From: Haloferax marisrubri | GTDB taxonomy: Archaea > Halobacteriota > Halobacteria > Halobacteriales > Haloferacaceae | DNA length: 64,000 nucleotides | Direction: 5' to 3' | Assembly (NCBI RefSeq): GCF_001469875.2 | Contig: NZ_LOPW02000010.1 | Coordinates: forward strand, 443,942-507,941 | Translations under genes and position numbers: made by a program | The notes under the pieces: model-generated | The model's database searches: none | What the model saw: the letters and a program-made list of their open reading frames with translations, nothing else | Told to the model about the DNA's origin: nothing | Shown here: positions 1 through 64,000 of the stretch, piece by piece | How positions within the stretch are numbered: the stretch's first letter is position 1 | Layout of the letters: each line of letters starts with the position of its first letter

Positions 1-573
1 CAAGGCCCGAGCGGTGCCGGGAAGACGACGCTGTTCAACGTCCTCGGACTGCTCAGCACCCCGACGAGCGGCTCGCTGTACGTCCACGGCGACGACACGA
101 GCGCGCTTCCCGAGCGCAAACGCGCCGTCCTCCGGCGGGACGCAATCGGGTTCGTGTTTCAGGACTTCCAGCTCATCCCGGACCTGACCGCGTGGGACAA
201 CGCCGCGCTCCCACAGGACCACACCCGGAGCCGAGACGAGGCGTGGCTCGACACGCTGTTCGACGCCCTCGACATTTTAGACCTCAAAGACCAGTATCCG
301 GCGACACTCAGCGGCGGGGAGAAACAGCGCGTCGCCATCGCCCGCGCCCTCGCCAACCGGCCGGACGTCGTCTTCGCCGACGAGCCGACGGGCCAACTCG
401 ACCCGGAAACCGCAGAGCGCGTCCTCGACCTCCTGTTCCGGGTCAAAGACCAGACGGACACCGCGCTCGTCGTCATCAGCCACGACCCCACGCTGTCCGA
501 CCAGTTCGAGGAGACGCACGTGCTGATAGACGGCTCGCTCCGCCGAAAATCGGACGAGCGCATCCCGCAATGA
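1..573 (+). CDS. ABC transporter ATP-binding protein, MacB/LolD type (5' end cut off)
   Basis: This is the nucleotide-binding subunit of an ABC transporter, truncated by the window edge. The open frame runs from base 1, and Walker A (GPSGAGKT) is codons 3-10, so only a short N-terminal part is missing. The signature [15 protein letters not shown] starts at codon 103. Walker B is [12 protein letters not shown], and the H-loop is VISHDP. The PTGQLD form is typical of the MacB/LolD/FtsE-like subfamily, which works with FtsX-type permeases. The gene ends 15 nt before such a permease, so the two probably form one transporter that acts on the cell surface or on lipids rather than importing a solute. 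The internal ATG at 154 lies after Walker A and is not the real start. Confidence 0.93.
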
Positions 574-588
574 GCCGCCTCGGATAAC

Positions 589-3582
589 ATGCGCTATGCG
601 ACAGCGCTCCTCTCGAGGTGGTCGCGCCGCGAGTGGCTGAGCATCGCGGTCGTCGCCGTCACGACGGCGTTCCTCCTCGGAGCCGCGCTCCTGTTGCTCA
701 CGGCGGCCACCTACACCGGAACGCTCAGTTCCGACCTGTCGAGTTCGGCGACGGTGTCGTACGAGCAGTCGTACGACGACGCCGTCGCGACCGCGTCCGC
801 TGACGAGGTCGTAATCGCGGTCACGACCGTCTCGCTCCCGGACAGCGAGACACGCCGCGTCGTCGGGATACCGCCGGACGCGCCGCGGACGATTTCCGGC
901 GCGTCGGTCGCGTGGCGAGCGGCGACGCTCCCGAGACCACCGTCTGACGGCGTCTCCGGGCCAGTATCGACGGTACAGCAGGTCGAGTTCGTCGGCCCTG
1001 ACAACGCGGTTTCGACGACCGTCTCGCCGCACCGCGTCGAGGAGACGCTGTTTCCCGACTCGTGGTACGTCGCGGACACCGACACCGTCCAGCAGTTGGG
1101 TGCGAGCGGTGCGTTAGTGTTCGATACCGGGAGTTCGGGCGCTCCGTCGGCACCGACGAGCGTCCCGCTCATCGCGGCGCTTCCGTTTCTGGCGGGCGGC
1201 ATCACGCAGGTCGTCCGGACCCTCTCGGTCGCCGCGTTCGCCGGCGGACTCCTGATTCTCGTCGTCGTGTACAACGTGACGAAGATGTCGATTCGGGACC
1301 GGACCCGCCTCATCGGCGTCGCCCGTGCGACCGGGGCGTCGCCGTGGCGCATCCTCGCGATTCTCCTCGGCCGCGTGCTGTCGCTCACGTTCGTCGGCGT
1401 CGCGTTGGGCTACGCGCTCGGCGTGGTCGTGACCAACGGCGTCGTCAACGCCGCGACGTACGCTGGCCTCCCGGTATCGCTTCAGACGACGGTGACCCCC
1501 GACATCGCGCGTTCGCTCCTCGGCATCTCGGCGTTCCTCCTCGTGATGGGCCTCCTCGCCGGGGTGCTCGCGGCGCTTCCGGTCGTCCGCGGCGACCCGA
1601 GATTCGACCAAACGCACCGGGCCACCGGCCGATGGCCACAGCCGATTCGCCGCTTCCAAGCGGTCGCCTCGCCGACGCTCGTCGATTGGCGGGCGTTTAC
1701 CCCCACGGCGGCGACGCTCGCCGTCTTCATGCTCATCATCCTCTTGACGGGGTCTATCGGCGGCGCGCTCGCCCCCCTCGCGACCACGTCGAGCGGGACG
1801 GTCGTCGAGAGCGGTGCCGCACACCCCCTCAACAGCCGCATCGACGAGAGCTACGCGACGGTCCTCCGCTCGTACGGTATCACGGCCAGCCCGGAGGTCA
1901 TCTACGCGCAGACGCGAGGCCGGACGCCGTATCTCGTTCGCGGGGCGAACTACACGGCGTTCAGCTCGGTCACCGACGCGTCGTTGGTCGCCGGAACCGC
2001 CCCACAGCGCGCCGACCAGGCGGTTATCGGGACCGACCTCGCGCGGACGCTCGGGCTCGAAGTCGGCGAGACGGTGACGCTCGGCGGGAGCGTCACGCCC
2101 GGGGTCAGACGCGTCACGATAGTCGGGGCGTTCACCGGGAGCGGCGTGACGAACGACCAACTCGTCGTCCCGCTCGAAACGACACAGCCGCTGGCGACGG
2201 GTCCCGGAACGGTGCACCTGATTCGGACGAAAAACGCCTCGTCGAGGCTCGCATCCCTGCAGAACCGGTCGTCGGGACTGCTCGTGACGAGTCTCTCGGG
2301 CCCGTCCGAGGTCCAGACGAACGCGACGTATCGCTTCGGCGCGACGGTCCGGAACCTCGGGTCTTCGACCGCGACTGAAACGGTCACGGTCAGCGTGGGG
2401 AACCGGACGCTCGAACGAGACGTGACGCTCGGGAGCGACGAATCGACCCGGCTGTCGTTCGAGACGAGGTTCGAGACCGCGGGGACGTACGAACTCGCCA
2501 CCGACGGCGTCACCCGCTCGGTGACGGTGTACCGGCCGAACACGCTCCAGTTGCCGTCCGAGTACCCGACCCGCGCGCCGCCGGGGTCCACGCTCGTCGT
2601 GCCGGCGACGACGCCAAACGAGTCCGTGGTCTCCGGCGTGACCGTCACGCTCGACGGCCGGCGTGCGACGACCAACGACCGCGGCGGCGTCCCGATACGC
2701 GTCCCTGACGAACCGGGCACGTACACGCTCCGGCTCTCGAAAGACGGCTACGTCGCGGAAGAACACACCCTCACCGTGGAACGCGGCGCGCCACAGCGTC
2801 TCGGCGGACGGCTGACGGTCTCGCCGTCCACCGGGTCGCGGCTCACAAACCCGACGGTGACGGCGCGCGTCGCTAACCCGTGGGGTCGGTTCCTCGTCCG
2901 CAACCTCACGCTCGTCTCGCCGGGCGGCACGCAGACGCGGACCGTCGAACTGACCGCCGGAAACGTCTCGGAAATCGAACTGTCGGCGTCCGAGGTCGGA
3001 CTCGGTGACGACCCGCCGCCGGGCACGTACGACCTCCGACTGGTCGTCAACGGGACGGTCATCTCGACGGCGACCTACCGCGTCACGGGCGACGAGCGCG
3101 TCGCGGCGACGCTCAGCAGTCGCGGCGAGTACACCGAGGGGACCGGTATCGGCCGGGCCATCGAGAACGTCTTCGGGAACGTGCAGTTGCTGTTCGTCGT
3201 GCTCGTGTCGCTCGCCGGGTTGAGCACCATCGGCGGCACGACGGCGACGTTCGCGCAGGCGGTACACGCCAACCGTCGCGTCATCGGCATCTACCGCGCG
3301 ACCGGCGCGAGCAGGCGGCGGGTTCTCGCCCTCCTCGCGGCCGACGCCGTCCGCCTCGCGATTCCCGCGGCAGTTCTCTCGTTCGGCCTCGCGGCGGCGC
3401 TCCTGTGGGCGCTCGCGCGGGTCGACGTGCTCGTGGTCTTCGGGATTCGACTCGCCGTTCCGTTCACCCCGTTGCTGGTCGGCGTCTCCGCCCTCGGCGC
3501 GGTCTGTCTCGCGGTCTGTAGCGCCGTCATCGCGGCGACGCCGTTCGTTCGATTCGACGTCGGGCGGTTGCTCCACCGCTGA
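589..3582 (+). CDS. FtsX-family ABC permease with large extracytoplasmic insert
   Basis: This is the predicted membrane partner of the upstream ATPase. An N-terminal membrane segment follows a basic start (about residues 18-40). More segments lie near 210-330 and 370-395 with the FtsX-like stretch [19 protein letters not shown] final FtsX block at about 870-990 contains [20 protein letters not shown]. Having two FtsX blocks matches the LolE/MacB-duplicated architecture. Between them are about 450 extracytoplasmic residues: a MacB-like periplasmic segment, a CARDB-like beta-sandwich (about 560-650), and a carboxypeptidase-regulatory-like repeat ([15 protein letters not shown]). The domain calls are from pattern and the substrate is unknown. 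The neighbouring secreted proteins suggest a cell-envelope role, which is inference. Confidence 0.88.
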
Positions 3583-3636
3583 CTGTTCGACTCGCCATGA
3601 AAATGCACTTACCCCAGACGGGTGTAGGGAGCGCAT

Positions 3637-4782
3637 ATGCACTCGTCCCGTGCCCTCCTCTTGGCGCTCGTGTTGGTGTGTTCGACGGTCGCCCCGTTGA
3701 CGGCCGCACAGAGCGCTGACTACGATGTCGACATCGACGACGACCTCGATATCCCCGACCGGACGATTTCGACCCAGTGGGGTGACCAGACCATCGAAGC
3801 CATCGGCAGCGCGTCGGAAGACGGCTCCCTCTCCGTGTCGACCGACGGGCCGTCCGGTGACTCGTACTCCATCCGTCTCGTCGACAGTCAACAGCGGCTC
3901 CGCGACAACTACTACGTCGACGGCGGCGGCTCCGCCTCGGAGACGTTCTCGCTCAACCGCTACGACCCCGGTACGTACGCGATTGCGATTACGAACGGGA
4001 CCGAGACGGTCTACGCGGTCGAACCGTTCGTCATCAACGGCTTCGACGTCGAACAGACCGCGGCGGACCGCGTCGAAGCGGACGACGAACTCCTCGTGGA
4101 AGTGAACCTCTCGAAGGTCAGTCGCGACGTTGAGTCACCGCCGGCCGGCGTCGAGGTCGTTCTCGGGAACGAATCGACGTCTGTCCGCACGACTGCGACC
4201 CAACAGACCGGGCTGAACTACACGGCGACGGTCGACGTCGCGTCGCTCTCGACGGGCGACTATCGCCTCTATTCGGCCGCACAGACCGACGACGAAGTGT
4301 TCGGTGAACCCGAACTCGTCGCGGTGAGCGGAACCCAGTCGGTGAGCGTCGTCGAGGAAGGCTCGCTCCAAGACTCGGACTCGACGGACGGCCCCGACGA
4401 CACGACGACCACGGAGACGACCGAGACCACCACGACGACCGCAACCAACGAGTCGACCACATCCAACTCGACCGGAGGGTCCTCCGGTGGAAGCTCGGCG
4501 GAGACGACTGACTCGCCGACGCCCACGACCGATGCGGATGACGAGAACGACGCGGACGATTCGGACGACGCGGACGACGCCGATCAGTTGTCTTCGACGG
4601 CGGAGTCCACCGATTCGACCGGCACGGAGACCTCGACGCAGACCGCAGACACCTCGACGACGATGCAACCGACGACCCAAACCACGACTGAAACCGCCGC
4701 TCCCCTCTGGGGACCGGTCGGAATTGCGCTGGTCTGTATCGTCGGCCTCGTCGGTGTCAGTCTCCTCCGCCGGCGCTCGTAA
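3637..4782 (+). CDS. Secreted protein with Thr/Ser/Asp-rich stalk and C-terminal membrane anchor
   Basis: I do not recognise a family. A signal peptide (ALLLALVLVCSTVAPLTAAQ) is followed by about 220 residues of probable beta-sandwich. A low-complexity stalk of about 110 residues, rich in Thr, Ser and Asp, follows. The protein ends in a single membrane helix, GPVGIALVCIVGLVGVSLL, followed by RRRS. The signal, ectodomain, O-glycosylatable stalk and helix with a basic tail are the layout of haloarchaeal surface proteins anchored by a tail. No clear PGF tripeptide precedes the helix, so archaeosortase processing is uncertain. The gene starts 54 nt after the permease gene and may be cotranscribed with it. 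Confidence 0.8.
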   Translation: MHSSRALLLALVLVCSTVAPLTAAQSADYDVDIDDDLDIPDRTISTQWGDQTIEAIGSASEDGSLSVSTDGPSGDSYSIRLVDSQQRLRDNYYVDGGGSASETFSLNRYDPGTYAIAITNGTETVYAVEPFVINGFDVEQTAADRVEADDELLVEVNLSKVSRDVESPPAGVEVVLGNESTSVRTTATQQTGLNYTATVDVASLSTGDYRLYSAAQTDDEVFGEPELVAVSGTQSVSVVEEGSLQDSDSTDGPDDTTTTETTETTTTTATNESTTSNSTGGSSGGSSAETTDSPTPTTDADDENDADDSDDADDADQLSSTAESTDSTGTETSTQTADTSTTMQPTTQTTTETAAPLWGPVGIALVCIVGLVGVSLLRRRS

Positions 4783-4844
4783 TCGGACGACCGATTGCTC
4801 TCCTCGCGCGGTTTTCTTTACCTCCCTCTACGTACCATTCGACA

Positions 4845-5339
4845 ATGGCTCCCTCCGCTATGCGTCGCCGCTTCATCGCTGCTGTCCCCTTCGTTACTCT
4901 CGGAGCAGGCTGTCTGGGTTCTCTCCCGCTTCGTGATGAACCAGCGTCGCCACGTGTCGGCCTCGGGAAGATCAGCGTGCTCAACGTCCGGGAGGCCCGG
5001 ACTACTGCCGACATCACCGTTCTTAGAGACGGCCGCTCTGTGTACGAACAAGCGCACACGCTCAACAGCGCTGATATGGTTGAAGTCATTGAACCGTGGA
5101 TGGGGCAACATGTCACCTACGAGATTACGGTGACTGCTCGGAATCCCCGAGTCGAGGTCACCTTCTCAACATCGGACGTGGAACAATTAGTCGATGACTG
5201 GGGCGAAAACGAGTGCTTTCAGGTACAGTTCGATATCGCTCGTGGGGAGATTCGAACGTTGTTCGGTGCGATGAATTCCTGTCAGCCGTCATCCTCTCGT
5301 TCGGTGGAGTCGGGTGACAGACCGGCTCCGCGCAGGTAA
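4845..5339 (+). CDS. Predicted secreted lipoprotein, unknown function
   Basis: The start at 4845 fits a TATA-like TTTCTTTACC about 25 nt upstream. The N-terminus has a basic RRRF stretch, a short hydrophobic core and the lipobox LGAGC with Cys23. That is the form of haloarchaeal lipoproteins, often exported by Tat. The mature part (about 140 residues) resembles the small immunoglobulin-like lipoproteins found widely in haloarchaea; the middle reads as beta strands (DITVLRDGRSVYEQAHTLN). It has a lower GC content than its neighbours, possibly reflecting recent acquisition. No function can be assigned. Confidence 0.75.
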   Translation: MAPSAMRRRFIAAVPFVTLGAGCLGSLPLRDEPASPRVGLGKISVLNVREARTTADITVLRDGRSVYEQAHTLNSADMVEVIEPWMGQHVTYEITVTARNPRVEVTFSTSDVEQLVDDWGENECFQVQFDIARGEIRTLFGAMNSCQPSSSRSVESGDRPAPRR

Positions 5340-5503
5340 CCGGGGAAGTACTTGTTCGGTAAACTCGCGCCCGCTATTCACCACGGACGCAACAAACTAG
5401 CAGTACCTACGGATTTCAACAGCGCCGTGCGTGACTCTCCGATTCGGAAGCGAGTCGTCCGCACAGGTCGAACCAAAAAAGAACCGAGAACGGTGACGCG
5501 AAC

Positions 5504-6757
5504 TTATTCGCGTCGCACCGCGATGAGCGCGATTGCGACGAGCGCAATCAGCGCGGCGGTGACGCCGAAGCCGGGAATGACCGAGTCAGTCGTCGTCGGC
5601 TCTCCGGTCGTCGTCTCGTCGTCGAAGCCGGGCGTTCCGTCGTCGGACGTGGTAGTGTCGTCACCACCGTCGTCGGAGGTGGTGGTGTCGTCACCACCGT
5701 CGTCCGCCGTCGTCGTCACGGCCTGCGTCGACGTCACGGCGAAGTACGAGAAGCCGGGCGTATCGACTTCCAGCACGACCCGTCCGTCGCCCTCGCTCAC
5801 GACGCGCGTGTCGAGGGTCTCCCACTCACCGCTTTCGTCGTTGTAGCGTTCGACCGCGAGGTCTTGCGCCGTAATTCCGAGTTCGTCGAGTCGGTCTTGT
5901 CTCACGCTCAGCGTGATGGTCGACGGCGAATCGCGGAGGGAGTTCGGGACGTCGATTTGGACGTACCCGATTGCCGCGTTCGACGGTCGACCGACGGTTC
6001 CGGGGAGGCTCGTCCGTTCGCGGACGATGACCTCGCCGGTACCCTGGCTCCCGAACGCCAGGTCGACGTTCGTCACGGTGGAGCCACCGGGGAGCGATGC
6101 GCTGACTTCCGAACCGTAGAAGAGCCGGACGCTCTCGTAGGTTCCGCTGTCAGGGGCACCGCCGCCGCCACCACCGCCGCCGCCACCGCCGCCACCGCCA
6201 CCGCCACCAGACGGTGCTTCGGTGGTCGTCGGCGTGGACGGCGTCGGCGTCGGCGTACTGCCGTCGATGTTGTTCACGTCAACGGTCGTCGTGTCGCCGC
6301 TGTGCGACAGGAGGTTCCCTCTCGTGTCCGTAATCGATTCGACGGTGACGTCGATGGACGCGGCGGTGTCGCTCCCAACGGACTGCGCACTCACCGTCAG
6401 GTCCGCCAGCGAGATATTTCCGGTCGAACCGGAGGTCTCACCCGTGTACCCGACGACGGTGAGCTTTCCGTTGCCGTGGTCGGTCGTCTCCACGTTGAAC
6501 CGGGAGTTCCCGGCAACCGAGACGTCGACCACGCTGTCGTCGTAGCTGATGTTCAGTTCGTACGACCCGATACCGTCCGCGTCTTCGACGTTGTACGCGG
6601 TGAGCGTCGCCGTCGAGTCTGCAGAGCGCTCGTCGATCGAGCCGACGGCGTCGACCGAGACGGTCTTCGCAGTCGCGGCACCGGCCGCGCCGACGGCGAC
6701 CGTGCTGACGAGCATGGCGGTGCACATCGCTACCGCGAGTAGCTGTTTCGTGTTCAT
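5504..6757 (-). CDS. Cohesin-domain surface protein with PGF-CTERM anchor
   Basis: After a signal peptide (about residues 1-30) comes a roughly 140-residue beta-rich domain with the cohesin pattern: GIGSYELNISYDDSVVDVSV, then a strand ending in ISLADLTVSA. A run of 17 glycines follows (bases 6158-6208), then a PGF-pre-PGF-like domain ending TPGFSYFAVTS. The tail has an Asp/Thr repeat (DDGGDDTTTS) and a PGF-CTERM signal, PGFGVTAALIALVAIALIA plus RRE, the target of archaeosortase ArtA. The cohesin call rests on pattern and on the adjacent dockerin gene 3 nt upstream in the operon. It is the likely cell-bound scaffold for the dockerin-bearing proteins. Confidence 0.85.
   Translation of the reverse strand: MNTKQLLAVAMCTAMLVSTVAVGAAGAATAKTVSVDAVGSIDERSADSTATLTAYNVEDADGIGSYELNISYDDSVVDVSVAGNSRFNVETTDHGNGKLTVVGYTGETSGSTGNISLADLTVSAQSVGSDTAASIDVTVESITDTRGNLLSHSGDTTTVDVNNIDGSTPTPTPSTPTTTEAPSGGGGGGGGGGGGGGGGGAPDSGTYESVRLFYGSEVSASLPGGSTVTNVDLAFGSQGTGEVIVRERTSLPGTVGRPSNAAIGYVQIDVPNSLRDSPSTITLSVRQDRLDELGITAQDLAVERYNDESGEWETLDTRVVSEGDGRVVLEVDTPGFSYFAVTSTQAVTTTADDGGDDTTTSDDGGDDTTTSDDGTPGFDDETTTGEPTTTDSVIPGFGVTAALIALVAIALIAVRRE
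6158..6208 (-). repeat. Poly-glycine codon run (17 Gly) in cohesin protein linker
   Basis: On the plus strand this is an uninterrupted run of 17 gcc/acc triplets, encoding consecutive glycines on the minus strand. It separates the cohesin-like domain from the PGF-pre-PGF-like domain. Runs of near-identical triplets are prone to length change by slippage, and any whole-triplet change would keep the frame. Confidence 0.9.
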
Positions 6758-6760
6758 GAG

Positions 6761-7960
6761 TTATGCACCCCCGATGGTGTAGTCGGTATCACGGTTGTTC
6801 TCGCTGTACTGCTGGACGAGCATCGCGTCGACCGCGTTGACCTGCCCGTCGCCGTTGACGTCGCCGTAGGCGGCGTCAGAGCCGCTCGAGGCGGCCTGTG
6901 CGATTTCGGACGCGTCGTCCGCGTCGACGTCGCCGTCGAGGTCGACGTTACCGAGTTCGTAGCCTTCGAACTCCACGGAGACCTGCGTTCCGACGCCGGT
7001 CTGGTTGAGTTGGACCCGCGTCTCGCCGTCGATGGTCGTCTGCTCGACGAGGTTCGCGTCGGTCGTCGCGAAGCCGTTTCCGCGGAGCGGTTTGTCGCTC
7101 GGCGGTGCGATGTCGTACACGACCGTACCGTCACTCTTCGAGATGGTCACGGACACCGTCGTGTTGACGGGCGTCTTCGCGTCCCCGTCGGACTCCGACG
7201 TCGAGTCGCCGACGAGCGTCGGTTCCTCACCGACGTAGGCGACCGGCTGGATGCTGTCGTCGCCGTCGACGAAGGTGACAGACGCCGTCTCAGAGATGCC
7301 GACACCGACGGTGAACTCGGGGGCGTCCGTCAGGCTCGAGCCGACGGTGTGGTCGCCTTCGAGCACGGTCTCGCTGACCGAGTCGGCTTGGCTCTGACCG
7401 TCGAGGACGACGGACGCGCCAGTCACGGCGTTTCCGTCGTTGTCCACGACGCTCGCGTTGACCGTCCCGACGCCGCTCACGTCGAGTTGTTCGCTCGTGC
7501 GAACGTTGTTCGGCTCGTTGTACAGCGGGCGCACGTCAGCGGTCAGCGACGTGGTCCCCGCCGACGAGACGGTCACGTTGAAGTGGTAGGTCCGGGATTC
7601 GCCGGCCGGCACCACTTCGCCCGTGATGAGCAGGGCGTCGCCGGTCGAAATCGTGCTCTGCTGGACGGTCGCGTCTCGTAGGTCAGATGTGTCGTTCACG
7701 TACACCGCGTCTTCGGCCCCGTTCGGGAGTCCGACCGGACTGCTAATCGGAACCTCCACGAGCGGGTTGAGGAGCGCGGTGTCATTGTTGTTCGTAACCG
7801 TTACTGCAATCGTCTGGTTGCCGTCCGTGCTGAGGTCGTCCGGCGCGTCGATGGCGACGCTGAACGGGTCCGCAGCGGACACAACACCCGGACCGACACC
7901 GAACGATATCGATGCCACGACCAGGAGGGCAGCCAGTGTCATTGAGAGTTTTCGTGTCAT
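6761..7960 (-). CDS. Secreted protein with C-terminal dockerin type I domain
   Basis: A signal peptide (TLAALLVVASISFGVGPGVVSA) precedes CARDB-like and regulatory-like beta domains with several N-glycosylation sequons. The last 63 residues (337-399) are a dockerin type I module with two calcium-binding loops of the EF-hand kind: DLDGDVDADDA and DVNGDGQVNAVDA, each followed by a short helix. Dockerins bind cohesins. The gene lies 8 nt after the thioester-protein gene and 3 nt before the cohesin-protein gene, so it is the middle gene of a three-gene operon. It could bridge the other two products on the cell surface; that is inference. Confidence 0.88.
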   Translation of the reverse strand: MTRKLSMTLAALLVVASISFGVGPGVVSAADPFSVAIDAPDDLSTDGNQTIAVTVTNNNDTALLNPLVEVPISSPVGLPNGAEDAVYVNDTSDLRDATVQQSTISTGDALLITGEVVPAGESRTYHFNVTVSSAGTTSLTADVRPLYNEPNNVRTSEQLDVSGVGTVNASVVDNDGNAVTGASVVLDGQSQADSVSETVLEGDHTVGSSLTDAPEFTVGVGISETASVTFVDGDDSIQPVAYVGEEPTLVGDSTSESDGDAKTPVNTTVSVTISKSDGTVVYDIAPPSDKPLRGNGFATTDANLVEQTTIDGETRVQLNQTGVGTQVSVEFEGYELGNVDLDGDVDADDASEIAQAASSGSDAAYGDVNGDGQVNAVDAMLVQQYSENNRDTDYTIGGA

Positions 7961-7968
7961 CGTTCTCC

Positions 7969-10900
7969 TCAGTTGGCGTCCTCGTACTCTTGTTCGTTGA
8001 CGAGCTGTTCGGATTCGGCACCGACAACGACTCGAGTCGAGTTCTCGGCGGTCAGCGTGATACTGCCGGTCTGACGAAGCGTTTCGAGTTCGTCAGTCGT
8101 GAAGGACACCACGGCCGTCGGCGTGTTGCCGTCGACGGTGACGTTCTTCGAGACGGTCGAGTTGATTTCGACCGTCACCGTCTGCGAACCGGCGTTACGC
8201 TGGTCCGCCGTGGTGAGGGCGTCGATTGCGACGCCGGTCGCACGCGTGTTCCCGAAGGAGCCGCCCTGCTGGTAGATTCCAACGAGGTAGCCGACACCAT
8301 CGGAGACGGTATCGTTGTTCGCTGCCGTGTAGCCCTCCGCGGCGTTCAACGCGATAATCGCGTTGCCCGTCGCACGGGCCTTCTCACCGGTGTTGCTCCA
8401 GTACGGCGAGTTCGTGTAACCGGTCCACGAGCCGTCGTCGTGCTGGTTGGCCACGAGCCATTGGGTACCACTGTCGAGCGCCATCGACACGCTGCCCGAA
8501 CTCAGTTCGCTGTTGACCTGCGTCCGGAGGGTGTCGCTGTCGTTGACCGCGGCGAGCGCCTGCACCGCGTACGCGGTCGCCTGCGCTTCTCTCGAACCGG
8601 CTTCCCAGCTACCGTCGCTGTTCTGCCGTTCGATGAGGTGGACCGCGGCGTCGACGCTGAACTCGTCGGCGGCCGTCTGTGCGGTCGCGTTGAGGTCGTC
8701 GCCAGCGCGGTCGATTGCGACCGTCGTGTAGGCGGTCGCGGAGGTTCTGTCGCGGAGGAAGTACCCGTTCGGACGGACACTTCCGTCGTTGCGCTGCTTG
8801 TCTGCCAGCCAGAGCACCGCACCGCTCTGGTTGATCCGCTTGAGACTGGCGTTCACGTCCGTGCGGTTGCTCTGCACCGCGTCGTCGGAGACGGCGCTCG
8901 CGCCCTGCAGGGCGTAGATGGTGTAGAACAGGTCACCGCGCGGGTTGTTGCCGTACATGCTCCACGCGCCGTTGTCGTGCTGGGAGATGTTGAAGTACGT
9001 ACCGGGCGTGGGCTCGTCGGCGAGCTTACTGATACCCGCGCTGATCGTGCTGTTCGCACGGTCGCGGTCGTAGTTGCTCGGGATGTCGCCGTCGCGGTAG
9101 TACTGGTCGGTCCGGAGCGCGGACATCATCTGGGTCGTCGTCTGTTCGACACACCAGTAGGGGTAGGAGAACAGGTATTCGAGACCCTGAAGCGTCCGTC
9201 CGTCCGTCCCGGCCTGCACGGTCACGTTGAGCGTGTGTTCGTAGGTCGTCGCGTCCGAGATGTTGAGCGCGAGCGACTGCGTCTCGCCCGCGGACTCGAG
9301 CGTCGTCGCGTTCGTCGTCGTGTAGCGAACCTTCGGCACCGTGACGTTGGTCGTCGCGGACGCCGTGTCGCTCTCGCCGAACGCTTCGACGGTGACGTCT
9401 ATCTGCGCGTCGTCGATGTCGGCGGTCGTGTTGCCGCGAACCTTCCACGCGGCCGACCCGCCGTTGCCTGTCGCACGAACCTGTTTCTCAGCGGTCTGCC
9501 CGTCGACGAGTTCGAGCCCCGAGGGGAGCGAAACCGTCGCGTTGACGTTCGACGGGTAGTTCGTGTTGAACTCGGCGAGGACGGTGACAGTCGAGTTGTT
9601 CACGACCGTCGAGGGCACCGAGACGTCGTCGTCTTCGATGCTCAGCGTGTACGGCTTCACCGTGACGTCCTTCGTCGACTCGTTGTTGTCGAACGGGACG
9701 CCGTCGGAGACGCTCGCACGCACGACCTTGTCGCCACCCGTCGCGAAGTTGTGGGTGACGCGGGTCGTGTTGGGCTGTTGGACACCGAGGTTTCCGATGG
9801 TGATGTTCTCGGTCGTGCCGTCGTCGTAATCGACGGTCACGTTGAACTCACCGGTCGGCGCGGTACCGTTGTTCTTCGTGAACACGACGAGCGTCGCGCT
9901 CTGGCTCTGGAGCACCGTGCTCTGTCCCTGGATACGGACCGTCGGGTCGGCGTAGACCACGCGCGTGGTGTTGACCGCCTGGTTGTTCGTCTCGTCCGTC
10001 TCGGGAATCTCGTTCGCCGGGTCGACCGTCGCGGTCACCCGCGCGTTACCCTGTGCGAGGGTTCCGAGGAGTTCCTCGCTGGCGAACTCGGTCAGGTCGT
10101 AGCTGAGCGTCGTCTCGTTGTTCGGCGCGTCGGTGCTGTCGGAGAGGTTGCCGGTGTACTTCGTGTACGTCTCCGTCTCGCCGTTTGCGGCCTCGACCGT
10201 CAGGTTGACCGTCGCGTTCGAGACGTTGACGAGACCGTCGTTCGAGACGGTCACGGAGGCGTTCACGCCGTCGTTGAACCGCTGTCGCCGTTCGACGTCG
10301 AGTTCGGGCGAGAGGTCAGCACCCTCCGCGAGGCGGAAGGTGAGGTTCGCACCGCTCGTGTCGACCGTGAGGTTCTGCCAGTACGTCCGGTTGACGAACC
10401 GGTCGTTCTCCGGCGGCGTGACACGGACTTCCATGTCGCCGCGGACCTCGATGCCGGTCTTGTCGCCTTCACCGGCCGGGAAGAGCCCGTCGGCGTTGGA
10501 CTTGTACGCGACACCCGAACGCGTGCCGTCGTTGTTGTGCTGGACCGCAATCGTCGCGTTCTCCACCGGGTCACCGTTCTGGTCGACGACGGTGACGTTC
10601 AGCAGCCCCGCGTCGGGGAGCGTCGTGTTTCCGACGTTCAGAACCCGCTCGGTTCCCTGCGTCGTGTAGAGCGAGAAGATGTCGGGCGACCCGTCGCGCG
10701 GGTGGTCGCCGCTCCAGCCGCTCGCTCCGTCCTGCACGTACGCAATCGTCTGCGTGGTTCCGTTAACGACCGGAACGAGGAACCGACCGTTCTCGTCGGT
10801 GAACGTCTGGCCGACGAACCACGGCTCGTCGCCGGGGTTCGTGCGGCTCGTGTAGACGAGGTCGTCCACGGCGGCGCTCCCGTCGGGCAGTTTGACGTAG

Positions 10901-13578
10901 CCCTTCGCGAGCGGACCGCCGGTGACGCGCGCGTCAACTTCGTTGTTCGTCTCGCTCGCCTCGGCGATTTCGTCAGCCGGGTCGGCGACGACGCGAACGG
11001 AGTAGTTCCGCGCGTCAACGCGTGCGAGCGTGGTGTTGATAGCGACCGACTCGCCCGCGGCGAGGTCGACCGACCGACTGGTGAGTTCTTCCCAGGACCC
11101 ACCGTTGTCGGCTTTCGCTTCGACGATGACGTCGACGCCCGTCGCCTCGACGTTACCGCGGTTTTCGACCGTCGCGTTGACCGGCACGACGCCTTTCGTG
11201 ACGTTCGTTTCGACCGAGAGCGTCGGCGTGATGTCCGGTGCCTTCACGGTCACCGTCTCGGGTGAGAGGTCACCGATACGGACCGTGTGCTCACCGAGTT
11301 CGAGGCCGGTGACGGTAAAGGAGACCGTCTTCGATTCGCCCCCGTCGAGCGTCACCGACTTGGTCTGGGTGATTTCGTCGTCAACCGAGAGCGTCGCGGT
11401 GAACGTGTCCGACACGTCGCCGGTGTTCGTCACCGTCGCGCTCGCGTTGACATCGTCTTCGAGTCCGATTTCGGTCGCGTTGACCTGCAGGTTCGAGTAC
11501 TCGAGGTTCGCCGGCTTGTCGACAGTCACGGTCTGGGCGGGAAGCCCGTCGATCGCGATCTGGTACGTGCCGGGACCGAGATCCTTCTCGAAGGTGACCG
11601 TCGTGGATTCGTCGGGCGCGAGCGTGCCGTTCATCCACTCGACGGTCTGACCGTCGATGACGAGCGACGCGTTGTACTCGCCAGCGCCGGTTCCGTTGTT
11701 GCTGACATCGGCACTCACGACCGTCGTCTCACCCGGTGAAACCTGACTCGGAGCCGTGAAGTTCGAGTAGACGATGTCCGGGACGCCGCTGACCTCGATG
11801 GCCGTCGGCGTCGCGTCGTTGACCGTCACGTCGTACGTGCCCGGTGCGTCGAAGCTCAGTTCGAACTGCTCGACGACGGTCTCGCCTTCGCCGACGAACA
11901 CCGTCTTCGACTCGACGGTCTGACCGTCACGCTTGAGGTCGACCGTGAAGTTCCCACCGAAGTAGTCGGTGTTCTCGATGGTCGCGTTGACCGTCACCGT
12001 CTCGTCCGTCGTCACCGACGTCGACGAGACGTTGTAGTCGGTGAGTTCGATGTTCGGCGTGATGACGTACAGGTCGACGCTCGACGAGATGTACGCGGTT
12101 CCGTCGGACGGCGCTTTCGTGGCCGTCGCGGTTCCGGACTCGACGGGCGTGAACGTCACTTGACCGTTCGAATCGGTCGTGAACGTCTTGCCGTTGTACG
12201 TCACGTTCGCACCAGCGACGCGGTCGCCGGTGTCTGCCCGGGTGACGTTGAGCGTGACGCTCTCTCCCTGCTGGATTTCGACCGCGCTCGGCTCGATGTT
12301 GAGCTGGACGCCGTCGACGAGCTCGACGGTCGCCTTGTTGCTCAGCGTGGCCGTCCCGTTCTGTGCGGTCGCGAAGTGAACCACCGAGTAGTTACCCGGG
12401 GTGAAGTTCTCCGTCGTGCGAAGCGTGACCGTTTCCTTCGGCCCGCCGACGGTCCCGTTGATACTCGTGTAGATGACCGTGTCGTCGGTCTGCGTCACGC
12501 TGTCTTCACCGGCGAGCCGCGAGAGCAGCGAGACGATGTTCGTGTTCCCGTTGTAGCGACTCGCGGGAAGCGTGCTCCCGGCGAAGTTCGTTCCGGGCTT
12601 CACGTCGGTCGCCCCTTCGATCCGGTCGATGGACGACTGAATCTCCTCGACTTCGCTCCCGTTGAGCTGAATCGTCTGCTGTTGGTCGCCGAGGACGGAC
12701 TCGTTCAGCAGAATCGTCGTGTGCGAAACGTCGTCCGTGCCCAGGTTCGACGCGTCCACGTCGACGTTCACGTCGTTACCGACCGCGGCGACCTCCGGCG
12801 GCGTCACGGTCGACCGACCGTCCTGCACGAGGAAGTGGTCGAATCCGACGACCGTCACGTTCCCTTCGGCGGTGAGGTTACCGGGCGACGAGCCCTGCAC
12901 CAGTCCCGGGTCGGTGCTGTTCTCGACGAGGACCGTCGCGAAGATGTACTGCCCGGACTCGTTGGGCGTGAATCTGAAGTTCTGCGTTCCGCTCTGCCCG
13001 GTGAACTCGTCGACGATTTCGGCGTTCGTGTCCTTGCTCGTGGTGAGCAGTTTGCCGATATCGCTGATGCCACCCGGTTGCTTCGCGCCCTCCTTCAGGC
13101 GGACAGCGACCAGTTGGACTTTCTCCCCGTCGACCACGCTACTCTGCCCGGCTTTGCCCGGATTGAAGGTCGCGGTGATCTCCGTCTTGTTGAAGACGTA
13201 GATTCGGTTTTTGTCCAAACTGGTCTCCAGGTCGCTCGTCCCGACGAAAATGTTCGTGTTCCGTATCTCGTGGCTGATGTACGGAACGTCGTCGAGTGTG
13301 ACAAACTCGCTCGACGCCGCCGGGTTATTCGGCCGGAGTGTTAGCAGCGAATACTGCCACACGGAGACGTTCTCTCCGGCGTCTATTTTCAACTCGTCAC
13401 TCACCGCAGGTGTTGTCGCTCCATCTATCGGAGCGGAACCCCCTCCGCTGAGTGAGGCCGATGCGTCTGCTGAGGTGAGGGTGCTCGCGCTAACGGGCCC
13501 TACCACCATGGATAGAACCACAACCCCCGTCAGAACTAAACTCAAGAGTTTAGTCCTGTTGCTGGTCGTAGGCCTCAT
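7969..13578 (-). CDS. Giant secreted CARDB / alpha-2-macroglobulin-like protein with thioester motif
   Basis: This is a 1869-residue secreted glycoprotein. The signal peptide ends near Ala31. CARDB-like domains lie at about 510-590, 600-690, 690-780, 780-890 and 1090-1205, with carboxypeptidase-regulatory-like repeats at about 890-1046. Residues about 1460-1780 match the thioester domain of bacterial alpha-2-macroglobulins. The key motif is PYWCVEQTTTQM, with Cys1476 and Gln1479 in the CxEQ arrangement that forms the internal thioester. Helix pairs with QNSDGSWE, QHDDGSWTGY and QQGGSFGN repeats follow, as in alpha/alpha toroids. A short beta domain ends the protein. I see no anchor, dockerin or cohesin in it. 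It probably traps proteases or attaches covalently to targets. Confidence 0.88.
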   Translation of the reverse strand: MRPTTSNRTKLLSLVLTGVVVLSMVVGPVSASTLTSADASASLSGGGSAPIDGATTPAVSDELKIDAGENVSVWQYSLLTLRPNNPAASSEFVTLDDVPYISHEIRNTNIFVGTSDLETSLDKNRIYVFNKTEITATFNPGKAGQSSVVDGEKVQLVAVRLKEGAKQPGGISDIGKLLTTSKDTNAEIVDEFTGQSGTQNFRFTPNESGQYIFATVLVENSTDPGLVQGSSPGNLTAEGNVTVVGFDHFLVQDGRSTVTPPEVAAVGNDVNVDVDASNLGTDDVSHTTILLNESVLGDQQQTIQLNGSEVEEIQSSIDRIEGATDVKPGTNFAGSTLPASRYNGNTNIVSLLSRLAGEDSVTQTDDTVIYTSINGTVGGPKETVTLRTTENFTPGNYSVVHFATAQNGTATLSNKATVELVDGVQLNIEPSAVEIQQGESVTLNVTRADTGDRVAGANVTYNGKTFTTDSNGQVTFTPVESGTATATKAPSDGTAYISSSVDLYVITPNIELTDYNVSSTSVTTDETVTVNATIENTDYFGGNFTVDLKRDGQTVESKTVFVGEGETVVEQFELSFDAPGTYDVTVNDATPTAIEVSGVPDIVYSNFTAPSQVSPGETTVVSADVSNNGTGAGEYNASLVIDGQTVEWMNGTLAPDESTTVTFEKDLGPGTYQIAIDGLPAQTVTVDKPANLEYSNLQVNATEIGLEDDVNASATVTNTGDVSDTFTATLSVDDEITQTKSVTLDGGESKTVSFTVTGLELGEHTVRIGDLSPETVTVKAPDITPTLSVETNVTKGVVPVNATVENRGNVEATGVDVIVEAKADNGGSWEELTSRSVDLAAGESVAINTTLARVDARNYSVRVVADPADEIAEASETNNEVDARVTGGPLAKGYVKLPDGSAAVDDLVYTSRTNPGDEPWFVGQTFTDENGRFLVPVVNGTTQTIAYVQDGASGWSGDHPRDGSPDIFSLYTTQGTERVLNVGNTTLPDAGLLNVTVVDQNGDPVENATIAVQHNNDGTRSGVAYKSNADGLFPAGEGDKTGIEVRGDMEVRVTPPENDRFVNRTYWQNLTVDTSGANLTFRLAEGADLSPELDVERRQRFNDGVNASVTVSNDGLVNVSNATVNLTVEAANGETETYTKYTGNLSDSTDAPNNETTLSYDLTEFASEELLGTLAQGNARVTATVDPANEIPETDETNNQAVNTTRVVYADPTVRIQGQSTVLQSQSATLVVFTKNNGTAPTGEFNVTVDYDDGTTENITIGNLGVQQPNTTRVTHNFATGGDKVVRASVSDGVPFDNNESTKDVTVKPYTLSIEDDDVSVPSTVVNNSTVTVLAEFNTNYPSNVNATVSLPSGLELVDGQTAEKQVRATGNGGSAAWKVRGNTTADIDDAQIDVTVEAFGESDTASATTNVTVPKVRYTTTNATTLESAGETQSLALNISDATTYEHTLNVTVQAGTDGRTLQGLEYLFSYPYWCVEQTTTQMMSALRTDQYYRDGDIPSNYDRDRANSTISAGISKLADEPTPGTYFNISQHDNGAWSMYGNNPRGDLFYTIYALQGASAVSDDAVQSNRTDVNASLKRINQSGAVLWLADKQRNDGSVRPNGYFLRDRTSATAYTTVAIDRAGDDLNATAQTAADEFSVDAAVHLIERQNSDGSWEAGSREAQATAYAVQALAAVNDSDTLRTQVNSELSSGSVSMALDSGTQWLVANQHDDGSWTGYTNSPYWSNTGEKARATGNAIIALNAAEGYTAANNDTVSDGVGYLVGIYQQGGSFGNTRATGVAIDALTTADQRNAGSQTVTVEINSTVSKNVTVDGNTPTAVVSFTTDELETLRQTGSITLTAENSTRVVVGAESEQLVNEQEYEDAN

Positions 13579-13600
13579 GGTATGTTCATCTGATAGGAGC

Positions 13601-13610
13601 GATAAAATAC
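13601..13610 (-). promoter_or_regulatory. TATA box of the thioester/dockerin/cohesin operon
   Basis: On the minus strand this reads GTATTTTATC, centred about 27 nt before the ATG at 13578. That spacing puts transcription start at or next to the start codon, the leaderless arrangement usual in haloarchaea. The divergent lipoprotein gene has its own box (ACATTAAAGA at 13721-13730), so the 177-bp spacer holds two promoters. Confidence 0.6.
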
Positions 13611-13755
13611 TTCTGTATCACCCATGGATTTATTCAGATTCATAGTCCTGAATAATACCGTCCAGCTGTATTGACACTCATTCAAACCGACAACATTTCG
13701 GCCGTTTCGTAGCCGTGGTCACATTAAAGAAGGCGGCTAGTCATGTGAGTAGCAT

Positions 13756-14241
13756 ATGCGAAGACGCCGGTTCCTTACTGCGTTCTCTGCGATGGTCGTC
13801 GGAACTGCCGGCTGTACACAGGAGTCCGAAACCGAGGTATCAACCCAAACACAAACGACGCTCCCGACGAGAACGCCCTCACCGTACGTCGAGCAGGCGG
13901 ACGAGTTTCGGTCGTTCCTCCAACAAGAAGAGATTTCCATCGTCGAACTCCTCCCGCAACCGCCGGCGAACGCGGTGGAACTCACGTACGTCTCGAACGA
14001 AGACCAGTACGAGGAAGTCGGCGGGGAAATCGGCACGATTGCCGGCGGCTTCTTCAATCGGGTCGCAAACGGCTGGGAGGCCGAGCGCCTGAACGCGGTG
14101 GTCATGGACAGCCCCGAGTCCCGCTTCGGGACGTGGTACGCGAAGTCGTCGTGGTTCGAGGAGTACCGAGACGGCGAGATCTCTTCGAACGAACTCTCGC
14201 TCAAAGTGTTGAACACGCTCTCGCGCGCGGAAGACGCGTGA
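13756..14241 (+). CDS. Predicted Tat lipoprotein, unknown function
   Basis: The N-terminus MRRRRFLTAFSAMVVGTAGC is a twin-arginine-like signal with a lipobox ending at Cys20. A Thr/Ser-rich linker (to about residue 40) leads to a compact alpha/beta domain of about 120 residues with the phrase VELTYVSNEDQYEEVGGEIG. Small haloarchaeal lipoproteins with this layout are common and uncharacterised. It is divergent from the thioester operon and 41 nt before the DUF1616 gene, which has its own TATA box. I cannot assign a function. Confidence 0.8.
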   Translation: MRRRRFLTAFSAMVVGTAGCTQESETEVSTQTQTTLPTRTPSPYVEQADEFRSFLQQEEISIVELLPQPPANAVELTYVSNEDQYEEVGGEIGTIAGGFFNRVANGWEAERLNAVVMDSPESRFGTWYAKSSWFEEYRDGEISSNELSLKVLNTLSRAEDA

Positions 14242-14282
14242 GACCGACCGCTTTTAGTGAATCCTTGTCGCACCCATAGCCG

Positions 14283-15308
14283 ATGACCTCCGACACGGAC
14301 TGGCTATCGCTCGTCCCGCGCTCGGTTCGCGCCGCCCCTGCGGACCTACTCGCGGTCGTGGTGGTTGCCGTCCTCACCTGCGGTGCAGTCACCCTCCCCG
14401 GCGTCCGCGACACCCCGCTTCGGGTCGTCCTCGGCCTCCCGTTCGTGCTTTTCGTCCCCGGCTACGCAGTTATCGCCGCGCTGTTCCCGGAGTCGGGGCC
14501 CTCGGTCGCCGCGAGCGGCGACGCCGACGCGGCCGACCGGACGGGAATCGACGGTATCGAGCGGGTCGCGCTCTCGTTCGGGACGAGCATCGCCCTCGTC
14601 TCGGCGCTCGGACTGCTCCTCAACTTCACGCCGTGGGGGCTTCGACTCGTTCCGATTGTCGTCGCTATCGGCCTACTCACGGTCGCGGCCGCGGTCGTCG
14701 GGTCGCGTCGGCGGGCCGCCCTCCCCGAGAGCGAACGTTTCGGCGTCGCGGTCCGGTCCAGTCTCCCAAATGACCCGAACCCCTTTTCGTCCGGGTCGCG
14801 GACTGACGCGGCTTTCGCCGTCGTGTTGGTGCTCTGCCTCGCGGTCGCCGTCGGAGTGGGCGGATACATGGTCGCCGCTCCCGGGTCCGGGGAGTCCTTC
14901 TCCGAGATATACGTGCTGACGGGGAACCAATCCGGGGACCTCGCCGCGGAAGACTACCCGACGGAACTCACTGCGGGGGAGCCCACGTCGCTCACCGTCG
15001 CCGTCGGCAACCACGAGGGGGCGGCCACCGACTACGTCGTCGTCTCGCAACTCCAGCGCGTCCGGGTCGCCAATAACACGACGACGGTCCTCGAACGCGA
15101 GGCACTCACCCGGTACCGACCGTCGGTCGAGGCCAACGCGACGTGGCGGACTGAACACGCGGTCACGCCGACGATGACCGGCGACCGACTCCGACTCACT
15201 TACCTCCTGTACGAGGGGTCGGCACCCGCGGAGCCGACGGCTGCAAACGCCTATCAGTCGGTCCATCTCTGGGTGAACGTGACGGCTCCGGACTCCGCCT
15301 CCTCCTGA
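14283..15308 (+). CDS. DUF1616 family membrane protein (paralog 1)
   Basis: A DUF1616 protein. Paired N-terminal helices surround the family stretch PLRVVLGLPFVLFVPGYAVI. Helices follow at about residues 95-145, and another at about 177-200 precedes an extracytoplasmic beta domain to the C-terminus containing LTVAVGNHEGAATDYVVV. The protein is very similar in order and sequence to the one at 26538. The family has no established activity that I know of; members sit in envelope and glycosylation neighbourhoods in archaea. A TATA box (TTTTAG at 14252-14257) supports the start at 14283. Confidence 0.88.
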   Translation: MTSDTDWLSLVPRSVRAAPADLLAVVVVAVLTCGAVTLPGVRDTPLRVVLGLPFVLFVPGYAVIAALFPESGPSVAASGDADAADRTGIDGIERVALSFGTSIALVSALGLLLNFTPWGLRLVPIVVAIGLLTVAAAVVGSRRRAALPESERFGVAVRSSLPNDPNPFSSGSRTDAAFAVVLVLCLAVAVGVGGYMVAAPGSGESFSEIYVLTGNQSGDLAAEDYPTELTAGEPTSLTVAVGNHEGAATDYVVVSQLQRVRVANNTTTVLEREALTRYRPSVEANATWRTEHAVTPTMTGDRLRLTYLLYEGSAPAEPTAANAYQSVHLWVNVTAPDSASS

Positions 15309-15320
15309 CCGACGCCGCTA

Positions 15321-17555
15321 TTACGCCCGGATTTCCGCGAACAGCGCCTGTACGTCCACGACGTTGACGCGACCGTTTCCGGAGAAGTCGAACGCCTCCG
15401 GCGTGCCTTCGACCGCCTCGGCGTTGCGGTTGGCGAACAGCGCCTGCGCGTCCGCGAGTGTCACGTTTCCGTCTCCGTTGACGTCCTCGTAGCGTCCGTC
15501 GCCGTCGGGGTCGGTCGGCGGCGCTGTTTCGCTCGTCACGGTACGCGGGAGCGCGGCCGTTTCGTTGACCGCGCTCCACGTGTCGAGCATCCCCGCGCCG
15601 ACGGCTGGTTCCGTCTGTGGGAGCGGTTGCGCCGTTGACCGGAGAACCCGCGTCACGTCGGCGCGGGTCGCGTTCGGGTTCGCGTCGAGGAGGAGCGCGA
15701 CCGTGCCGCTCACGTGCGGGGCAGCCATCGACGTCCCGTCGAGCGTGACGTACGGTTCGGCCTCGTCGCGCTGTGACGTCGAGTACGCCGACGTGACGTT
15801 TTCTCCCGGAGCGATGAGGGCGATGCCGGGCCGCCGGTCGTCTCCGAACCCGACCGGGCCGTGACTCGAAAACGAGGTCACGCCGGACGTCGTCTGTCGC
15901 GCCGCACCGACCGTAATCGCGCCCTCCGACGCGCCGGGACTCGCCACCGAGCGGTTTCCGAGCAACCCGGCGTTGCCGGCCGAGATGACCGCGACCGTGT
16001 CCGTCGTCGTCACGAGCGAGTCGACGTACCGGGAGAACTGGTCGCTCCCGTTCGACGGGTAGTACGCCGTCGCCCGGTACCGATACGACACCGACTCGGG
16101 GTGGTCGCTCTCGACGGCGAGCGACCAGTTCCCGGGGGTTTCGATTGCCGTCTCGTTCCGAGGGGTGAACCTCTGGTACGCGATTGCTTCCGGCACGCGG
16201 CCGTCCTCGAACCACCAGCCCGCATCGACGCCCCTGAGCGGGGTTTCGCCCGCGGGGTCTCGAAGCGTCACCGAGAGGTTCCGCATGACTTCGGCCCGTC
16301 GCTCGTCGCTTTGAATCCGCTCGCCGCCGACCTGCGTCGGTTCGACGAGCACGTAGACGTACGCCGGTTTGAACCCGTCGTACCGCGCGCTGGCTTGGTA
16401 CACGCCGGACCCGTTCGCGTAGAGTTCGATGTCGCTCGCTCCGGTCCCGTTCGGCCGGACCGCCCGCTCGCCGCGGTATTCGAGCGGGAACGGACTGGCA
16501 CCGAGGCTCGCGGAGACCACGTCCGCGCGGTTCTCGGCGCTCCACTCCATCGCCGCCATCACGTCCGACATACTGCCCTGTCCGTCCTCGTCGAGGGCGC
16601 GCGCGCCGAACAGCCGTGCTTCGGGTGCGACGCCGACCGATTTGTTCGCGTCTGCCCGCCCGGCGACCGTCCCCGCGACGTGCGTGCCGTGACCCCACGG
16701 GTCGAACGGCTGGGAGGTGTCGCCCACGAAGTCCTTCCACCGGACGACCTGCCCGCGGAGCGCCGGGTGGCTGTCGTCGATGCCGCTGTCGATGACGCTG
16801 ACGTTCACGCCCGCGCCGGTGATTCCACGGTCCTGTACGTCGTCGGCACCAATCGATTCGAGGTTCCACGATTCCGTTCCGCTCGCCGCGACCCGCGCGC
16901 TGTCCGGTCGGACCGTCTCGCCGTACGCGGACAGCGAGTCCAGATACGCGGCGACGCTCGGCGACACCGACCCCGTCGCGTAAATCGGCCGGTCGTAGTG
17001 AATCGCGGAGACGTTCGGCATCCCACCGAGCGTTCGCACGACCGCGGGCGTCGCCTCGACGGCGAGCGCGTTCCGCGTCCAGAACGGCGTCACGTCTGTG
17101 ACGTTGCCGCTTTCCCGTCGCGCGTCGAGGAATTCGCGCACGTCGGACTGCGTTCGGTTGGTCGTCTCTCTGAGTCGGGCGCGCGTCGTCTCAGACTCGC
17201 CGGGCGCGTCGGCCGACTCGCGCGAGGGGTCGTCGAAGACGAGGATGACCGGGACCAGTTCGTCCGACGCCGCGCGCGACAGTTGATACGCCGCCGCGCC
17301 CGAGAGAACGCCGTCCCCGGTCGTCTCGTCGTCGGGCGCAGTCGTGTTGTTGGTCGTCTCGTCGTCGGGCGCAGTCGTGTTGTTAGTCGTCGCGAGGTCG
17401 GCGGCGGCCGCTGTGGCCGCGCCCCGCTCGGACCCGCCTAACTCGGCATCGGGCGGGCGCGCCGCTTCGGAGACCGGTGCGAGCGTCGCGCTCAGAAGCA
17501 GACAGAACACGATGCCGACGACGGCGGCCCGCGTCCCTCGTTGCGTTCGAATCAT
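15321..17555 (-). CDS. Secreted subtilisin-like (S8) protease with C-terminal dockerin
   Basis: A signal peptide (residues 1-31) is followed by a low-complexity NNTTAPDDET tandem repeat and an I9-like propeptide (about 90-195). The S8 catalytic domain has Asp256 (VIDSG), His289 (HGTHVAGT), oxyanion Asn528 (ISAGNAG) and Ser609 (GTSMAAPHVSG). All catalytic residues are present, so it should be active. A roughly 150-residue beta-rich insert (about 356-507) splits the domain between His and Asn. The C-terminus is a dockerin with loops DVNGDGNVTLAD (691-702) and DFSGNGRVNVVD (723-734). It is divergent from a cohesin-like gene, its probable surface partner. Confidence 0.92.
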   Translation of the reverse strand: MIRTQRGTRAAVVGIVFCLLLSATLAPVSEAARPPDAELGGSERGAATAAAADLATTNNTTAPDDETTNNTTAPDDETTGDGVLSGAAAYQLSRAASDELVPVILVFDDPSRESADAPGESETTRARLRETTNRTQSDVREFLDARRESGNVTDVTPFWTRNALAVEATPAVVRTLGGMPNVSAIHYDRPIYATGSVSPSVAAYLDSLSAYGETVRPDSARVAASGTESWNLESIGADDVQDRGITGAGVNVSVIDSGIDDSHPALRGQVVRWKDFVGDTSQPFDPWGHGTHVAGTVAGRADANKSVGVAPEARLFGARALDEDGQGSMSDVMAAMEWSAENRADVVSASLGASPFPLEYRGERAVRPNGTGASDIELYANGSGVYQASARYDGFKPAYVYVLVEPTQVGGERIQSDERRAEVMRNLSVTLRDPAGETPLRGVDAGWWFEDGRVPEAIAYQRFTPRNETAIETPGNWSLAVESDHPESVSYRYRATAYYPSNGSDQFSRYVDSLVTTTDTVAVISAGNAGLLGNRSVASPGASEGAITVGAARQTTSGVTSFSSHGPVGFGDDRRPGIALIAPGENVTSAYSTSQRDEAEPYVTLDGTSMAAPHVSGTVALLLDANPNATRADVTRVLRSTAQPLPQTEPAVGAGMLDTWSAVNETAALPRTVTSETAPPTDPDGDGRYEDVNGDGNVTLADAQALFANRNAEAVEGTPEAFDFSGNGRVNVVDVQALFAEIRA
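17322..17387 (-). repeat. Tandem 30-bp repeat encoding NNTTAPDDET twice
   Basis: Two nearly identical 30-bp units lie back to back near the 5' end of the protease gene. They encode the ten-residue unit NNTTAPDDET twice, adding two NNTT glycosylation sequons between the signal peptide and the propeptide. The boundaries are approximate. Copy number could vary between strains without breaking the frame. Confidence 0.75.
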
Positions 17556-17797
17556 CTCTTCGGGAGTCGTCTGGGCGAGGGCACGGCTGTGACGGCGAGC
17601 ATCTTATTCGAGAGGTACTGTCAATCGCGGCTACTGGCCTAAAACATCCATCGGTCGTGCCGACGGGGAGACCGTTTGGTAAAACACACATATTGGCGTT
17701 ATACTCATGCGGACGAATGACGGTCTGCGGTCCGCCGTCCGCCGGTCCCGGAACAGAAAAGTAGTCCGACTCGTAACACGTCGGGTACCGAACCCAA

Positions 17798-18649
17798 ATG
17801 TCGACTAGACTGGCTCTCGTCGTCCCGCTCGGTCTTCTCGTGCTCGTCAGCCTCGGCCTCGGCGTCGCCCCCGCCGGGGGAGTGACAGCGCAGGACAACG
17901 TATCGGTCGTCGTGACGCCGGCGTCCCAAGACGCCGAAGTCGGGTCCACGACGACCTACGACCTCGTCGTCCGCGGCCTCGACGGCGGCGGTGTCGGCGC
18001 GGCCGACGTGACGGTCAGCGTCGACGAGTCGGTCGCTACCGTCGCTAACGCGTCGTTCGTGCCCGACCCCGGGCTGAACGAGGTCACGTACAGCGACGGG
18101 CGCTCGCAAGTTCGCCTCTACGGGGCGCTCATCGACACGTCGCAGTCGGGGTCCGTCACTATCGCGACCGTCACGGTCGAGAGCAGCGCGAACGGGACGA
18201 CCCCAATCGGGGTGGACGTGACTGACGTCGGGAGCGAAGCCGGTGTCAGCTATCGAATCACGGCCGTCGAAAACGGGAGTCTCGTCGTTGGTGCGGGGAG
18301 TTCGAACACGACGACTGCGGTAGAACGCACGACTAGTGAGGGTTCGTCGTCGCAGGACGGCGGCGACGGTTCCGATTCCGACTCCGAATCGACCGCCGGC
18401 GAGTTGACGGTCTCGGCGATGGGCGGCGCTGATGCGGACGCGAACGACACGAGTTCGCCCGTCGCGTCGTCGTCATCGACGGCGAGCGCCACGACGGACG
18501 GACGGGACGAACCCGCAGAGTCCACCACCGAACCCGCCACGTCAGCGATACCGACGGAGACGGCCGCCCCCGGCCCGTCGATACTTCTCACTACGGTCTC
18601 TCTCCTCGTCGCCGGTCTGTACTTCTCGGTGCGAACCCGCTCCGATTGA
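17798..18649 (+). CDS. Cohesin-like domain protein with C-terminal membrane anchor
   Basis: A signal peptide (LVVPLGLLVLVSLGLGVAPAGG) is followed by a beta-sandwich of about 135 residues with the haloarchaeal cohesin pattern. It has VGSTTTYDLVVRGLDGGGVG, then ADVTVSVDESVATV, then VTIATVTVES. A Ser/Thr/Asp-rich stalk of about 100 residues leads to a membrane helix, PSILLTTVSLLVAGLYFSV, and a basic end. This is a second cell-anchored cohesin candidate. It is divergent from the dockerin-bearing protease gene across a 242-bp spacer, which suggests a matched pair. The cohesin call is from sequence pattern only. Confidence 0.75.
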   Translation: MSTRLALVVPLGLLVLVSLGLGVAPAGGVTAQDNVSVVVTPASQDAEVGSTTTYDLVVRGLDGGGVGAADVTVSVDESVATVANASFVPDPGLNEVTYSDGRSQVRLYGALIDTSQSGSVTIATVTVESSANGTTPIGVDVTDVGSEAGVSYRITAVENGSLVVGAGSSNTTTAVERTTSEGSSSQDGGDGSDSDSESTAGELTVSAMGGADADANDTSSPVASSSSTASATTDGRDEPAESTTEPATSAIPTETAAPGPSILLTTVSLLVAGLYFSVRTRSD

Positions 18650-18770
18650 AGGGTGAGTGCGGAGTCGCCTCTCGACTCTCGTCACCGACCGCACCGACGC
18701 CCACACCGCTCGCGTCGGGTCGGTTCCCGCAAGCGATAGTTTAGTTATCCCGCACCGTCCATCACCGTGC

Positions 18771-19046
18771 ATGGCAACGGCACGACGCGAGCGATTCATC
18801 CGCGCCCAGCTCGCCTGGATGCTCGGCGCGACCCTCGTCTTGGTCCTCCTCGACTCGCTTTCGTACGAGTTGGTCTTCGTCGTGTCCCTCATCGGCTTCC
18901 TCGTCGTCGTCGAACTCACCGCGCCCATCGCGGTGACGCCCGCGTGGCGGCGACGGCTCCTGTGGCTCATCGGCGGCGGCCTCGTCGCCTTCGGCTACAT
19001 CGTGGTCAGACGCATCCTCGACATCCTCCCGCCGGGGGTGTTCTGA
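18771..19046 (+). CDS. Small three-helix membrane protein
   Basis: This 91-residue protein has three hydrophobic segments: WMLGATLVLVLLDSL, ELVFVVSLIGFLVVVEL and LLWLIGGGLVAFGYIVV. I chose the ATG at 18771, not the earlier in-frame start at 18657, because a TTTAGTTA box lies about 26 nt upstream and the extra N-terminus looks non-coding. It ends directly against the GTG of the DUF4350 gene, so the two are probably translated together. No function is known to me. It is the first gene of the MoxR-linked module. Confidence 0.8.
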   Translation: MATARRERFIRAQLAWMLGATLVLVLLDSLSYELVFVVSLIGFLVVVELTAPIAVTPAWRRRLLWLIGGGLVAFGYIVVRRILDILPPGVF

Positions 19047-19952
19047 GTGCGCCTCGGCTCCCGCGAGGTCGGCTATCCGCACCTGTTGGCCGCGGCGCTC
19101 CTCGTCACGATGCTCCTCGGCGTCGGCGTCGGCGCGAGCACCTCCTCGTCCACCTACGGCGCGTTCAACGCCGCGTGGGACGGCGGCTCGGGTATTCGCG
19201 GGGTCGCATCGGACGCGGGTGCCGAGACCGAAGTCGTCTACAACACCACCGAGTACGACGAGGTCGACCCGGCGGGCACCGTCGCGTTCGTCGTCTCGCC
19301 CGAGCGGGGCTACACCGACGCCGAGGCCGCCCGCATCGAGTCGTTCGCCCGCGCCGGCGGGACCGTCGTCGTCGCCGACGACTTCAGGCCGCACGCCAAC
19401 GACCTGCTCGTCCGACTGGGCGCGTCCGCGCGACTCGACCAGACGCCGCTCCGCGACGACCGCCACCAGTACAGGTCGGGCGCGCTCCCCGTGGCGACGC
19501 GCGTCGCCGCGGACCCCCTGACCCGCGACGTGAGCCAACTCACGCTGAACCACCCGGCGACGGTGACGCCCAACGGGAGCACCGTCCTCGTCCGCTCGTC
19601 GAACTTCTCGTATCTCGACGCCGACGGTGATGGCGAACTGGACGACACCGAGACGCTCCGGTCGTACCCCGTCGTGACCACGGAGCGTCTCGGCGCGGGC
19701 GACGTGGTGGTCGTGAGCGACCCGAGCGTGTTCATCAACGCGATGCTCGAACGGCCGGACAACCGGGCGTTCGCGACGGCGCTCGCGGCCAACCGGACGA
19801 CCGTCGTGTTGGACTTCTCGCACGCCGAGGAGCGTCCGCCGCTCCAGGTCGCGCTTCGGGCGCTCCGCGACTCGGGCGGGCTCCAACTCCTGTTCGGCGG
19901 CTTCGTCGTCGGCGCGATTGCGCTCGTCGCCCGCCGCGACCGGGTCTCGTAG
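19047..19952 (+). CDS. DUF4350 domain membrane protein
   Basis: An N-terminal signal or anchor (LLAAALLVTMLLGVGVGAS) is followed by a roughly 230-residue GATase-like Rossmann domain of the DUF4350 kind, with YTDAEAARIESFARAGGTVV and VVVVSDPSVFINAML. A C-terminal helix (GLQLLFGGFVVGAIALVAR) follows. DUF4350 proteins are usually encoded with MoxR ATPases, DUF58 and DUF4129 proteins, as here. They are thought to act in envelope complex assembly or maturation; the exact role is not established. The start is a GTG immediately after the previous stop. Confidence 0.85.
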   Translation: MRLGSREVGYPHLLAAALLVTMLLGVGVGASTSSSTYGAFNAAWDGGSGIRGVASDAGAETEVVYNTTEYDEVDPAGTVAFVVSPERGYTDAEAARIESFARAGGTVVVADDFRPHANDLLVRLGASARLDQTPLRDDRHQYRSGALPVATRVAADPLTRDVSQLTLNHPATVTPNGSTVLVRSSNFSYLDADGDGELDDTETLRSYPVVTTERLGAGDVVVVSDPSVFINAMLERPDNRAFATALAANRTTVVLDFSHAEERPPLQVALRALRDSGGLQLLFGGFVVGAIALVARRDRVS

Positions 19953-20047
19953 CGCGACTGTCCGCGCGTCCGCTCCCGCCACCGCACTCTCTTCGCCGGC
20001 ACGCCGAGACCGCAGTTATATGTGGTCGCCGTCCCGAGTGGTTCCAT

Positions 20048-21037
20048 ATGAGTGCTCCCGAAGAGGTCTACGAGGCCATCCTGGACGAGACGTCGCAACT
20101 CCTCGTCGGGAACGAAGACGCGATAGAGGCGCTCACCATCGCGTTGCTGACCAACGGGCACGTCCTCCTCGAAGGGGTTCCGGGCGTGGCTAAGACGACG
20201 ATTGCCAACCTGTTCGCCCACGCCGCGAACCTCGACTACCAGCGGATTCAGATGACGCCCGACGTGTTGCCGGCCGACATCACGGGCACCCACATCTACC
20301 GCGAGAACCTCGGCGAGTTCGACCTCCAGCGGGGGCCGATTTTCTCGAACGTCGTCCTCGCCGACGAGATAAACCGGGCGACGCCGAAGACACAGTCCGC
20401 GCTCCTCGAAGCGATGGAGGAGGGACAGGTGACCATCGAGGGCGAGACGCTCAAACTCCCCTACCCGTTCATGGTCATCGCCACGCAGAACCCCATCGAG
20501 TACGAGGGGACGTTCAACCTCCCGGAGGCCCAGCGCGACCGCTTCCAGTTCAAGGTCGTCGTCGACCTCCCGGAGCGGGCCGACGAGCGGGAGATTCTCG
20601 AACGGTTCGACCGCTCGCCGTCGCTCAAGCCCTCGGACATCTCGAACGTCATCGACGACGCCGACATCGGGAAGGCACGGCAGGTCGTCACGGACGTACA
20701 CGTCGACAACAAAGTGTTCGACTACATCCTCGACCTCGTCGGCGCGACGCGGACGCACGCCGCGGTCGATTTCGGCGCGTCGCCCCGCGCCTCGCTCGCC
20801 TTCCTTCGGGCCGGCAAGGCCGCCGCGGCGATTCGCGGCCGCGACTACGTGATTCCCGACGACGTGAAGCGACTCGCGCCCATCATCATGTCCCACCGTC
20901 TCGTCCTCGGCACCGAGGCGGACATCAGCGGGCGCGACCCGCGAGAAATCGTCGAGGAGGTCGTCGACACCGTTCCGACGCCCGAAGTCGACCTCAACGA
21001 GTCGACGACGCCGTCCGTCGCGGGCGACGACGACTGA
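20048..21037 (+). CDS. MoxR-family AAA+ ATPase
   Basis: A MoxR-type AAA+ chaperone-like ATPase. Walker A is GVPGVAKTT, Walker B LADEINRATPKTQSALLEAM, sensor 1 VIATQNPIEYEGTFNLPEAQ, with an arginine-finger region (AQRDRFQFK) and a C-terminal lid. MoxR ATPases work with a VWA or DUF58 partner to assemble or activate protein complexes. The DUF58 gene lies on the opposite strand 1.5 kb away in the same cluster. A TATA-like GTTATATG box lies about 28 nt upstream, consistent with a leaderless start. Its length of 329 residues is normal for the family. Confidence 0.95.
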   Translation: MSAPEEVYEAILDETSQLLVGNEDAIEALTIALLTNGHVLLEGVPGVAKTTIANLFAHAANLDYQRIQMTPDVLPADITGTHIYRENLGEFDLQRGPIFSNVVLADEINRATPKTQSALLEAMEEGQVTIEGETLKLPYPFMVIATQNPIEYEGTFNLPEAQRDRFQFKVVVDLPERADEREILERFDRSPSLKPSDISNVIDDADIGKARQVVTDVHVDNKVFDYILDLVGATRTHAAVDFGASPRASLAFLRAGKAAAAIRGRDYVIPDDVKRLAPIIMSHRLVLGTEADISGRDPREIVEEVVDTVPTPEVDLNESTTPSVAGDDD

Positions 21038-21047
21038 GGGCGGTCGG

Positions 21048-22082
21048 CTATCGCTCGTCGGATTCTGTTTCTGTTTCTGCTTCTTCGGCCTCGACCGCAC
21101 CTGCGTCGGCCTCGTGCTCGACCGCTGACGCCGCGCCCGCGGACGACTCGACTTCCTCGCCGTCTTCGACGTCCCACCGGCAGGTGACGGCGAAGTCCAT
21201 CTCCTCGCCGGCGGCGACCTCGGTGACGACCGGGGCGTCGAGGCCGCGGGCGACGACCACGGCGACGAACGACGCCACGGGCGTGTCGAACGTCTCGGCC
21301 GAGGCGAACCGGCAGTCTTCGACGCGGACCGTCAGGCGACCGTCCGCGGCGTCCGTCTCGGCGGTCGCGGTCTCGGCGAGTTCGAACAGTTCCACGAGGG
21401 CGTCGGTCGCCTGCCGGGCCAGCGTCTCGGGGTCGTCGCCGAGCGGGCCGTCGAGGCTCCGTTCGAACTCGTCGAACAGGCCGCCGCCGCTGGGGTCGAA
21501 CGCGACGCCGCGGGCCAGGTCGTCGTCGGTGACGACGAAGGTGTCGCGGAGCGCCTCGGCGTCGGGGAGTGCGTAGCCGCGGTGCTCCGGGACGAACAGG
21601 CGAACGTCGCCGCGGTCGGCGTCGGGGACGTAAACCGCGACGTCCTGCAGGCCGAGTTCGTCGACGACGGCGGCGTGGTTGCTCGCGTGCGCGCCGAACA
21701 CCGACGAGCCGACGCCGACGGGGATGAACCGCTCGGGGCTGAGATACCGCGTCACCGCCGCGGCGAACAGCCCGATAGCGCCGAGGACGACGAGCGTCTC
21801 CCTGACGGGCGGAAACAGCGCGCCCCCGAGCAGACCGGCGACGCCGAGCGCGGCCAGCGCGACGGCGGTCTGTCGGTAGCGACCCCGCCGGAGCGCCTCG
21901 TAGCGCTGTCTGAGGCGGGCGTTCTCGCGTCGGAGGTCGGCGAGTTCGGCGCGGTCGGCGTCCGTCTCGTCGGTTCCGGCTCGCCCGAGGTCGCCGTCGC
22001 CGCCGTTGGGGGCCGACACGGTCGCGTGGGCCTCCCCGTTGGCTAACTCCAACTCCCGGTCGCGACCGTCGTCCGCGCTCAT
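21048..22082 (-). CDS. Membrane protein with coiled coil and two helices, haloarchaeal unknown
   Basis: An acidic N-terminus (about 45 residues) leads to a short coiled coil (LADLRRENARLRQRYEALRR). Two membrane helices follow at about residues 74-110. Then comes a cytoplasmic alpha/beta domain of about 180 residues, and an acidic low-complexity tail. The start overlaps the previous gene's stop by 4 nt (ATGA), so the two are translationally coupled. This is a conserved companion of the MoxR/DUF58 cluster in haloarchaea as I recall; no function is known. It is the last gene of the three-gene minus-strand operon. Confidence 0.8.
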   Translation of the reverse strand: MSADDGRDRELELANGEAHATVSAPNGGDGDLGRAGTDETDADRAELADLRRENARLRQRYEALRRGRYRQTAVALAALGVAGLLGGALFPPVRETLVVLGAIGLFAAAVTRYLSPERFIPVGVGSSVFGAHASNHAAVVDELGLQDVAVYVPDADRGDVRLFVPEHRGYALPDAEALRDTFVVTDDDLARGVAFDPSGGGLFDEFERSLDGPLGDDPETLARQATDALVELFELAETATAETDAADGRLTVRVEDCRFASAETFDTPVASFVAVVVARGLDAPVVTEVAAGEEMDFAVTCRWDVEDGEEVESSAGAASAVEHEADAGAVEAEEAETETESDER

Positions 22083-22585
22083 CGGTTCGCCTCCGGCGCG
22101 TCAACGAAGCCGAGCGCGACGCGCTCGTAGCGGTGGAGTCCGTAGGCGACGAGCGCCGCGAGGACGGCGGCGACCAGCGCGGCCTGCCACGCCCACCGGA
22201 GCGTCGTCCAGAGCGCCCACGCGACCCCGAGGGCGACGGCGTATCCCGCCGCCAGTCGGACGAGCAGAGCGCGGTCCGGCGGCCACCCGCACGCCGCCCC
22301 CGCGAGAAGCGGGAACGCGGCGAGTTGCGCGCTCCCGAGCGCGACGAGGCCCGCGTCCGCGAAGAACGAGACGGCGGTCAGTTGCGCGACGACGAACGCG
22401 AAAGGGCCGTCGGACGCCGCCGCCGCGGCGAGGACGAGGACGCCGGCGGCGACGCCCCACAGCCCGTTCGTCAGGCTCACCGCGAGGGTGAAACAGAGGA
22501 CGCCCGCCGCGTCCATCGGGGTGAGTTCGTTCGCGTCCAACACGGTTCGAATCGTCCGTTCGCTCTGGTTCACAGGTGTCTCCAT
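22079..22585 (-). CDS. Multi-pass membrane protein, haloarchaeal unknown
   Basis: A 168-residue protein with five or six hydrophobic segments: AGVLCFTLAVSLTNGLWGVA, AAGVLVLAAAAASDG, FVVAQLTAVSFFADA, AAFPLLAGAACGW, and WQAALVAAVLAALVAYGL. The gene starts 7 nt after the DUF58 gene ends and overlaps the next gene by 4 nt, so it lies inside the DUF58 operon. It may be a membrane partner of the MoxR/DUF58 complex; this is inferred from position only. Confidence 0.8.
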   Translation of the reverse strand: METPVNQSERTIRTVLDANELTPMDAAGVLCFTLAVSLTNGLWGVAAGVLVLAAAAASDGPFAFVVAQLTAVSFFADAGLVALGSAQLAAFPLLAGAACGWPPDRALLVRLAAGYAVALGVAWALWTTLRWAWQAALVAAVLAALVAYGLHRYERVALGFVDAPEANR

Positions 22586-22591
22586 CGGTGT

Positions 22592-24031
22592 TCACTCCGC
22601 TGTGGTGGCCCGCGTCGTCGCCAGTTCCATCGCGCTCTTGGGGGCGACCTCGTAGGCGGTGACGTTCGGCAGTCGTTCGAGGCGCGCTCGGAACTCCTCG
22701 AAGGCGACGAACCCGGCCGCGTCGCCCGCAGCCCCCGCGTCGGCGGCGTCGGCCGCGTCGTCGAAGAACGTCGTCGGCGTGAGGAAGACGCTCGTCTGAC
22801 TGCTCCGCTTCGACGCGACGACGACCGCCTCGTAGGTCTCGACCTTCGCCGAGTCGTCGGTGACGAGCACGAGGTGGTCCTCTCTGTCCGACCGCGAGCA
22901 CGCGGACTTCACCGCGTCGAAAAGCGGCCGGTCGCTGACCCGCGAGACGTAGCTCTCGCCGTCGCGGAGATACGGGCGGAGCGTCGTCGCGAACGCCGAG
23001 TCGTCGTCGCCGAGGAGGCGACTCCGCTTGCGGGCGTCTTCCGGGGCGACCGGGCGGGACGCGTCGACCGGGCGGCGCGGGCTGGCGGTCGGCTCTATCG
23101 AGAGCAGTCGCCGCCGAATCGTCTGGTAGGCGTTCGACGACGAGGAGGGGCCGAACTCCCACTCCATCGCGGCGTCGCCGACGAACTGCGCCGAGACGGG
23201 GTCGCCGTGAGACTCCGCGGCGTCGACGAGGCCGAGCGCGACCTCGCGCGCGTACGACAGCATCGTCCGCCCGGTCGGGCCGCGGTTCATGTGCGACCCG
23301 CAGTCGACCACGAGCGACAGCAGGTAGTCCGACTCGGATTCGAACTCGCGGATGTACGGGTGGTTCATCCGCGCGGTGGTCTTCCAGTCGATCTGCGACA
23401 GCGTGTCGCCGGGGAGGTACTGCCGCGTCTCGTGGGGGACAAGTCCCGGTCCGGTCTGGTCGCTGGAGTGGTCGCCGAACGTCGTGCCGACCAGTTCGCC
23501 GCCGCGACCGACGTGGATGCCGTCGGGTGCCGGCGGTTCGACCAGACAGCGGGCGTCGACGTCGAGCGTCACCGTCTCGGTGAAAAAGCCCGCGCGTCCC
23601 TCGATATCGGCGGCGACCTCGTCGAACGCGATTCGCCCGGCGACGGGGAACTCGATACTGCACGTGACCGACCCGGTGGTCTCGCCGGGGTCGAACGCGA
23701 CCGTCCGGCGCGCCCGCTCCGGCGCGTTCACGCTCGGCGGCGCGACGAGTTCGACCTCGACGGGCGCGTCGACGGCCTCGGACAGCGACGCCGTCAGCGT
23801 CACCGCGGCGCGGTCGCCGACGAACACCGACGTGGGCTCGATAGAGACGGACGCCGAGAGGTCGCGGTCGACCGCGCGCATCGTCCCGACGGCGTCGACC
23901 TGCGCGACGACGAGCCACGCGGCGAGGCCGCAGGCGGCCAAAAGCGGCGTCGGCTCGTCGAGGACGACCGCGTAGACGGTGAGGAAGCAGGCGACGCCTG
24001 CGAGCGCGGCCCATCGGCGGGTCGGAAGCAT
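22592..24031 (-). CDS. DUF58 domain protein (MoxR partner)
   Basis: Two N-terminal membrane helices (LAGVACFLTVYAVVL, LLAACGLAAWLVVAQV) are followed by an immunoglobulin-like segment. The DUF58 core contains YLPGDTLSQIDWKTTARMN, and the VWA-like part has LLSLVVDCGSHM. I took the ATG at 24031 because the 32 residues before it look like upstream non-coding DNA and the helix follows at once. DUF58 proteins are usual partners of MoxR ATPases and may act as substrate-binding adaptors. It heads the minus-strand operon, divergent from the DUF4129-like gene. Confidence 0.88.
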   Translation of the reverse strand: MLPTRRWAALAGVACFLTVYAVVLDEPTPLLAACGLAAWLVVAQVDAVGTMRAVDRDLSASVSIEPTSVFVGDRAAVTLTASLSEAVDAPVEVELVAPPSVNAPERARRTVAFDPGETTGSVTCSIEFPVAGRIAFDEVAADIEGRAGFFTETVTLDVDARCLVEPPAPDGIHVGRGGELVGTTFGDHSSDQTGPGLVPHETRQYLPGDTLSQIDWKTTARMNHPYIREFESESDYLLSLVVDCGSHMNRGPTGRTMLSYAREVALGLVDAAESHGDPVSAQFVGDAAMEWEFGPSSSSNAYQTIRRRLLSIEPTASPRRPVDASRPVAPEDARKRSRLLGDDDSAFATTLRPYLRDGESYVSRVSDRPLFDAVKSACSRSDREDHLVLVTDDSAKVETYEAVVVASKRSSQTSVFLTPTTFFDDAADAADAGAAGDAAGFVAFEEFRARLERLPNVTAYEVAPKSAMELATTRATTAE

Positions 24032-24248
24032 CGTGGATTCGATTCGTGCCGCCCAAGTTGAATGTTTGTGTTGGCGCGCGCGACGCTCGGCCGCGCGGTC
24101 CCCGTCGAACCGCGGCACACTCGGCACGTCAATCGGGCGTTAAACCCGCCGTTAACTCGGTGCAGTCTACGGGTTGCGCGGCGTCCGGCCCCGCGGAGAG
24201 TCGGCCGAATGCCAAAACCCATTAGGTCCCCCCGTCTGGCTACGAGTA

Positions 24249-26474
24249 GTGCGTGGTGAATCGGGCCGCCGGGTGCGGTTGCTCTGGACGATGTTGGTCG
24301 TCGCCTGTCTCGTCGCGACAGCACCAGTAGCGGCGGTCTCTGCGGGGGCGGTCGGCGACGCGCCCGCCCCGAACGCGGACGGTTCGGCGTCGCTCGGGTC
24401 GGCCGACCGAGCGTCGGTGCTCGGGCCCGCCGCGGGTCCGCGACAGCAGACCGCGAACGCGACGAACAACAGCACCGGCGTCATCCACGAGAACCCCGAC
24501 GAGGTCGACGACGAGAACGAACTCGACCGCCTGCTTTCGTACCTCTCGGGCGAGCTCAACGGGGACATCGGCGCGAGCACCCTGCGACTCAGCCAGGGCG
24601 AGTACGCGGCCGCGAAGGCGGCGCTCGGCGACGACTACGACGACTCCCTCGGCAAGTACGTCGACGTCGAAGGCGAGACCGGCGGCGACGGCGCGAGCGA
24701 GGAGTACCAGTCAGTCGGCGAGACGCAGCGGGAGTACGTCGACACCGTCAGCGAGTTCCGCGAGACGCGCCGCGAGTACGAGGCGGCGAGGCGGGCCGGC
24801 AACGACGAACGCGCCCGCGAACTCGCCCGCGAACTGACGCGACTCGCCGAGGACGGCGAGACGCAGTCAGACCGGCTGTTGGAAGCGTTCGACGTCATCT
24901 CGAACCGGACCGACGGCGACCTGACGGAGAGTAGCGCCCAAATCGCGGACGTACAGGCGAACGTCTCCGAACAGCGCGACGAAATCGTCTCCCGCGAGTT
25001 CGTCGCCACCAACCTCACCGTCGCCGACTACGACCGGAACATCTCCTTTACCGACCCGCTCGTCCTCTCGGGGTCGCTCGTCGCCGACAACGGCACGCCG
25101 GTCGAGACGGCGACCGCTCGCTTCGCGGTCGGCGGGCAGACGGTCCAGACCGCGGTCGCCCCCGACGGCTCGTTCGAACTGACCTACCGGCCGGCGCGGA
25201 TTCCGACGAGTACCTCGTCGCTCACGGTCCGGTACCTCCCGGACGACGCGTCGATGTATCAGGCGACGGAGCGGGTCGTCCCCGTCGCCGTCTCGCAGGT
25301 GAACGCGACCGCGAGCCTGTCGGAGCCGCCTGCCCCGGCCTACGGCTACGCCGACGCCGTCTCGGTTCGCGCGACGGTCAGCGTGAACGGGACGCCGGTG
25401 TCGAACTACCCGGTCGCCGCGAGCTTCGCCGGGTCGTCGGCGACCGCGTCGGCGACGAACGCGAGCGGCGCGTCGGCCGTCTCGGCGACCGTTCCGGCGA
25501 GCGCGACGGGGGCGGCGTCGATTCGCGTCGCGCCCGACGGCGACGGCAGGGCGGTCACGTTCGCCCCGACGACGGTGTCGGTCCCGCTCGAAACCGAGGA
25601 GACGGCGCTCGACGTACGCGCCCGCGAGACGACCGCCCAAACGGTCGTCGTCGAAGGTCGTCTCGAAACCGACGAGGGCGAGGCCGTGCGCGGGCAGTCG
25701 GTCGCCGTCAGCGTCGGCGGGCGCGAGGTCGCGTCGGCGACGACCGGCGAGTCGGGCGCGTACCGGACGACTATCGACCTTCCGAGCGGCGTGGCCGCCG
25801 AGAACGCGACCGTCTCGGCCGCGTTCGACGGCGAGGGGACGAACCTCGAATCGTCCGACGCGACGGCGAGCATCCAGCTCTCGAACGGTGCCACCGGGGC
25901 CGGGGCCGGAAACGGCGCGGCCGGTGGGCTCCCGGTCGACCCGCTCGACCTCGCGTGGGTCGTCGCTGGGACCGCAGTTGTCGGCCTTGCCGCCGCCGTG
26001 CTCCTCCGGCGGAACGGCGCTGGCGAGTCCGCGGCGACGCCGACAGCCGACGAGTCCGCCGCCTCGGGCTCCGACGACTCGACCGCGCCGGAACCGTCGG
26101 CGACCGGAGCGTCGGCGCTGGATTCGGCGGCCGACGCGCTCGATGCGGGCCGGCCGAACGACGCGGTGGTCGTCGCCTACGCGGGCGTCCGCCGGGCGCT
26201 TTCGGCCGCCGCAGACGTCGACGACGCCGCGACCCACTGGGAGTTCTGCGACCGGTGTATCGACGCCGGCGTCGCGCCCGCCGACGCGCTCGAATCGCTC
26301 ACCGCGGGCTACGAGCGGGCGGCCTACAGCGGCCTCTCGGTGAGCGACGCGGACGCGGCCGAACTGGTCGAGACGGCCCGCTCGCTCACCGACCCGGCAG
26401 ACTCCGACGCGCTGGAATCGCCCGAGTCGGGTGACGGCGCGGACGCGTCGGAGCCGGTCGGCCCGGTCGAGTAG
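24249..26474 (+). CDS. DUF4129-like membrane protein with large secreted N-terminal region
   Basis: The GTG start at 24249 places a signal peptide (LLWTMLVVACLVATAPVAAV) at the N-terminus. The ATG at 24174 would add 25 unlikely residues. A helical region (about residues 80-240) is followed by several beta repeats of the carboxypeptidase-regulatory kind. One membrane helix (LAWVVAGTAVVGLAAAVLL) follows, then a cytoplasmic DUF4129-like helical domain (VVAYAGVRRALSAAADV, ATHWEFCDRCIDAGV, SLTAGYERAAYSGLSV). DUF4129 domains accompany MoxR, DUF58 and DUF4350 in many prokaryotes, often with transglutaminase domains. No transglutaminase is seen here. Confidence 0.82.
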   Translation: MRGESGRRVRLLWTMLVVACLVATAPVAAVSAGAVGDAPAPNADGSASLGSADRASVLGPAAGPRQQTANATNNSTGVIHENPDEVDDENELDRLLSYLSGELNGDIGASTLRLSQGEYAAAKAALGDDYDDSLGKYVDVEGETGGDGASEEYQSVGETQREYVDTVSEFRETRREYEAARRAGNDERARELARELTRLAEDGETQSDRLLEAFDVISNRTDGDLTESSAQIADVQANVSEQRDEIVSREFVATNLTVADYDRNISFTDPLVLSGSLVADNGTPVETATARFAVGGQTVQTAVAPDGSFELTYRPARIPTSTSSLTVRYLPDDASMYQATERVVPVAVSQVNATASLSEPPAPAYGYADAVSVRATVSVNGTPVSNYPVAASFAGSSATASATNASGASAVSATVPASATGAASIRVAPDGDGRAVTFAPTTVSVPLETEETALDVRARETTAQTVVVEGRLETDEGEAVRGQSVAVSVGGREVASATTGESGAYRTTIDLPSGVAAENATVSAAFDGEGTNLESSDATASIQLSNGATGAGAGNGAAGGLPVDPLDLAWVVAGTAVVGLAAAVLLRRNGAGESAATPTADESAASGSDDSTAPEPSATGASALDSAADALDAGRPNDAVVVAYAGVRRALSAAADVDDAATHWEFCDRCIDAGVAPADALESLTAGYERAAYSGLSVSDADAAELVETARSLTDPADSDALESPESGDGADASEPVGPVE

Positions 26475-26537
26475 CGCGGCCGCGGGCCCCGACGGCTGAC
26501 AAATGATTTTTGTGCTCGTGTTTCCCACTTCGGGTAG

Positions 26538-27545
26538 ATGTCGCAGCGCCAAGACTGGCGGTTGTTCCTCCCCGAGCCGCTCCGCACGCTCCCGGCCGAC
26601 CTCGCGGTCGTCGTCGCGGGAGTCGTGCTCACGCTCGTCGCGACGCTCACGCCCGGGCTGGAGGGGACGCCGCTCCGAGTCGTCGTCGGCCTGCCGTTCG
26701 TGCTTTTCATCCCCGGCTACGCCCTCATCGCGGCGCTGTTTCCCGAGCGCGGTCCGCCGATAGACGCCCCCGAGGACCACGACCGGATGGGCGGTATCGA
26801 CGGTATCGAGCGGGTCGCGCTCTCGTTCGGGACGAGCATCGCGGTCGTCCCCCTGCTCGGACTCGTTCTCAACTTCACGCCGTGGGGGATTCGACTCGTG
26901 CCCATCCTCGTCGCCGTGAGCGGCTTCACGCTCGTCGCCACGGCGTTCGCGGCGGCCCGCCGGTCGGCGCTCCCCGAAGAAGAGCGACTGGAAGTCCCCT
27001 ACCAACGCTGGTTCGCCGCCGCGCGCGACGAACTGTTCAACCCGGCGTCGGGGACCGACGCGATGCTGAACGTCGTCCTCGTGGTGAGCGTGGTCCTCGC
27101 GACCGCCAGCGTCGGCTACGCGGTGGCGGTGCCGAAAGACGGCGAGTCGTTCACCGAACTGTACCTCCTGACCGAGGACGGAAACGACGAACTCACCGCC
27201 GACAACTACCCCGAGGAACTCGTCCGCGGCGAGCCCGCGTCGCTCGTCCTCGGCGTCGGCAACCAGGAACACCGGACGGTGAACTACACCGTCGTCACCG
27301 TGCTCCAGCGCGTCGAGGTGTCGAACAACTCGACGACCGTGTTGGAGTCGGAGCGACTCCGGACGTTCACGCCCCGGCTCGAACACAACGAGACGTGGCA
27401 CGAACCGCACGAGGTCCGGCCGACGATGACGGGCGAGCGTCTGCGACTGACGTATCTCCTCTACGAGGGCGCGCCGCCGGCCTCGCCGACGGTCGACAAC
27501 GCGTACCGTGAGGTCCACCTCTGGGTGACAGTTCGTGAAGAATGA
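26538..27545 (+). CDS. DUF1616 family membrane protein (paralog 2)
   Basis: A close paralog of the protein encoded at 14283. It shares the stretches PLRVVVGLPFVLFIPGYALI, GIDGIERVALSFGTSIAVV and LVLNFTPWGIRLVPI. The extracytoplasmic domain also matches, with NQEHRTVNYTVVTVLQRVEV and MTGERLRLTYLLYEG. Its position at the far end of the MoxR module, with the other copy before the protease gene, suggests duplication within this locus. Function is unknown. Confidence 0.88.
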   Translation: MSQRQDWRLFLPEPLRTLPADLAVVVAGVVLTLVATLTPGLEGTPLRVVVGLPFVLFIPGYALIAALFPERGPPIDAPEDHDRMGGIDGIERVALSFGTSIAVVPLLGLVLNFTPWGIRLVPILVAVSGFTLVATAFAAARRSALPEEERLEVPYQRWFAAARDELFNPASGTDAMLNVVLVVSVVLATASVGYAVAVPKDGESFTELYLLTEDGNDELTADNYPEELVRGEPASLVLGVGNQEHRTVNYTVVTVLQRVEVSNNSTTVLESERLRTFTPRLEHNETWHEPHEVRPTMTGERLRLTYLLYEGAPPASPTVDNAYREVHLWVTVREE

Positions 27546-27736
27546 CGGCGGAACCCGACCGCCGTCTGGCAACGGGGAGTCCACCAATTTACTGATATCT
27601 CTCAGTCACCCTCCGAAATCTGTAAGAACATCGGCGTAGGTCGTGTAACTCGTTTGTGTTCTAGTTTTATCACCTCTGATAATCTACAAGTAACGTTTAG
27701 GGTACTGCACGCTAAGGTGGGGGTAGCGAGGTCACA

Positions 27737-28384
27737 ATGCGAGACTCTGGAAGTACGGTTTCCCGCCGCGGCGGCCGAGGTCCGAAGATAGAACGCATCG
27801 CGGACCGGTACGGTCTCGACGGCCTCGGTGACGACCTCGTCGACGCGTGGCTCGGCGATGGTCGAGAACGACGGAGCCTCCGCGAACTCGAAGGCGACGT
27901 GAACGAGCGACTCATTCGGGCCGCGCTGGACGAAGCCGGCGCGCACGTCCTCGACGGGGAGGCGGAGAACTTCTACCGCCTCCTGACCAGCGACGACGTG
28001 ACTGCGGGGAGTCGCACCGACGCGCGGAACACGCTTCGCGAACGCGGCGTCGACGTCGAGCAGTTAGAGGCGGACATCATCTCCTACCAGTCGGTGTATA
28101 ACTACCTCAAGCGACACCGAAACGTCGAGCGCGAAGACGCGAGCGACGACGGAGAGAGCGCCACCGAGTCGGGACTGGCGACGATTCGAAAGCTCCGGTC
28201 CCGGCTTCGGACGGTGACTATCGATGTTATCGACCGTTTAGTAAAGGCCGAAGCGGTCTTCATCGGCACGTATGAGGTCGAAGTCGATATCCGCGTCACC
28301 TGCACAGACTGCGACACGCGAATGACCCCGACGACACTCCTCTCCTCCGGGCACTGCGACTGCGAACAGGGCGGGGACGAGTAG
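27737..28384 (+). CDS. rdfA: Rod-determining factor RdfA
   Basis: I recognise this as the haloarchaeal RdfA family, shown in Haloferax volcanii to be needed for rod-shaped cells. The basic N-terminus (RRGGRGPKIERIADRYGL) is followed by a mostly helical domain (about 20-130). A second part includes LRTVTIDVIDRLVKAEAVF. The C-terminal zinc-ribbon-like end has Cys189, Cys192, Cys207 and Cys209 (CTDC and CDC). It starts with its own upstream AT-rich region, and ends 34 nt before the SMC-like gene, with which it is likely cotranscribed. How it controls shape is not known; the cysteines suggest metal or nucleic-acid binding, which is inference. Confidence 0.85.
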   Translation: MRDSGSTVSRRGGRGPKIERIADRYGLDGLGDDLVDAWLGDGRERRSLRELEGDVNERLIRAALDEAGAHVLDGEAENFYRLLTSDDVTAGSRTDARNTLRERGVDVEQLEADIISYQSVYNYLKRHRNVEREDASDDGESATESGLATIRKLRSRLRTVTIDVIDRLVKAEAVFIGTYEVEVDIRVTCTDCDTRMTPTTLLSSGHCDCEQGGDE

Positions 28385-28418
28385 CGATTCGGGCACACCA
28401 ACAATCCACATCTGACAC

Positions 28419-30377
28419 ATGAACGATTCAGAGGCACTTCAGACGGCGACGGTACACATACGAAACATCGGCGGCATCGACGAGCGGACCGTCAGGCTCG
28501 AACCCGGCGTGACCGTTCTCACCGGCCGTAACGCGACGAACCGAACCTCCTTCCTGCGGGCGCTCATGGGCGCGTGCGGAAGCGACGCGGTCAGTCTCAA
28601 AGGCGACGCCGACGAGGGGTCGGTCGAACTCGAACTCGACGGACGAACGTACACCCGCATCCTCTCTCGCGAGAACGGGGCGGTCGCGACCGACGGCACG
28701 CCGTATCTCCAAGACACGACGACCGCGGACCGCTTCGCGTTCCTCCTCGGGTCGAACGAGGCGCGGCGGGCGGTCGTCGCGGAGCGCGACCTCCACGACG
28801 TCATCATGGCCCCGGTCGACACCGACGCCATCGAGGCCGAAATCGAGCGCCTGCAGAACCGACGCAAGAAAGTCGAACAGCGACTCGACTCGCTCGACTC
28901 GCTGGAGGCCGACCGCCGGTCGCTCGAATCGAAGCGCGACGACCTCGAAGCCGAAATCGAGGACCTCGAGGCCGAGCGCGACGACCTCGAAGCCGAAATC
29001 GAGGCCGAAGACCGGACGGTCGAGGCCCAACGCGAGAACCAAGCCGCGTTAGACGAGGTGCTGTCGGACCTGCAGTCGGCGCGGTCGGACCTCGAAACCG
29101 TCCGCTTCCGCCTCCAAAGCGAGCGCGAGAGCGTCGAATCGCTCCGCGAGGAGCGCTCCGAACTCCAGTCGGAACTCGATTCGTTCGAGACCGAGGAGGT
29201 CGACCGCGGCGAGGCGAACGACCGCATCGAGTCGATTCGGTCGCGCATCGAGTCGCTCAACTCGACGATTTCGGAGCTTCAGACCATCGTCCAGTACACG
29301 GAGGACGTGCTCGAAGGCAAGGCCGACCTCGTCGAGGACTCGCTGGGCGCGGTCGGCGACGGTTCGGTGACGGACCAGCTCGTCTCCTCGGAGACCATCA
29401 CCTGCTGGACCTGCGGCACCGAGGTCGACCGCGACCAGATTCGGGGGACGACCGACCGCCTCCGCGAGGTCAGAGACGAACAGCGCGAGGAACGCGCCGA
29501 ACTCCGCCGCGAACTCGACGAACTCGAACGCTCGATGCGGGCGGCGGAACAGGCCCAGCGCGACCGCCGGAAGCTCCGCGATAAGCTCCAGCGCCTCGAA
29601 GACGAACTCGACCGCCGGACCGGGCAAATCGAGTCGCTGACCGACCAGCGCGAGGAACTCGCCGAGCGGGTCGAGTCGCTCGAAGCCGACGCGTCGGACC
29701 TCCGCGGGCAGGCCGAAGGCGACCTCATCGAACTCCACACGGAACTCAACGAGGTCGAGTTCACGCTCGACCGGACGCGTGACAACCTCGCGTCCGTCCA
29801 CGACGACCTCGACGCCCTCGACGACCGGTTCGACGAGCGCGAGGAACTCGAACTCGAGCGCGAGCAGGTGAACGTGGAACTCGAATCTGCGCGAACCCGG
29901 ATTCGGTCGCTGACCACGGCGGCGGTCGAGGCGTTCAACGAGGAGATGGAGACGGTCCTCGACCTCCTCGCCTACGACAACATCGAGCGCGTCTGGCTGG
30001 AGCAGGTCGAACGCCGGGTCCGCGAGGGGCGTCGCAAGGTCGAAAAGACCCAGTTCGAACTCCACATCGTCCGCGCGTCCGACTCCGGCGCGGTGTACGA
30101 GGACTCCATCGACCACCTCAGCGAGAGCGAGCGCGAGGTCGTCGGCCTCGTGTTCGCCCTCGCGGGCTATCTCGTCCACGAGGTGTACGAGGAGGTCCCG
30201 TTCATGCTCCTCGACTCGGTCGAGGCCATCGACGCCGAGCGCATCGCCGCGCTCGTCGACCACTTCGAGCAGTACCCGACGTTCCTCGTCGCGGCCCTCC
30301 TCCCGGAGGACGCGGAGGCCCTCGACGCGTCGTACCGGCGCGTCACGTGGGGCCCCGACGTGACGCCCGCCGCCTGA
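28419..30377 (+). CDS. sph3: Archaea-specific SMC/Rad50-related coiled-coil ATPase
   Basis: The 652 residues have Rad50-like layout. An N-terminal ATPase half carries Walker A at 36-43, GRNATNRT. Two long coiled coils (about 135-300 and 340-500) flank a zinc-hook motif CWTC (Cys329, Cys332). The C-terminal half has the signature LSESERE (567-573) and Walker B FMLLDS (595-600). The P-loop Lys is Arg42, and Ser600 sits where the catalytic Glu is expected. I recall this form as characteristic of the haloarchaeal group. It lies between rdfA and a HalOD1 gene, so a role in cell shape or chromosome organisation is likely. The gene symbol is from recalled annotation of the H. volcanii equivalent. 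Confidence 0.88.
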   Translation: MNDSEALQTATVHIRNIGGIDERTVRLEPGVTVLTGRNATNRTSFLRALMGACGSDAVSLKGDADEGSVELELDGRTYTRILSRENGAVATDGTPYLQDTTTADRFAFLLGSNEARRAVVAERDLHDVIMAPVDTDAIEAEIERLQNRRKKVEQRLDSLDSLEADRRSLESKRDDLEAEIEDLEAERDDLEAEIEAEDRTVEAQRENQAALDEVLSDLQSARSDLETVRFRLQSERESVESLREERSELQSELDSFETEEVDRGEANDRIESIRSRIESLNSTISELQTIVQYTEDVLEGKADLVEDSLGAVGDGSVTDQLVSSETITCWTCGTEVDRDQIRGTTDRLREVRDEQREERAELRRELDELERSMRAAEQAQRDRRKLRDKLQRLEDELDRRTGQIESLTDQREELAERVESLEADASDLRGQAEGDLIELHTELNEVEFTLDRTRDNLASVHDDLDALDDRFDEREELELEREQVNVELESARTRIRSLTTAAVEAFNEEMETVLDLLAYDNIERVWLEQVERRVREGRRKVEKTQFELHIVRASDSGAVYEDSIDHLSESEREVVGLVFALAGYLVHEVYEEVPFMLLDSVEAIDAERIAALVDHFEQYPTFLVAALLPEDAEALDASYRRVTWGPDVTPAA

Positions 30378-30593
30378 CCGACCCGCGCGATTTCCGGCGG
30401 TCTCTTTTCGTCTTCGTTGCTCTCAGTCGGGTTCCGTCCGACTGGACACGCTCGCGGTGCCGTGGCAGCACCGGGTCCGGCCGACATCCGACCCGAATCG
30501 TCCGATGATTCGCCCCTTTCGAGTCTTTTTTCGGGCCATCTCCCGAAGCGAGTATTGCAGTATTGTATCACTATCAGGGAGACATACCGTTAG
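30378..30593. other. Intergenic stretch before the HalOD1 frame
   Basis: Between the SMC-like gene and the in-frame stop at 30591 I see no convincing gene. The region is AT-richer than the genes. The short minus-strand open frames here have no recognisable features. A TATA-like AAATATAAC lies just beyond, at 30602-30610, and would direct plus-strand transcription from about 30632. Confidence 0.5.
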
Positions 30594-30962
30594 TACGCAA
30601 GAAATATAACACATCGAAACGACGTATCGCACGGACGATACTGGGGGGACGAAACCATCATCACATCAGACACGCAGTTCCGAGACGAGTTCGAACCGAC
30701 ACGGGTTTGGTACGACTGCGAGCGTACCGAGCCAGTCTCTGAGGCGGTTGTCGCGGCCGTGAACCAACACACCCACCGCGATGCGACGGAGCTCCCGCCG
30801 CTCACAGAGCACGTAGATACTGACGCCCTCGACGCCCTGTTCGGCCGCGACACGCCCGGTGCACCGCGCGTGGCGGGTGCATCGCTCGAATTCGACTACG
30901 CCGGATTCGTCGTCACCGTCGAGTCCGTCGGTCGTATCGAAGTCCGCGACGCGGGACAGTAA
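30594..30962 (+). CDS. ddfA: HalOD1-domain protein, probably DdfA; start codon unclear
   Basis: The frame is open from 30594 to the stop at 30960-30962. It encodes a halobacterial output domain 1: VSEAVVAAVNQHTHRDATEL, then PPLTEHVDTDALDALFG, then FDYAGFVVTVESVGRIEV. The first standard start in frame is GTG at 30759, which would cut off the first helix of the domain. No ATG, GTG or TTG exists in this frame between 30594 and 30758. A TATA-like box at 30602-30610 would start transcripts near 30632, so translation probably begins upstream of 30759 at a rare codon. The link to disk-determining factor DdfA is by gene order after rdfA and the SMC gene, from memory. Confidence 0.65.
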   Translation, partial: YARNITHRNDVSHGRYWGDETIITSDTQFRDEFEPTRVWYDCERTEPVSEAVVAAVNQHTHRDATELPPLTEHVDTDALDALFGRDTPGAPRVAGASLEFDYAGFVVTVESVGRIEVRDAGQ

Positions 30963-31238
30963 TCGACCGAGCCGTTCGGCACTACTTGGGGATGATTCGA
31001 CTGTCGTCGAACGGCCCGCACCGACCGCACTTTTCCGGCCCGCGCGGACCGGTATCGAAGCCGTTTGGAACGTCCGTTCGAACGAGACGTTTCGACGCTC
31101 TTTCTACTTAATTGGTTGAGATCTTTCAGGCGATAATCTTGCAGTTTATTTGGATTATTGGGTCCGATAAGTCCGGTCGACCGTCCGCTGTGGCCGCCCG
31201 CGACGTACCTTTTTGTCTCGTGGACGCCGACAAGGGGT

Positions 31239-31517
31239 ATGGAACTCGAATTGCGCTTCTTCGCGACGTTTCGGGAGGTGGTGGGCCAGAAGTCCATCTA
31301 CTGGCGAGTCGACGACGACGCGACCGTCGGGGACGTCCTCGAGTCGCTGGAAGCGGAGTACGACGGCCTCGCCGGCCGACTCATCGAAGACGGCGAGGTC
31401 AAGCCGCACGTGAACGTGTTGAAAAACGGGCGCGAGGTGGTCCACCTCGACGGGATGGCCACGGCGCTCGACGACGGGGACGCCGTGAGCGTCTTCCCAC
31501 CGGTCGCGGGGGGCTGA
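31239..31517 (+). CDS. samp3: Ubiquitin-like small archaeal modifier protein SAMP3
   Basis: A MoaD/ThiS-type beta-grasp protein of 92 residues that ends in VAGG. The C-terminal Gly-Gly is adenylated by an E1 enzyme and joined to target lysines. SAMP3 in H. volcanii has this length, ending and genome position. It is known to modify MoaE of molybdopterin synthase. I placed the start at 31239 (MELELRFFATFREVVGQ), because the 27 codons upstream look non-coding. No E1 (UbaA) gene is in the window. Two small genes follow at once and may be partners. Confidence 0.9.
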   Translation: MELELRFFATFREVVGQKSIYWRVDDDATVGDVLESLEAEYDGLAGRLIEDGEVKPHVNVLKNGREVVHLDGMATALDDGDAVSVFPPVAGG

Positions 31518-31518
31518 C

Positions 31519-31776
31519 GTGGCGCGCCGACAGCGAGCGTTCCGCGGTATCTCGCCCCGCCTCGCGATTCAGTACCTCGAAGGACTCGGCGGCGAGGCCG
31601 ACGGCGACGGCCGCGTGGTCGGCCCCGACTGGGCCGTCGACATCGAGACCGAGGAGGTCACGATAACGAGCAGTATCCAACTCACCGAAGTACAACTCGC
31701 GTTCGAGGGCGACGAGGAGACGCTCGACGACCTCGTCGAGCGGTTCGCCCGCAAGGCGATGCGCGCGGGGGGATGA
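31519..31776 (+). CDS. Small protein downstream of samp3, unknown
   Basis: This 85-residue protein has a GTG start 1 nt after the samp3 stop. It has an alpha/beta pattern: a basic start (ARRQRAFRGISPRLAIQYL), then VDIETEEVTITSSIQLTEVQ, then a helix (DDLVERFARKAMRAGG). The end overlaps the next start by 4 nt. It also ends in Gly-Gly, as samp3 does, though it does not look like a beta-grasp fold. I do not recognise a family. Its place in the operon suggests a role linked to sampylation or molybdopterin. Confidence 0.8.
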   Translation: MARRQRAFRGISPRLAIQYLEGLGGEADGDGRVVGPDWAVDIETEEVTITSSIQLTEVQLAFEGDEETLDDLVERFARKAMRAGG

Positions 31777-32213
31777 CCGTGGGGGCCGACGGCGACCGGC
31801 GACCGGGCCGCGAACGACTCAGCGAGCGCCTCGCACCGGACGGTGACGATGGCGCGCCCCACGGCGGTGCCATCGACGGCACGGCCATCATGCTCGCGGC
31901 CGCGAAGGCGAGCGTCCCCGCCAGCAGTCTTCCGTTGTTGCTCGACCGGGCGCAGGCGTATCTCGACGGGCGGGCCAGCGAGTACGCACAGGGGTTCGAA
32001 TGCGTCCACGAGGACGACGAGACGGCGGTGTTTCTCGTCCCGCTGGGCCACTGGGACACGAAGGGCCTCGACCTCGACTTCTCGCACCGCGAGGTCGACG
32101 CGGTCCGCCGGGCACACGCCGAACATCTCCGGCGCGTCGGCTCGGACGCCGACCGACGCGACGAGTTCGAGACGGCGCTCGAAATCCGCGAGGTCGCCGT
32201 CGTCAGTCGGTAG
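31773..32213 (+). CDS. Conserved hypothetical protein in the samp3 operon
   Basis: The start overlaps the previous stop (ATGA), so the genes are translationally coupled. The 146 residues have a disordered charged N-terminus (about 35 residues). A domain follows with ASVPASSLPLLLDRAQAYLD and ETAVFLVPLGHWDTKGLDL, and a helical segment rich in Arg and Glu. I cannot name the family. It closes the three-gene samp3 operon; the next gene has its own 67-nt spacer. Confidence 0.78.
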   Translation: MTVGADGDRRPGRERLSERLAPDGDDGAPHGGAIDGTAIMLAAAKASVPASSLPLLLDRAQAYLDGRASEYAQGFECVHEDDETAVFLVPLGHWDTKGLDLDFSHREVDAVRRAHAEHLRRVGSDADRRDEFETALEIREVAVVSR

Positions 32214-32280
32214 GCCCAAGAGCCGGCAAACCGCCCGACGATAGACGGCTATTTCGGGGGCGACGCCCTGCTACCGACAG

Positions 32281-32976
32281 ATGCCAACCGTTTCTTCCGA
32301 CCTCCTCGACGGCGTCCGGGCCGCGGGGCCGCTCCAACTCGGCATCGCGCCGTTCGGCCTCGTCGCCGGCGTCGCGGCCGTCGAGCAGGGGCTGTCGGTC
32401 GCGCACGCCCTCGGCTTCTCCAGTCTCGTCTTCGCCGGCGCGTCGCAACTCGCCATGATAGAACTCCTCGGCGCGGACGCGCCGCTGGCAATCGTCGTCG
32501 GCACGGCGGTCGTCATCAACCTCCGGACGATGATGTACTCGGCGTCCATCGCGCCCTACTTCCGCGACCTGACCGCTCGGTCGAAGGCGCTCGCGTCGTA
32601 CCTCCTGACCGACCAGGCGTACGCGGTCTCTATCGCCCGCTACGGCCGCGACGGCGAGACCGACCGCTTCGCGTACTACGTCGGTGCGGGCGCGTCGCTG
32701 TGGCTCGTCTGGCAGGTGACGACCGTCGCCGGCGCGCTCCTCGGCTCCGGGCTCCCGCCGGAGTTGGGCTTCGACTTCGCCGCGCCGCTCGTCTTTCTCG
32801 CCCTGCTCGTCCCCACGCTGAAAGACCGCGCCTCCGGGGCGGCGTGTCTGGTCGGCGGCCTCGTCGCCACCGGCGTCGTCGTCGCGGGCGTCCCGTTCCA
32901 CCTCGACATCATCGTCGCGGCCGTCGTCGGCGTCCTCGCCGGTCTCGCGGTCGAATCGCTCGGAGGCGACGCCTGA
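32281..32976 (+). CDS. azlC: AzlC family branched-chain amino acid exporter subunit
   Basis: This is the large subunit of the two-part AzlCD branched-chain amino acid exporter family. The family signature is near the N-terminus: GIAPFGLVAGVAAVEQGLSV, then SSLVFAGASQLAMIELLG. Several membrane helices follow, including VVINLRTMMYSASIAPYFRD. At 231 residues the length is usual. The stop abuts the azlD start with no gap, so the subunits are coupled. Substrate is assigned by family only. Confidence 0.92.
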   Translation: MPTVSSDLLDGVRAAGPLQLGIAPFGLVAGVAAVEQGLSVAHALGFSSLVFAGASQLAMIELLGADAPLAIVVGTAVVINLRTMMYSASIAPYFRDLTARSKALASYLLTDQAYAVSIARYGRDGETDRFAYYVGAGASLWLVWQVTTVAGALLGSGLPPELGFDFAAPLVFLALLVPTLKDRASGAACLVGGLVATGVVVAGVPFHLDIIVAAVVGVLAGLAVESLGGDA

Positions 32977-33315
32977 ATGCCGACTGGCTACGACTCGGCG
33001 ACCGTCTGGCTCGTCATCGCCCTCGCGGGCGTCCTCACGTTCGCCATCCGCGGGTCGTTCATCTACCTGTTCGGCCGCATCGACGACGTGCCGCCGGCGG
33101 CCGAGTCAGCGCTGGAGTACGTCCCCGCGGCGGTGTTCGCGGCGCTCGTCTTCCCGGCGCTCCTCGCCCCATCCGGCGACCTCGCGGTCTCCGTCGGCAA
33201 CGAGAAACTCGTCGCCGGCGCGTTGGCCGCGCTCGCCGCGTGGTACACCGAACGCGTGCTCGCCACCATCCTCGTCGGCATGGGCGCGCTCTGGGTTCTC
33301 CGGTTCGTCGTCTGA
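32977..33315 (+). CDS. azlD: AzlD family small subunit of amino acid exporter
   Basis: The 112-residue protein has four hydrophobic segments, with TVWLVIALAGVLTFAIRGSF and ALEYVPAAVFAALVFPALLA typical of AzlD. It starts on the base after the azlC stop. AzlD combines with AzlC to form the exporter. There is no regulator gene (such as an Lrp homolog) next to it in this window. Confidence 0.92.
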   Translation: MPTGYDSATVWLVIALAGVLTFAIRGSFIYLFGRIDDVPPAAESALEYVPAAVFAALVFPALLAPSGDLAVSVGNEKLVAGALAALAAWYTERVLATILVGMGALWVLRFVV

Positions 33316-33389
33316 GCCACCGTCAGCCCCGTTCGTTAACCGTCGCCTCCCCCAAGATACTCGTCTCGCGGACGACCACGACCGCACGT

Positions 33390-34073
33390 ATGCCCTCCCC
33401 ACCTCCGCGCCTCTACTCGCTCCCCCGCGACGAGGCTCGCGCCCTTTTCCCGACCGGGTTCGCCGCCGGCGTCGCCGCGTTCGTCGTCGGCACGCTCGCG
33501 GTCGCCGGCTGGCTCGCCCTCGCCACCGACGGCTCGTTTTCCACGCTCGACGCCGCGACCGAGATGACCGCCGGCAAGCCCGTCCCGTCCGCGTTCGTCC
33601 CCGTCTGGACGTTCGGCGGCGCGATGGGCCTGCCCGTCCGACTCGTCGAGACGACCGGTCCCGGTCGCGCGGTCGTCCTCCGCAACCTCGTCGATGGACT
33701 CGACGGACCCGCCGACCCGTGGTACTGGCTGGGCGCGCTCCCGCCCGCCTGCCTCTTTCTCGCCGGCGTCGTCACAGCGCGCCTCACGGCGTGGTCTCGA
33801 CGCCCCGCCGAGGGGTTCGCCACCGGGTCGTCTGTCGCCTTCGGCTTCGCCGCCGCAGTCGCCGTCGCCGCGGTCGTCGCCCGCGTCGGCCTCGGCGACG
33901 TGCCCCCGAACGCGGAGGGGTTCGTCCGCATCGGTTCGACGGGATTCCACCCGACCGACCTCGACGGCGATTCGGTCGGCCTCCCGATTTGGGGGGCGTT
34001 CTCCGGACTGGTGTTCGGCGTCGTCTTCGGCGGCCTCGGCGGGGCGGTGGCGTCGTTCTCCCCGTTCCGATAG
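33390..34073 (+). CDS. Four-helix membrane protein, unknown
   Basis: The start at 33390 (MPSPPPRLYSLPRDEARALF) is chosen because the open frame before it covers the azlCD genes in another frame. The 227 residues contain about four helices: FAAGVAAFVVGTLAVAGWLAL, LGALPPACLFLAGVVTARL, FGFAAAVAVAAVVARVGLG, and FSGLVFGVVFGGLGGAVASF. A loop between the first two has MTAGKPVPSAFVPVWTFGGA. I do not recognise a family or activity. Confidence 0.75.
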   Translation: MPSPPPRLYSLPRDEARALFPTGFAAGVAAFVVGTLAVAGWLALATDGSFSTLDAATEMTAGKPVPSAFVPVWTFGGAMGLPVRLVETTGPGRAVVLRNLVDGLDGPADPWYWLGALPPACLFLAGVVTARLTAWSRRPAEGFATGSSVAFGFAAAVAVAAVVARVGLGDVPPNAEGFVRIGSTGFHPTDLDGDSVGLPIWGAFSGLVFGVVFGGLGGAVASFSPFR

Positions 34074-34124
34074 TCGGTGTTGGCCCCCAGAAGATATTCA
34101 CCGACCTGACAACGTGGAACGCCT

Positions 34125-34751
34125 ATGTCCCGGCGACTCGTCGCATCGGTCTTCGCGCTCCTCGTCGCTCTCTCGCTCGCTGGCGCGCCGGTGACGATGG
34201 CCGACTGGTCGGAGCAGGTGTCGTTCTCCGCGTCGGAAATCGACGCGTCGCAGGTCCGAAACGAGACGCCCGTGCTTCGGTACGACGAACTCGACGCCGA
34301 CGCACAGGACGCGGTTCGGCAGGCCATCGTGTCGCCAGACGGCTCCCACATCGTCTACGGCGACGAGGACTGGCCGGACCGCTTTTTCTACAGCGACTAC
34401 ACGGCCCCGGGACAGGGGTTGTACGCCGTCGTCTACGAGGGCGACTACTACCGGCTCTACACCTTCGCCGCCGGCGGCTTCCCGGTGATTTACTGGCTGT
34501 ACGAACTCCCGTTCGTCGCCTACGGCCTCGCGCTCGGACGCGTCGGGACGCGAACGTACCGCGGAGGAGGTCCGGTTCGGCTCGCCGTCGCCGCGGCGGT
34601 CGTCGGTGCCGCGTTCCACCTCGTCGGGCCGGTCTTCGACTTCCCGCTCGTCTCTCCGACGGCGTTCATCGGACTCGGCGTCGTCGCCGCCGCGGCGCTC
34701 GTCGGGAGACTCGTCGCCACTGCGGTTCGCAATCGGTCGGAAAAAGCGTGA
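34125..34751 (+). CDS. Secreted/membrane protein, unknown
   Basis: A signal peptide (LVASVFALLVALSLAGAPVTMA) precedes an extracytoplasmic domain of about 95 residues rich in Tyr and Asp (DRFFYSDYTAPGQGLYAVVY). Three hydrophobic segments follow (about 115-135, 148-166, 175-200), and a basic end. The layout suggests a small sensory or assembly membrane protein. It is convergent with the oxidoreductase gene downstream. No family is recognised. Confidence 0.75.
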   Translation: MSRRLVASVFALLVALSLAGAPVTMADWSEQVSFSASEIDASQVRNETPVLRYDELDADAQDAVRQAIVSPDGSHIVYGDEDWPDRFFYSDYTAPGQGLYAVVYEGDYYRLYTFAAGGFPVIYWLYELPFVAYGLALGRVGTRTYRGGGPVRLAVAAAVVGAAFHLVGPVFDFPLVSPTAFIGLGVVAAAALVGRLVATAVRNRSEKA

Positions 34752-34809
34752 TTCGGGTGGGTATCGGCCGCGACAGGGTCGGGGCCGGGTGGTCGGTCCG
34801 GCCGTCGGC

Positions 34810-36741
34810 TCAGTCGTCGGCGGGTGCCGGCGAGTCGCCGCGGGAGACGCCCGTTCCCGGGCCGATGTCGATGCCGAGTTCGTCGAGACGCTCGTCGGGG
34901 ACGACGCCGTCGACCCACTGGCGGCGGGCGTAGTACTCCTCTTTCATCTCGTCGAGTTCGCACAGCTGACCCTCGGACGCGCCCTGTCCCGGAATCGCCT
35001 CGTCGCCTTCGACGAAGCGGCCCGGCAGCGAGTCGTCGGAGCCGTCGAAGCCGGCGAGGTTGTTGTAGTACCGCTCTAACGTGTAGATGCGGTCGCCGGT
35101 TTCGAGCAGTTCCTCTTCGGTCACGTCGCGGCCGGTCATGCCGTTGTACTGCAGGACGTACTCCTCGATGCCCTCCGCGAACGCGTTGAACTTGCAGATG
35201 TCGAACGAGTCCGAGATGGCGTGCATGTCCTGGAACAGCGCCACGAGTTCGCCCTTCCCGCGCCACTCGTGGGGGTCGTGTTTCTCCGGGATGCCGAGAA
35301 TCTCGGCGGACGGCGTGTAGCCACGGAGGTGGCACGCACCGCGGTTCGAGGTGGCGTAGCCGATGCCCATGCCCTTCATGCAGCGCGGGTCGTACGCCGG
35401 GATGGTCTGACCCTTGACGGCCAGCGAGTTGTCGTGGGCGTCGAAGCGCTCGGCGAGGCCGTTTGCGCCCTCGGCGAGGGCGTCTGCGAGGTCGCCCTCG
35501 CGGTTCGCGATTTCCGTGATGAGGTCGATCATGCGCTCGGTGTCGCCCCAGTTGAGCTGTTCGCTCAGCCCGTCGAGCTTGCCCTGTTCGGACATCTCCA
35601 TCGCCATCGCCATCATGTTGCCCACCTCGATGGTGTCGACCCCCATGTCGTTACAGCGGTCGATCATGACGGCGATTTCGTCGCGCTCGGTGTGCCCGGA
35701 GTTCGGGCCCAGCGCGTACGCGGACTCGTACTCGTAGGACTCGCCGCGGACGTTCATCTCCTCGCCTTTGTGCATCACCGACACCTCGACTTCCTTCTTA
35801 CAGGCGACCGGGCAGGAGTGACACGTCGGCTCGTCGACGAGGATGTTCTCGCGGACGTTCTCGCCGGAGACGCGCTCGGAGTCGATGTCCGCGCCCTCGG
35901 CGTCTCGCATCGCCGCGGTCGAGGTGTACTTCCCGTTTTTCGTCGGGAGACCGTCGAGTTCCTCGCCCGCGTTCATCAGGACGTTCGTCCCGTACAGCGA
36001 TAGGCCGCCCTCGTTAGGCGCGGTGACCTCGGACTCGCGGATGAGTTGCATCGCCTGCTGGTAGCCCTGCTTGAACGTGTCGGCGTCGGCCGGCTTCGGC
36101 ATCCGCGTGCCGGACTTCACGACGATTGCCTTGAGGTTCTTCGAGCCCATGACCGCGCCCGTGCCGCCGCGGCCGGACGCGCGGTCGTCCTCGTTGACGA
36201 TACAGCCGTACTTGACCTCGTTCTCGCCGCCGGGGCCGATAGCCATTATCGAGAGGTTCTTGCCGAGGCTCCCTTCGACCTCGCCTTCGAGCTCCTCGAT
36301 TGTGTCGTGGACGCCCCAGCCCCAGATGTGCTCCGCGTCGTGGAGCGTCAGTTCGCCGTCTTCGACGACCGCGTAGACCGGGTGTTCGGACTTGCCCGTG
36401 AACAGCAGGCCGTCGAAGCCGGACCACTTGAGTCGCGCGCCGCTCCAGCCGCCGTGGTGCGAGTCGGTGACGGTCCCCGTGAGCGGGGATTTCGTCACGA
36501 CCGCGATGCGACCGCTCATCACGGTCTGCGTGCCGGTGAGCGGGCCGGTCATGAACGCGAGGAGGTTGTCCGGTCCAAGCGGGTCCACGTCCGGTCCCTG
36601 GTCGAAGACGTACTTCACGCCGAGGCCGCGGGCCCCGATGTACTTTCGTGCGTCTTCCTCGTCGATTCCCTCGTACGCGATGTCGCCGGACGACAAGTCC
36701 ACCCGAGCGACCTTGTCGTGATAACCACCGAGTTCAGTCAT
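34810..36741 (-). CDS. Aldehyde ferredoxin oxidoreductase family protein (tungstopterin)
   Basis: A full-length (643-residue) member of the AOR family, which oxidises aldehydes to acids with ferredoxin using a bis-pterin tungsten or molybdenum cofactor and a 4Fe-4S cluster. The N-terminal cofactor domain has KYIGARGLGVKYVFD and SGRIAVVTKSPLTGT. The cluster ligands are Cys307, Cys310 and Cys314 (CHSCPVAC) and, by position, Cys516 (DSFDICKF). A glutamate-rich ESYEYESAYALGP segment follows the cluster motif. The true substrate cannot be told from sequence. It is a single gene with no ferredoxin gene next to it. Confidence 0.93.
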   Translation of the reverse strand: MTELGGYHDKVARVDLSSGDIAYEGIDEEDARKYIGARGLGVKYVFDQGPDVDPLGPDNLLAFMTGPLTGTQTVMSGRIAVVTKSPLTGTVTDSHHGGWSGARLKWSGFDGLLFTGKSEHPVYAVVEDGELTLHDAEHIWGWGVHDTIEELEGEVEGSLGKNLSIMAIGPGGENEVKYGCIVNEDDRASGRGGTGAVMGSKNLKAIVVKSGTRMPKPADADTFKQGYQQAMQLIRESEVTAPNEGGLSLYGTNVLMNAGEELDGLPTKNGKYTSTAAMRDAEGADIDSERVSGENVRENILVDEPTCHSCPVACKKEVEVSVMHKGEEMNVRGESYEYESAYALGPNSGHTERDEIAVMIDRCNDMGVDTIEVGNMMAMAMEMSEQGKLDGLSEQLNWGDTERMIDLITEIANREGDLADALAEGANGLAERFDAHDNSLAVKGQTIPAYDPRCMKGMGIGYATSNRGACHLRGYTPSAEILGIPEKHDPHEWRGKGELVALFQDMHAISDSFDICKFNAFAEGIEEYVLQYNGMTGRDVTEEELLETGDRIYTLERYYNNLAGFDGSDDSLPGRFVEGDEAIPGQGASEGQLCELDEMKEEYYARRQWVDGVVPDERLDELGIDIGPGTGVSRGDSPAPADD

Positions 36742-36867
36742 TGTAATCCTCGTTGATTATATACGGCCGCTGTCGGGTTAGTGATTCCCACCTCGACGTA
36801 ACCGTTCGAGGTTACCCCGCCGCGAGCCGACGCCGGACCGTCACGGGATTGCGGCAATCTGTGCGAC

Positions 36868-37947
36868 TTATCCCGGTTGCGGGCCGGCGACCCGCAACGA
36901 GACGGTTCCAGTCGCGTCGACGACGACGCTCGCGGGCCCGCGCGGCGGGCACGACCACCACGTTCCCGAGACGGCCGCCCCGGTGTCGAGGGTCGCCGAC
37001 ACGGCGTGCCCCCCGGAGGTCGTCACGGGGACGAGTTCGCGGACCTCGCCGGGGTCCAGAGCGAGCGTGCGGTCGAACGGCTCGCCGCCGCCCGCGGGGT
37101 CGACCCGGAGCGAGAGCCGATGGGGTTCGTCGTCGCGGTTGGCGACCGTGAGCGTCGTGTTCGCCGGTCCGCAGCCGGTCGCTCCGCTCGACACGTCGAC
37201 GTACTTCGTCGGCTGGTCGGGCACCGGCCACGCCGCCTCGACGCGTCGCTCGTCGGTCTCGACTTCGACGCGGTAGCTGCCGCTTCGGTACGTCACCGGC
37301 ACCGACAGCCGCGCCCCCGACGGGACGCGGTAGGTCCGGTCCACGAGCGCCGTGTCGCCGAGGTCGATGCGGAGTCGCGCGGTCGTCTCGGGCCCGGGAT
37401 TCTCCACGACGACGCCCGCCGGTGCGTACCATCGCGCGGAGCCGTCGCCGACGAGCGGGAGGTCGATTCTCGGCCCGTCGTCGGGGACTGCCGCCGCGAG
37501 CGAACATTCGCCTCGGGCGTCGCACGAGACCGTCCGCCAGAACTCCGCGCCGTCCCGACCGAGGACGACCTCCAGCCCCTCAAACGCCGCGTCGACGACC
37601 CACCCCGACCGGGCCCGCACGCCGGTGTCCGTCTCCACGAGCACCGCCGTCTCCCCGGTCGGGACCGCGACCGACAGCGCGGTCCGCTCGCCGGGGAGCA
37701 GGTCGCGGTTCTCGAAGAACACGTCGCGGTCGCCGCGGACGCCGACGACGGTCGTGAACACCGGAGTCGGCGTCGGGTTCCAGAGCGTCAGCGACCGCTC
37801 TACACGCTCTTCGGGCGTCGGCGTCTCGGTCGGCGCGGCGGTCCCCTCCTCGGGGGTCGGCGTCTCCGTCTCGCCCTCGGGCGTTCCGCACCCGGCGAGT
37901 CCGGCCACACCGCCCGCGAGAAGCGAGAGGAGCGTGCGGCGCTCCAT
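36868..37947 (-). CDS. Secreted lipoprotein with beta domains
   Basis: The N-terminus MERRTLLSLLAGGVAGLAGC is a lipoprotein signal with Cys20. A Thr/Pro/Glu linker with ETPTPEE repeats follows to about residue 45, then about 310 residues of beta sandwiches with many short strands (TVVGVRGDRDVFFENRDLLP). Haloarchaeal lipoproteins of this layout are common. I see no catalytic motif. It is divergent from the DICT-domain gene. Confidence 0.8.
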   Translation of the reverse strand: MERRTLLSLLAGGVAGLAGCGTPEGETETPTPEEGTAAPTETPTPEERVERSLTLWNPTPTPVFTTVVGVRGDRDVFFENRDLLPGERTALSVAVPTGETAVLVETDTGVRARSGWVVDAAFEGLEVVLGRDGAEFWRTVSCDARGECSLAAAVPDDGPRIDLPLVGDGSARWYAPAGVVVENPGPETTARLRIDLGDTALVDRTYRVPSGARLSVPVTYRSGSYRVEVETDERRVEAAWPVPDQPTKYVDVSSGATGCGPANTTLTVANRDDEPHRLSLRVDPAGGGEPFDRTLALDPGEVRELVPVTTSGGHAVSATLDTGAAVSGTWWSCPPRGPASVVVDATGTVSLRVAGPQPG

Positions 37948-38097
37948 ACCTCACCTACGGCCTCGACGCATATGAACGTCTGTCGCGGTCGCCGCCGTCG
38001 ACTGCCCTCGACTGTCGTCACCGCCACCGTCGCCGCCGTCGCGGCTCCGGCCTCCAAAACAGCTATTTCGTCGGCGGTCAGTCGTCTTCACGAATAG

Positions 38098-38955
38098 ATG
38101 GGACTCGACAGTTTCCTCGGCGCGATTGACACCGCGAGTCAGTCGCTCTCGGTGGTCAATCGCTCGGCTCCCGACCCCGTCCTGCGGATGCTCGAAACCA
38201 CGTTCGCCGACCAGCCGGTCGATGTCGACGAACTGTCGGACGACGCGCGCGGCGACGACGTGGTCGTGCTCTCCGAGCAGACGCCCGAGGGGCGCGAGGT
38301 CGTCGCGACCTCGTCGCTGGAGGAGGTGATGAACACCGTCCTCCTCGTGAACTCGGACCTCTACAAGACGGGGCAGGCGAACCTCGCCGAGTTCGAACTC
38401 CCGTCGGTGCTCACGCGACTCGACGACGTGCCGTTTTCCCTCCGCGGCTATCCCGAATCGGACAAGGAGAAACTGCTTCTCGTGGCGATTTCGCGGTACA
38501 TCGAGCGCCACGCGTGGCGCGCCGGCGACGGGCGACTCCGGTCGTCGTTCCAGCGGCTCTCCCGAATCGAAGACGAGCGCGGGACGCGAGCGGTCTACCA
38601 GAAGGTCGCGGCGACCGACGTGCAGACCCACGTCTACGGGATTCCGGACTGGACCCCGCCGTCGAACTCCGACCTCCTGACCCACGGCGGCTACACGAAC
38701 GACTTCTACGACTCGTGGTTCGTCGTCTACACGCCGCCGGGGGACGACTCGACCGACACGACCGACTCGACTGGGTCGGCCGGGAGCGTCGGTGCGGCCG
38801 ACGGGGGCCGCGACGGGAGCATCGACAGCGTGGAACCGGGACAGCCCGTCGCCCTGCTCGCGCTGGAGACCGAGCCGAAGCGCTGGGAGGGCTACTGGAC
38901 GTTCCGCCCGTCGCTCGTCGCCGACATCGACCGCTACATCTCGCAGAACATGTGA
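38098..38955 (+). CDS. DICT sensory domain protein
   Basis: The 285 residues begin with a conserved haloarchaeal start (MGLDSFLGAIDTASQSLSVV) and match the DICT sensory domain layout: VVLSEQTPEGREVVATSSLE, MNTVLLVNSDLYKTG, and the end WTFRPSLVADIDRYISQN. A Ser/Thr/Gly-rich insert lies at about residues 220-250. DICT domains occur in light or redox signalling proteins and in two-component proteins. There is no output domain here, so it may be a stand-alone sensor protein. Confidence 0.8.
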   Translation: MGLDSFLGAIDTASQSLSVVNRSAPDPVLRMLETTFADQPVDVDELSDDARGDDVVVLSEQTPEGREVVATSSLEEVMNTVLLVNSDLYKTGQANLAEFELPSVLTRLDDVPFSLRGYPESDKEKLLLVAISRYIERHAWRAGDGRLRSSFQRLSRIEDERGTRAVYQKVAATDVQTHVYGIPDWTPPSNSDLLTHGGYTNDFYDSWFVVYTPPGDDSTDTTDSTGSAGSVGAADGGRDGSIDSVEPGQPVALLALETEPKRWEGYWTFRPSLVADIDRYISQNM

Positions 38956-39034
38956 GCGGCGGGACAGGCACCGACCGGTCGCCGACCGAACCCAGACGAA
39001 GCCGCTTTACGCGCCCGTCCGATACGGGTATCCA

Positions 39035-40117
39035 ATGAGTAAGCCGAGCCCCGAGGTCTACGAGCGGGGACGCGGGATGGACGCGCACAACAAGGTGATG
39101 CGCGACATCCGTTCGCGGAAGCAGAAGACCTACGACCCCCACGAGCCCACCCGGGTGTGGATAGACGAGGACAACACGCCCGACGGCGTCTACGACTCGC
39201 TGACGATTATTCTCAACACCGGCGGGTGTCGGTGGGCGCGCGCCGGCGGCTGTACCATGTGCGGCTACGTCGCGGAGTCCGTCGAAGGCGGCACCGTCGC
39301 CCACGAGGCGCTGATGGACCAGATTCGGGTCTGTCTCGACCACGAGGCCGAGGAGATGGACGACGGCGAGCAGGCCGGTCTCATCAAGATTTACACCTCC
39401 GGCTCGTTCCTCGACGAGCGCGAGGTGCCCGCGGAGACCCGCGACGCCATCGCCGAGACGTTCGCCGACCGCGACCGCATGGTCGTCGAGTCGCTCCCGG
39501 ACTTCGTCACGCGCGAGAAACTCGCCGACTTCACCGACCGCGGCCTCGAAACCGACGTGGCAATCGGCCTCGAAACCGCCACCGACCGCGTCCGCCACGA
39601 CTGCGTGAACAAGTACTTCGACTTCGCCGACTTCGAGGACGCCTGCGAGGAGGCCGCCGCGGCCGGCGGCGGCGTCAAGGCGTACCTCCTGATGAAGCCG
39701 CCGTTCCTCTCGGAACCCGAGGCGCTCGACGACATGAAGTCCTCTATCCGCCGGTGTGCGGCGGTCGACAACTGCCACACCGTCTCGATGAACCCGACGA
39801 ACGTCCAGCGCTACACGATGGTCGACGAACTGTTCTTCAACGGCGGCTACCGCCCGCCGTGGCTCTGGTCGGTCGCCGACGCGCTCCGCGAGACGGCCGA
39901 CGTGGACGCTATCGTCGTCTCCGACCCCGTCGGCGGCGGCCAAGAGCGCGGCGCGCACAACTGCGGCGACTGCGACGAACTCGTGTTCAAGGCGGTCAAG
40001 GACTTCAACCTCCGACAGGACCCGAGCGTCTTCGACCAGGTGTCCTGCGACTGCGAGGCGACGTGGGAGTTCGTCCTCGACAACGAGACGAGCTACAACA
40101 TGCCGCTGGTCAAGTAA
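39035..40117 (+). CDS. Archaeosine biosynthesis radical SAM protein RaSEA
   Basis: This is the RaSEA family, which with ArcS converts preQ0-lysine at G15 of tRNA to archaeosine. The start is at 39035 (MSKPSPEVYERGRGMDAHNK) with a CTTTACGC box about 29 nt upstream. The radical SAM cluster motif is unusual, C-x7-C-x2-C: Cys65, Cys73 and Cys76 in NTGGCRWARAGGCTMCGY, as expected for this family. Further motifs are IKIYTSGSFLDERE and GLETATDRVRHDCVNKYF. Neither ArcS nor the TGT enzyme is in the window. Confidence 0.9.
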   Translation: MSKPSPEVYERGRGMDAHNKVMRDIRSRKQKTYDPHEPTRVWIDEDNTPDGVYDSLTIILNTGGCRWARAGGCTMCGYVAESVEGGTVAHEALMDQIRVCLDHEAEEMDDGEQAGLIKIYTSGSFLDEREVPAETRDAIAETFADRDRMVVESLPDFVTREKLADFTDRGLETDVAIGLETATDRVRHDCVNKYFDFADFEDACEEAAAAGGGVKAYLLMKPPFLSEPEALDDMKSSIRRCAAVDNCHTVSMNPTNVQRYTMVDELFFNGGYRPPWLWSVADALRETADVDAIVVSDPVGGGQERGAHNCGDCDELVFKAVKDFNLRQDPSVFDQVSCDCEATWEFVLDNETSYNMPLVK

Positions 40118-40323
40118 GCCCGCGCACTCGCCGACCGTTCGTCCGCGACTCTCCGACCGTTCGTCCACTATCTCGCTTCGTTTTCTCCGATTCGGTCGCG
40201 TTAGGGGGTGCTATCCGAAAGTAACAGGCTCCTAACCGTTGGATAGGATATTCGTATCAAAGAGGGTGTGAGTCGTTGTCATATTCGGTGGTTCGGACGT
40301 GTCCATCCGAGCCGCCCGCCATC

Positions 40324-40440
40324 ATGACGAAACACACGTACAAGACCGTCTACTACGCGGATGGGTGGTTCGAGATTCGCGAAGAGGAGAACGCCGAGGC
40401 GTGGATCGCCACGGACGCTCCCTGCGCTCTCGCCCCATAG
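40324..40440 (+). CDS. Small haloarchaeal protein of 38 residues
   Basis: An ATG at 40324 opens a frame of 38 codons, MTKHTYKTVYYADGWFEIRE onward, ending ENAEAWIATDAPCALAP. The ending resembles a family of tiny haloarchaeal proteins with an AWI-x-(S/T)D motif. The codons look biased, and an AT-rich stretch (GGATAGGATATTCGTAT) lies about 75 nt upstream. The function is unknown. It lies between RaSEA and purQ. Confidence 0.6.
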   Translation: MTKHTYKTVYYADGWFEIREEENAEAWIATDAPCALAP

Positions 40441-40558
40441 CACGCGGCATGCGGGCCGGAAACCTCGACACTCCAACATCGCTCATCGTGTACGCCGCTA
40501 CGTTCGCCAACCGGCCCCGTGCCGCCCGCCACCGCGGCGGACGGTCTTTTTTATACCC

Positions 40559-41233
40559 CTATCCCTCGAAGCCCGCCAGCACGCCCCGACCGTCGGTGTT
40601 ACCGAGTTGCGGCAGCGACGCCCGCTCGGGGTGCGGCATCAGCACCGCGACGGACTCGCTGTCGCCGAGGACGCCCGCGACGTTCCCGAGCGAGCCGTTG
40701 GGGTTCGCCTCGTCGGTGACGTTGCCGTCCTCGTCGCAGTAGCGGAACAGAATCCGGTCATCGGCTTCGAGCTCCTCGTAGCGCTCGGCGTCGAGTTCGA
40801 AGCGACCCTCGCCGTGGGCGATGGGGAGTTCGATGACCTCGCCTTCCTCGTACGCCGCGGTCCAGCGCGTGTCGGCGTTCTCGACGCGGAGATAGACGTG
40901 TTCGCACTGGAAGCGGGCGCTCGCGTTCGTCGTGAACGCGCCGGGGGTGAGCCCGGACTCGCAGCCGATCTGCGCGCCGTTGCAGACGCCGAGGACGGGG
41001 ACGCCCTCTGCGGCCGCCTCGCGGACCGACTTCATGATGGGCGAGCGGGCGGCCATCGCGCCGCCGCGGAGGTAGTCGCCGTACGAGAAGCCGCCGGGGA
41101 GCACGATGCCCGTCGTCTCCTCGGGGAGCGGGTCTTCGTGCCAGACGCGCTCGGCCTCGAACCCGAGGTCGGAGAGCGCGCGCACGGCGTCGCGGTCGCA
41201 GTTCGAGCCGCCGAACTGCACGACTGCGATCAT
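40559..41233 (-). CDS. purQ: Phosphoribosylformylglycinamidine synthase subunit PurQ
   Basis: The glutaminase subunit of FGAM synthase, step 4 of purine synthesis. It is 224 residues long, with start MIAVVQFGGSNCDRDAVRAL. The nucleophile is Cys84 in VLGVCNGAQIGCESG, and His201 and Glu203 (MPHPERA) complete the triad. It starts one base after the purS stop, so purS-purQ form an operon. The large subunit PurL is not in the window. The ATG at 41233 is well supported by the family start. Confidence 0.96.
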   Translation of the reverse strand: MIAVVQFGGSNCDRDAVRALSDLGFEAERVWHEDPLPEETTGIVLPGGFSYGDYLRGGAMAARSPIMKSVREAAAEGVPVLGVCNGAQIGCESGLTPGAFTTNASARFQCEHVYLRVENADTRWTAAYEEGEVIELPIAHGEGRFELDAERYEELEADDRILFRYCDEDGNVTDEANPNGSLGNVAGVLGDSESVAVLMPHPERASLPQLGNTDGRGVLAGFEG

Positions 41234-41234
41234 C

Positions 41235-41486
41235 TCAGGCCTCGGCGACCGCGACCTCGTAGTCGTGGATGGTCGGGTTCGCCAGCAAGCGTTCGGCCAT
41301 CTCGTCGGCGCGGGTCTCGGCCTCGTCGGCGTCGGCCGCGTCGAGGTCGACTTCGTACCGTTCGGTAAAGCGCAACGCGTCGAGTTCGAACCCGAGTCGT
41401 TCCAGCGCGCGCTTCGTGGTCTCCGCCTCCGGGTCGAGCACGCCACGCTTGAGGCGCACCGTCACCGTCGCGGTGTAGGTGGTCAT
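41235..41486 (-). CDS. purS: Phosphoribosylformylglycinamidine synthase subunit PurS
   Basis: The small subunit (83 residues) that joins PurQ and PurL in the FGAM synthase complex. The sequence TATVTVRLKRGVLDPEAETT and the RALERLGFE helix are typical of PurS. The start at 41486 fits a minus-strand TTTTTGC box 23-29 nt upstream. The 61 residues upstream in the open frame are not part of the protein. It is cotranscribed with purQ. Confidence 0.95.
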   Translation of the reverse strand: MTTYTATVTVRLKRGVLDPEAETTKRALERLGFELDALRFTERYEVDLDAADADEAETRADEMAERLLANPTIHDYEVAVAEA

Positions 41487-41679
41487 CAGGTGGCGATGCG
41501 TGGTGATGTGCAAAAACGGTTTTGGGTCGAGTTTGATATACACGAATGTGTGTATCGGGGTCGAACCGGCGACTACGCCGCCGGCGACCGCGCTCCGCCG
41601 CGGACGACGAACCGCTCTCCGGCTATCGACACACCCCGGACGCGCCGCCGCGTGCGAAGTTGCTTGCACCTATAAATAC

Positions 41680-41711
41680 ATTATTATTTTTACAATAGTA
41701 AAAATAATAAT
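41680..41711. promoter_or_regulatory. Perfect AT-rich inverted repeat between purS and gntP
   Basis: Two 14-nt arms (ATTATTATTTTTAC and GTAAAAATAATAAT) surround a 4-nt AATA spacer. The sequence lies in the 282-bp divergent region, about 24 nt upstream of the gntP TATA box (41736-41744). A perfect palindrome of this length in a GC-rich genome is unlikely by chance. It may be an operator or upstream activator site, or a hairpin in a purS-side transcript. The function is not known. Confidence 0.65.
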
Positions 41712-41735
41712 TACACACATGATATATGATAATCA

Positions 41736-41766
41736 TTTTTATATCGCGAGTGAGACAGCGTCTCAC
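41736..41766 (+). promoter_or_regulatory. gntP promoter: TATA box and a start-site inverted repeat
   Basis: TTTTTATAT at 41736-41744 is 25-33 nt before the ATG at 41769, so the transcript is leaderless. Just before the ATG, GTGAGAC (41750-41756) and GTCTCAC (41760-41766) form a perfect 7-bp inverted repeat with a 3-nt spacer. The site covers the region between the box and the start, a position at which a bound repressor would block RNA polymerase. The regulator is unknown. Confidence 0.55.
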
Positions 41767-41768
41767 GC

Positions 41769-43163
41769 ATGGTAATCGAATTCGCACAGAGTCCGCTCTT
41801 GACGTTCGTCATCGGACTCGCGTTGGTCGTGTTGCTACTGGTCGTGTTAGACCTCCCTGCGTTCGTCGGCTTGGCGATAGCCGCGTTCGCGGTCGGCCTC
41901 GTCAACGCGGCGTTCGTCCCCGACTTCGCGCTCGCCGACGCGGCGACGCGGACGGCGAGTGCCTTCGGCAACGGGATGGCCGGTATCGGGATTCCCATCC
42001 TGATGGCCGCCATCATCGGGAAGTCGATGCTCGAAAGCGGCTCCGCCCAGCGAATTGTTCGCACCTTCCAGTCGCTCGTCGGGAAGGGTAACAGCGACAT
42101 CGCGCTGTGGGGAAGCAGTACGGTGCTCGCCATCCCCGTGTTCTTCGACAGCGTGTTCTACCTCATGGCCCCGCTCGCGCGGTCGATGCGGGCCCGGATG
42201 GGCGACAACTACGCGCTCTACCTCGTCGTCGTCGGGGCCGGCGCGGCGACGGCTCACGTGTTCATCCCGCCGACTCCCGGCCCGCTCGCAGTCGCCAGCG
42301 AAATCGGGGCCGACATCGGCACGACGATGCTCATCGGCGTCACCGTCGCCGTCCCGTCGGCCACCATGGGCGGCCTCGTCTACGGCCGCTGGATTAACCG
42401 CCGCATCGACATCCCCCTCCGCGACGCGATGGGGACGACCACGGACGAACTGCAGGAGCGCGCCCAGCGCGACGTGTCGTCCCTGCCGAGTTTCCTCGAA
42501 TCCACCGCGCCCATCATCATCGCCGTCGCGCTCGTCGGCTCGCTCACCGTCGTCAACGCCCTCCAAGGCGTGACGCCGGTGGTCGAGCAGGTCAGACCGT
42601 TCGTCGCGTTCATCGGCGACAAGAACGTCGCGCTGACCGTCGCCGCGCTCGCCGCGGCCTACACGTACTACCGCTGGTCCGACCTCTCGCGGTCCGACTG
42701 GGAGGACGAACTCACCGAGGCGCTCAAAAGCGGCGGCAACATCGCCGCCATCACCTCGATGGGCGGCGCGTTCGGCGCGCTCCTCGCGGCCTCCGGAATC
42801 GGCTCGTACCTCGCCAACGGCCTCGAAGGCTTCGGCATCCCGCTTCTCGTGACGGCGTGGCTCATCGCCGCCATCGTCCGCATCGCGCAGGGCTCCGCGA
42901 CCGCGGCGATGCTCACGGCCGCCGGCATCATGGCCCCGCTCACCGGTCAACTTCCGGTCCACACCGCGTATCTGGTGATGGTCATCGGCGCGGGCGGCAA
43001 CATCTGCTCGTGGTACAACGACTCCGGCTTCTGGCTCGTCAAGGAAATCGGCGGCCTCACGCAGATGGAGACGCTGAAGACGTGGACCGCGCTGACGACG
43101 ATTATCTCCGTGACCGGTCTCGTCGTCGTCCTCGTCGTCTCGTCGGTGCTCCCGCTGGCGTAG
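41769..43163 (+). CDS. GntP family permease (gluconate/organic-acid symporter)
   Basis: A 464-residue membrane protein of the GntP family, which moves gluconate or related sugar acids with protons. Family stretches include VFIPPTPGPLAVASEIGAD, a central IIIAVALVGSLTVVNAL, then GVTVAVPSATMGGLVYGRWI and AGGNICSWYNDSGFWLVKEI. About 12 hydrophobic segments are present. The substrate cannot be set from sequence. No gluconate kinase or dehydratase is next to it, so it is a lone gene with a marked promoter of its own. Confidence 0.92.
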   Translation: MVIEFAQSPLLTFVIGLALVVLLLVVLDLPAFVGLAIAAFAVGLVNAAFVPDFALADAATRTASAFGNGMAGIGIPILMAAIIGKSMLESGSAQRIVRTFQSLVGKGNSDIALWGSSTVLAIPVFFDSVFYLMAPLARSMRARMGDNYALYLVVVGAGAATAHVFIPPTPGPLAVASEIGADIGTTMLIGVTVAVPSATMGGLVYGRWINRRIDIPLRDAMGTTTDELQERAQRDVSSLPSFLESTAPIIIAVALVGSLTVVNALQGVTPVVEQVRPFVAFIGDKNVALTVAALAAAYTYYRWSDLSRSDWEDELTEALKSGGNIAAITSMGGAFGALLAASGIGSYLANGLEGFGIPLLVTAWLIAAIVRIAQGSATAAMLTAAGIMAPLTGQLPVHTAYLVMVIGAGGNICSWYNDSGFWLVKEIGGLTQMETLKTWTALTTIISVTGLVVVLVVSSVLPLA

Positions 43164-43249
43164 GCGGCCTCGCGCTCGCGTCGGCTTTTCCTTTTTCCGG
43201 GTGATTCACGGTCGTTCCCGAGGGATTCGCTTGCGGAGAACGACAGCGG

Positions 43250-43313
43250 TTTACCGTTCGCCGACGCAGGACGGTATATGTTCAGCTTCGAACAGCTGGA
43301 GGTGACGGTATGA
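43250..43313 (+). promoter_or_regulatory. purU promoter with possible leader micro-ORF
   Basis: TTTACC at 43250-43255 is a TATA-like box about 25 nt before an ATG at 43278. That ATG opens a 12-codon frame (11 residues, MFSFEQLEVTV) ending in a TGA at 43311-43313, which overlaps the purU ATG at 43310. A GGAGGTGA stretch (43298-43305) sits just before purU. The micro-ORF could be translated from a leaderless mRNA and coupled to purU, or the stretch may be only a short leader. Confidence 0.4.
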
Positions 43314-44293
43314 CTCGCGAACTCACCGAAATCACGGTCATCGGAGGAGACAAGACCGGACTCATCGCGAACGTGACCACCCTGCTGTTCGAGCGCGGAA
43401 TCAACGTCGAGGACTTAGACCAGGCGGTCCGCGAGGGAATCTTCCGGATGACCCTCCACGCCGACACCTCGGAGATGACCTGTTCCCGCGACGAGCTTCG
43501 GGCGGCGCTGTCCGACCTCGGCGACGACCTCGGCGTCGACGTGCAGGTCCGGTTCCCCTCGGACCGCGAGACCCGCGAAATCGCCGTCCTCGTCACGAAG
43601 GAGTCCCACTGTCTCGAAGCGCTGTTCGAGGCGTGGGCCAACGACGACCTCGGCGCGGAGATTTCGGTCGTCATCGGCAATCACGACACGCTCGAACCGC
43701 TGGCGAGCCACTACGACGTGCCCTTCCACGACATCGGCGACCAGAAGGGCACCGCCAACGAAGACCGCCTGCTCGACCTCCTCGAACAGTACGACGTGGA
43801 CCTCATCGTCCTCGCGCGCTACATGCGCATCCTCGGCCCGAACGTCGTCTTCCGCTACGAGGACCGCATCATCAACATCCACCCGTCGCTGCTCCCGTCG
43901 TTCCCCGGCGCGGCCGCCTACCGACAGGCGAAAGAGGAGGGCGTCCGCATCGCGGGCGTCACCGCCCACTACGTGACGACCGACCTCGACCAAGGCCCCA
44001 TCATCACCCAGCGCGCCTTCGACGTGCCGGACGACGCCTCCATCGACGAGATAAAAGAGCGCGGTCAGCCGCTGGAGGCCGACGCGCTCCTCGAGGCCGT
44101 GAAGCTCCACCTCAACAACGACGTGTCGGTCCACCGCGGGCGCACCAGCCTCCGCGAGAGCGCCGACCCCGAGCGCTACCAACTCGGCCTCACCCGCGAG
44201 GCGCAGGCGTCGAACCCCGACCGCCCGGTCGACGGCATCATCGACGCCCTCGGCGAGCGCGAGGCGCTCGCGCCAGAGCCGTCCGAGGACTGA
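43310..44293 (+). CDS. purU: Formyltetrahydrofolate deformylase PurU
   Basis: An ACT domain (residues 1-85; DKTGLIANVTTLLFERGINV) precedes a formyltransferase-like hydrolase domain (about 90-285). The domain has AVLVTKESHCLEALFEAW, then INIHPSLLPSFPGAAAY with the catalytic His, and ITQRAFDVPDDASIDEIK. PurU cleaves 10-formyl-THF to THF and formate, which can feed formate-dependent purine synthesis. A C-terminal extension of about 45 residues is specific to this lineage. It lies among purine genes. Confidence 0.92.
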   Translation: MTRELTEITVIGGDKTGLIANVTTLLFERGINVEDLDQAVREGIFRMTLHADTSEMTCSRDELRAALSDLGDDLGVDVQVRFPSDRETREIAVLVTKESHCLEALFEAWANDDLGAEISVVIGNHDTLEPLASHYDVPFHDIGDQKGTANEDRLLDLLEQYDVDLIVLARYMRILGPNVVFRYEDRIINIHPSLLPSFPGAAAYRQAKEEGVRIAGVTAHYVTTDLDQGPIITQRAFDVPDDASIDEIKERGQPLEADALLEAVKLHLNNDVSVHRGRTSLRESADPERYQLGLTREAQASNPDRPVDGIIDALGEREALAPEPSED

Positions 44294-44505
44294 GGCGACG
44301 CTGAGCGGCTGAGCGGGGCGACCCACGCCCAGACCTATTTTGCCGCCGCCGCGACTCGGAGCCGTGCCCGTCTCCCTCCGCTATCGCGTTCCCTCGGCCT
44401 CGGCAGACGACGCCACAGAGGGTGGCGACTCCTCGTCGGTGACGACGGCGGACCGTGAGAACAGAACGGCACAACAGCCGAAAAACAGCGTTCGCTCGTG
44501 TCCGA

Positions 44506-45525
44506 CTACAGGTCCCGAACGCGAGCCACGGCGTCCTCGATGGCCGGCGCGTCGAACCAGTCGTGGTCGACGTAGGCGTTGGTGCCGGCGCAGTAGAGGT
44601 CCGCCAGCGCCTCGACGATGTCGGCGGGCAGGTGGTCGGGTTCGACCGCGCAGTTCTCGCGCCAGTTCGGCTCGCCCGTCTCGATGGCCTCGGCCTTCGC
44701 GTCTTTCACGGCCTCGACCCACTCGGGCTGGACGCGCTTGTAGTACTGGCGGACGACCTCTTTCGAGACCTGCTGGCCGCCGTAGGAAAACCGGTTCTCG
44801 TCGAAGGTGCCGACCACGTCGCCGACCTTGACGGTGCCGTCGTGGTACAGGCACTCGATTTTGCCGTCCTCGTGGTCGAAGCCGGCTTTCTCGGCGCGCT
44901 CCGTCAGCACGTGGTTCACGGCGAGCGCCAGCTCTTCGAGGCGGTCGAGGTCGACTTTCCCGGCGATGTCGTCGGCCTCCTCGCGGGAGAGATAGCGGTC
45001 CTGTTCTTCGTACTTCGTGGAGAACTCCACCACCGGCTCGGGGAGGGAGACGGCCTCGTCGGGCCACTCGTCCATTTCGAGGCCGTAGTCTGCGGGCTCG
45101 CCGCGCCGCCGGAGGCTCGACCCCACCGGGACGGTGTTGCGGAAGACGATTTCCAGCGGGATGAGGTAGTTGTCGCCGGCGGCCTCGTGGTAGGCGTCGT
45201 AGTCGTACGCGCCGTCCTCGTGGGGGAGGTCGGGCACCTGCGTGAGTTCGATGGCCATCTCCGTCGGCGGCGACTCGCACTCACCGAGTTCCTTGACCTC
45301 GCCGTCTTCGACGACCCCGAGGTAGTGGGTCGGGACGTGGTTCACGTCGAGCAGTTCGAAGTTGTACGCGCCCATGAGACAGAGGCTCGCGCCCTTGTTC
45401 GGGACGTGGTCGGGCATCTCGCCCCAGTCGAACACGGAGTAGCGGTCCGAGAAGACGAAGCGGCCCCGCCCGAGGTCGGTCGCCGTCGGCTCCTCCTCGA
45501 CGCGGAAGTCCTTCACGCTGGTCAT
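44506..45525 (-). CDS. purC: SAICAR synthase PurC
   Basis: This is the phosphoribosylaminoimidazole-succinocarboxamide synthase, step 8 of purine synthesis. Family stretches are [58 protein letters not shown], and [19 protein letters not shown]. At 339 residues it is longer than bacterial PurC, as is usual in haloarchaea. A CTTAGT box lies about 27 nt before the ATG. It is convergent with purU; the 212-bp gap holds nothing I can support. Confidence 0.94.
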
Positions 45526-45663
45526 GGTCGTCCTCTGGACTCATCCCACTAAGAAGCTTCCACTTCCGTGCGCATCTCGGTCGGCGATTAGTCGAATTTA
45601 TGCACGAACTCGCGTACCGGGCGAATCGTATCGCTTTTTCGCGGTTGTCCCGTCCGTTCGGCT

Positions 45664-46422
45664 ATGGACGCTGCCCTCGAATCAGACGCCGCGTGGGTCG
45701 CCCGACGACTCCGCGAGGCCGACACCGCCGTCGCCTTCACCGGCGCGGGGATGAGCACGGCTTCGGGCATCCCCGACTTCCGCGGCGACGACGGCATCTG
45801 GGAGACCGAGTTCGACCCGGCGTCGTTCCACCGCGACCGCTTCGTCAACGACCCCGCCGGCTTCTGGCGCGACCGCGTCCGTCTCCACGAGCGCATGTTC
45901 CCCGACGGCGTCGAGCCGAACCTCGGCCACGACGCGCTTTCGACCCTCGAATCGCGCGGCGTCCTCGACGCGGTCGTGACGCAGAACACCGACGGTCTCC
46001 ACCGCGAGGCCGGCTCCGACCGCGTCGTCGAACTCCACGGCAACGCCGCCGAGGTCGTCTGCGAGGACTGCGGCGCGCGAACCGGCGCCGACCCCGCGTT
46101 CGAGACGGTCCGCGCCGGCGACGCGCCGCCGACGTGCGACGACTGCGGCGGCCTGCTCAAGCCCGGCGTCGTCCTGTTCGGCGAGCGCCTTCCCCGCGTC
46201 GCCTACAGCGAGGCGAACCGTCTCGCCGGCGAGGCCGACGTGTTCCTGTCGCTCGGGTCGTCGCTGACGGTCCACCCCGCGGCGGGTCTCGCCGGTCGGG
46301 CCGCCGAGGGCGGCTCGCTGGTCGTCGTCAACTTCGACGCGACGCAGTACGACGACCGCGCCGACCGCGTCGTCCGCGGCGACCTCGCGGCGTTCCTCCC
46401 GGAAGTCGAAAAACGAGTCTGA
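45664..46422 (+). CDS. Sir2-type NAD-dependent protein deacylase
   Basis: A sirtuin of 252 residues. GAGMSTASGIPDFRG starts at residue 27 and QNTDGLH at 107. His125 (ELHGN) is the general base, and the zinc site is Cys133, Cys136, Cys158 and Cys161. The enzyme removes acetyl (or other acyl) groups from lysine, using NAD. It could act on chromatin proteins such as Alba in other archaea; targets here are not known. It is a lone gene. Confidence 0.94.
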   Translation: MDAALESDAAWVARRLREADTAVAFTGAGMSTASGIPDFRGDDGIWETEFDPASFHRDRFVNDPAGFWRDRVRLHERMFPDGVEPNLGHDALSTLESRGVLDAVVTQNTDGLHREAGSDRVVELHGNAAEVVCEDCGARTGADPAFETVRAGDAPPTCDDCGGLLKPGVVLFGERLPRVAYSEANRLAGEADVFLSLGSSLTVHPAAGLAGRAAEGGSLVVVNFDATQYDDRADRVVRGDLAAFLPEVEKRV

Positions 46423-46451
46423 GCGCGACCGCGCGACCGCCCGCCCGACCG

Positions 46452-46700
46452 TTAGGAGTCGAACGGCTCGCCGTCGCGGTGGTTGTCGACGTTCTCCGTC
46501 TCGGCCGCCTCCTGTTCTCGCATCTCGTCTTCGGCGTCCGGTTCCGCACCGTCGTCCGGGCGCTCGGCGTCGACCTCCGCTGACTCCTCGGGCGACGACG
46601 CGCCGGCGTCGCCGTCGCCATCGACCGTGACGCCGTGTCCGTCGTCGTCTTCGACGCTCGGTTCGCGGTCAGTCACGTCCGCTTCGGTGTCGTCGGACAT
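46452..46700 (-). CDS. Small very acidic protein, unknown
   Basis: The 82 residues are almost entirely Asp, Glu, Ser, Ala and Gly, with no hydrophobic core (VTVDGDGDAGASSPEESAEV). The ATG at 46700 lies in a 270-bp opening between two plus-strand genes. Proteins of this kind are common in haloarchaea and are probably disordered. A bias of coding potential is visible, but I cannot exclude a chance open frame. Confidence 0.55.
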   Translation of the reverse strand: MSDDTEADVTDREPSVEDDDGHGVTVDGDGDAGASSPEESAEVDAERPDDGAEPDAEDEMREQEAAETENVDNHRDGEPFDS

Positions 46701-46808
46701 CGGGCCGCTAGCTCACGTCGCCCGCGGCAAATAGGTGGTGGCCAAGCGCTTCGAACCCCCGATTACACCCACCAATCAATTGATACTGTTTCCCCGTCAT
46801 GTCGGTGC

Positions 46809-48821
46809 ATGACTCGGTCTCCCTCGCCGGGGGCGTCGGCGGGGACGGCACCGTCCGTTCTCTTCGTCGCTCCCGACCGCACACGGGCGGACGCCGTCGC
46901 GGCCGCGCTCGACCGCCACGACGTGTCCGTCACCGTCGAATTCGACCTCGGAACCGCCCTCGGGCGCGTCGCCGACCGGACGGTCGATTGCCTCTTGGTC
47001 CCCCGGCAGTTCGGCGAGCACACCGCCGCCGACGTCGTCGCGCTCGTCCGCGAGCGCCATCCCGACGTCCCGGTCGTCCTCCTCGGCCCCGGCGGGACCG
47101 ACGACGGCGACACCGACCCGTTCGCCGCCGACCCGACGGTCCACCGCGTTTCTGACGACGTCGAATCTATCTCCTACGACCGCCTCGCCGACCGCGTCCG
47201 GGCGGCGGTCGCCCGCTACCGTAGCTCGCAGGCCCAGCGCACCGAACGCGACATCGTCTCTCGGCTCGAACACCGGATTCAGCGCACCGAGCGGAAGATA
47301 ACGTCGCTCCACGGCGTCGCCATGCGACTCGCGTCGGCCTCCGACACCGACGACATCTACGAGGAGACCGTCGAGGCGGCGGAGCGCATCCTGAACCTCG
47401 ACATCTGTTTCGCCTTCGAGGCCGAGGCGGACCGGTTCGTCCCGCGGGCGCAGTCCTCGACGCCGACCGACCGCGAACTCCGACCGGTCCCGAAGGACGC
47501 GGGCGCGATGGGCGAGACGTTCCGCACCGGCGAGTCCCACCGCGCGGTCGACATGGAACTCCACGCGTTCGGCCGCCCCGAGTTCGGCGACTACCGCTCC
47601 GGCCTCAGCGTCGCTATCGGCTCGTTCGGCGTGTTTCAGGCGGTCTCCGAGCAGACCGGCGCGTTCGACGAAATCGACCTCGAACTCGCGGAACTGCTCG
47701 TCGCTCACACGAACGCGGCGCTCCAGCGCCTCAGTTTCGAGCGCCGGCTTCGGGTCGAACGCGACCAGTACGCCGCCCTGTTCGAGAACAGCGCCGACTG
47801 CATCATCGACTCGGAGTTCGTCGACGGCGAGTCCGTCATCCGCGCGGTCAACCCGGCGTTCGAGGCCACGTTCGGCTACGACGAATCCGAGGTCGTCGGC
47901 CGCGCCATCGACGACGTGGTCGCGCCGGACGACCGCCTCGACGAGGCCGCGAAGCTCACCGACATGGTCCGCGCCGGCGACTTCGTCCAGACCGAGGTTC
48001 GCAGACAGACCGCTGACGGCGAGAAAGATTTCCTCCTCCGGTCGGTCCCGGTCGGCGAGAACACGATGTACGCGGTCTACACGGACATCACGGCGCGTCG
48101 GGACGTCGAACGCGAGGTCGAAGCCCAGAACCGCCGGCTCGACGAGTTCACGAGCGTCGTCTCTCACGACCTCCGCAACCCCCTTTCGGTCGCCACGGGC
48201 CACCTCGACCTCGCCCGCGAGGAAGTCGATAACGACCACCTCGCGGCGGTGGCGCGGGCGCACGACCGGATGAACGCGCTGACGGAGGAACTGCTCGTCC
48301 TCGCGCGCCAGGGAACCGACGCGCTCGCCACGACGCCCGTGTCCCTCGCGGAGACCGCAGAGCGGTGCTGGGAGAACGTCGAGACCGGGGACGCGACGCT
48401 CGTCGTCGCGTCCGACCGGACGCTCGTCGCCGACGCGGGGCGGCTCCACCAACTGTTCGAGAACCTGATGCGGAACTCTGTGGAACACGGTTCCACAGGC
48501 AGTCGGATTCCATCCGACGACCCCGTCGAGCGCGGCTCGCCGGAAGCATCCGAACCGACCGATGGCGGCGACGACCGCGTCACCGTCACCGTCGGCGCGC
48601 TCGACGACGGCTTCTACGTGGAAGACGACGGCGCGGGCGTTCCGCCCGAACTCCGCTCGCGCATCTTCGACACCGGATTTTCGACCGGCACCGCCGGTAT
48701 CGGCTTCGGACTGACAATCGTCTCGAACGTCGCCGACGCGCACGACTGGACGGTCTCGGTCGGGGAGAGCGACGCGGGCGGCGCTCGCTTCGAGTTCACC
48801 GGCGTGGAATCGGCGTCCTGA
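46809..48821 (+). CDS. Sensor histidine kinase with receiver-like, GAF and PAS domains
   Basis: A 670-residue soluble kinase with no membrane segment. The start at 46809 (MTRSPSPGASAG) replaces a longer ORF. Domains are a receiver-like segment (about 15-105; VLFVAPDRTRADAVAAALD), GAF (175-310), PAS (320-435), HisKA with phospho-acceptor His453 (VVSHDLRNPLSVATG), and HATPase_c. The ATPase part has LFENLMRNSVEHGS, the DDGAGVPPELRSRIFD box and GIGFGLTIVSN. A palindromic insertion lies in the N-box region. It is an orphan kinase without a response regulator here. Confidence 0.92.
   Translation: MTRSPSPGASAGTAPSVLFVAPDRTRADAVAAALDRHDVSVTVEFDLGTALGRVADRTVDCLLVPRQFGEHTAADVVALVRERHPDVPVVLLGPGGTDDGDTDPFAADPTVHRVSDDVESISYDRLADRVRAAVARYRSSQAQRTERDIVSRLEHRIQRTERKITSLHGVAMRLASASDTDDIYEETVEAAERILNLDICFAFEAEADRFVPRAQSSTPTDRELRPVPKDAGAMGETFRTGESHRAVDMELHAFGRPEFGDYRSGLSVAIGSFGVFQAVSEQTGAFDEIDLELAELLVAHTNAALQRLSFERRLRVERDQYAALFENSADCIIDSEFVDGESVIRAVNPAFEATFGYDESEVVGRAIDDVVAPDDRLDEAAKLTDMVRAGDFVQTEVRRQTADGEKDFLLRSVPVGENTMYAVYTDITARRDVEREVEAQNRRLDEFTSVVSHDLRNPLSVATGHLDLAREEVDNDHLAAVARAHDRMNALTEELLVLARQGTDALATTPVSLAETAERCWENVETGDATLVVASDRTLVADAGRLHQLFENLMRNSVEHGSTGSRIPSDDPVERGSPEASEPTDGGDDRVTVTVGALDDGFYVEDDGAGVPPELRSRIFDTGFSTGTAGIGFGLTIVSNVADAHDWTVSVGESDAGGARFEFTGVESAS
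48478..48518 (+). repeat. Two palindromes inside the kinase ATPase domain
   Basis: The first, CTGTGGAA-CACGG-TTCCACAG (48478-48498), and the second, GTCGGAT-TCC-ATCCGAC (48502-48518), are perfect inverted repeats. They encode the linker SVEHGSTGSRIPSDD after the N-box of HATPase_c. I recall variable, repeated copies of VEHGSTGSR-like peptides at this exact site in haloarchaeal kinases, so this may be a REP-like element that inserts in frame. Confidence 0.6.
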
Positions 48822-48845
48822 GCGCCGAATCGGGGCGAACTGGAC

Positions 48846-49262
48846 TCAGGCGAACTCCTCGTGGAGGTACGCGCCGAGGTAGCCGCCGAGCGCGCCGAGA
48901 CCGACGGTGTAGACGAGGAGCAAGGCGAGGCCGAACAGCGCGACGATAGCGATGCCGAGGATGCCGAGACCGAACCCGCGCGGGCCGACGCCGATGGCGA
49001 AGATGCTGAAGAACCCGAGGACGACGATACCGAGGACGACGCCGACGAGGCTGACGAACAGCCCCGAGACCGCGCCGGACTTCACGCCGAGTTCGCGGTC
49101 GCTCCCGGTCAGGTAGCCGGCGACCGCCCCGCCGAGGACGGTCGACCCCGGGAGCGGCGAGAGGACGACGCTGGCGACCGCGCCGACGAGCGCCGAAAAC
49201 AGCAGGCTCTCGCGGTCGTCGCCGAGGGAGGGCTCGGTCTCCGAAGACGGGGTGTGTTCCAT
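48846..49262 (-). CDS. DUF5518-like four-helix membrane protein
   Basis: Four hydrophobic segments include LLFSALVGAVASVVLSPLPG, VLGGAVAGYLTGSDRE, VSGLFVSLVGVVLGIVVLGF and LGILGIAIVALFGLALLLVY. The layout of the small haloarchaeal four-helix family with the GYLTG motif is clear. I chose the ATG at 49262; an upstream GTG at 49271 would add three residues. The role is unknown. It is convergent with the kinase gene. Confidence 0.75.
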   Translation of the reverse strand: MEHTPSSETEPSLGDDRESLLFSALVGAVASVVLSPLPGSTVLGGAVAGYLTGSDRELGVKSGAVSGLFVSLVGVVLGIVVLGFFSIFAIGVGPRGFGLGILGIAIVALFGLALLLVYTVGLGALGGYLGAYLHEEFA

Positions 49263-49372
49263 GTCCGACACAACACGGCGGGAGGGCCTAATGCTTTCTC
49301 CGCCGCGGCGTCCCGCGGTCGGGGTATCCGGTACCGCCCCGTTTTTAGGACCGTGGCGCGTTTCAAACGAGC

Positions 49373-50740
49373 ATGACCGGTGCCGCCCACGACTTCGGGT
49401 TCGAACACGTCCCCGAGACAGACCAGTCGTTCGAGAACGCCTTGGCGAAGGCGCGAGCGGGCGAGCGCCTCACAGTCGACGACGGCGTCGAACTCATCAC
49501 GACGGGCACCGACTGCGAGGGAATCGACCCCGAACGCAAGGAACTCGTGCTCGAGGCCGCCGACCGCCGGCGCGCCGAGATGGTCGGCGACGAGGTGACG
49601 TTCGTCGCCAACCTCAACAACAACGTGACGACGGCCTGCAACACCGGCTGTCTGTTCTGTAACTTCAAGAACACCGCCCACCTGTTCGAGTCCGGCTCCG
49701 ACGCCGACCACGGCGGCTTCACGAAGACGCCCGCCGAGTCCCGCGACATCGTCGCCGACGCGGTCGAGATGGGAATCTACGAGGTCACGTCGGTCTCCGG
49801 CCTCCACCCCGCGCTCGTGCTCGACGAGGAACACCGCGAGATTCTCGAATCCTACGACAACCCCGCCGCCGAGGTGAACTACAAGCCGCCCGAGGCGTAC
49901 GACACCGACCCCGCGAGCTACGCCGAACAGCTCTCGGCGATGTCGGCCGACGGCGCGCACGTCCACTCGATGACGCCCGAGGAGGCCCACCACGCCAAGC
50001 GCGGCACCGACTGGAGCTACGAGGAGGTCTATCGCCGCCTCGCCGACGCCGGCCTCGCCAGCGCGCCCGGCACCGCCGCGGAGATTCTCGTCCCCGAGGT
50101 TCGCGAGGTCATCTGCCCCGGGAAAATCGGGACCGACGAGTGGGTCGCCGGGATGGAGGGCGCGATGGAAGCCGGCCTCGACGTGACGGCGACCATCATG
50201 TACGGCCACGTCGAGACCGAGAAACACCGCGTGCTCCACCTCGACGTGGTTCGGGACCTACAGGACCGCTACGGCGGAATCACCGAGTTCGTCCCGCTGT
50301 CGTTCATCCACCAGAACACGCCGCTGTACGACCGCGGCCTCGTGACCGGCGGCGCGTCCGACGACGAGGACGAACTGATGGTCGCCGTCGCGCGACTCTA
50401 CCTCGACAACGTCGACCACATCCAGTCGTCGTGGGTGAAGTTCGGGAACGCGAAGGCGCTGAAGCTCCTCAACTGCGGCGCGGACGACCTCATGGGCACG
50501 ATTCTCTCCGAGGAGATAACGAAGCGCGCCGGCGGCGGCTTCGGCGAGTTCCGCTCGTTCGACGACTACGTCGACATGATAACCGCCATCGGTCGCCGGC
50601 CGGTCGAGCGCTCGACGGACTACCGAACCCGCCGCCCCATCGACCCAGACGACGGCCCGCACGGCCCGACGCTCGGCCCGCGCGCCGACGGGACGCCCCT
50701 GCTCGACGGCCGCCGCGACCCGGCGACCGCAGACGACTGA
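49373..50740 (+). CDS. cofH: FO synthase subunit 2, CofH
   Basis: A radical SAM enzyme of coenzyme F420 synthesis, which joins tyrosine to a ribityl-uracil intermediate ahead of CofG. The cluster motif is CNTGCLFC within NNNVTTACNTGCLFCNFK. Other family stretches are TSVSGLHPALVLDEEHREIL, AEILVPEVREVICPGKIGTD and SWVKFGNAKALKLLNCGADD. A TTTTTAGG box lies 24-31 nt before the ATG. The partner cofG is 1.9 kb away on the other strand, and cofC follows. Confidence 0.95.
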   Translation: MTGAAHDFGFEHVPETDQSFENALAKARAGERLTVDDGVELITTGTDCEGIDPERKELVLEAADRRRAEMVGDEVTFVANLNNNVTTACNTGCLFCNFKNTAHLFESGSDADHGGFTKTPAESRDIVADAVEMGIYEVTSVSGLHPALVLDEEHREILESYDNPAAEVNYKPPEAYDTDPASYAEQLSAMSADGAHVHSMTPEEAHHAKRGTDWSYEEVYRRLADAGLASAPGTAAEILVPEVREVICPGKIGTDEWVAGMEGAMEAGLDVTATIMYGHVETEKHRVLHLDVVRDLQDRYGGITEFVPLSFIHQNTPLYDRGLVTGGASDDEDELMVAVARLYLDNVDHIQSSWVKFGNAKALKLLNCGADDLMGTILSEEITKRAGGGFGEFRSFDDYVDMITAIGRRPVERSTDYRTRRPIDPDDGPHGPTLGPRADGTPLLDGRRDPATADD

Positions 50741-50741
50741 G

Positions 50742-51290
50742 ATGATGGCGACAACCCACGCGGCCGTGGGGCTGACCCTCGCCGCGCCGCTGGTCTTGGT
50801 CGCTCCCGAACTCGCGACTGCCGCGGCCGTCGGTGCGCTCGTCGGCGGCGTCTTCCCCGACGTTGACCTCTTCGTCGGCGTCCACCGCAAGACGCTGCAC
50901 TTCCCCGTCTACTACAGCGTCGCCGCCGCGGTCTTCGGAGCCGTCGCCGTCGTCTCTCCCTCGGCGCTCAGCGTCGGGGTCGCCTTTTTCTTCCTCTCGG
51001 CGGGGCTCCATTCCGCGTCCGACTGGCTCGGCGCGGGCGGCGAACTCCGGCCGTGGGACCGCACCTCCGACCGCGCGGTGTACGTCCATCCCGCGAAGCG
51101 CTGGCTCCGCCCCCGCTACCTCGTCCGCTACGACGGCGCGCCCGAGGACCTCGCGCTGACGCTCCTGTTCGCCGTCCCGGGCTTCCTCGCCTTCACCGGC
51201 GGCGTCCGGGTCGCGGTCGCGGTCGGCGTCGCCGTCGCGCTGTTCTACACGGGCTTCAGAAAGCGGATGCCCGAGTGGTTCGGCATCTGA
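50742..51290 (+). CDS. YdjM-like membrane-bound metal-dependent hydrolase family, copy 1
   Basis: The gene starts 1 nt after the cofH stop. The 182-residue protein has the family start MMATTHAAVGLTLAAPLVLV, a conserved GALVGGVFPDVDLFVGVHRK (Asp/His pair), and four or so helices. A second conserved part is FLSAGLHSASDWLGAGGELR. The YdjM/LexA-binding family is named for putative metal-dependent hydrolase activity; function is not proven. A close copy follows at 51426. Confidence 0.85.
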   Translation: MMATTHAAVGLTLAAPLVLVAPELATAAAVGALVGGVFPDVDLFVGVHRKTLHFPVYYSVAAAVFGAVAVVSPSALSVGVAFFFLSAGLHSASDWLGAGGELRPWDRTSDRAVYVHPAKRWLRPRYLVRYDGAPEDLALTLLFAVPGFLAFTGGVRVAVAVGVAVALFYTGFRKRMPEWFGI

Positions 51291-51425
51291 GGCGCGGCGT
51301 CCGCGAGCACGACCGCGCCCGCGGGCGTTCGGTTCGACCACGAAACTCATACGTCTCGGTCGCCGAGTAGGCGAAGCGATGACGACCCGACGACTTCGAC
51401 CGGTTCGGGGGGTGTTCGCCCCGTG

Positions 51426-52028
51426 ATGGCCCCGACGCACGTGGCGATGAGCCTCGCGCTCGCCGCCGCCGTCGCGGTCGTCGCCCCCGCGGCCGCACCC
51501 CTCGTCGTCACGGCGGCGCTCGTCGGCGGCGTCTTCCCCGACCTCGACATGGTCGTCGGCGTCCACCGCAAGACGCTCCATCAGGTCGAGGCGTTCGTCG
51601 TCGGTTCGGTCGGGTTCGGCGCGGTCGCGCTCGTCACGGGCGAGCCGCTGGCCGCGGCCGCGGCGACCGGGTTCGTCGCGGCGGCGCTCCACTGCGCGAC
51701 CGACTACCTCGGCGGCAGCAGCGAGGCTCGCCCGTGGGAGGCGCGGACCGACCGCGGCGTCTACGTCCGCAGTCTCGGCGGCTGGGTCGAACCGCGACGC
51801 TTCGCCGCCTACGACGGCTCGCCCGGCGACCTCGCGCTCGCCGCGGCGCTCTCGGTGCCGGGATTCCTGACGCTCGGCGACGGCCCGCGGGGGATTCTCC
51901 TCGCCAGCCTCGCCGTCGGCGTCGCATACACGCTCGTCAGAAAGCGCGTCCCACAGCTTTCGGGGCGCACGCCCGCGGTGACCGCCGCGCTCGTCGCGCT
52001 TTACTCGCTTTTCCTCCGCCGTCGATAA
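51426..52028 (+). CDS. YdjM-like membrane-bound metal-dependent hydrolase family, copy 2
   Basis: This is a paralog of the preceding gene, with MAPTHVAMSLALAAAVAVVA, VGGVFPDLDMVVGVHRKTLH and FVAAALHCATDYLGGSSEAR. The same His and Asp residues are kept. Tandem copies suggest a local duplication. I chose the ATG at 51426 over the GTG at 51423. A YTLVRKRVPQ end matches YTGFRKRMPE in copy 1. Confidence 0.85.
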   Translation: MAPTHVAMSLALAAAVAVVAPAAAPLVVTAALVGGVFPDLDMVVGVHRKTLHQVEAFVVGSVGFGAVALVTGEPLAAAAATGFVAAALHCATDYLGGSSEARPWEARTDRGVYVRSLGGWVEPRRFAAYDGSPGDLALAAALSVPGFLTLGDGPRGILLASLAVGVAYTLVRKRVPQLSGRTPAVTAALVALYSLFLRRR

Positions 52029-52041
52029 GGTGCCGCCCGAC

Positions 52042-52545
52042 TCAGTCGCTGGCCGTCGGCGAAGCCGAACCGCCGCTTCCGAGCGACGACGCCGGCCCCT
52101 CGCGGCCGGTCGCCGATTCGACCGCCAAGCGAGCGAGTCGGAACTCCCGGCACTCGCCGACGCCGAGGGCGTTCTGCGGGAGCACCGCGTTGTCGGCGAG
52201 GGCTCGAAACGCCCGGGTCTCCTCGTCGGCCCCGACGGGAACGAGGCGGCCGCGGACGACGACGCTGTGCCAGTCATCGACGCTCTCGACGGCGCTCACG
52301 ACGAGTTCGACCGGGCCGTCGCTCTCGGCGAAGCGACTCGCGTTCGACTCCGGCGGGGCCGCCAGTTGGAAGTAGAGGTCGTCGCCGTCGACGCCGAACG
52401 ACATCGGGCGGGCGACCACGTCGCCGTCCACCGCGGCCGAGAGGACGCCGTGGCCCCGCGCCCGCAACACCTCGGCGATGGTCTCGTCACTCAGTTCGCG
52501 GCCGCGGTCGACCCAGTCCCTGCTGTCGTGGCTTCCGCCCTCCAT
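52042..52545 (-). CDS. Pyridoxamine 5'-phosphate oxidase-like flavin-binding protein
   Basis: The 167-residue protein has the split-barrel FMN-binding pattern: LSDETIAEVLRARGHGVLSA, then ARPMSFGVDGDDLYFQLAAP and SVVVRGRLVPV. Many proteins of this family bind F420 or FMN and reduce or oxidise small molecules. Its place between F420 genes makes F420 a reasonable cofactor guess; this is inference. It is convergent with the copy-2 YdjM gene. Confidence 0.82.
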   Translation of the reverse strand: MEGGSHDSRDWVDRGRELSDETIAEVLRARGHGVLSAAVDGDVVARPMSFGVDGDDLYFQLAAPPESNASRFAESDGPVELVVSAVESVDDWHSVVVRGRLVPVGADEETRAFRALADNAVLPQNALGVGECREFRLARLAVESATGREGPASSLGSGGSASPTASD

Positions 52546-52617
52546 ACGTCCCGTTTCTCGGGCGCGTATATCGGGGTACGGCGCGTTTTCGCCCCGCGAG
52601 AACGGTCGAAACCCCCG

Positions 52618-53793
52618 TCAGTTCGGAATCGACAGCGGGCCGTCGCCGCGGGCGACGTTTCGAAGCCGCCGCCCGTGGACGTCGTCGGCCCCGAACCGGT
52701 CGGTAATCGGGTCGCGGAGCCACTCGCGGTCCGGCGCGACCGCGCGGGCGTCGTCGCGCTCGCCGGTTTCACCCGCCGGGTCGCGGACGCCGTCCGGCAG
52801 GAACCGCTCGTAAACCGGCAGTCGCTCGCGGAGCGGGACGCCCGCCTCGTCGGCGATATCGACGAGTTCCCGGAGCGCGGGCCACTCGTAGTCGGGGTTG
52901 ACGTAGTCGTCCGTGACCGGCGAGACGCCGCCGAGGTCGTCGACGCCGCAGGGGACGAGGTCGGCCGCCGCCGAGAGGTTCGGCGGCACCTGCACCGACA
53001 CCTCCTCGGGAAGCGCGACCCGCGCCATCGAAACGACCCGGCGCATCGCGTCGAGCGACGGGCGCTCGTAGTCCGACCGCTCGTTGGGGACGACGTTCTG
53101 GACGATGACCTCCTGCACGTGGCCGTAGCGCTCGTGGAGCGCGCGGATGGCGAGCAGGCTCTCGGCCCGGTCGCGCCACGTCTCGCCGATGCCGACGAGG
53201 ATGCCCGTCGTGAAGGGGACGCCCACCTCGCCCGCGGCGCGGATGGTGTTGAGCCGCTGGCCGGGCGTCTTCCGCCGACTGCCCGAGTGGGCGGCCACGT
53301 CGGCGGTCGTCTCCAGCATCACGCCCATGCTGGCGTTCAGGGGCGCGAGGTCGGCGAACTCCTCGCGGGTGAGGTCGCCGGGGTTCGAGTGCGGCAGGAG
53401 GCCCTCGTCGAGCGCGACCTCGCAGGCCGCCGCGAGGTAGTCGAGGATGTCGTCGTAGCCCCACTCGTCGAGTTGGCGGTGAATCTCCGTGTAGCGCTCG
53501 TCGGGGGCGTCGCCGAAGGTGAAAAGCGCCTCCGTACAGCCCGCGTCCGCGCCCGTGCGGACCGTCTCGCGGACCTCGTCGAGGGACATGAGCGTCGCCT
53601 CGCCGGGCACGTCGTAGTAGGTGCAGTAGGTGCAGGTGTACCGGCAGGCGGTCGTCAGCGGGATGAAGACGTTCCGAGAGAACGAAAGCGACGCCGGCGC
53701 GTCGGCGTCGTCGGGGGTGACGGCGAGCAGTCGCTCCACGTCGGCGTCGTCGATAGTCAGGTCGACTCCGTACTCGTCGGCACCCGGGAACAT
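52618..53793 (-). CDS. cofG: FO synthase subunit 1, CofG
   Basis: The second radical SAM enzyme of FO synthesis (the F420 chromophore). The cluster motif is C-x3-C-x2-C, CRYTCTYC in FIPLTTACRYTCTYCTYYD. Others include GCTEALFTFGDAPDERYTEI, LNASMGVMLETTADVAAHSG and HVQEVIVQNVVPN. The start at 53793 (MFPGADEYGVDL) is set by a minus-strand TTTTAAT box 23-29 nt upstream (53816-53822); the longer frame to 53907 is not used. Confidence 0.95.
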   Translation of the reverse strand: MFPGADEYGVDLTIDDADVERLLAVTPDDADAPASLSFSRNVFIPLTTACRYTCTYCTYYDVPGEATLMSLDEVRETVRTGADAGCTEALFTFGDAPDERYTEIHRQLDEWGYDDILDYLAAACEVALDEGLLPHSNPGDLTREEFADLAPLNASMGVMLETTADVAAHSGSRRKTPGQRLNTIRAAGEVGVPFTTGILVGIGETWRDRAESLLAIRALHERYGHVQEVIVQNVVPNERSDYERPSLDAMRRVVSMARVALPEEVSVQVPPNLSAAADLVPCGVDDLGGVSPVTDDYVNPDYEWPALRELVDIADEAGVPLRERLPVYERFLPDGVRDPAGETGERDDARAVAPDREWLRDPITDRFGADDVHGRRLRNVARGDGPLSIPN

Positions 53794-54111
53794 ACCTCTC
53801 GGTGTGTGACGAGCCATTAAAAGCGTGTCACTCGCGGCCGATACGGTCGCGGTTCGAGACGGAAGAACGGAAGTCGAGCTCGGGGCCGGATAGTTGGTGC
53901 CAGACACGTCTCCGGCCCGTCCGAGGCGCCGTCAGGCGCTCGCCCCGAGTTGGTTGCGAGTGGGACTCGCGTCGTCGTCGTGACGTTCGGACTCCACTTC
54001 GACCTCCACGTCGTCTTCGCGACGCGGAAGCGCGCGGCGCACGTTGCCTCAGTTCCCGCCGGGCAGACGGACAACCGCGCCAGTCAATGTTTATCGCGGA
54101 CCGTTAAGGTC
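53794..54111. other. Spacer between cofC and cofG
   Basis: This 318-bp region follows the cofC stop and precedes cofG, both on the minus strand. The cofG TATA box is at 53816-53822. Short open frames exist on both strands but have arginine-rich, biased compositions that look like shadows, and I call none. No tRNA or hairpin stood out. Confidence 0.5.
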
Positions 54112-54732
54112 CTATCGGCGACCGCGGACGGCTTCGACCCGGCCCGACCCGCGTTCGAGTCGGACGCCGGCGTCGACCAGCCACTCGCGCGCGCGCCCCT
54201 CGCCGTGAACCAACACCTCGACGAGGTCGCTCGGTTCGTCCACGTCGACGGCGAGTCGCATCGAGTCCACCTCGGCGAACGAACAGCCGGCGTCGCGGGC
54301 GATTCGCCGGTGGTCGAGGATAGACGCGCCGTGGTAGTCCACGGAGAAGTCGGGGTGGCGGACGACGAGCGCGTTCGTACCGCCGCCGAGGCCGGGTGCG
54401 GCGACCACGTCGGCGTCGGTGTCGAACAGGCGCGCGAGCGCCGCGGGCGTCGCGAGCGCGAGGTCGGCCATGACGACCGCGACCGGGTCACCGCCGAGTT
54501 CATCGAGTTCGTCGCCCACGACGTCGGTGAGCGGCCGGTCGTCTACGGTGACGGGCGCATCGACCGACACGGGCGCGTCAGCGACGACGCTCGGGTCGCC
54601 GTCGGCCGCGCGGACCGCGTCGAGCACGTCGCGGAGCATCGAGACGGCGAACTCGCGTCGCTCGTCGGCGTCGAAAAACGGGGCGAGTCGGGTCTTCGGC
54701 GTTCGTCCCCCGAAGGGAACGACGACTCGCAC
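54112..54732 (-). CDS. cofC: 2-phospho-L-lactate guanylyltransferase CofC
   Basis: The enzyme activates 2-phospholactate (or a related acid) with GTP, a step in making the F420 side chain. The N-terminal nucleotide site is MRVVVPFGGRTPKTRLAPFF, and the domain has DPVAVVMADLALATPAALAR and APGLGGGTNALVVRHPDFSV. At 206 residues it is of usual length. It follows the cetZ1-linked gene by 6 nt on the minus strand, so it could be cotranscribed with it. Confidence 0.93.
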   Translation of the reverse strand: MRVVVPFGGRTPKTRLAPFFDADERREFAVSMLRDVLDAVRAADGDPSVVADAPVSVDAPVTVDDRPLTDVVGDELDELGGDPVAVVMADLALATPAALARLFDTDADVVAAPGLGGGTNALVVRHPDFSVDYHGASILDHRRIARDAGCSFAEVDSMRLAVDVDEPSDLVEVLVHGEGRAREWLVDAGVRLERGSGRVEAVRGRR

Positions 54733-54738
54733 GGAGAA

Positions 54739-55533
54739 TCAGCCCAGTTTGTCGTAGGTCGTCTGCTGGGACCGCCAGTAGAGGAATCCACCGGCGATGA
54801 GCGCGACGACGAGCAGGCCGCCAGCGGCGTAGATGAGCAGTTGGGTCGTCTGACTCGACTGCTGTGCCTGGTTCGCGCTGGTCTCGGCCTCGTTGGCGAG
54901 GTTCGTCGCGAGGTTGAACTCTTCGCCGTTGAACGCTTCGACAGCGTTGTTGAACGTCTGCTGGGCTTGTTGCGTGTTGGCGCCACTTACACTCTGAATC
55001 GCGGCCTGCGCGCTGTCGAGTTCGGCGCGCGCGGCGGCGCTGTCTTCGGTGTAGTGGTGGGCCGTCCACGTGTCGATGTCGTTACTGGAGCCACCTTCGC
55101 GGGTCTGGTCGAGCGAGATGAGCGTGAACGTCTGCGCGGGGTCGTAGGAGTACGCCTCGACCTCGGGGACGGTCCCCGTCACGGAGATTTCCACTTCGCT
55201 CGTGCCGTCGTCAGCGGCGACTTGCGCGCCGCTGAAGTTCTGCCCGTCGAAGGACTGCTGGTCGACTTTTGCACCCGTCTGGTCGTAGTACGTGACGGTC
55301 CACGTCACGTCTTCCAGGTCGGTCTCGCCCGCGAGCGTCCACGATTCGAGTTGCGGGTTCCTGTACAGTTCATCGATGGTGGCCGCCGCGGTCACCTGTG
55401 AACCGACCTGCGCCTCGTTGGGGACGTCCTCGGACGCGACGCTCACCGCCCCTGCCGGGCCCGCGAGGGCCGACAAGAGCACGACGAGCGCGAGCGCCAG
55501 CTTAGAAAAGCGACTCCAGTTCGTCTTCGTCAT
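54739..55533 (-). CDS. Single-pass membrane protein overlapping cetZ1
   Basis: A signal peptide (KLALALVVLLSALAGPAGAV) is followed by a beta-rich extracytoplasmic domain, a Gln/Ala-rich coiled region (AQQTFNNAVEAFNGEEFNLA), one membrane helix (TTQLLIYAAGGLLVVALIAGG) and a short tail. Its first 32 bases overlap the 3' end of cetZ1. It follows cetZ1 in the same transcript. I recognise no family, but its constant linkage to cetZ1 in memory of haloarchaea suggests a shape-related role. Confidence 0.82.
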   Translation of the reverse strand: MTKTNWSRFSKLALALVVLLSALAGPAGAVSVASEDVPNEAQVGSQVTAAATIDELYRNPQLESWTLAGETDLEDVTWTVTYYDQTGAKVDQQSFDGQNFSGAQVAADDGTSEVEISVTGTVPEVEAYSYDPAQTFTLISLDQTREGGSSNDIDTWTAHHYTEDSAAARAELDSAQAAIQSVSGANTQQAQQTFNNAVEAFNGEEFNLATNLANEAETSANQAQQSSQTTQLLIYAAGGLLVVALIAGGFLYWRSQQTTYDKLG

Positions 55534-56692
55534 CGTTTATGAGGTTCTCCAGATTCGAATCGCTCTCTTGACGGATCTCTTCGATGTTATCCTGCGCTTC
55601 GATGGCGACCTGCTGTAGCTCCTTGATGCGCGGGACGTTCGTCACGCCCGACAGGAGGATGACACTCGCCACCTTCCCCGCGCCCGGAATCGGGTAGTCG
55701 CCGCCGCGAACTTCCATGGAACCGGTCTGCTCCTCGATCCATTTCCGCCCGCGCTCTATGCCTTTCCGGTTCAGATGCTCCGGCGGACCAGCGAGGACGA
55801 GCAGCGCGCGCTCCGCGCCTTCGATCTCACACGGGAGCGTGAGTCGACCGAGCGCGGCCTTGCGGACGAGGCTCGTGATTCGGTTGGTCGTGTGTGCGGT
55901 GTCGAGGTTGTCGTCGGGTTCGTCGCCGCCTGTCAGCCGGGACAGGAGGCCACCGCCGCCCTTGTTCTTCCGCGGTTCGACGCCCTCGGAAGCGTAGCCG
56001 ACGGTCGAGACGCCGCCGCCGGCGAGCGTGTTGATAATCTCCGACGAGTCGACGACGGACTCCGCGACTTCCTGTCCGTCTTGGACTTCGCCGGCGCCGA
56101 AGAGCACGCCGAATCGGTTGACGATTTCTTCGTTAATCTCATCGTAGCCCCCCTGTACCGATTCGCCGGTCTTCCGCCAGGCGTCGTTGTCGAACACGAG
56201 GAGGTTGTCGACCTCGCGGACGAACGTCTGGAAGGAGCGCGCGGCGTTGAGCGTGTAGATGCCACCCTCGTCGGAGCCCGGCAGGATGCCGAGTCCGTAG
56301 ACGGGTTCGGTGTAGATGCGCTTGAGGTGTTTCGCGAGGACCGGCGCGCCGCCGGAGCCGGTGCCGCCACCGAGCCCGGACACGACGAGGAAGGCGTCGA
56401 CTTCGTGGACGGGGATGCTGTCGATGGCACCCTGCACCTCGTCGATGTCCTCCTCGGCGATTTCGGCACCGAGTTCGTTGTCCGCACCGACGCCGTGTCC
56501 CTTCACGCGGGACTGGCCGATGAGGACGCGCTGGTCCTTCGGGATGTTCTTCAGTCCGAGCAAGTCAGCTTTCGCGGAGTTCACCGCGACCGCAGCGCGG
56601 ACGATTCCGGCGTTGCGTTCCCGGTCGTACTCGACAAACTTGTCGACTACTTTTCCCCCGGCTTGCCCGAATCCGATCATTGCGAGCTTCAT
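55502..56692 (-). CDS. cetZ1: Tubulin-like cell-shape protein CetZ1
   Basis: A FtsZ/tubulin-superfamily GTPase of the CetZ1 group, which controls rod-cell shape and motility in Haloferax. The N-terminal MKLAMIGFGQAGGKVVDKFV is typical. The tubulin signature GGGTGSG is at residues 108-114. Glu218 in VDSSEIINTL is the T7 loop residue needed for GTP hydrolysis; its position matches the E218A mutant of H. volcanii CetZ1. The C-terminal LENLINDDEDELESLF ends the protein. It is 396 residues long. Confidence 0.95.
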   Translation of the reverse strand: MKLAMIGFGQAGGKVVDKFVEYDRERNAGIVRAAVAVNSAKADLLGLKNIPKDQRVLIGQSRVKGHGVGADNELGAEIAEEDIDEVQGAIDSIPVHEVDAFLVVSGLGGGTGSGGAPVLAKHLKRIYTEPVYGLGILPGSDEGGIYTLNAARSFQTFVREVDNLLVFDNDAWRKTGESVQGGYDEINEEIVNRFGVLFGAGEVQDGQEVAESVVDSSEIINTLAGGGVSTVGYASEGVEPRKNKGGGGLLSRLTGGDEPDDNLDTAHTTNRITSLVRKAALGRLTLPCEIEGAERALLVLAGPPEHLNRKGIERGRKWIEEQTGSMEVRGGDYPIPGAGKVASVILLSGVTNVPRIKELQQVAIEAQDNIEEIRQESDSNLENLINDDEDELESLF

Positions 56693-56903
56693 AGGTTCGG
56701 TCCCCTCGCCATTGGGTGAATGGCAGTACGAACGCGGACATAAGCGTTGTGATGGGGAAGTGTATACCCAGCGTCAGATTATCGGCGAAAAACGGTGACT
56801 CGAAACCGGTGTTAATCGGCCATTATCCCGTGAGAACGGCTAATACCGGTGAAATGAGCCGGGTTTCACGACTGCTTAACGGCACCCAAAGGTTGGATGT
56901 TCG

Positions 56904-57809
56904 TCAGTTTCGCTCGGCGAGGTACGTCCCGAGCGTCTTCATCGACGAGGTGTCGACGCCGAAGACGCCCACGTCGTTCCGGTCGGTCGTGTTGTCGAAC
57001 TGGAGCGAGCGGTACTGGTCTTTCCCCATCGGGAAGCCGGGGACCGCGCCGAGAACCGTCAGTCCGACGCCCGCGAGCCCCATCGGGAGCGGGACGATGG
57101 TGATGGACTTGTTCTCGGCGTCGTACACCATCTCCGTGATTTCGCGGAGCGTGAGCTTTTCCGGCCCGCCGATGTGGTAGGTCTCGCCGACGTGTTCGTC
57201 GCCCTCGACGCCGTCCGCGAGCATCGGCACGAGGTCGCCGACCCAGATGGGTTGGAACCGCGTCTCCCCGTTGCCGGGAAGCGGGTACAGCGGCACGCCG
57301 GGCGCGAACATCCCCTTGAGTCGCTTCGTGAAGGAGACGAACTCGCCGCCGTCGCCGAAGACGACCGAGGGACGGAAGATGACCCAGTCGAGGCCCGACG
57401 ACTTGACCGCCTGCTCGGCTTTCCCCTTCGAGCGGATGTAGGCGGTGTCGCCGTCGGTGTCGGCTCCGAGCGCGCTCATCTGGACGAGTCGGGGCACGTC
57501 GTTGGCCTCGGCGGCCTTCACGACGTTTTCGGTCCCCTGCCAGTGGACGATGTCGTGCATCCGGTTGCCGCCGTTCGGTTCGAACAGCGGCGAGAGCGCG
57601 ACGAGGTTCACGACCGCGTCTTTCCCCTCGAACGCGCCCGCGATGGAGTCGTAGTCCGTCACGTCTCCCATCGCCTTCTCGACGCCGTCGGGGAGGTCCT
57701 CGCTGTTCGGACTCCGCGACATCGCGGTCACGCTGTGTCCCCGCGACTGCAGTTCGCGGCAGAGATGGCTCCCGATGAATCCGCTTCCGCCGACGACAAG
57801 GACTTTCAT
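56904..57809 (-). CDS. NAD(P)-binding NDUFA9-like epimerase/reductase
   Basis: An atypical short-chain dehydrogenase of the NDUFA9 group, with MKVLVVGGSGFIGSHLCREL. Family stretches include WQGTENVVKAAEANDVPRLV, TAYIRSKGKAEQAVKSSGLD and DWVIFRPSVVFGDGGEFVSF. Similar haloarchaeal proteins are annotated as complex I NDUFA9 subunit family. At 301 residues it could be a quinone-linked or lipid-modifying enzyme; the substrate is unknown. Confidence 0.85.
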   Translation of the reverse strand: MKVLVVGGSGFIGSHLCRELQSRGHSVTAMSRSPNSEDLPDGVEKAMGDVTDYDSIAGAFEGKDAVVNLVALSPLFEPNGGNRMHDIVHWQGTENVVKAAEANDVPRLVQMSALGADTDGDTAYIRSKGKAEQAVKSSGLDWVIFRPSVVFGDGGEFVSFTKRLKGMFAPGVPLYPLPGNGETRFQPIWVGDLVPMLADGVEGDEHVGETYHIGGPEKLTLREITEMVYDAENKSITIVPLPMGLAGVGLTVLGAVPGFPMGKDQYRSLQFDNTTDRNDVGVFGVDTSSMKTLGTYLAERN

Positions 57810-57955
57810 GCCGTAATATTCGGCGGAATGAGGGTAAAGCTAACGGGGGATAGGGGTCGATTTCGCCGGGGAACACCCCGATGGGAACGACGCTCTCCCG
57901 GGCGGACACGTCCGGTCGCGGGCCCGGCGGTCGCCCGCGAGTGGCGCGGGCGTAC

Positions 57956-58201
57956 TCAGAACAGAATCGAGGGCGCGACCGACCCGTCGGTGCGTTTCAC
58001 CATCCGACCGATTCGGTCGTAGACGACGAGCTCTTCGGCCGCCTCGGGGCACTCGTCGGGCGCGTCGCTCGGGTGGTCGACCTCGGACTGCTTCGTCGCG
58101 AACGACGCGTCGGCCGGCGAAACGCGCTCGTCGAAGCGGACGACGCTGTACTGCTTTTCGCTCGGAAGGAGGTCGTCCCACCGCTCGCAGGTGGGAGGCA
58201 C
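57956..58201 (-). CDS. Small conserved protein, unknown
   Basis: The GTG at 58201 opens an 81-codon frame, with CERWDDLLPSEKQYSVVRF, then VSPADASFATKQSEVDHPSD, and ends EELVVYDRIGRMVKRTDGSV. The codon use looks like that of a real gene, and a minus-strand GATAATGTC box lies about 25-34 nt upstream. I do not know the family. It is divergent from tmk. Confidence 0.62.
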   Translation of the reverse strand: MPPTCERWDDLLPSEKQYSVVRFDERVSPADASFATKQSEVDHPSDAPDECPEAAEELVVYDRIGRMVKRTDGSVAPSILF

Positions 58202-58286
58202 TACTACACGTATCGGTTTGCGTTGACATTATCATTGCGGCGGCTCGCTTCGGCGCGCTTTTTCCGGAGCGCCGAGTTGGTAGGGT

Positions 58287-58880
58287 ATGCTCGTCACGCT
58301 CGAAGGGCTCGACGGGAGCGGGAAGACGACCGTCTGGGAGGCGCTCCACGACGCGTACCCCGACGCCGTCTTCACGCGCGAGCCCACGTCGGACTCGTGG
58401 TACGGAGAGGCAGTCAACCGCGCCATCGCCGACGACGACGCCGACCCGCTCGCCACGCTGTTCCTCTTTACCGCCGACCACGCCGACCACCTCTCGCGGG
58501 TCGTCCGGCCCGCCCTCGCCGACGGCGACCTCGTCATCTCCGACCGCTACTCCGACTCGCGGTACGCCTATCAGGCCGCCTCGCTCCGCGACAGCGACCT
58601 CCGCCGCCCGATGGAGTACATCAGGGGCATCCACACGGCCTTCACCCGTCCGCCGGACAAGACCATCTACCTCGACGTGGACCCCGAGACGGCCGCCGCG
58701 CGCAGCGGGGCGACGAACAAGTTCGAACAGGCGGCGTACCTCGCGGACGTGCGCGCCAACTACGAGCGGCTCATGGAAGCCGAACCGGAGCGGTTCGTCC
58801 GCATCGACGCGACGCAGTCGCCGGAGGACGTGCTCGACGCGGTCGAGGCGGCGCTCGAAGAGATTCTCGCGGAACGCTAA
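58287..58880 (+). CDS. tmk: Thymidylate kinase
   Basis: The enzyme phosphorylates dTMP to dTDP. The P-loop is [13 protein letters not shown] (residues 6-15 are the motif). The DR-Y motif is [14 protein letters not shown], and the LID region [19 protein letters not shown]. At 197 residues the length is standard. A CTTTTTCC box lies 24-31 nt before the ATG at 58287. No other nucleotide genes are next to it. Confidence 0.93.
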
Positions 58881-58899
58881 CCGCCGGCCGACTCGCGGC

Positions 58900-59220
58900 T
58901 CACCGCGAGTTCGGGAGGTTCTCGTACTCCTCCGGCGGCGGGACGTAGAGCGTGTCGATAGTGAACCCGAGCGCGAGCGGCATCCCTATCATCACGCCGA
59001 TGGCGGCCGTGGGACTGCCGAGGTTCACGCCGATGCTGAAGACGCCGGAGAACACCAGCGTCGAGACGAACAGCACGAGCGGAATGAGAAACAGGGCGTA
59101 CAGGATGTACCCCCACTGCGTCTTCAACCGCAGGCGGAAAAAGCGGGTCATGACCGCCGCGATGAGCGTGTGGAGGACGATGACCGCGCCCATGAGCACG
59201 AGGTTGATCACCGAGACCAT
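58900..59220 (-). CDS. Three-helix membrane protein, unknown
   Basis: The 106 residues have three hydrophobic segments: INLVLMGAVIVLHTLIAAVM, GYILYALFLIPLVLFVSTLV and PTAAIGVMIGMPLALGFTID. The C-terminal end PPPEEYENLPNSR is cytoplasmic and polar. It is convergent with tmk. A haloarchaeal conserved membrane protein of unknown role. Confidence 0.78.
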   Translation of the reverse strand: MVSVINLVLMGAVIVLHTLIAAVMTRFFRLRLKTQWGYILYALFLIPLVLFVSTLVFSGVFSIGVNLGSPTAAIGVMIGMPLALGFTIDTLYVPPPEEYENLPNSR

Positions 59221-59360
59221 AGCCGACCTAGGGAGGCGGTGGTCTTTGGCCTGTCGCTCTCGGCGACCCGCTCGTCCCGCGCCGCCGTCGGTCGAACCGC
59301 CCGCCGGGAGCGACCCCGCAGACGGGTGACGTTTATCACGAAGGACCGTGACTCACCGCC

Positions 59361-60407
59361 ATGCACCGACTCATCGCAGAGCGCGGGCTGGACGACACGG
59401 AGTTCACCGCAGACGACGCCCGCGCCGCCCTCCGCGACATGATTCGAGCGCGACGGTTCGACGAGCGCGCACTCGCCCTCCAGCGACGCGGCTGGATGAG
59501 CGGCTATCCGCCCTTCCGCGGACAGGAGGCCTCCCAAATCGGGGCCGCCCACGCCATGCGCGACGACGACGTGTTGCTGCCGACCTATCGGTCGAACGCC
59601 CTCCAACTCGCCCGCGGCGTGCCGCCGAGCGACATCCTCCTCTTCCGGCGCGGCCACGCCGAGTACGACTCCGACCACGACGTGCCGGTGTTCCCGCAGG
59701 CGGTCCCCATCGGAAGTCAGATTCCTCACGCGGCCGGCGTCGGTATGGCCGCGAACTACCGCGGCGACGACCACGCGGCGCTGGTCTGCTTCGGCGACGG
59801 CGCGACCTCCGAAGGGGACTTCCACGAGGGGCTGAACTTCGCGGGCGTCTTCGACGCGCCGGTCGTCTTCTTCTGCGAGAACAACGGCTGGGCGATTTCG
59901 CTCCCCCGCGAGCGCCAGACAGCCAGCGAGTCCATCGCGGCGAAGGCAGACGCCTACGGGATGGACGGCATGCAGGTCGATGGCAACGACCCGCTGGCGG
60001 TCAGGGAGGTCGTCGAGCGCGGCTTCGAGAAGGCGCGCGCCGGAGAGCCGGTGCTCATCGAGAGTCTCACCTACCGACAGGGCCCGCACACGACCGCCGA
60101 CGACCCCTCGCGCTACCGCGACGACGACCCGGAACTCCCCGACTGGCGGACGCGCGACCCGCTCGACCGCTTCGAGTCGTTCTGCCGCGAGCAGGAGGTC
60201 GTCGACGACGCGGCGCTCGACGCCATGCGCGACGACGCGGACGAGGAACTGCGCGAGGCCGTCGAGCGCGCGGAGGCGACGCCTGCACCGGGAACCGACG
60301 AACTGTTCGACAACGTCTACGAGGAACTGCCGCCGGAACTCGCCCGCCAGCGCGGGGAACACGTCGCGTTCGTCGAGCGAAACGGGCCGTTCGACATCGA
60401 GCGCTGA
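59361..60407 (+). CDS. Pyruvate/branched-chain 2-oxoacid dehydrogenase E1 alpha-type subunit (orphan)
   Basis: The thiamine-diphosphate-dependent E1 alpha fold is clear. The motif starts GDG at residues 145-147 and ends NN at 174-175, in FGDGATSEGDFHEGLNFAG and VFFCENNGWAISL. Early family stretches are MIRARRFDERALALQRRGWM and PPFRGQEASQIGAAHAM. E1 alpha normally pairs with E1 beta; no E1 beta, E2 or E3 gene lies in the window. It may work with a partner elsewhere or have diverged. A GTTTATCA box supports the start. Confidence 0.88.
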   Translation: MHRLIAERGLDDTEFTADDARAALRDMIRARRFDERALALQRRGWMSGYPPFRGQEASQIGAAHAMRDDDVLLPTYRSNALQLARGVPPSDILLFRRGHAEYDSDHDVPVFPQAVPIGSQIPHAAGVGMAANYRGDDHAALVCFGDGATSEGDFHEGLNFAGVFDAPVVFFCENNGWAISLPRERQTASESIAAKADAYGMDGMQVDGNDPLAVREVVERGFEKARAGEPVLIESLTYRQGPHTTADDPSRYRDDDPELPDWRTRDPLDRFESFCREQEVVDDAALDAMRDDADEELREAVERAEATPAPGTDELFDNVYEELPPELARQRGEHVAFVERNGPFDIER

Positions 60408-60423
60408 GCCGCGGCGGGTCGTC

Positions 60424-60657
60424 TCAGTCGTCCAGCGAGATGTACGTCTTCGTGTCTGCGACGCCCTGTAACCCCTGCACGTGGCTCGACGCGGTCTTCA
60501 ACACCTCGTAGACCGCGTCGGCATCGACCTCCGCGATGATGTCGTACGCGCCCGCGACGATGTGGGCCTCGGTCACCGTCTCGAAGTCGCGGATAGGACC
60601 GAGAAGCTGTTCCGACTCACCGGCTCCGGTCTTCACCATGATGAACGCGTGAACCAT
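60424..60657 (-). CDS. Stand-alone Lrp/AsnC ligand-binding (RAM) protein
   Basis: The 77 residues form a RAM domain without a DNA-binding helix-turn-helix: HAFIMVKTGAGESEQLLGPI, then HIVAGAYDIIAEVDADAV. Such proteins bind amino acids or other small molecules and can form rings. It is divergent from trkA across 108 bp. A CTTTTGA box lies 25-31 nt before its ATG. Another RAM protein follows trkA. Confidence 0.88.
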   Translation of the reverse strand: MVHAFIMVKTGAGESEQLLGPIRDFETVTEAHIVAGAYDIIAEVDADAVYEVLKTASSHVQGLQGVADTKTYISLDD

Positions 60658-60765
60658 GCGTGAGATATTCTACCACGGTCGTCAAAAGCCTTGCTTCGAC
60701 CGAGTGCGGCCCGCTCGCCCGAACCGGGGGAAGGTTATTTGCCTCCGCCGACATACCGTCTTATC

Positions 60766-61449
60766 ATGCGGTTCGTTATCATTGGTGCTGGACGGGTTGG
60801 GCTGCGCACCGCTCGCGTCCTCCGCGAGGAGGGTCACGACATCGTCCTGGTGGAGTTGGACCGCGACCGGGTCAAACGGGCCCGCGAGGCAGACTTCGAC
60901 GTGGTCGAAGGCGACGGCTCCCGCGAGGAGGTGCTCGTCGATGCAGGTATCGAGGCGGCCGACGCCCTCGGCGCGCTCACCGCCGACCTCAACGTGAACT
61001 TCGCGGCCTGCATGATCGGCAAGCACTTCGGCTGTCGGACGGTGCTTCGGGTCGACGAGGACTACCGCGAGGAGGTGTACCAGAAGTACGCGAAGGAGGT
61101 AGACGAAATCGTCTACCCCGAGCGCCTCGGCGCTATCGGCGCGAAGAACGCGCTGCTCGGCGGGTCTATCCGCGCCATCGCCGACATCGCCCAACACCTG
61201 CAGGTCATCCTCGTGACGGTGACAGAGGAGTCGCCCATGAACGGCTACAGCATCGAGGAGGTGGCGCTCCCGGCGAACGCCCGCGTCCTCGCGTTCGGGA
61301 AGAAGGACGGTCCGATGGGCATCCCGCTTGCCGACGACTCGCTCGAGACGGGCGACCGCGTGGCCGTCCTCGCGGACTTCGACGTGCTCAACGACGTGCG
61401 ACAACTGCTCGTCGGCGACGAGGTCGTCACCGCGGCGGGAGGTGCGTGA
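60766..61449 (+). CDS. trkA: TrkA family potassium uptake regulatory protein
   Basis: The cytoplasmic NAD-binding subunit that gates Trk/Ktr potassium channels. An N-terminal Rossmann domain (MRFVIIGAGRVGLRTARVL; Asp at the end of strand 2, VLVELD) is followed by a TrkA-C domain (from about residue 145; MNGYSIEEVALPANARVLA). The ATG at 60766 fits a GGTTATTT box 26-33 nt upstream; the longer frame from 60691 is not used. The membrane subunit TrkH is not in the window. It ends 2 nt before the next RAM gene. Confidence 0.92.
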   Translation: MRFVIIGAGRVGLRTARVLREEGHDIVLVELDRDRVKRAREADFDVVEGDGSREEVLVDAGIEAADALGALTADLNVNFAACMIGKHFGCRTVLRVDEDYREEVYQKYAKEVDEIVYPERLGAIGAKNALLGGSIRAIADIAQHLQVILVTVTEESPMNGYSIEEVALPANARVLAFGKKDGPMGIPLADDSLETGDRVAVLADFDVLNDVRQLLVGDEVVTAAGGA

Positions 61450-61451
61450 CG

Positions 61452-61688
61452 ATGGTCTACGCCTACATCATGGTCAAGGCCGCGCCCGTCTCGGACGGTA
61501 TCGACCAGCTGAAACGGGACCTGTTGGCCGTCTCGGACGGCATCGTCAGCGCACACATCGTCGCGGGCGACGTGGACTTCATCGTGAAAGTCGAGGTGGC
61601 CTCGCCCGCCGACGTGAAGGACATCGCGGGCGGCATCCAGTCGGTGTCGGGCATCGAGGACACCCAGACGTACATCGCGATGGACTGA
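61452..61688 (+). CDS. Stand-alone Lrp/AsnC ligand-binding (RAM) protein, trkA-linked
   Basis: The 78-residue RAM domain begins VYAYIMVKAAPVSDGIDQLK and has SAHIVAGDVDFIVKVEVAS and the QTYIAMD end. It lacks a helix-turn-helix. The start is 2 nt after the trkA stop, so the two are cotranscribed. It is clearly related to the RAM gene on the other side of trkA (both have HIVAG and the T(Q/K)TYI end). Confidence 0.88.
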   Translation: MVYAYIMVKAAPVSDGIDQLKRDLLAVSDGIVSAHIVAGDVDFIVKVEVASPADVKDIAGGIQSVSGIEDTQTYIAMD

Positions 61689-61763
61689 CCCCGGACAACG
61701 GGGACCAACGGCGACGGCCCGGGGAGTCGCCCGAACCGCGCTCGAACCGAATACGCTCGTTTT

Positions 61764-62261
61764 TCAGAAGCCCGCGCCGGCGGCGTCCCGCGCGTTCTGG
61801 ATGAGACTCGTCACCGGTTCGCCGTAGTCGTAGCCGGGGATGATGCCCTCGACGAACGTGCCTTCGACGTAGTCGATGACCGCGCCGGCGTCGTCGACGC
61901 CGCGGCGCTCGTTGATGTCGGCGAAGCTCGCCCGAACGACCGCCTCGTCGCCCGCGCGCGTCACGTCGGGGTCGAGGTCGTGGTCGCCGGCGACGACGCC
62001 GTTTACGTCTTCGAGGCGGAGTTCGAACGTCTCGTACCAGCCGTCTTCGACCACGGGGGCCACGTCGTCGGCGACCGCAGACAGCATCGGGACGCGGACC
62101 TCCACGCCGAACTCGACGTGGCCGCTCTCCTGCGCCGCGACGCTGACGGTGCCGTCGAACGGCGTCGTCACGGACTCGAAGGTGCGGTCGTCGATCGGTT
62201 CGAACGACCCGTGGTCGCCGAACGCGCGGCGGACCCGACCGGGGATGTCGTCTTCGCTCAT
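61764..62261 (-). CDS. DUF5813-like haloarchaeal protein
   Basis: The start at 62261 (MSEDDIPGRVRRAFGDHGSF) is chosen over the longer open frame, which runs into arginine-rich non-coding sequence. The 165 residues form an alpha/beta domain with GTVSVAAQESGHVEFGVEVR and a C-terminal YVEGTFVEGIIPGYDYGEPV. The family is found widely in haloarchaea; no function is known. It may respond to or bind something, but this is only guessed. Confidence 0.8.
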   Translation of the reverse strand: MSEDDIPGRVRRAFGDHGSFEPIDDRTFESVTTPFDGTVSVAAQESGHVEFGVEVRVPMLSAVADDVAPVVEDGWYETFELRLEDVNGVVAGDHDLDPDVTRAGDEAVVRASFADINERRGVDDAGAVIDYVEGTFVEGIIPGYDYGEPVTSLIQNARDAAGAGF

Positions 62262-62630
62262 GCCCGGACGAAGGTCCCGACGGGAGAAAAGCCCGTTGCG
62301 TCGCGAGCGCCCTCGAATCGCCCGCCTGCGGCGGTTTTGGGCGGATGGCGGCACGTTTAAGTATCTCGCCGCACTCCGTTCAGGTGACGCTTCGCTTTGG
62401 AGGGCCGAAGCGTCAGCGGGGACCAATCTAGGGCGGCATTTGCCGCGCGGGCCGCTCCCGTGCGGCTGCCTATCCCTTTCTCACGAAACTCACATCGAAG
62501 AGCCGCCGGTTTGCGTCCGCGCGCGCTCGAATCGAACAACCGACCCGAGCGATATCTAAGCAGTAACACTCCGCCAGCGACGCGGCCGCGTCAGTTCTCG
62601 TCCGGACCGTCGCCGGCAGGTTCGCGTTCA
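62262..62630. other. Intergenic region with a possible RNA gene
   Basis: The 369-bp gap between two minus-strand genes holds the DUF5813-like gene's promoter near its left end and the hairpin cluster at 62385-62466. I found no convincing protein gene. The stretch from about 62470 to 62570 holds nothing I can name. Confidence 0.55.
62385..62466 (+). ncRNA. Candidate structured RNA: three successive hairpins after a TATA-like box
   Basis: A TTTAAGTATC box at 62356-62365 would start plus-strand transcripts near 62383. The first hairpin is TGACGCTTCG (62385-62394) pairing with CGAAGCGTCA (62406-62415), a 10-bp perfect stem with an 11-nt loop. The second is GCGGC-ATTT-GCCGC (62433-62446), and the third GCCGC-TCCCGT-GCGGC (62451-62466). 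No tRNA or known RNA family fits. GC-rich DNA can form short stems by chance, so only the first stem carries real weight. Confidence 0.35.
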
Positions 62631-64000
62631 CTAGACGCCGCGGTCACCAGACTCGGTTCCGTCCCCCGCGGCTTCGTCTCCGCCCGACCCGTCGGTCGCG
62701 AGGTCGGCCATCGTCGGCGACGAAATCGGGTCGGAACCCGTCTCGTCCGCCGTCGCGGTTTCGGTTCTTTCGTCCCCGAGTTCCCCCGCGTCGGCGATGC
62801 CGTCGCGCGCACTTTCCTCGCGCACCTCGAACCGGTCGGCGAGCGCCCGCAGTTCGTCGGTCGTGGACGACAGTTCCTGCATCTGCCCGGCGACGGTGAC
62901 CATCGCGTCGTTCTGCTCGTGGGCCGCGCCGGCCACGTCGGCCGCCTCGGTCCGCGTCTCGTCGGCGATTTCGGCGGCCTCGTCCGCGAGGCGCGCGACC
63001 GACTGTGCGGCCGACGCCTGCGAGGCGGTCGCCTCGTCGATGGCGGCGACGCCGTGGTCGACCTCCGCCAGTCGGTCGACCGCCTCGTCGATGGCCGTGA
63101 CGCCGGCTTCGACCGTCTCGGAGCCCCGCGAGACGCGCTCTCGGGCGGCCGTGACCGCATCGACCGTCTCGTCGGCCGTCTCCTCGACGGACTCGATGGA
63201 CGACGCGATTTCGGTCGTCGCGTCGGCGGTCTCGCCGGCGAGCGCCTTCACGCTGTCCGCGACGACGGCGAAGCCGGCACCCGCGTCGCCGGCGCGGGCG
63301 GCCTCGATAGACGCGTTGAGCGCGAGCAGGTTCGTCTGGTCGGCGATGTCCTCGATGAGGTCGACAACCTCGCCGATGTCCGCCACCTCGTCGCGGAGCG
63401 CTTCGACGCCCTCGGCCGCGGCCGCGACGCGCTCGTCGATGTTCGCCATCTCGTCGTGGACGGCGGCGCTCGCGTCGCGCCCGGCCTCGCCGCGCTCCGA
63501 CGCGTCGCCTGCGAGGTCAGCGAGTTCGTCGGCGGAGGCGGCGACCTCCTCGACGGTCGCCGAGAGGTCCTGCATCTCCGAGGACACCTCGTCGAGGAGC
63601 GACGCCTGCTCGGCCGCGCCCTCGGAGATGTCGGCCGTCGCCAGTTCGACCCGCTCGGAGGCGGCGCTGACCTCCTCGGTGCCGGCGGTGACGCGCTCGC
63701 CCGCCGCATCGACTGTCGCCGCGAACGACGCGACCTGTCCGATGGTCGCTTCGAGGTCGGCGAGCATCGCGTCGATGCCGTCGCCGACCGCCGCCATGGC
63801 CTCGTCGTCCGGTTCGACCGACGTGCGAACCGTCAGGTCGCCCGTCGCCGCGGCGTCCATCGTCTCGCGGTAGTCGTCCGCGGCGCTCGCGAGGTCGCGG
63901 CGGGCGTCTTCGGCCGCCTCGATACGGTCGCGCAGACCGTTTCGCATCTCGGCGAACGCCTCGGTCAGCGCCCCGAACTCGTCGACTCTGCGGGTTTCGA
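62631..64000 (-). CDS. Methyl-accepting chemotaxis transducer (5' part beyond the window)
   Basis: The frame runs past base 64000, so the sensory part and probably the membrane segments are missing. At the right edge the HAMP end reads [18 protein letters not shown] long coiled coil and signalling hairpin follow, with the conserved tip region [20 protein letters not shown] and [19 protein letters not shown]. The C-terminal tail is acidic. The protein would pass signals to CheA/CheW. The ATG at 63947 is internal, not the start. Confidence 0.92.

What the first reader, a model, noticed from the sequence alone, without database searches (positions are those of the whole stretch)
5504..13578. Operon of thioester protein, dockerin and PGF-CTERM cohesin
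The three genes are 8 and 3 nt apart on one strand with one TATA box. The dockerin has two clear calcium loops. The cohesin protein alone carries an archaeosortase anchor. The set could build a surface complex with the thioester protein held near the cell wall. Cohesin-dockerin pairs are known in Archaeoglobus and suspected in haloarchaea; a thioester partner is, to my knowledge, not described.
Basis: partly seen in the sequence, partly recalled or inferred. Interest (0 to 1): 0.8.

Follow-up and report, generated by a model that had tools for sequence, protein, structure and literature searches.

The report
Archaeal surface-docked thioester capture system
Three neighbouring genes in a salt-loving archaeon (Haloferax) look set to hang a complement/macroglobulin-like 'thioester' protein on the cell surface through a plug-and-socket (dockerin-cohesin) joint; the same gene set recurs across haloarchaea and methanogens, often with a subtilisin protease, which suggests a protease-linked chemical trap that nobody seems to have described in this form.

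Summary
The three ORFs, gaps (8 and 3 nt) and coordinates are exact. Residues 28-166 of the 5504-6757 product match Pfam Cohesin above cut-off, and a predicted model matches only cohesins among its 24 significant PDB hits. The 399-aa product ends in a dockerin; the 1869-aa product carries an alpha-2-macroglobulin/complement thioester domain (TED) with CVEQ.

The linkage is conserved far beyond the strain. The TED protein and the dockerin protein occur in exactly the same 11 of 392 haloarchaeal genomes. Every haloarchaeal TED locus examined (15) has dockerin then anchored cohesin. In Halobacterium bonnevillei, and in all 11 methanogen/Archaeoglobi loci, TED and dockerin are one polypeptide followed by a small anchored cohesin. 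So 7969-13578 and 6761-7960 look like a split protein.

A subtilisin-like protease also belongs: next to TED in 9 of 17 non-Haloferax loci (the genome's only one in five), fused to TED in another, and in this window as a dockerin-subtilase (15321-17555).

Archaeal TED proteins were already described (PMC8416519); I found no report of the cohesin-dockerin tether. Best reading: surface-docked, protease-coupled covalent capture. Architecture is well supported; function is inferred.

The parts
5504..6757 (-). Anchor: 417-aa cohesin protein with signal peptide, cohesin (residues 28-166), Gly/Thr linker, PGF-pre-PGF domain, PGF-CTERM
6260..6676 (-). Cohesin domain (residues 28-166)
   Evidence: PF00963 E 3e-5, 24.7 bits vs cut-off 24.1; AF2 core pLDDT 84-93; all 24 PDB matches at E<=0.001 are cohesins
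5732..6004 (-). PGF-pre-PGF domain (residues 252-342)
   Evidence: TIGR04213 E 1e-13
5510..5578 (-). PGF-CTERM archaeosortase sorting signal (residues 394-416)
   Evidence: TIGR04126 E 9e-9, PF18204 E 2e-4; ArtA in own genome
6761..7960 (-). 399-aa dockerin protein: signal peptide, Ig-like domains, C-terminal dockerin
6806..6946 (-). Type I dockerin (residues 339-385), loops DLDGDVDADD and DVNGDGQVNAVD
   Evidence: PF00404 E 1.2e-12; nearly all PDB profile hits are dockerins, best 2ccl_B E 3e-4
7969..13578 (-). 1869-aa thioester protein: signal peptide, N-terminal module (about 30-430), CARDB repeats, TED
8212..9192 (-). Thioester domain (TED, residues 1463-1789)
   Evidence: PF07678 E 1.4e-8; profile of 20 archaeal TEDs matches CD109, C3, TEP1, A2M and bacterial A2M
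9142..9153 (-). Thioester motif C-V-E-Q (residues 1476-1479)
   Evidence: C and Q invariant in 20 diverse archaeal TEDs
13601..13610 (-). TATA-like element of the operon
   Evidence: identical in five Haloferax loci
15321..17555 (-). Associated dockerin-subtilase (744 aa; S8 domain with intact D/H/S motifs; dockerin about residues 682-744)
   Evidence: PF00082 E 2e-48, PF00404 E 1e-7; motifs; 43% identical over 611 aa to the subtilase fused to TED in genome G117
17798..18649 (+). Second cohesin anchor (283 aa: cohesin-like, Ser/Thr linker, C-terminal TM), divergent from the subtilase
   Evidence: weak PF00963 hit in genome search; aligns with the other cohesins

Best explanation
The operon encodes one cell-surface complex. 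The 417-aa protein is fixed to the membrane by its PGF-CTERM signal and shows a cohesin. The 399-aa protein plugs into it with its dockerin. The 1869-aa thioester protein binds the 399-aa protein, because the two are the separated halves of what is a single polypeptide in other archaea. The TED probably holds an internal Cys-Gln thioester that forms a covalent bond with a nucleophile on a target. A dockerin-bearing subtilase, docked on a neighbouring cohesin anchor here and directly upstream of or fused to TED elsewhere, is most likely the protease that triggers the thioester (complement-like) or works with it on captured targets. Shown computationally: domains, linkage, fusions, co-occurrence. 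Inferred: binding, thioester formation, triggering, target (probably foreign proteases, cells or viruses).
For: Domains. Anchor. Same order in 15 of 15 haloarchaeal TED loci, including a second Haloferax set 36-45% identical. TED and dockerin protein in the same 11 of 392 genomes, none alone (Fisher p 1e-21 by genome, 2e-8 by genus). TED and dockerin protein fused in H. bonnevillei and in 11 of 11 methanogen/Archaeoglobi loci, each followed by a small gene with signal peptide, cohesin-like domain and TM (profile-profile probability 98%, E 1e-13). C and Q invariant in 20 TEDs that are 22-44% identical to the query. Subtilase directly upstream in 8 of 11 non-halo loci, adjacent in H. bonnevillei, fused to MG4 and TED in G117, and the only S8 gene of the genome in five of them.
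Against: No binding, thioester or localisation data exist here. The individual cohesin score is just above cut-off and several orthologs fall just below. Subtilase linkage is not universal: none within reach of the Halorarius, G370, second Haloferax, G532 or G477 loci. In this window the subtilase is separated from the operon by two opposite-strand genes, and its dockerin is of a different sequence type from that of the 399-aa protein. No MG8 or A2M-receptor homology was found in the 399-aa protein, so its equivalence to the A2M C-terminus is unproven. Some methanogen dockerin loops are degenerate.
Confidence: 0.62

Rival explanations
1. Protease trap: the TED protein is a surface-held alpha-2-macroglobulin-like inhibitor that is cut by foreign or stray proteases and covalently traps them, protecting the S-layer; the linked subtilase is merely a protease that it controls.
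For: The TED profile matches A2M, CD109 and bacterial A2M (YfhM); some relatives carry MG2 or MG4 domains; the motif YPYGCVEQTTS resembles the bacterial A2M motif (resemblance from memory).
Against: The window protein has CARDB repeats and no MG match at cut-off, and no bait region was recognised. An inhibitor does not need a subtilase in its operon or fused to it.
Confidence: 0.35
2. Adhesin or surface cross-linker: the thioester bonds to glycans or proteins of neighbouring cells, surfaces or the S-layer, as thioester adhesins of Gram-positive bacteria do, with cohesin-dockerin as a replaceable tether.
For: Large variable Ig-like, PKD and beta-propeller N-termini that differ between lineages while TED, dockerin and cohesin stay constant; surface anchoring.
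Against: The recurrent subtilase is unexplained; the TED is of the A2M/complement fold family, not the TIE adhesin type.
Confidence: 0.3
3. The genes are linked but the cohesin and dockerin are not cognate: the anchored cohesin serves other dockerins of the genome, and the 399-aa dockerin docks elsewhere.
For: The genome has seven dockerin proteins and several other cohesins.
Against: The 399-aa dockerin type is distinct from the other six and always sits next to this cohesin subtype; the pair is kept in two Haloferax paralogous sets.
Confidence: 0.1
4. The TED is only a structural alpha/alpha toroid scaffold without a working thioester.
For: The TED profile also matches squalene-hopene cyclases, which share the toroid fold.
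Against: Cys and Gln of C-x-E-Q and the surrounding YP..C.EQ are invariant in 20 sequences 22-44% identical to the query, far beyond fold constraint.
Confidence: 0.07

Closest known systems
Archaeal alpha-2-macroglobulin/TEP homologs (Makarova et al. 2021, PMC8416519; e.g. Haloferax gibbonsii WP_050459478.1)
   Same: The same kind of protein: archaeal secreted TED with CxEQ and Ig-like domains, in Halobacteria and Methanomicrobia, with a downstream 'uncharacterized' gene (arCOG14565) and endoproteases nearby.
   Different: That paper does not mention cohesin or dockerin; the docking pair, the split/fused TED-dockerin polypeptide and the subtilase fusion are not reported there.
Complement C3/C4 and insect TEP1 with their activating serine proteases
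   Same: TED fold family and C-x-E-Q motif; a serine protease genetically tied to the thioester protein.
   Different: Protease is a subtilase; N-terminal domains are mostly CARDB/PKD/propeller; the protein is tethered by cohesin-dockerin; activation not shown.
Bacterial alpha-2-macroglobulins (YfhM/ECAM)
   Same: TED match.
   Different: Those are lipoproteins (molecule names) with MG domains; here anchoring is through a separate cohesin protein with PGF-CTERM.
Cellulosome cohesin-dockerin pairs and the Archaeoglobus fulgidus cohesin (2xdh)
   Same: Cohesin fold and type I dockerin sequence.
   Different: The cargo is not a cellulase and the anchor has one cohesin. In the Archaeoglobaceae sampled, Pfam cohesins in 8 of 30 genomes are mostly without a TED.

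Membership tests
Cohesin (PF00963) | Profile match above gathering score | tested here: met
   24.7 bits vs 24.1 for residues 28-166; orthologs L056 25.1 and L109 27.2; L082, L083 and L084 just below
Cohesin (PF00963) | Cohesin beta-sandwich fold | tested here: met
   AF2 model, all 24 PDB hits at E<=0.001 are cohesins, best E 7e-7
Cohesin (PF00963) | Binds a dockerin | not testable with these tools
   no complex modelling or binding assay available
Dockerin type I (PF00404) | Two F-hand calcium loops, profile match | tested here: met
   E 1.2e-12, loops at residues 340 and 367; 13 of 13 haloarchaeal relatives match
A2M/complement thioester-domain proteins (PF07678) | TED profile match | tested here: met
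   E 1.4e-8, 34.6 bits vs 22
A2M/complement thioester-domain proteins (PF07678) | C-x-E-Q thioester residues | tested here: met
   CVEQ at 1476-1479; invariant C and Q in 20 TEDs
A2M/complement thioester-domain proteins (PF07678) | Macroglobulin (MG) domains before the TED | tested here: inconclusive
   None in the window protein; MG2 in L083 and MG4 in L082 relatives
A2M/complement thioester-domain proteins (PF07678) | MG8/receptor-binding domain after the TED | tested here: inconclusive
   399-aa protein begins with an Ig-like domain but no MG8 homology by profile
A2M/complement thioester-domain proteins (PF07678) | Formed thioester, covalent target binding | not testable with these tools
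   needs protein chemistry
Archaeosortase A (PGF-CTERM) substrates | PGF-CTERM signal and ArtA in the genome | tested here: met
   TIGR04126 E 9e-9; TIGR04125 E 1e-101
Subtilase S8 (15321-17555) | Profile match and D/H/S catalytic motifs | tested here: met
   E 2e-48; DSG, HGT and GTSM motifs at residues 256, 289 and 607

The most novel reading that the evidence does not exclude
A complement-like module of archaea: a surface-docked subtilase cleaves and activates a surface-docked thioester protein, which then covalently tags or captures foreign cells, viruses or proteases; cohesin-dockerin joints serve as the assembly system, and the thioester protein is kept as one polypeptide in methanogens but split into two genes in most haloarchaea.
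Probability: 0.3. Interest if true: 0.92.

Novelty: new variant of a known kind. Interest (0 to 1): 0.77.

Why it matters
Cohesin-dockerin pairs outside cellulosomes are widely seen in archaea without a known cargo logic. This gives one cargo (a thioester protein, with a protease) with order-wide linkage, fusion and co-occurrence evidence. It makes a testable case that archaea hold a surface protein chemistry akin to complement/macroglobulin, in a genus with an established genetic system, and it suggests a role for the 'uncharacterized' gene downstream of published archaeal TED proteins.

Tried and rejected
Whole-protein Pfam scan of the 417-aa product did not list Cohesin; scanning the segment alone did. 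Single-sequence PDB search of the 417-aa product was swamped by Gly-linker matches to scFv chains; cohesin profile searches of PDB by sequence gave cohesins on top but only at E 0.02-0.1, hence the fold search. I first took 2257-2261 aa Haloferax proteins that match the 417-aa product as a fusion of anchor and thioester protein; they lack TED and only share the N-terminal module, CARDB and PGF-pre-PGF parts, so that idea was dropped. MG8 homology of the 399-aa protein: a C4 chain appears in Foldseek at rank 22 among many Ig-like proteins, but no profile support, so not claimed. Known Archaeoglobus cohesins as the same system: rejected, only one of 30 Archaeoglobaceae genomes has a full TED.

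Full report
OBSERVATION. A TATA-like element, GTATTTTATC at 13601-13610, stands 23-32 nt before the first ATG, as expected for a nearly leaderless archaeal transcript, and is identical in five Haloferax orthologs. All three proteins begin with signal-peptide-like sequences (by eye).

DOMAINS. The 1869-aa protein has CARDB repeats (E 1e-23) and a TED_complement domain (E 1.4e-8) with C-V-E-Q at 1476-1479. The 399-aa protein ends in a dockerin (E 1.2e-12); a profile of its relatives hits almost only dockerins in the PDB. The 417-aa protein has PGF-pre-PGF and PGF-CTERM, and the genome encodes archaeosortase A. Its residues 28-166 match PF00963 Cohesin at 24.7 bits (cut-off 24.1), and the own-genome search with PF00963 finds the same place. 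An AlphaFold2 model from 14 relatives is confident in its core (pLDDT 84-93), and all 24 PDB matches with E up to 0.001 are cohesins, including the Archaeoglobus fulgidus one.

LINKAGE. Orthologs more than 90% identical occur in four other Haloferax genomes, and a second set, 36-45% identical, in H. gibbonsii, H. prahovense, H. sulfurifontis and H. denitrificans, in both cases as TED, dockerin, cohesin in that order. Among 392 genomes of the order, the TED profile finds 11 and the dockerin-protein profile finds exactly the same 11 (Fisher p 1e-21 by genome, 2e-8 by genus; genomes are related, so the genus figure is the fairer one). All six haloarchaeal loci outside Haloferax (Halorarius litoreus, Halorarius halobius, Halobacterium bonnevillei, and three unnamed) have the same order with overlapping or touching genes.

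FUSION. In H. bonnevillei the TED (1439-1904) and the dockerin protein (1923-2320) are one polypeptide, followed by the cohesin gene. In all 11 loci examined from other orders of the phylum (10 with methyl-coenzyme M reductase, so methanogens or kin; one of an Archaeoglobus-like family), TED and the dockerin-protein homolog are also one polypeptide, ending in a duplicated dockerin-like repeat (several calcium loops are degenerate), and the next gene (229-271 aa) has a signal peptide, a cohesin-like domain, a Ser/Thr/Pro linker and a C-terminal membrane segment. Profile-profile comparison of these small proteins with the haloarchaeal cohesins gives 98% probability, E 1e-13. The simplest reading is that the 1869- and 399-aa proteins are a split version of one protein. 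How the halves hold together is inferred, not shown.

THIOESTER. C-x-E-Q is present in 17 of 17 loci outside Haloferax as well as in all Haloferax loci. In an alignment of 20 archaeal TEDs, 22-44% identical to the query, C and Q are invariant. The profile of these TEDs matches CD109, C3, TEP1, A2M and bacterial A2M in the PDB, besides squalene cyclases, which share the toroid fold.

PROTEASE. The window also holds a subtilase with a C-terminal dockerin (15321-17555) and, divergent from it, a second anchored cohesin (17798-18649). The subtilase is kept at this place in the Haloferax orthologous loci. Elsewhere a subtilase, usually with cohesin and/or dockerin modules, lies directly upstream of TED in 8 of 11 non-haloarchaeal loci, next to it in H. 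bonnevillei, and in genome G117 is fused to it (S8 at 236-693, MG4, PKD, TED at 2217-2666). The window subtilase is 43% identical over 611 aa to this fused one. In five of the genomes with an upstream subtilase, that gene is the only S8 gene found (two listed pieces of one ORF), so chance adjacency is very unlikely.

MECHANISM. Shown by computation: domain content, anchoring signal, operon, conservation, fusion, co-occurrence. Inferred from known families: dockerin-cohesin binding with calcium, archaeosortase anchoring, Cys-Gln thioester. Inferred: TED displayed at the cell surface through the 399-aa protein; subtilase as trigger or partner; covalent capture of a target. I judge the architecture likely (about 0.8) and a protease-coupled capture role less certain (about 0.4), with an A2M-like trap as the main rival.

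PRIOR WORK. Archaeal A2M/TEP homologs with CxEQ, including one from Haloferax gibbonsii, were described in 2021, with the remark that in Halobacteria they are often followed by an uncharacterized gene, arCOG14565, and lie near endoproteases (PMC8416519). That text contains neither 'cohesin' nor 'dockerin'; no held paper has both 'dockerin' and 'macroglobulin'. Archaeal cohesin-dockerin proteins are described for ANME archaea without such cargo (PMC9012536). Most subscription papers are not in the library, so the novelty claim is limited to what could be searched.

VERDICT. Novelty: new variant of known kinds (A2M/complement TED proteins; cohesin-dockerin docking) in a combination I could not find described.

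Noticed in passing
own genome contig C10, 282-462 kb (L038, L039, L040): Seven dockerin proteins in all, all on this contig; five (including a 5'-nucleotidase and MG2- or beta-helix-containing proteins) carry a cohesin-like domain directly before the dockerin, which could allow head-to-tail chaining. Two of them sit next to their own anchored cohesin (L039:6907-7863, L039:13984-14964).
   Followed up: partly
392 genomes of the order: The anchored-cohesin profile matches 125 of 392 haloarchaeal genomes (41 of 95 genera), so cohesin-dockerin surface assembly looks widespread in haloarchaea, well beyond the TED system.
   Followed up: partly
window 12289-13488 (residues 30-430 of the 1869-aa protein); L045, L046, L047, L048, L049: This N-terminal module of unknown fold is shared with large Haloferax proteins (2257-2261 and 771-776 aa) that lack TED and end in PGF-CTERM, in a conserved neighbourhood of their own.
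   Followed up: no
L117:2928-6446, L116:3495-7001, L119:12359-16456 and similar: In methanogen and Archaeoglobus-like loci the gene after the small cohesin encodes another large surface protein (PEGA, PKD or Ig-like, one with PGF-CTERM); a possible fourth member of the complex.
   Followed up: partly
window 14283-15308 and 13756-14241 (+): A DUF1616 membrane protein and a small lipoprotein-like gene lie between the subtilase and the TED operon on the opposite strand; the order is kept in Haloferax orthologs.
   Followed up: no

Follow-up and report, generated by a model that had tools for sequence, protein, structure and literature searches.

The S8 subtilase gene and its dockerin

The window is the whole stretch of DNA that was analysed, 64,000 nucleotides of the Haloferax marisrubri genome, and the features considered are listed in Table 1. 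A subtilase gene and a divergently transcribed neighbour lie where the preliminary description had placed them. The product of the first matches the Peptidase S8 (subtilase) family PF00082 (E 2.4e-48), and its translation contains the motifs VIDSGID, GHGTHVAG, SAGN and GTSMAAP, which we take to be those of the catalytic Asp, the His, the oxyanion Asn and the Ser, respectively. The Asp, His and Ser motif columns are invariant in an alignment of six S8-dockerins. The S8 domain is interrupted by an insertion, and a Pfam search with this region (16038–16508) returned no family at E<=0.01. A single hydrophobic stretch in the protein exceeds the threshold, and it is N-terminal.

Table 1. Features of the S8–cohesin gene pair and the adjoining genes
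Feature	Position	Strand	Basis
First operon: dockerin gene (6761–7960) and PGF-CTERM cohesin gene (5504–6757)	5504–7960	-	Pfam, NCBIfam
A2M/TED-like protein	7969–13578	-	Pfam
Lipoprotein-like	13756–14241	+	Pfam, synteny
DUF1616	14283–15308	+	Pfam, synteny
Predicted secreted S8 subtilase with C-terminal dockerin, 744 aa	15321–17555	-	Pfam, hydropathy
Dockerin, two calcium loops (DVNGDGNVTLAD and DFSGNGRVNVVD), helix after each	15324–15512	-	Pfam, five-paralogue alignment, AlphaFold2
S8 domain part 2, aa 504–646, oxyanion Asn and catalytic Ser	15618–16046	-	Pfam best stretch
Insertion of about 150 aa within S8 domain	16047–16496	-	No Pfam family; model not reliable there
S8 domain part 1, aa 252–353, catalytic Asp and His	16497–16802	-	NCBIfam NF049966 stretch, motifs
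Divergent intergenic region, 242 bp	17556–17797		Alignment of five Haloferax orthologues
Predicted membrane-anchored cohesin protein, 283 aa	17798–18649	+	Hydropathy (signal, C-terminal helix); fold (cohesin)
Cohesin domain, aa 32–167	17891–18298	+	AlphaFold2 pLDDT 95.1; Foldseek PDB matches
Ser/Thr/Asp-rich spacer	18299–18574	+	Sequence
C-terminal hydrophobic helix, aa 260–278, then short basic tail	18575–18631	+	Kyte-Doolittle 1.77

Residues 689–738 match Dockerin_1 (PF00404; E 1.2e-7, 32.3 bits against a cut-off of 22.9), and the two loops seen in the alignment, together with the helices of the AlphaFold2 model, give the architecture of a type I dockerin. The full-length model, built from a 6-row alignment, has a mean pLDDT of 46.8, and the dockerin part alone, with pLDDT of about 79–86, is usable. 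Judged from its sequence, the gene encodes a complete subtilase of the S8 family, secreted and with a two-loop type I dockerin at its C-terminal end, in agreement with the earlier reading of a protease with a full set of catalytic residues and a terminal dockerin. The enzyme is presumably proteolytically active.

The divergent gene encodes a cohesin with a predicted membrane anchor

The region between the two genes contains conserved A-rich elements facing each of them, which are presumably promoters. The product of the divergent gene matched no Pfam family at E<=1 and no NCBIfam family, and falls short of the Pfam cut-off for Cohesin (PF00963). A PDB sequence search using a profile that included two Pfam-like cohesins matched cohesins at E 0.001, a result that is partly circular. 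When these two members were left out, the best-ranked chain was a cohesin (E 0.17) and those below it were unrelated, while the five matches listed in a search with 40 rows were all cohesins (E 0.03–0.18). Because the family searches were empty and the PDB sequence matches weak, the identification rests on the fold.

AlphaFold2 modelled the domain with a mean pLDDT of 95.1 and a pTM of 0.88. In a Foldseek search of the PDB, ranks 1–42 were all cohesins, including that of Archaeoglobus fulgidus, and VIA-align gave Z of 14–15 to type I cohesins. The modelled domain has the fold of PF00963 and can confidently be identified as a cohesin. The preliminary description had proposed a cohesin-like neighbour with a membrane tail and had named a product unlike cohesin as the outcome that would speak against it; at the level of the fold this outcome did not occur. 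The hydropathy profile peaks at 2.61 (from aa 5) and at 1.77 (from aa 260), as would be expected of a signal peptide at the N terminus and a membrane helix at the C terminus; the latter agrees with the proposed tail. Conservation of the spacer between domain and helix is lower than that of the cohesin domain in three of four orthologues, and equal to it in the closest one.

Relationship to the first operon

The pair had been described as repeating the logic of a nearby first operon. That operon is real, consisting of a dockerin gene (Pfam E 1.2e-12) and a cohesin gene whose product carries PGF-CTERM (8.8e-9) and scores 23.6 bits for Cohesin, slightly below the cut-off of 24.1. With the A2M-like gene included, a distance of 1.7 kb separates the operon from the S8 gene. 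Even so, one pair is not a copy of the other. At dockerin positions 10, 11, 17 and 18, which we take to be the recognition positions, S8 has L,A,F,A (repeat 1) and V,V,F,A (repeat 2), and the first-operon dockerin has A,D,A,Q and A,V,Q,Q; the comparison of these positions leaves out the second repeat of a 1194-aa paralogue. The S8 residues are identical across five Haloferax orthologues, except that in G004 a V of the second repeat is replaced by A. The first-operon dockerin is of another specificity type. As the dockerin positions differ and the cohesins share 21% identity, cross-binding between the two pairs is unlikely.

Cohesins and dockerins in Haloferax and the order

The genome contains ten cohesins and seven dockerins, all on a single contig. 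One of the cohesins is above the Pfam cut-off, at 25.1 bits, and eight belong to the same divergent type. Each of the seven dockerin genes either encodes a cohesin as well or lies near a gene that does, so the position of the predicted anchored cohesin gene 242 bp from the S8 gene is not a matter of chance. Of six dockerin proteins of the S8 type in this genome, five also contain a cohesin in the same chain, and S8 alone does not.

An S8 orthologue was found in five of 15 Haloferax genomes, with the cohesin gene divergently adjacent in each of the five. The two genes sit in a block of approximately 13 kb, and synteny of the block, including positions 7969–15308, extends to four further Haloferax genomes and to the record Haloferax sp. 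Q22. We considered this co-occurrence as proof of a specific pair and rejected it, because the block is present or absent as a whole.

The pair is part of a larger network, in which the nine other cohesins of the genome could compete for S8, and other cargoes for the cohesin of the neighbouring gene. Taken further, S8 might dock mainly on these others, namely the anchored cohesins at 431 and 438 kb of C10 and adaptors carrying both cohesin and dockerin, with its neighbour also serving other cargo. We regard this as unlikely, though several observations are consistent with it. Besides the shared type of the eight cohesins, five other dockerins are 57–67% identical to that of S8, and relatives of the 431- and 438-kb anchors, recognized by frame length and score, are present in the other four S8 genomes. 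In a Haloferax genome with no S8 orthologue (G012), a relative of the neighbouring cohesin (55% over 142 aa) lies divergently at the start of a gene homologous to that of the 1640-aa H. marisrubri dockerin protein. This is the same layout with another cargo, and the cohesin type is therefore not tied to S8. Against mainly other partners, conserved adjacency to S8 was seen only for the 17798–18649 cohesin, which in a poorly resolved tree of 75 cohesins forms its own lineage, with weak support, apart from the adaptor cohesins.

Among 195 genomes of the order, cohesins were found in 68, dockerins in 72 and both in 63, so that 63 of the 68 cohesin genomes also have a dockerin. Among the dockerins listed, one lies within 2 kb at at least 82 of 142 cohesin places; the dockerin count, with no genomes dropped, is 57 of 150 among the dockerins listed. 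After 10 dockerin-rich genomes, chosen once the data had been seen, were dropped, the dockerin count was 51 of 60, and the chance estimate of 0.22 for this subset was computed from counts summing to 61, not 60. Relatives of the 17798–18649 protein occupy 22 places, 14 of them beside a dockerin gene, three with none and five outside the test. One cohesin (that of L088) is absent from the domain-scan list and was counted from other searches. A plasmid search gave no near matches and two distant ones. Across the order, cohesins and dockerins are tightly linked.

This linkage argues against a dockerin that functions without cohesin, either by binding substrate or by stabilizing the protease in a calcium-dependent way, with the neighbour serving another ligand, and we consider such a function improbable. 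Substrate binding is how the papers on the Natronoglomus mannanase and a GAG lyase, likewise haloarchaeal secreted enzymes with a type I dockerin, interpret the module; neither main text contains the word cohesin. Genes for S8-dockerins (Haloferax G003 and G005, and two others that were read, G078 and G160) and for GH10-dockerins do occur in genomes with no detectable cohesin, and those of S8-dockerins also weigh against an exclusive pair, but the S8-dockerin of H. elongans, which is of this kind, is distant (33–36% identity in aligned parts).

Proposed docking and comparison with known systems

With domain identities, adjacency, co-inheritance and order-wide linkage observed, we infer that S8 binds a cohesin, that its neighbour is the partner and that calcium is required. 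The protease would be exported and then mature. Outside the cell, its calcium-loaded C-terminal dockerin would plug into the cohesin encoded by the divergent gene, a protein kept at the cell surface by a flexible Ser/Thr/Asp-rich stalk and the C-terminal membrane helix. An otherwise secreted subtilase would thus become a non-covalently bound, exchangeable, cell-bound enzyme, one cargo of a modular haloarchaeal cohesin–dockerin surface system that includes adaptors with both modules. A calcium-dependent contact with the anchored cohesin is the most likely mode of docking, and display of S8 on the 17798–18649 cohesin as a cargo of such a system is the reading we favour, with reasonable though not high confidence. 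The surface display proposed earlier gains support from the S8 and dockerin matches and from the cohesin fold. That docking instead restrains the protease, with the surface cohesin and the A2M/thioester-like protein checking S8 or guarding the cell against proteases, appears very improbable: the A2M/TED-like gene carries a CVEQ motif and belongs to the same co-inherited block, but its product has no dockerin or cohesin match in Pfam.

Returning to docking on an anchored cohesin, a system resembling bacterial cellulosomes probably retains S8 at the cell surface, and such a system seems to be widespread but little noticed in haloarchaea. More tentatively, it may be a largely unannotated high-salt system in which anchored cohesins, adaptors and proteins with two or three cohesins form chains displaying PhoX-like phosphatases, 5'-nucleotidases and beta-helix proteins, with S8 as a terminal cargo lacking its own cohesin, in a non-cellulosic surface complex with cargo-swapping anchors. 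If correct, this would explain how the secreted enzymes of some haloarchaea stay cell-bound instead of being lost to the brine, and would supersede the substrate-binding reading of haloarchaeal dockerins, at least of those with a cohesin neighbour. It would also provide docking pairs that tolerate salt, a well-defined system of two genes in which to examine calcium-dependent docking at molar salt concentrations, and a route to recognizing many 'hypothetical' haloarchaeal surface proteins as cohesins.

The cohesin and dockerin genes lie side by side with no cellulosome scaffoldin, as in a noncellulosomal archaeal system. The closest parallel in this respect, the noncellulosomal cohesin of A. 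fulgidus (2xdh) and its dockerin partner, is likewise archaeal and not cellulolytic, with the same cohesin fold (Z 14.1, rmsd 2.5 A, 125 residues). The A. fulgidus cohesin and dockerin genes, too, are neighbours. The Haloferax cargo differs in being a full subtilase, its anchor in having a predicted C-terminal membrane helix, and the cohesins are about 15% identical. The A. fulgidus pair is reported to have served to display proteins on the surface of E. coli. In the clostridial cellulosome, which includes dockerin-bearing S8 peptidases, an S8 peptidase is listed among the catalytic proteins. A cellulosome scaffoldin has several cohesins and a carbohydrate-binding module, whereas in the Haloferax anchor a single cohesin was matched and no Pfam family, and Pfam found neither a carbohydrate-binding module nor an SLH domain or glycoside hydrolase in the S8 and cohesin proteins. 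Dockerin and cohesin sets are also described for ANME archaea, with scaffold-like proteins of up to five cohesins; these are other clades with other cargo, the Haloferax cargoes being PhoX-like, 5'-nucleotidase-like and S8.

A dockerin-bearing subtilase and its divergent cohesin neighbour

The window lies in contig C10 of a 3.9 Mb genome. An S8 protease ending in a dockerin, as proposed in the preliminary description, was confirmed using Pfam (see table). Hydropathy revealed one hydrophobic stretch at its N-terminus, and the translation includes Asp, His, Asn and Ser motifs, which we take to be the full set for a working subtilase; activity is predicted. The insertion separating the His part of the S8 domain from the Ser part had no Pfam match and is also present in the orthologue from Haloferax sp. 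Q22. The genome is placed in Haloferax by way of G013, which belongs to its genus group: the S8 proteins of G013 and Haloferax sp. Q22 are of equal length with the same C-terminus, and the cohesin proteins beside them (L058 and L013) do not differ.

Features of the window and of related loci (L numbers)
Feature	Position	Strand	Details
S8 protease	15321-17555	-	744 aa; S8 domain, Pfam E 2.4e-48; C-terminal type I dockerin, E 1.2e-7
Insertion in S8 domain	16047-16496	-	about 150 aa
Neighbour cohesin protein	17798-18649	+	divergent to S8, start 242 bp away
CARDB/TED protein	7969-13578	-	alpha-2-macroglobulin-like, E 1.4e-8; CVEQ thioester-like motif
First-operon dockerin gene	6761-7960	-	
First-operon cohesin gene	5504-6757	-	
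S8-type dockerin proteins with own cohesin(s)			1640, 740, 1194, 1180 and 967 aa
Beta-helix protein, L012	10242-13142 (C10:434241-437141)		single chain; two cohesins of differing types and a dockerin
Cohesin relative in G012, L150	2204-3322	-	55% identity over 142 aa
Three-cohesin protein, L017	10191-13190		
Three-cohesin protein, L018	12330-14882		

From sequence and hydropathy, the product of the divergent gene consists of a predicted signal peptide, a roughly 136-aa domain, a spacer rich in S, T and D and a C-terminal hydrophobic helix. It matched no family in Pfam or NCBIfam. The H. marisrubri genome holds 10 homologous domains, two of which match the Pfam cohesin model, one above the cut-off, and sequence profiles by themselves are only suggestive of a cohesin. 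As the sequence families were silent, the assignment was decided by the predicted structure. The AlphaFold2 model (40-row alignment; pLDDT 95.1, pTM 0.88) retrieved cohesins from the PDB at all of Foldseek ranks 1–42, and VIA-align gave Z scores of 14–15 against type I cohesins; for the noncellulosomal cohesin of A. fulgidus the score was 14.1. The modelled fold bears out the cohesin-like domain proposed earlier, and the C-terminal helix fits the proposed membrane tail.

On the best reading, which we consider rather probable, the neighbouring anchored cohesin retains the S8 protease at the cell surface. Archaeal dockerin–cohesin binding is reported as verified (PMC9012536) and S8 peptidases are listed among cellulosomal proteins (PMC12484212).

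Two dockerin types in H. marisrubri

All seven dockerins detected by Pfam and all 10 cohesin domains fall within 282–462 kb of C10. Six of the dockerins are of one type, the other five being 57–67% identical to that of S8, and the dockerin of the first operon is of another. Five of the six S8-type proteins carry their own cohesins, one or two preceding the dockerin in the chain. The S8 protease is the sole exception, and a free-standing anchored cohesin gene adjoins it. Free-standing cohesin genes also lie downstream of the 5'-nucleotidase-like protein (1180 aa), overlapping it, and 0.8 kb downstream of the beta-helix protein (967 aa). In the L012 beta-helix protein, one of the two cohesins exceeds the Pfam cut-off.

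At dockerin positions 10/11/17/18, presumably the recognition positions of type I dockerins, S8 has L, A, F, A in one repeat and V, V, F, A in the other, while the first operon has A, D, A, Q and A, V, Q, Q. Cross-binding between the two pairs in the window is therefore improbable. The suggestion that the S8 pair repeats the logic of the first operon thus holds for the presence of a dockerin and a cohesin in both, but not for the dockerin type or these positions.

Inheritance of the block within Haloferax

S8 orthologues were found in 5 of 15 Haloferax genomes (E<1e-60), each with the divergent cohesin. Across these orthologous loci, the cohesin domain is 79–91% identical to that in the window and the spacer 48–91%. 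In all five, the neighbour cohesin, S8, DUF1616, small lipoprotein-like and A2M/TED-like genes are clustered beside orf129-DUF4350 (read in four genomes and the Haloferax sp. Q22 record, the fifth being the window), and a cohesin resembling that of the first operon in score and frame length lies about 11–12 kb away. The corresponding junction in five block-less genomes (G001, G002, G007, G009 and G010) contains no S8, neighbour cohesin, DUF1616 or first-operon dockerin gene. The block is therefore inherited as a whole, rather than the S8-cohesin pair alone. The large CARDB/TED gene, which adjoins genes for a dockerin and a cohesin, is part of this block.

Genome G012 has a relative of the neighbour cohesin protein and, in the same search of 15 genomes, no S8 orthologue. 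Roughly 180 bp from this relative, a homologue of the 1640-aa dockerin protein begins in the divergent direction and is cut by the contig end. A second G012 contig has a gene that matches the 1640-aa protein over its C-terminal half at 58% identity and includes a dockerin; the two pieces may be a single gene. These observations suggest retention of the anchor type and divergent layout with a change of cargo, possibly a cargo swap.

Cohesin-dockerin linkage across the order

Profiles built from window-type modules were used to examine 195 genomes. Cohesins were found in 68 and dockerins in 72, with both in 63, cohesin only in five and dockerin only in nine (Fisher p 5e-35, for genomes that are related). 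Among the matches listed, at least 82 of 142 cohesin places had a dockerin within 2 kb, and 57 of 150 dockerins had a cohesin within 2 kb, or 51 of 60 when 10 dockerin-rich genomes were left out post hoc. Relatives of the neighbour cohesin protein were found in 22 places, 14 beside a dockerin gene and three without one, the other five abutting a masked stretch or contig end. The divergent layout recurs in Haloarcula amylolytica (L034), L072, L079 and L080, the cohesin of L080 being the same as that of H. amylolytica.

S8-dockerins of 572–602 aa (G003, G005, G078 and G160; loci L093, L094, L115 and L116) and GH10-dockerins (G089 and G133) occur in genomes where the cohesin profiles found none, which argues against a universal cohesin-dockerin rule. 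Of eight dockerin genomes lacking a profile cohesin, seven had no match to the Pfam cohesin model at E<=0.01, and the eighth, G133, gave a sub-threshold match. Haloarchaeal dockerins have been interpreted as substrate-binding in PMC10963439 and PMC13260240. That interpretation may be correct for genomes with no detectable cohesin, but it fails to explain those in which cohesin and dockerin are linked.

Fold, adjacency and linkage point to a putative surface system of cohesins and dockerins, common among haloarchaea and including adaptors and proteins with several cohesins, and this wider system is more novel than the S8 pair. Titles and abstract openings, in a search covering few subscription papers, yielded no description of a haloarchaeal cohesin-dockerin pair. 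According to PMC9012536, scaffoldins with several cohesins had not been seen in archaea in earlier studies, and ANME proteins have up to five cohesins.

In 12 loci (L103–L114) picked because profile matches placed a cohesin near a dockerin, all 12 encode an 876–945-aa protein with both modules, PhoX-like in the three scanned, and nine have an adjoining second cohesin gene. This paired layout recurs across families. Proteins with three cohesins were found in Haloarcula pellucida and Halomicroarcula rubra (L017, L018); they are scaffold-like and terminal to runs of dockerin genes. Such cohesin proteins are labelled hypothetical in two plasmid records, one adjoining a 5'-nucleotidase gene. Genome G141 (L118, L083 and L078) has at least 32 dockerin matches and five cohesins, with rhamnosidase-like and MmgE/PrpD-like proteins among those bearing dockerins.
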